A stretch of DNA of 10,342 nt from Anaerolineae bacterium (lineage in GTDB: Bacteria > Chloroflexota > Anaerolineae > JAFGEY01), in the NCBI GenBank assembly GCA_016931365.1, contig JAFGEY010000545.1:1-10342 (forward strand), given 5' to 3'. Shown one piece after another: positions 1-10,342 of the stretch; within the stretch, counting starts at the first letter, position 1, and each line of letters opens with the position of its first letter. The notes under the pieces were generated by a model. It was not told the origin of the DNA and made no database searches. It was given only the letters and a program-made list of their open reading frames with translations. The position numbers were made by a program, and so were the translations under genes.

Positions 1-848
1 AACGCCACTCCCTGCCCGGTTAGCAAACTGACGACTTCACTCACTATCGGAACTGCGCGGCCATTCTTCCCGTGGATGGTCACTTGGGTTCCCCGAACCT
101 CAAGCCGGCCCACTCCCGTCAGGGCCTTTTCCAGCGCCGGGGACAGCCCCCCGTCCAGGATAAAGATCACCCGTTCCTCTGCTTCCAGGCCGTGAATCAG
201 CGCCGCCGGGGTATCCAGCGCCACGATCCGCCCGTGATCGAGGACGGCGACCCGGTCGCACAGACGCTCGGCTTCTTCCATAAAGTGGGTGGTCAGGAAG
301 ACCGTCTTGCCCCTGGCGCGTACATCGCGTACCAGGTCCCAGATGGCGTGACGGGCTTGCGGATCGAGGCCGGTGGTCAGCTCGTCCAGGAAGACGAGTT
401 GTGGATCGGGCAAAAGCGCCAGGGCGATGAACAGACGCTGTTTTTGCCCGCCTGATAGTTTCGCGAAGGGGGCGTTGCGCTTCTCCTCCAGCCCCAACTG
501 CGCTAACAGTTCCTTCCAGTCGGCCACTTTGGGGTAGAACGAGGCGTACAGGTCGAGCGCTTCCCAGACCTTCATCCGATCCGGCAGGTTGGACTGCTGC
601 AACTGTATCCCGGTGCGTTCCCGCAGAATGTGGCTCTCACGCTGCGGGTCCACGCCGAGGACGCGAATCGTGCCCTGATCCGGTCTGCGCAGACCCTCAA
701 GACATTCGATGGTGGTGGTCTTGCCGGCCCCGTTCGGGCCGACCATACCAAAGATTTCGCCCGCGCGAACCTCGAACGAGACGTCTTTTGCAGCGACCGT
801 CGTGCCGTATGTCTTTCTCAACCCTTTAACTTGCACGATGTTGTCCAT
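1..848 (-). CDS. ABC-2-type exporter ATP-binding subunit (partial, runs off the left edge)
   Basis: This is the ATPase subunit of an ABC exporter of the DrrA/CcmA-like class. It powers a separate membrane permease that would be expected next on the minus strand, outside the window. The start is ATG at 848, preceded by TGAGGA, and the frame stays open for 282 codons to the edge, so the C-terminus is missing. Visible motifs are Walker A GPNGAGKT (residues 37-44), a Gln-rich Q-loop near 82-85, the signature LSGGQ (131-135), Walker B LVFLDE (151-156), the D-loop TTGLDP and the H-loop His188. After Walker B the usual DEP reads DEL, a variant I believe also occurs in this exporter class. The region after about residue 222 is the C-terminal extension typical of drug-export ATPases. 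It starts 39 bp after the phosphotransferase gene with no visible terminator, so the two are probably co-transcribed. The substrate cannot be read from the sequence. Confidence 0.95.
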   Translation of the reverse strand, partial: MDNIVQVKGLRKTYGTTVAAKDVSFEVRAGEIFGMVGPNGAGKTTTIECLEGLRRPDQGTIRVLGVDPQRESHILRERTGIQLQQSNLPDRMKVWEALDLYASFYPKVADWKELLAQLGLEEKRNAPFAKLSGGQKQRLFIALALLPDPQLVFLDELTTGLDPQARHAIWDLVRDVRARGKTVFLTTHFMEEAERLCDRVAVLDHGRIVALDTPAALIHGLEAEERVIFILDGGLSPALEKALTGVGRLEVRGTQVTIHGKNGRAVPIVSEVVSLLTGQGVA

Positions 849-887
849 ATTTTCCTCACTTACTTTATCAAGATTGAATCCAAATAG

Positions 888-3272
888 TTATACGGACTCC
901 AAAATCTCCACAAGCCCCTGGCCGCCATTGACGCGAACCCGATCGCCGGTCTTCAGACGCATCGTAGCATCACCGCAGCCAACGACGGCCGGGATTCCCA
1001 ACTCGCGCGCGACGATGGCGGCGTGGCTCAGCGGGGCTCCCAGATCGGTGACGATGGCCGCCAGCCGAGGGAAGAGCGGCGTCCATCCGATGTTGGTCAG
1101 CGTGGTGACCAGGATTTCACCCAACAGCAGTTGCTCGCTGTCTTCCAGGCGATCCAGACGCCGCACGGTTCCCTCGACGATGCCCAGCGCTCCAGCAAAC
1201 CCCTTGATGATATTGGCGGTATCCGGGCTATGCGGCGCCGTTGGCGCATTCGCATTGTAAATGTCGCTGCGCCGGTTCGGGTCCGCCGCCCACTTGAAGG
1301 GGTCAAAGCGGCCGATGATGATTGTCGGGTATGGCGGCAGGGCGCGGTAGCGTTCGTATGTTTCCTTCCGCGCGGGGAGGAACCTGCAGGCGGAGTCGTC
1401 ACCCGCGAGGAGCGCGAGGACTTCATCCATAGTTAGGAAGAAGACATCTTCGCCTACGCCGGTCAACTCGCCGGCGCGCAAGGCAAAAGCGCGGATCACA
1501 ATCGAAGTCCGCGTCGCTTCCGAGCGTACCGCTTCACGCTGACTTGCAGCCTGCGCCGCTTTTTCCAAACGTAGCCGCATTGACTTGGCTTTGCGCGGAT
1601 ACCGTTCACAGAAACGCTCCCATGCGGCCGAGTATGCAGCCTGTTGCCTGGCCAAAAGCGCTGCGATGTCCACCGGCGCTTTGGCGAACTCGACGAGTTG
1701 CCGGTCGAGCCAGGTGGAATCTTCCAGCGGGCGCTGCCAGGCATATTCGTTTTCGTCCACACCCCGATGACCGTAGGCTTCCATGTATGCCTCGCGGCTC
1801 ATTTCGCCGCGCCCCACTTTGCCAAGACCGGTCAGTGGGCCGAGGCTTTCCAACGGGGATGACAGGCCGCTTAGATTGGAGAGCAGGGCATTGGCATCCT
1901 CCGTTCCGACCAATCTGCGCAGTTCGACCTCCAGATGATTGGGAAGATCGGTCGCGCCGGCGTTGGTAATCCAAAAAGCGTACAGGGAATACGGTACGAT
2001 TTCGTCTCTCAACAGGGCCGTCAATTCTGCCCGGTTTTCAGTCTGACGGATACGCTGACACATCGTGGCGCACCAGCGCGGGTTCTCTGCTATGAATTGA
2101 GGGATCTTTTTGCGAAGGCGCGCCAGCTTTGTCCCGAACCGGGTCAAGCTCGGAAGTACTTTGAACCACCACGTCCAGGATGAGATAGGAACGAGCGGAA
2201 TGTCCACACCCTCTGGAATGCCTCCCCAAAAGGCAATGGCTTGTTGTGCTGCCTTTGGCGTGTTGCCGCCGAAGAATGGGCGGCTGACGGAAATCTGGAT
2301 GCTCAGATTGATATACCCACGACCGCCGATGATGCCGGCCATTGGATAACCGTCCACTCCTATGGCAGAACTGTCACAAAAATCCACCCCTTCATAGACG
2401 AGATCCTTCCGCAGGGAGCATGAAAAAGGAGTAAGCACATGCGGCGCGTTTTCGCCCAAGTTGGCGCCGGACCATATAAAGTTGCCCCTGAGACTGTCGT
2501 TCCATTCGGCGGTTTCTGCTTTGTAGCCGCCCAGGGTGGTGATGGGGCGCGATTGGAGGATGTACAGCCGTCCACCCGCTATCGCCCATTCGATGTCTTG
2601 TTGCCCCCCCAGGTCTTTTTCCAACCCGCAGGCGTTGCGATAAAGCGCGCGTGTGAGGCGGTTGAGTTCCGCCGGCCCGCTGTACGTGCCCTTCGGACGA
2701 GCCAGGGTAAAGGTTTGCGGATTGGCCTGTCCGGAGACCAGGGCTTCACCCAACCCTTGCACGAAATTGCCCGTCATCCGCATCAGGTCGCCCGTCACCG
2801 GGTCGGCGGTGAACAGCACGCCGGAGAGCTCTGCTTGGATAAGGCGCTGGACGACGACGGCGATTTCGTGTTCCGTCTCCTCCAGCCCCTGGGCTTGGCT
2901 GTAGGCTTGCACCCTGGCGTTGTGCCGCGAGCGGCGCACAGTGTGGATGGCTTGCCGGATCTCCTCGTCCGTCCACACATCCAGGACCGTCTCGAATTCA
3001 CCGGCGAACGATGCCAGAGCGGAGTCTTCGTGCAATGCGGAAGAGCGCACGGCGAAGGAACCATTCTTATTATCTTTCCGCAGACGGGCGAGATATGTCT
3101 GCACCAGTGACCACGCTTCGGCCGTCAGCTCGTCACTAACGAAGGCCGTCGGCAGGATGATGAATCCATCAGGCACCCGGTAGCCGGCTTGATAAAGCCT
3201 GGCCAATGTTCTGCCTTTACCGCCCGCAAGCTGCTCTTGTTTCTTCGTCAATTCCTTGAATGAACTAATCAT
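888..3272 (-). CDS. Rifampin phosphotransferase-like / PEP synthase-superfamily dikinase
   Basis: This 794-residue protein has the three-part layout of rifampin phosphotransferases and PEP synthases: an ATP-binding domain, a middle acceptor domain and a swivelling phosphohistidine domain. The ATP-grasp part (about 1-305) shows GGKG (17-20), AVRSSA (74-79), SGVLFTADPVTGD (150-162), GLGEALVSG (173-181), DIEW (226-229) and QSRPITT (240-246). The middle part contains YGHRGVDENE, which resembles the conserved GHRG segment of Rph-like proteins. The C-terminal part carries SHAAIVARELGIP, whose His750 (codon at 1023-1025) is the expected phosphate carrier. In known relatives ATP phosphorylates this His, which passes phosphate to rifamycin (Rph) or pyruvate (PEP synthase). 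Length is close to Rph (about 870). The pairing with an exporter and a repressor favours a small-molecule target over central metabolism, but the acceptor is unproven. The start at 3272 was chosen because AGGAG lies 9 nt upstream; an in-frame ATG at 3296 has no good ribosome-binding site. Confidence 0.88.
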   Translation of the reverse strand: MISSFKELTKKQEQLAGGKGRTLARLYQAGYRVPDGFIILPTAFVSDELTAEAWSLVQTYLARLRKDNKNGSFAVRSSALHEDSALASFAGEFETVLDVWTDEEIRQAIHTVRRSRHNARVQAYSQAQGLEETEHEIAVVVQRLIQAELSGVLFTADPVTGDLMRMTGNFVQGLGEALVSGQANPQTFTLARPKGTYSGPAELNRLTRALYRNACGLEKDLGGQQDIEWAIAGGRLYILQSRPITTLGGYKAETAEWNDSLRGNFIWSGANLGENAPHVLTPFSCSLRKDLVYEGVDFCDSSAIGVDGYPMAGIIGGRGYINLSIQISVSRPFFGGNTPKAAQQAIAFWGGIPEGVDIPLVPISSWTWWFKVLPSLTRFGTKLARLRKKIPQFIAENPRWCATMCQRIRQTENRAELTALLRDEIVPYSLYAFWITNAGATDLPNHLEVELRRLVGTEDANALLSNLSGLSSPLESLGPLTGLGKVGRGEMSREAYMEAYGHRGVDENEYAWQRPLEDSTWLDRQLVEFAKAPVDIAALLARQQAAYSAAWERFCERYPRKAKSMRLRLEKAAQAASQREAVRSEATRTSIVIRAFALRAGELTGVGEDVFFLTMDEVLALLAGDDSACRFLPARKETYERYRALPPYPTIIIGRFDPFKWAADPNRRSDIYNANAPTAPHSPDTANIIKGFAGALGIVEGTVRRLDRLEDSEQLLLGEILVTTLTNIGWTPLFPRLAAIVTDLGAPLSHAAIVARELGIPAVVGCGDATMRLKTGDRVRVNGGQGLVEILESV

Positions 3273-3281
3273 GGTAACATA

Positions 3282-3286
3282 CTCCT
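3282..3286 (-). promoter_or_regulatory. Ribosome-binding site that sets the phosphotransferase start
   Basis: AGGAG on the minus strand lies 9 nt before the ATG at 3272. It sits inside the extra eight codons that the upstream ATG at 3296 would add. That favours 3272 as the start. Confidence 0.7.
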
Positions 3287-3324
3287 GGCCGCACATCTTG
3301 TAATGGGCCGAACGCTATTTTCCC

Positions 3325-3618
3325 TCACTTGCTCTTCAAAATCGCTTCTAGGGCCGCCACGTGTTCCTGAAAGACCTGGCGTCCTTCTGAGGTGGCGGTG
3401 ACGTAGGTGCGCGGTTTGCGCTCCACAAAAACCTTGTTGACTGCAATGTAGCCGGCTTCTTCCAGCTTGCGCAGGTGGGCGCCCAGGTTGCCGTCGGTCA
3501 CATCCAGCAGGTCGCGCAGGTAGGTAAAGTCCACCTCGTCGCCTGCTTCCAGGGTGACCAGGGCAGCCATGATGCGCAGGCGCACCGGCTGGTGGATGGT
3601 TTCATTCAGATTGGTCAT
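3325..3618 (-). CDS. Winged-helix transcriptional regulator, HTH_34 type
   Basis: This 97-residue protein is almost entirely one winged-helix DNA-binding domain of the HTH_34 / ArsR-like class. It opens with HQPVRLRIMAAL (residues 9-20), then a helix containing VDFTYLRDLLDV. The recognition helix is TDGNLGAHLRKLEEAGY (41-57), and a basic wing follows, VFVERKPRTYV (63-73). The C-terminal helix (80-95) probably makes the dimer. It has no ligand-binding domain and no cysteine cluster for metal sensing. Its ATG lies 3 bp after the stop of the membrane-protein gene, and its ribosome-binding site (AGGTGG) overlaps the end of that gene, so translation is probably coupled. The perfect inverted repeat at 4222-4240, over the start site of this operon, is the natural candidate operator. 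I infer a dimeric autorepressor. Which signal releases it is not visible; the membrane protein is one possible partner. Confidence 0.92.
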   Translation of the reverse strand: MTNLNETIHQPVRLRIMAALVTLEAGDEVDFTYLRDLLDVTDGNLGAHLRKLEEAGYIAVNKVFVERKPRTYVTATSEGRQVFQEHVAALEAILKSK

Positions 3619-3621
3619 GGC

Positions 3622-4188
3622 TTACCACCTGGAACGGATGTACAGGCCCAGGGCGATCATCCCGCCGCCGCCCAAAACTCCCATCCACAAGTAGAAGAGA
3701 TCGGGCAGTAAAAAGTAGCTGATCAACACCAGGGCGGTGATCGGCAGCGGCCACCAGACGGAGGCAAAGGAGAGCAGCAGGCCCATAGACAACTGGCCGA
3801 TCATGATGAACAGGACAATGACCATGGACGTTTGTTTCCCATCCAGCGGCCAAGTGACCGCGATCGTGGCCATGCAGTAAAAGACCAGGAGCAGCCAGAA
3901 GAGGCCGGCGCGCTTTGCCGTCGGGAGTGCCGTCGCACTGCGGACGCGCTTCCCCGCCCGGAAGCCCCAGAGGGTGCCCAGGATGCTGCCGGCAATGCTT
4001 AATCCGATCCAGACATAACCACTGATTTCCGGCAAGAATTGGGTGCATATAAATCCAATCAGCCAGACGACACCGGTAACGATCAGGGTGATGGTGGTGC
4101 CGCTGCTGGCAATCGCGTGGCGGGCTTTCTGCTCCATCTTTTGGATGGCCGCCAGTGCTTCTTGGGCTTCAGAAGGAGAGATTTCCAT
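3622..4188 (-). CDS. Small polytopic membrane protein paired with the HTH_34 regulator
   Basis: I do not recognise a named function. The 188-residue protein begins with a cytosolic amphipathic helix (about 6-28, SEAQEALAAIQKMEQKARHA) followed by five or six hydrophobic segments near residues 31-51, 57-76, 96-113, 120-141, 146-161 and 165-184. A basic loop (GKRVRSA, near 79-85) separates the second and third segments, and the protein ends in RSRW. There is no signal peptide cleavage site and no obvious catalytic motif. It is the first gene of the leftward operon and ends 3 bp before the regulator start, so the two are made together. The start at 4188 has AAAGGAGT just upstream. Co-translation with a one-domain repressor that lacks its own sensor suggests that this protein could sense membrane stress or tether the repressor. 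That role is inference. Confidence 0.85.
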   Translation of the reverse strand: MEISPSEAQEALAAIQKMEQKARHAIASSGTTITLIVTGVVWLIGFICTQFLPEISGYVWIGLSIAGSILGTLWGFRAGKRVRSATALPTAKRAGLFWLLLVFYCMATIAVTWPLDGKQTSMVIVLFIMIGQLSMGLLLSFASVWWPLPITALVLISYFLLPDLFYLWMGVLGGGGMIALGLYIRSRW

Positions 4189-4221
4189 GATTACTCCTTT
4201 AGAGTTGTGTGAATTTCAGAG

Positions 4222-4240
4222 TACTCTGTACTACAGAGTA
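4222..4240. promoter_or_regulatory. Perfect inverted repeat over the leftward start site (probable operator)
   Basis: TACTCTGTA, one C, then TACAGAGTA make a perfect 9-1-9 inverted repeat. It starts at the last base of the leftward -10 box and covers the predicted +1. A dimer bound here would block initiation of the membrane protein / regulator / phosphotransferase / ABC operon. The HTH_34 regulator in the same operon is the obvious candidate ligand. Confidence 0.75.
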
Positions 4241-4268
4241 GTATACAACAAATAACTGAAAAAGTCAA
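4240..4268 (-). promoter_or_regulatory. Sigma-70-type promoter of the leftward operon
   Basis: On the minus strand, -35 TTGACT (4268-4263) and -10 TATACT (4245-4240) are separated by exactly 17 bp. Each hexamer matches the consensus at five of six bases. The predicted start is near 4233, giving a leader of about 45 nt before the ATG at 4188. Confidence 0.8.
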
Positions 4269-4283
4269 GCCCCCAAAATGATT

Positions 4284-4325
4284 GACTCGAACCTGGCTCT
4301 ACAAACGCCGGGCGTTCGACGAGTC
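4284..4325. repeat. Nested inverted repeats between the two divergent promoters
   Basis: An inner palindrome AACGCC-G-GGCGTT (4304-4316) lies inside an outer pair, GACTCG (4284-4289) and CGAGTC (4320-4325). It sits between the leftward -35 box (4263-4268) and the rightward -35 box (4375-4380). It is therefore not in either predicted transcript and could be a second protein-binding site. No coding sequence is supported in the rest of the 4246-4374 interval. Confidence 0.4.
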
Positions 4326-4374
4326 TGTACGATTTCGCGCTTGGGCAGGCTGACCAAACATCGCACACGACTGC

Positions 4375-4402
4375 TTGACACCCGCCTTGTTTGGGGTACA
4401 AT
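4375..4402 (+). promoter_or_regulatory. Sigma-70-type promoter of the rightward operon
   Basis: A perfect -35 TTGACA (4375-4380) and -10 TACAAT (4397-4402) are 16 bp apart. The predicted start is near 4409, giving a leader of about 70 nt before the phosphofructokinase ATG at 4481. Confidence 0.75.
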
Positions 4403-4467
4403 TGACCCGTCCACACCCCATCACGCGGAGACCGGCTGTCCGCCAGGCGGCGGGTATCCAACAAAAT

Positions 4468-4475
4468 GGAGGGAG
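4468..4475 (+). promoter_or_regulatory. Ribosome-binding site that sets the phosphofructokinase start
   Basis: GGAGGGAG lies 5 nt before the ATG at 4481. It overlaps an earlier in-frame ATG at 4466, which has no ribosome-binding site of its own. This decides for 4481. Confidence 0.85.
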
Positions 4476-4480
4476 ATACG

Positions 4481-5656
4481 ATGATCAAAGGCAACCTCAT
4501 CGTCGGTCAGTCTGGCGGTCCGACTCTGGTGATCAATAACAGCCTCGTCGGCGTGATCCACGAAGCGATGCAGCAACAGGCCATCGGCGGCGTGTATGGT
4601 ATGCTCAATGGCATCGCCGGGCTGCTGGCCGGTAAGCTGATCGACCTGGCTCGTGAATCCGATGAAACGCTGCAACGACTGCGTCGCACGCCCGGCGCGG
4701 CGCTGGGATCGGTGCGCTACAAGGTCAAAAAAGACGATTATACGAGAATTATCGATGTTTTGCGCGCGCACAATATCCACTACTTTTTCTACAACGGTGG
4801 CAACGACTCGATGGATACCGCGCACCAGGTCCATCTCGCCGCGCAGCAGATGGGCTATGAACTGCATGCCATTGGCGTGCCCAAGACGGTCGACAATGAC
4901 CTGGCCCACACCGATCACTGCCCCGGTTATGGCAGCGCCGCACGATTTGTCGCCCTGGCCCTGCGCGACAGTGGGCGCGACACCGAAGCGATGGGCCGCA
5001 GCAGCCCGGTGAAAATCGTCGAGATCATGGGCCGCAACGCCGGCTGGCTGACTGCCGCCGCCGCGTTGGGCCGCGACGAACCGGGCGACGCCCCGCACCT
5101 GATCTACGTGCCCGAATGCCCGGTGATCGAAGCGCAGGTGATCAAAGCTGTGGATCGTATTGTGAGCGAAAAAGATCACTGCGTGATCGCCCTCAGCGAA
5201 GGCGCGGTACCTGACTCTGGCATCGAAGAGGTCGACGCCTTTGGGCACAAGATGAAGGGCGGCGCCGCCGATTATATCGCCGCGCTGATTGGCGACCGGA
5301 TCGGCCTCAAGGTGCGGTTGGACAAGCCCAACTATTTGCAGCGCTCTTTTTCGGCGGCCATCTCCGCGGTCGACGCCGACGAAGCCTACCGCGTGGGCCG
5401 CGCGGCGGTCAAGGCCGCCGTCGAGGGACAGAGCGATGTGATGATTACGCTCGTCCGTCGGCCGGGCGAAGCCTATTTCTGCGACACCGGCACCGCGCCA
5501 TTAGCCGAGATCGCCAACGCCGAAAAGCTCCTGCCCGGCGAATACATCACCCCGGCCGGCGATGACGTTACCCAAGCGTTCGTCGATTATGCCCGGCCGC
5601 TGATCGGTGAACCGTTGCCGCCGCTGGGCCGTTTGGCAAAATACGCTGTTTCATAA
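4481..5656 (+). CDS. pfp: PPi-dependent 6-phosphofructokinase
   Basis: The enzyme interconverts fructose 6-phosphate and fructose 1,6-bisphosphate, using pyrophosphate in place of ATP, in cytosolic glycolysis and gluconeogenesis. The 391-residue protein is a single PFK domain. It shows GQSGGPT (9-15) at the phosphate-donor loop, GGNDS (106-110), the catalytic PKTVDND (134-140, Asp138 as base) and MGRNAGW (183-189). Two positions mark the donor: the Asp in GGNDS where ATP enzymes have Gly (GGDGS), and the Lys in PKTVDND where ATP enzymes have Gly (PGTIDND). Both are known features of the PPi type. Being PPi-dependent, it is likely reversible and free of the classic allosteric control. It is the first gene of the rightward unit and is followed by a stem-loop before the next gene. 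The start at 4481 follows the ribosome-binding site rather than the upstream ATG at 4466. Confidence 0.93.
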   Translation: MIKGNLIVGQSGGPTLVINNSLVGVIHEAMQQQAIGGVYGMLNGIAGLLAGKLIDLARESDETLQRLRRTPGAALGSVRYKVKKDDYTRIIDVLRAHNIHYFFYNGGNDSMDTAHQVHLAAQQMGYELHAIGVPKTVDNDLAHTDHCPGYGSAARFVALALRDSGRDTEAMGRSSPVKIVEIMGRNAGWLTAAAALGRDEPGDAPHLIYVPECPVIEAQVIKAVDRIVSEKDHCVIALSEGAVPDSGIEEVDAFGHKMKGGAADYIAALIGDRIGLKVRLDKPNYLQRSFSAAISAVDADEAYRVGRAAVKAAVEGQSDVMITLVRRPGEAYFCDTGTAPLAEIANAEKLLPGEYITPAGDDVTQAFVDYARPLIGEPLPPLGRLAKYAVS

Positions 5657-5682
5657 CAATTGGAGTTTAGACTATTGTGAGC

Positions 5683-5709
5683 AACCGGGTTTTTGACAAA
5701 AACCTGGTT
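5683..5709 (+). terminator. Stem-loop between pfp and the sugar-1-phosphate transferase gene
   Basis: AACCGGGTTTTT (5683-5694), a GAC loop, and AAAAACCTGGTT (5698-5709) form a 12-bp stem with one G-U pair. A broken T-rich stretch follows (TTCTATT), not a clean run, so it may be a partial terminator, an attenuator or an mRNA-processing site. It lies 27 nt after the pfp stop and 15 nt before the next ATG. Confidence 0.55.
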
Positions 5710-5715
5710 TCTATT

Positions 5716-5720
5716 GAGGG
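5716..5720 (+). promoter_or_regulatory. Ribosome-binding site that sets the sugar-1-phosphate transferase start
   Basis: GAGGG lies 4 nt before the ATG at 5725, just after the stem-loop. The alternative GTG at 5677 would read through the stem-loop and has GGAG at a long 11-nt spacing. Confidence 0.6.
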
Positions 5721-5724
5721 TTCA

Positions 5725-6822
5725 ATGAGTATTGTTGTTGCCATTTTTGGGGGCGCGCTGTTCCTGGCCCTGATCGGCACCCCGGCGATCCGCCGGCTGG
5801 CTTTCAGGTTGAACCTGATCTCGGTTCCCCGCGCCGACCGGGCGCATCACGAACCTACGGCGATGATGGGCGGCGTGGCTATTTACCTCGGCGCAACGGT
5901 CGCCTTGCTGCTCGGTGGCGTCGTCGCCTCGATCTGGTTTCAAAACTGGAAAAATCTGAGCGAACTGGCCGGCATCCTTGCCGGCGCAACCGTAATGGGC
6001 GCAGTTGGTCTGTGGGATGACCGGGTGCGGCTCAAGCCGCTGCCCAAACTGCTGGCCCAGGCCGTCGCTGTCGCCTTGCCGATCCTCACCGGCGTGTACA
6101 TCCAACTGCCTGTACCCCTACCGCTGAACATCATACTCACAGTCATCTGGGTGCTCTATGTCACCAACGGGATCAACTTTTCAGACAATATGGACGGCCT
6201 CGCCGGCGGCATCTCGGCAGTAGCCGCGGCCTTTTTCACCCTCATCGCGGCGATGAACGGCCAATATCTCGTCTCAGCGCTGGCCGCTGCCGTGACCGGC
6301 GCGTGCCTGGGCTTTTTGCGCTACAACCTGCCCCTGCCCCGCGCGCAGATCTTTATGGGCGACGCGGGCGCGCTCTTTTTAGGGCTTGTGCTCGCCAACC
6401 TGGGGATCAAGCTGCGCTTTCCCGACAACGTCCACTTTGTGACCTGGATGGTGCCTGTGCTGGTGCTCGGCGTGCCGCTGTTCGACACGACAATGGTCTT
6501 TATCTCTCGTTTCCGGCGCAACGTCTCACTGATGAAGGGCGGCATCGATCACACCTCGCACCGGCTGGCCCGGCTGGGCCTGGGCAAGCTCGGCGCGACA
6601 CTGGCCCTCGACCTGCTCGGCTGCGCCTTTGGGATGATCGCCATCATGGTGATGCAGGCCAACGTCTTTGAAGGCTACTTGATAGGCGTGTCAACCTTTC
6701 TCGTGTGCTGTTACTTGCTCTGGAACCTCGACTGGCGGCTGCACCCCACTCTGCGCGTCGGCGAAGTGGCCCAGGAAACCGCACAGAAAGAAAACCCAGG
6801 ATCGCCGACATTGAAACCCTAG
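5725..6822 (+). CDS. Undecaprenyl-phosphate sugar-1-phosphate transferase, WecA/TagO/MraY family
   Basis: This polytopic membrane enzyme would transfer a sugar-1-phosphate, typically GlcNAc-1-P from UDP-GlcNAc, to undecaprenyl phosphate on the cytosolic face. That starts a lipid-linked envelope glycan. The 365-residue protein has about ten hydrophobic segments and the family marks in order: HHEPTAMMGG near 41-50, the DD pair in GLWDDR (98-99), NFSDNMDGLAGG (151-162, Asp154 and Asp157), FMGDAG (210-215, Asp213) and DHTSHRL (275-281) in the last cytosolic loop. Those aspartates and histidines bind Mg and the nucleotide in relatives. The HxxHRL form resembles WecA/TagO more than MraY, so a role in teichoic-acid-like or polysaccharide initiation is more likely than peptidoglycan, but the sugar is not provable here. 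The start at 5725 gives the usual N-terminus, beginning directly in the first membrane helix. It lies 68 bp after pfp and 34 bp before phzF. Confidence 0.9.
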   Translation: MSIVVAIFGGALFLALIGTPAIRRLAFRLNLISVPRADRAHHEPTAMMGGVAIYLGATVALLLGGVVASIWFQNWKNLSELAGILAGATVMGAVGLWDDRVRLKPLPKLLAQAVAVALPILTGVYIQLPVPLPLNIILTVIWVLYVTNGINFSDNMDGLAGGISAVAAAFFTLIAAMNGQYLVSALAAAVTGACLGFLRYNLPLPRAQIFMGDAGALFLGLVLANLGIKLRFPDNVHFVTWMVPVLVLGVPLFDTTMVFISRFRRNVSLMKGGIDHTSHRLARLGLGKLGATLALDLLGCAFGMIAIMVMQANVFEGYLIGVSTFLVCCYLLWNLDWRLHPTLRVGEVAQETAQKENPGSPTLKP

Positions 6823-6856
6823 TCGTCCATATCGATCAACGTAGTAAGGAGAAACG

Positions 6857-7669
6857 ATGTCCATTCCAATCTTCCAGGTTGATGCCTTTACCGACAGGCC
6901 CTTTTCCGGCAATCCGGCGGCCGTTTGTCTGCTCGACGCGCCGCCAGACGCAGCGTGGATGCAAGCCGTCGCCGCCGAGATGAACCTGTCGGAAACGGCC
7001 TTTCTGCTCCCCCAGGACGATGGATTCAACCTGCGCTGGTTCACCCCTGCCGTCGAGGTCAGTCTGTGCGGGCACGCCACGCTCGCCAGCGCCCATACGC
7101 TCTTTGAAACCGGCGCGCTCAAACCCGATCAACAGGCCCATTTTCACACCCGCAGCGGGCTGCTCACCGCCCGGCGCGTCGACGACCAGATCGAACTCGA
7201 CTTTCCGGCCAGGCTGGACAGCCCCGCCGATCCACCAGACGGGCTGCTCGACGCGTTGGGGCTGTCAGCAGTTCGATACGTTGGACAAAGCCGCTCTAGT
7301 TACTTGATCGAGGTCGATTCGGCTCAGATCGTGCGCGGCCTTGCCCCCGATTTTTCCCGGCTCAAAACGGTGTCCGCGCGCGGAATCATGATCACAGCTT
7401 CCGCCGACGCTGCCCCGTATGACTTTGTGTCCCGCTTTTTCGCCCCGGCCGTGGGCGTCAACGAGGACCCGGTCACCGGGTCGGCGCACTGCTGCCTGGG
7501 GCCGTTCTGGCAGCGCAAGCTGGGCAAAAACCTGTTGCTCGGGTATCAGGCCTCGGCGCGCGGCGGCACAATCTATGTCCAAGTCGATGGCGATCGCGTG
7601 CGGCTGCGCGGCCGCGCCGTCACCGTGCTGCGCGGCGAATTGATCGCGTCCTATGGGGATTTGAGGTGA
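6857..7669 (+). CDS. PhzF-family isomerase/epimerase
   Basis: This is a cytosolic protein of the PhzF / diaminopimelate-epimerase fold. In phenazine makers PhzF isomerises trans-2,3-dihydro-3-hydroxyanthranilate; most family members, including those in genomes without other phz genes, have no known substrate. The 270-residue length is normal. Motifs include GNPAAV (18-23), the acidic catalytic residue Glu46 in NLSETAF (43-49), LCGHAT (70-75) and NEDPVTGSAHC (202-212), in which Asp204 is conserved. AAGGAG lies 5 nt before the ATG. No other phenazine gene is in the window, so phenazine synthesis is not supported. The stop overlaps the start of the MFS exporter gene (GTGA), which ties the two together and suggests that the product or substrate is exported. 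Confidence 0.93.
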   Translation: MSIPIFQVDAFTDRPFSGNPAAVCLLDAPPDAAWMQAVAAEMNLSETAFLLPQDDGFNLRWFTPAVEVSLCGHATLASAHTLFETGALKPDQQAHFHTRSGLLTARRVDDQIELDFPARLDSPADPPDGLLDALGLSAVRYVGQSRSSYLIEVDSAQIVRGLAPDFSRLKTVSARGIMITASADAAPYDFVSRFFAPAVGVNEDPVTGSAHCCLGPFWQRKLGKNLLLGYQASARGGTIYVQVDGDRVRLRGRAVTVLRGELIASYGDLR

Positions 7670-8922
7670 CAATCAGGCGACTTGGCATCTTCAAACACCC
7701 ACTGATCCTGCCCTTTTACCTGCCTGCACTGCTGATCGCCACCTCGGAGGCGGTCTTGTTCCCGGTGCTGCCGCTGTACGTTAAAGCGCTAGAGTCATCT
7801 TATGGGCTGATCGGCCTGATGCTGGCCGGGGAGGGACTGGGTTTGCTGCTGGGCGACATCCCTTCCGGGCTGCTGCTGCGCCACCTGGGACAAAAACACA
7901 CCATGCTGCTGGGCACCGGCTGTATGGCCGTTTCGGTGCTGGCGCTGGCGTGGTGCGAATCGACCATCGTCGCGCTGCTGTTGCGCCTGATCGCCGGACT
8001 GGGCGCGTCGCTGTACGGCGTGGCCCGTCACGCCTACATTGCCGAAGCAGCGGCCACAGCCAGCCGCGGCCGCTCGATCTCGCTGCTGGGCGGCCTCTTT
8101 CGCGCCGGCCGGCTGATCGGCCCCCTGTTGGGCGGCACGGTCGCCACCGCCTGGGGGCTGCGCGCGGCATTCGTGGCCTTTAGCCTGCTCCAGCTCGGGG
8201 CGCTTTTGCTGATCGTTCGCTTTGTCCCTGCCGCTCAAGGGCGTCGGCTCAGCGTATCGGTGCATGCGCCACGCCGACCGCTGTGGTATACGATCAAGGC
8301 CCGTTGGCGGGTGCTGACCGCCGCCGGGCTGGGGCAGGTTTTCGCACAGACGATCCGCGCCGGGCGGCCGGTGATCATACCCCTCTACGCCGCCGACGTA
8401 CTCGGCATGGACGTGCAGGCCATCGGCTTGTTGGAAAGCATCGCCTCGACGGTCGATATGGCGATCTTTTACCCAGCCGGCTGGATTATGGATCGCTGGG
8501 GCCGCAAGTGGGCAGTCGTGCCTTGTTTCGCCATTCAGGCGATCGGCATGGCGCTGGTGCCTTTGACCGGCACACCGATTGGCTTGCTGTTGGCGATGAC
8601 GATCATCAGCCTGGGCAACGGCCTCGGCTCTGGCATCATGCTGACCATCGGCGCCGACCTGGCACCGTCAGAGAGCAGGGGCGAGTTCTTGGGCCTGTGG
8701 CGGTTCATCGGCGACGGTGGCTCCAGCGGCGGGCCACTTATTGTCGGCTGGGTGGCCGACCTGGTCGCGCTACCCACCGCAGCCTGGGCGATGGCAGCAG
8801 CGGGGTTGATTTCAGCCGCCATCTTTGCACTATTTGTGCCGGAAACTCTGGTCAAAACACCGCATCAAGCTCTGGTTCAAACCAGCCCCATATGCAAAGC
8901 AGAAGAATTGACGGCAGACTGA
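7666..8922 (+). CDS. Major facilitator superfamily transporter, probable small-molecule exporter
   Basis: This is a 418-residue inner-membrane carrier with about twelve hydrophobic helices in two halves joined by a basic central loop (near residues 185-210). The first half carries a motif-A-like loop, GDIPSGLLLRHLGQK (63-77), and the second half an equivalent, AGWIMDRWGRK. A segment GLFRAGRLIGPLLGG near 142-156 resembles motif C of antiporter-type drug exporters. These features suggest proton-coupled efflux of a small molecule, but the substrate is unknown. Translation starts at GTG 7666, which overlaps the phzF stop by 4 bp and has GGGGA 6 nt upstream, so it is probably coupled to phzF. The rpiB gene follows after 12 bp. 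Confidence 0.9.
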   Translation: MTIRRLGIFKHPLILPFYLPALLIATSEAVLFPVLPLYVKALESSYGLIGLMLAGEGLGLLLGDIPSGLLLRHLGQKHTMLLGTGCMAVSVLALAWCESTIVALLLRLIAGLGASLYGVARHAYIAEAAATASRGRSISLLGGLFRAGRLIGPLLGGTVATAWGLRAAFVAFSLLQLGALLLIVRFVPAAQGRRLSVSVHAPRRPLWYTIKARWRVLTAAGLGQVFAQTIRAGRPVIIPLYAADVLGMDVQAIGLLESIASTVDMAIFYPAGWIMDRWGRKWAVVPCFAIQAIGMALVPLTGTPIGLLLAMTIISLGNGLGSGIMLTIGADLAPSESRGEFLGLWRFIGDGGSSGGPLIVGWVADLVALPTAAWAMAAAGLISAAIFALFVPETLVKTPHQALVQTSPICKAEELTAD

Positions 8923-8934
8923 CAAGGAGCATAG

Positions 8935-9384
8935 ATGAACGACCAACCAACTATCGCCATCGGCTCGGACCACGCCGGGTTTCAATATAAAGAGGCAATC
9001 AAGGCCCATCTGCTCGAACAGGGTTACGCGGTGCAGGACTTGGGCACCCATTCGCCCGAATCGGTCGATTACCCGCTCTACATCCGCCCCGTCGCCGAGG
9101 CGGTGGCGCATGGCGACTACGGCCTGGGTATCGTGCTTGGTGGCAGCGGCAACGGCGAGGCGATCGTCGCCAACAAGGTCAAAGGCATTCGCTGCGCGTT
9201 GTGCTGGGACGAATACACCGCGCGGATGTCGCGCGAACACAACAATGCCAACGTGCTCTCGATCGGCGAACGCACGATCCCGCTCGAAATGGCGTTCAAG
9301 GTCGTCGATACCTGGCTCCAGGCCGAATTCCAGGGCGGCCGGCACGCCCGGCGTGTGGCCCAGATCGACGCGATGCTCTCGTAG
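8935..9384 (+). CDS. rpiB: Ribose-5-phosphate isomerase B (Glu-base type)
   Basis: The enzyme interconverts ribose 5-phosphate and ribulose 5-phosphate in the non-oxidative pentose phosphate pathway. The 149-residue protein shows SDHAG (11-15), GGSGNGE (69-75), ANKV (79-82) and REHNN (100-104, His102). The Escherichia coli enzyme uses a Cys in CGTGIG at the loop; here the loop reads GGSGNGE, with Ser71 and Glu75, as in the Mycobacterium tuberculosis enzyme, where the Glu is the catalytic base. The His102 position also matches that type. Allose- or galactose-phosphate isomerase activity (RpiB/LacAB family) cannot be excluded. AAGGAG lies 5 nt before the ATG, and the gene begins 12 bp after the MFS exporter gene, so it is the last gene of the rightward unit. 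With pfp at the head of the unit, both ends of it act on sugar phosphates. Confidence 0.93.
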   Translation: MNDQPTIAIGSDHAGFQYKEAIKAHLLEQGYAVQDLGTHSPESVDYPLYIRPVAEAVAHGDYGLGIVLGGSGNGEAIVANKVKGIRCALCWDEYTARMSREHNNANVLSIGERTIPLEMAFKVVDTWLQAEFQGGRHARRVAQIDAMLS

Positions 9385-9428
9385 GGGCGCCACAATATGC
9401 AATGAGAAGCATTCATACGACGGACAGT

Positions 9429-10217
9429 TCAGTTGAGTGCTTTTTGCAGCTTGAGCAGTTCCGCTGCCGCCGTCGCACGCTGCTCCGAGTTGCGCGTGAT
9501 CACGGACAGATAAATGAGAATCTGTGCCACCTGCCAGGTGCGCAACAGATCGTCGCTGGCCGGCGTATCGGCGGTATACCCGTCCCACAACGCATCCCGG
9601 TCAGCCGACGCGGGCCAACGGCGCAAATCCAGAACCGGGTGGCTGATGTAGGCATCGCCAAAGTCAATCAGGCCGACAAACTGCCCGGTCTGCGGGTCTA
9701 CAAAGACGTGCTCTGGGCCAGGGTTGCTGTGCAAGGCGACACACTCGTCGACATCGGGCAGCGCCCACATAGCGCGCCGGGCGATGTCAACCGGCGGGAT
9801 GTCCAGTGGCCAGGGCTGCGGCGATTGTGCGATGGCGGCCAGCGCGTCATCGAACAGATTGCCAAAGCGCCAGGTCACGTCTACCGGGGCATGATCGCCG
9901 GGGAATAAGCGGCTTTGCACAAAGGGCGGTTGGGGCAAGCCGTGGATGCGGCGCAAGGTGTGGCCCAGTTCAAACAACGTCTGGCGGCGTGCCTCGCCGG
10001 TCGGATTCACTGCTTTGAACGCCGCACCAGGCATGCGCGTCATCAGCGTATACTCGATGCCATCCTCTTGCCCATACCCCACCACACGCGGTACCGAAAC
10101 ATCTTGCACTCCCTCAAGCTGCTGCAAAAAGAACACCTCGCGCTTTTGGCTGGTACGCGGGCGCAGGCGATTGGGCCGCTGCGTCTTGAAAATCAAGTTT
10201 TCATCAATGGCATACAT
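9429..10217 (-). CDS. Aminoglycoside-phosphotransferase-fold protein with altered catalytic motif
   Basis: This 262-residue protein has the APH / choline-kinase fold used by antibiotic and small-molecule kinases. The N-lobe shows LIFKTQRP, where the Lys (residue 11) fits the nucleotide-binding Lys, and a Glu-containing helix follows (KREVFFLQQL). The C-lobe has IDFGDA (184-189), the Mg-binding DFG equivalent with Asp185, and the structural run HPVLDLRRW. The catalytic loop reads HSNPGPEH (163-170), where the usual form is HGDxxxxN. The Asp is replaced by Asn165 (AAC, 9723-9725) and the Asn by His170. I believe the His is shared by a subgroup of the family, but loss of the Asp is odd and suggests weak or no kinase activity. 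The start at 10217 was chosen because GGAGGTGA lies 7 nt upstream; a TTG-started extension to 10292 would overlap the likely promoter. It converges on rpiB with a 44-bp gap holding no clear terminator. Confidence 0.85.
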   Translation of the reverse strand: MYAIDENLIFKTQRPNRLRPRTSQKREVFFLQQLEGVQDVSVPRVVGYGQEDGIEYTLMTRMPGAAFKAVNPTGEARRQTLFELGHTLRRIHGLPQPPFVQSRLFPGDHAPVDVTWRFGNLFDDALAAIAQSPQPWPLDIPPVDIARRAMWALPDVDECVALHSNPGPEHVFVDPQTGQFVGLIDFGDAYISHPVLDLRRWPASADRDALWDGYTADTPASDDLLRTWQVAQILIYLSVITRNSEQRATAAAELLKLQKALN

Positions 10218-10224
10218 GCGCGCT

Positions 10225-10232
10225 TCACCTCC
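10225..10232 (-). promoter_or_regulatory. Strong ribosome-binding site that sets the APH-like start
   Basis: GGAGGTGA on the minus strand lies 7 nt before the ATG at 10217. It could pair along its full length with the 16S rRNA tail. The longer frame up to 10292 has no such site. Confidence 0.75.
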
Positions 10233-10263
10233 GCTCTCGTCTATGCCGGTCACGGCTGTTTTT

Positions 10264-10292
10264 GATATACTAAACCAGACCCACCCTGGCAA
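10264..10292 (-). promoter_or_regulatory. Possible promoter of the APH-like gene
   Basis: On the minus strand, TTGCCA (10292-10287, five of six consensus bases) and TATATC (10269-10264, four of six) are 17 bp apart. The predicted start is near 10257, about 40 nt before the ATG. The only visible start for a longer protein, TTG at 10292, is the first triplet of this -35 box. Confidence 0.45.
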
Positions 10293-10342
10293 AAAGTGAT
10301 CATTGAAAACGAGCCCACCTGTAAAACCTCTGCTATCATGAA

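Follow-up and report, generated by a model that had tools for sequence, protein, structure and literature searches.

The window, by which we mean the whole stretch of DNA analysed, is a contig of 10,342 bases whose left end lies inside an ABC ATPase gene. Four consecutive open reading frames on its minus strand encode a membrane protein (MP), an HTH_34 winged-helix protein, a three-domain dikinase and the ABC ATPase, and they are preceded by a predicted promoter and operator. The genes, the sites and the codons of the catalytic residues discussed below are as follows.

3622..4188, minus strand: membrane protein MP, 188 aa, first gene of the operon
3325..3618, minus strand: HTH_34 winged-helix protein, 97 aa (PF13601, 96 bits against a cut-off of 27)
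888..3296, minus strand: three-domain dikinase, 802 aa (PPDK_N 161 bits, PEP-utilizers 82 bits)
3..848, minus strand: ABC-2 type exporter ATPase (ABC_tran 107 bits), C-terminus cut by the window end
4263..4268, minus strand: predicted -35 hexamer TTGACT; a TTGACA-like box lies at the same place before the operator in relatives
4240..4245, minus strand: predicted -10 hexamer TATACT, at a 17-base spacer, giving a sigma-70-type promoter at 4268-4240
4217..4240, minus strand: predicted operator palindrome, core TACTCTGTA..ACAGAGTA, overlapping the end of the -10 box
1533..1538, minus strand: codons of dikinase Arg587-Glu588, corresponding to Arg666-Glu667 of rifampin phosphotransferase (Rph); in a 30-row alignment the Glu is invariant and the Arg at least 90% conserved
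1023..1025, minus strand: codon of dikinase His758 (numbered from the ATG at 3296), corresponding to Rph His825 and invariant in the 30-row alignment

Only 3 bases separate MP from HTH_34, 28 separate HTH_34 from the dikinase and 39 the dikinase from the ATPase. The dikinase probably starts at 3272 rather than 3296, because its database copy (P0001) has 794 aa, and the second gap would then be 52 bases. Five terminator-like sites were found in the window, none of them inside the intergenic gaps of the operon. The four reading frames, the promoter and the operator are all in place, as the original prediction of four close same-strand genes behind one promoter and one operator had it. The divergent genes on the plus strand look ordinary (a PPi-type phosphofructokinase, a glycosyltransferase 4, PhzF, MFS and RpiB), and a strong promoter-like site (11/12) lies at 4375-4402 on that strand, 5′ of the phosphofructokinase gene. 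The named nearest relatives of the dikinase come from Thermoflexales and other Anaerolineae. A recent mobile origin of the operon was considered and rejected: bases 1-4465 had no plasmid match in a search in 'near' mode, and the GC3 of the dikinase (0.69), the lowest among the ten genes of the window, is yet near that of the others (0.71-0.81). A single protein match of 41% identity (E 1e-50) lies in an 11.85-Mb record filed under plasmids.

Profile searches of the 396 genomes in the class of G001 detected MP in 29 genomes (30 matches, E 1e-10). We mapped 21 modules, namely 20 of these 30 matches and the window; the ten other matches are truncated, sit on short contigs or were retrieved as short loci only. 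MP and HTH_34 adjoin on one strand in all 21 modules, with exactly 3 nt between them in 16. In 17 of the 21 an ABC ATPase is encoded on that strand no more than 3 kb away, downstream of HTH_34 in 12 modules and upstream of MP in 5. Permease candidates were scanned in 13 relatives, 12 of them usable (the L165 reading frame is on the other strand and uninformative), and an ABC-2 permease stands beside the ATPase in 11 of these 12. The ABC2_membrane gene follows the ATPase in ten (L137, L138, L140, L142, L143, L153, L157, L158, L159 and L166) and precedes it in L155, while the reading frame scanned in L145 overlaps the ATPase and gave no match. On these counts of adjacency, ATPase and permease we take the conserved unit to be MP, HTH_34, ATPase and permease, which supports the ABC-2 exporter proposed in the original prediction. 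In the window itself the ATPase is of the kind that an ABC-2 exporter requires, and the permease position falls beyond the left end. This ATPase scores 427-528 bits against the ATPases of the six closest modules and 230 bits against DrrA, below the cut-off of 312. Two of the modules show repeated genes: the end of another MP lies just before MP in L138, where two consecutive ABC-2 permease genes are also present, and L142 carries a partial MP with an operator ahead.

The two constant partners differ in how readily they can be placed. HTH_34 is a winged helix only, of 97 aa and without a ligand domain; it was aligned with 20 relatives, and its nearest solved relative is PH1061 (1ub9). MP gave no Pfam or NCBIfam match at E 0.001 and belongs to no recognisable sensor family. 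It probably has six transmembrane helices and contains a conserved N-terminal stretch, and its structure model is of low confidence (pLDDT 64.7). The pairing of a winged-helix-only protein with MP agrees with the sensorless repressor and multi-helix membrane protein originally proposed, and MP may be regarded as a putative sensor or partner of the repressor.

The promoter count alone is uninformative, with two promoter-like sites in the window against a shuffle mean of 1.7, and support for the promoter therefore comes from the same arrangement before the operator in relatives. There, reading of the MP upstream regions showed a good -10 box with, at its end, a palindrome of the form TACTCTGTAnnACAGAGTACTCT. 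We scored a matrix of 13 sites leave-one-out against 600 mononucleotide shuffles, whose maximum was 10.5 bits; the window operator scores 31.2 bits. Twenty of the 30 MP upstream regions carry an operator of 14-32 bits, each above every shuffle. Six further loci, whose positions were read by eye, have it at or close to the beginning of the run of genes, bringing the count to 26 of 30. In L133 it immediately precedes MP (the script was anchored on another reading frame), and in L142 it precedes a first, partial copy of MP. The ATPase has it upstream in L154 and L161 and close to the start of its reading frame in L163; in L155, where a permease opens the run, the site lies before that gene. No match was found in the remaining four (L113, L125, L138 and L156), with only 63 bases scanned for L138. 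Among 17 held-out loci, which did not contribute to the matrix, the operator is present in 13.

The sequence of HTH_34 varies among these relatives and the operator core is kept, with TCT/AGA replaced by TTT/AAA in some. A regulator that changes while its operator core stays is the usual mark of autoregulation, and comparison of the predicted sites thus gives good support to an operon autoregulated by HTH_34 through a conserved operator, as first proposed. The dikinase itself does not appear to belong to the regulon of this repressor elsewhere, an idea that was rejected because no comparable operator occurs in the sequence retrieved for 11 Anaerolineae dikinase loci that lie outside the module (L141, L144, L146-L152, L167 and L168); the sole match of the operator scan among them is one unrelated site of 13.5 bits in L151.

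The dikinase consists of an ATP-grasp domain, a substrate-binding domain and a C-terminal phosphohistidine swivel with the catalytic histidine, the broad architecture of Rph-like dikinases and the one originally assigned to it. Profile comparison with Rph gave a probability of 100% over 725 columns, and the six best Foldseek matches are Rph structures (top E 2.9e-30). The domain order is that of Rph (PDB 5fbs, 5hv1), and the catalytic residues correspond: Lys27, Arg84, Thr103 and Glu236 align with Rph Lys22, Arg117, Thr136 and Glu297, the Thr103 position being Thr or Ser in orthologs. Together with the Arg-Glu pair, which in Rph is described as having a role in the second phosphotransfer (PMC4844700), and the histidine, the dikinase retains a counterpart of each of the catalytic residues Lys22, Arg117, Thr136, Arg666, Glu667 and His825.

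With fold and catalytic residues shared in this way, the protein could be a true rifamycin phosphotransferase under a new regulator. Two aligned positions add something to this reading, in that Rph Val368 aligns to the hydrophobic Ile329 and Lys670 to Arg591. Against it, the dikinase scores 239.6 bits with the Rph equivalog model NF041857, whose cut-off is 999, and stands apart from Rph in the tree (SH-aLRT 99, by a quick method without bootstrap and with two Rph rows). Rph Gln336/Gln337 are replaced by Gly281/Glu282, and the Tyr351-Met359 stretch has no residue-by-residue alignment to the dikinase; these contacts are the part that could be mapped, in a domain where the alignment is weak. The ATP-grasp domain is also about 37 residues shorter than that of Rph before the VRSS motif. 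A protein on a separate branch, mostly lacking the rifamycin contacts and set in an exporter operon, is very improbably a rifamycin kinase, and we rejected rifamycin as the substrate on the equivalog score, the tree and the contact residues. Aligning the middle domain with Rph at the rifamycin contacts was a check named in the original prediction, and its outcome speaks against rifamycins as the target. Each part of the operon is of a known kind, and the dikinase resembles Rph but is not Rph.

The dikinase is also the inconstant member of the operon. Among the 396 genomes it was found in 16 (18 matches, E 1e-100), and it occurs in 2 of the 21 mapped modules, of which one is the window, itself chosen for having a dikinase, and the other that of G200 (L137). 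The two enzymes come from different subclades and occupy different places: the window gene lies between those of HTH_34 and the ATPase, and in G200 the dikinase stands downstream of the permease and is itself followed by an acetyltransferase and a second ABC-2 pair. Four genomes (G181, G200, G337 and G396) have both dikinase and MP, against 1.2 expected (P 0.02, kinship ignored). The two genes adjoin in one of these four, for which a slot model with 8 slots and ~4000 genes gives a chance of ~0.008; in G181, G337 and G396 they lie on different contigs, and the dikinase matches of G181 and G396 are of the short form. MP was not detected in G001, whose dikinase scored highest among the genomes searched, nor in a set of 8 genomes searched for it. 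Further searches for linked cases, in the 10 genomes that make up both the family and the order of G200 and in the orders of G337 (48) and G001 (5), yielded one new short-form dikinase only (G410, L169). Among the 119 + 119 listed clusters of dikinase and MP homologs no shared contig was established; two pairs with equal lengths of the longest contig were taken as chance, because a length of 2824 is too short for both genes and the pair at 3296 comes from different sources. The four families were expected to be neighbours in related genomes, and this holds for MP, HTH_34 and the ABC gene but largely not for the dikinase; conservation of the four-part layout is not supported. The dikinase is an optional member that has entered such modules independently two or more times, and all four genes together form a rare combination that arose more than once.

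To place the dikinase family in context, neighbours were taken for 45 loci, comprising L001-L033 of 80 loci and 12 Anaerolineae loci; the weaker L034-L080 and the Anaerolineae matches in G004, G005, G258, G396, G399 and G410 were left out. A TetR gene is the same-strand upstream neighbour of the dikinase in 15 of 34 loci and the downstream one in 3 of 29. Any ABC ATPase lies within 5.5 kb in 12 of the 45, on the same strand in 7. Permease confirmation covered four of these seven, and exporter ATPase and permease were confirmed in the gene run of the dikinase in 4 of the 45 loci besides the window: L137, L146 (G001), which has two ABC-2 permeases and an ATPase, and L006 and L030, both with TetR-ABC-FtsX. 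Modest as the numbers are, these neighbourhoods favour a functional tie between dikinases of this kind and small-molecule-responsive repressors and exporters. Other features of the family are more scattered. An N-terminal extension of ~79-92 aa occurs in 29 of the 111 listed homologs (e.g. P0092, P0101 and P0102), with two hydrophobic TM-like segments in 20 and one in 8, and the extended proteins are possibly membrane-anchored dikinases. The Anaerolineae dikinase genes of L148-L151 lie beside FkbM-type methyltransferases, and those of L148-L150 also beside genes from a cluster that contains an ICMT/PEMT-type membrane methyltransferase.

We consider that the operon comes from a Chloroflexota-type bacterium (Anaerolineae/Thermoflexales-like, judged by the nearest names), that it encodes an ABC-2 exporter under its own repressor and that it has recruited a small-molecule dikinase, a reading about which our confidence is evenly balanced. 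Basal transcription would supply MP and HTH_34, and an HTH_34 dimer on the operator would block the promoter. As HTH_34 has no ligand domain, the signal probably arrives via another protein, and MP is its constant partner. We infer that sensing is the task of MP rather than of HTH_34, and that MP responds to a lipophilic compound or to the state of the envelope and relieves repression, perhaps by holding HTH_34 at the membrane as SdpI does SdpR. The exporter would then expel the compound. Judged by its residues, the dikinase would phosphorylate its histidine from ATP, releasing AMP and Pi, and could transfer that phosphate to a hydroxyl group, either on the exported compound or on a small molecule that occurs with it, thereby inactivating or tagging the acceptor. 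Comparison of sequences supports the predicted operator, the operon as a unit, the exporter and, through its residues, the dikinase chemistry; the sensing, the sequestration, the substrate and its inactivation are proposals. Self-protection or detoxification is a possible role.

Two described systems resemble the regulatory half of this proposal. SdpR, of the ArsR type, is small and lacks a ligand domain. In Bacillus subtilis this autorepressor is encoded with SdpI, a polytopic membrane protein reported to take it to the membrane (PMC1626106). A repressor gene paired with that of a polytopic membrane protein is common to both, and sequestration in our operon is a proposal; MP has no Pfam match to SdpI and cannot be assigned to that family, comes first in the operon and is followed by an ABC exporter, unlike the arrangement of SdpRI. 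The ytrGABCDEF operon of B. subtilis likewise unites a membrane protein, a repressor and an ABC transporter (PMC12772383), but with a GntR-type repressor, the small protein YtrG and no dikinase. Among the open-licence papers listed in our literature searches, none describes, by title and abstract, an MP-HTH_34-ABC-2 module with its operator. A bolder version, tentative and rather doubtful as a whole, is that MP and HTH_34 form an undescribed membrane-to-repressor pair controlling Chloroflexota ABC-2 exporters through the conserved operator, and that here the pair drives modification and export, by a new dikinase subfamily, of a membrane-active or lipidic compound that MP senses.

The dikinase could instead be a metabolic or scavenging enzyme like the two-component dikinases HpeHI, CreHI and PpsAB, phosphorylating a phenol or another small molecule to trap or activate it, with the exporter context incidental or due to one shared inducer. 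Phenol catabolism by such systems uses the three-part chemistry predicted for the dikinase, with a like set of domains and with small molecules as substrates (PMC12167813); HpeI is among the structural matches of the dikinase, and the dikinase is mostly unlinked to the module. We nevertheless judge this unlikely: TetR lies upstream in the 15 of 34 loci noted above and exporter genes share the run in 4 of 45, and no aromatic-catabolism family is prominent among the neighbour families listed (25/40 and 25/31). The window enzyme differs from those systems in being one polypeptide, and the window holds no phenol-catabolism operon. Another possibility is that the enzyme phosphorylates a membrane lipid or polyprenol and that the operon is an envelope-homeostasis unit rather than a drug-resistance one. 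No lipid-kinase relative is known to us, which counts against this. The ytr operon offers a precedent, its small membrane protein, repressor and ABC transporter answering lipid II cycle inhibitors (PMC12772383), and both the N-terminal extension with its paired TM-like segments (20 of the 29 extended homologs) and the membrane and FkbM methyltransferases beside several Anaerolineae relatives point the same way. The window dikinase lacks such an extension, and the neighbours vary among its relatives, making a lipid or polyprenol substrate quite unlikely. Anti-phage defence, which the original label of a defence operon might imply, was rejected, since no specific PADLOC model matched: 13 models match the ABC ATPase (best mad3, 105 bits), two Csa3 winged-helix models match, and none matches MP or the dikinase.

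For the exporter operon with a recruited dikinase, the predicted operator, the regulator without a sensor domain and the membrane partner are all directly testable. Finding Rph-like dikinases of an orphan branch next to regulators and exporters suggests that the use of dikinases to inactivate small molecules extends more widely than rifamycins. Should MP prove to be the sensor, the SdpI-SdpR principle would have a further example, in another family of proteins.

Several relatives of the dikinase depart from its three-domain form. In ~1350-aa proteins (P0027, P0028 and P0061) one ATP-grasp domain is followed by two units of substrate domain plus swivel, a layout read from P0027 and P0028 and assigned to P0061 solely from its length and its Pfam list. 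In these proteins a single ATP site could supply two phosphohistidine arms. A two-gene version, at L167:3610-7851 and L144:173-4269, has a ~860-aa three-domain protein directly followed by a 490-550-aa protein of substrate domain and swivel without ATP-grasp. The split is similar to that of HpeHI, but with an extra unit, and the ~860-aa protein of L167, which has three domains by Pfam, falls outside the family of the window dikinase in the tree. Rph itself is found near some members of the family: in Clostridium sp. CX1 (L001, G008) the dikinase is preceded, at 4-13 kb, by two Rph pieces, with a full Rph elsewhere in the genome, and in Desulfosporosinus (L007) an Rph-like reading frame ~1.8 kb before the dikinase is 65% identical to that full Rph.
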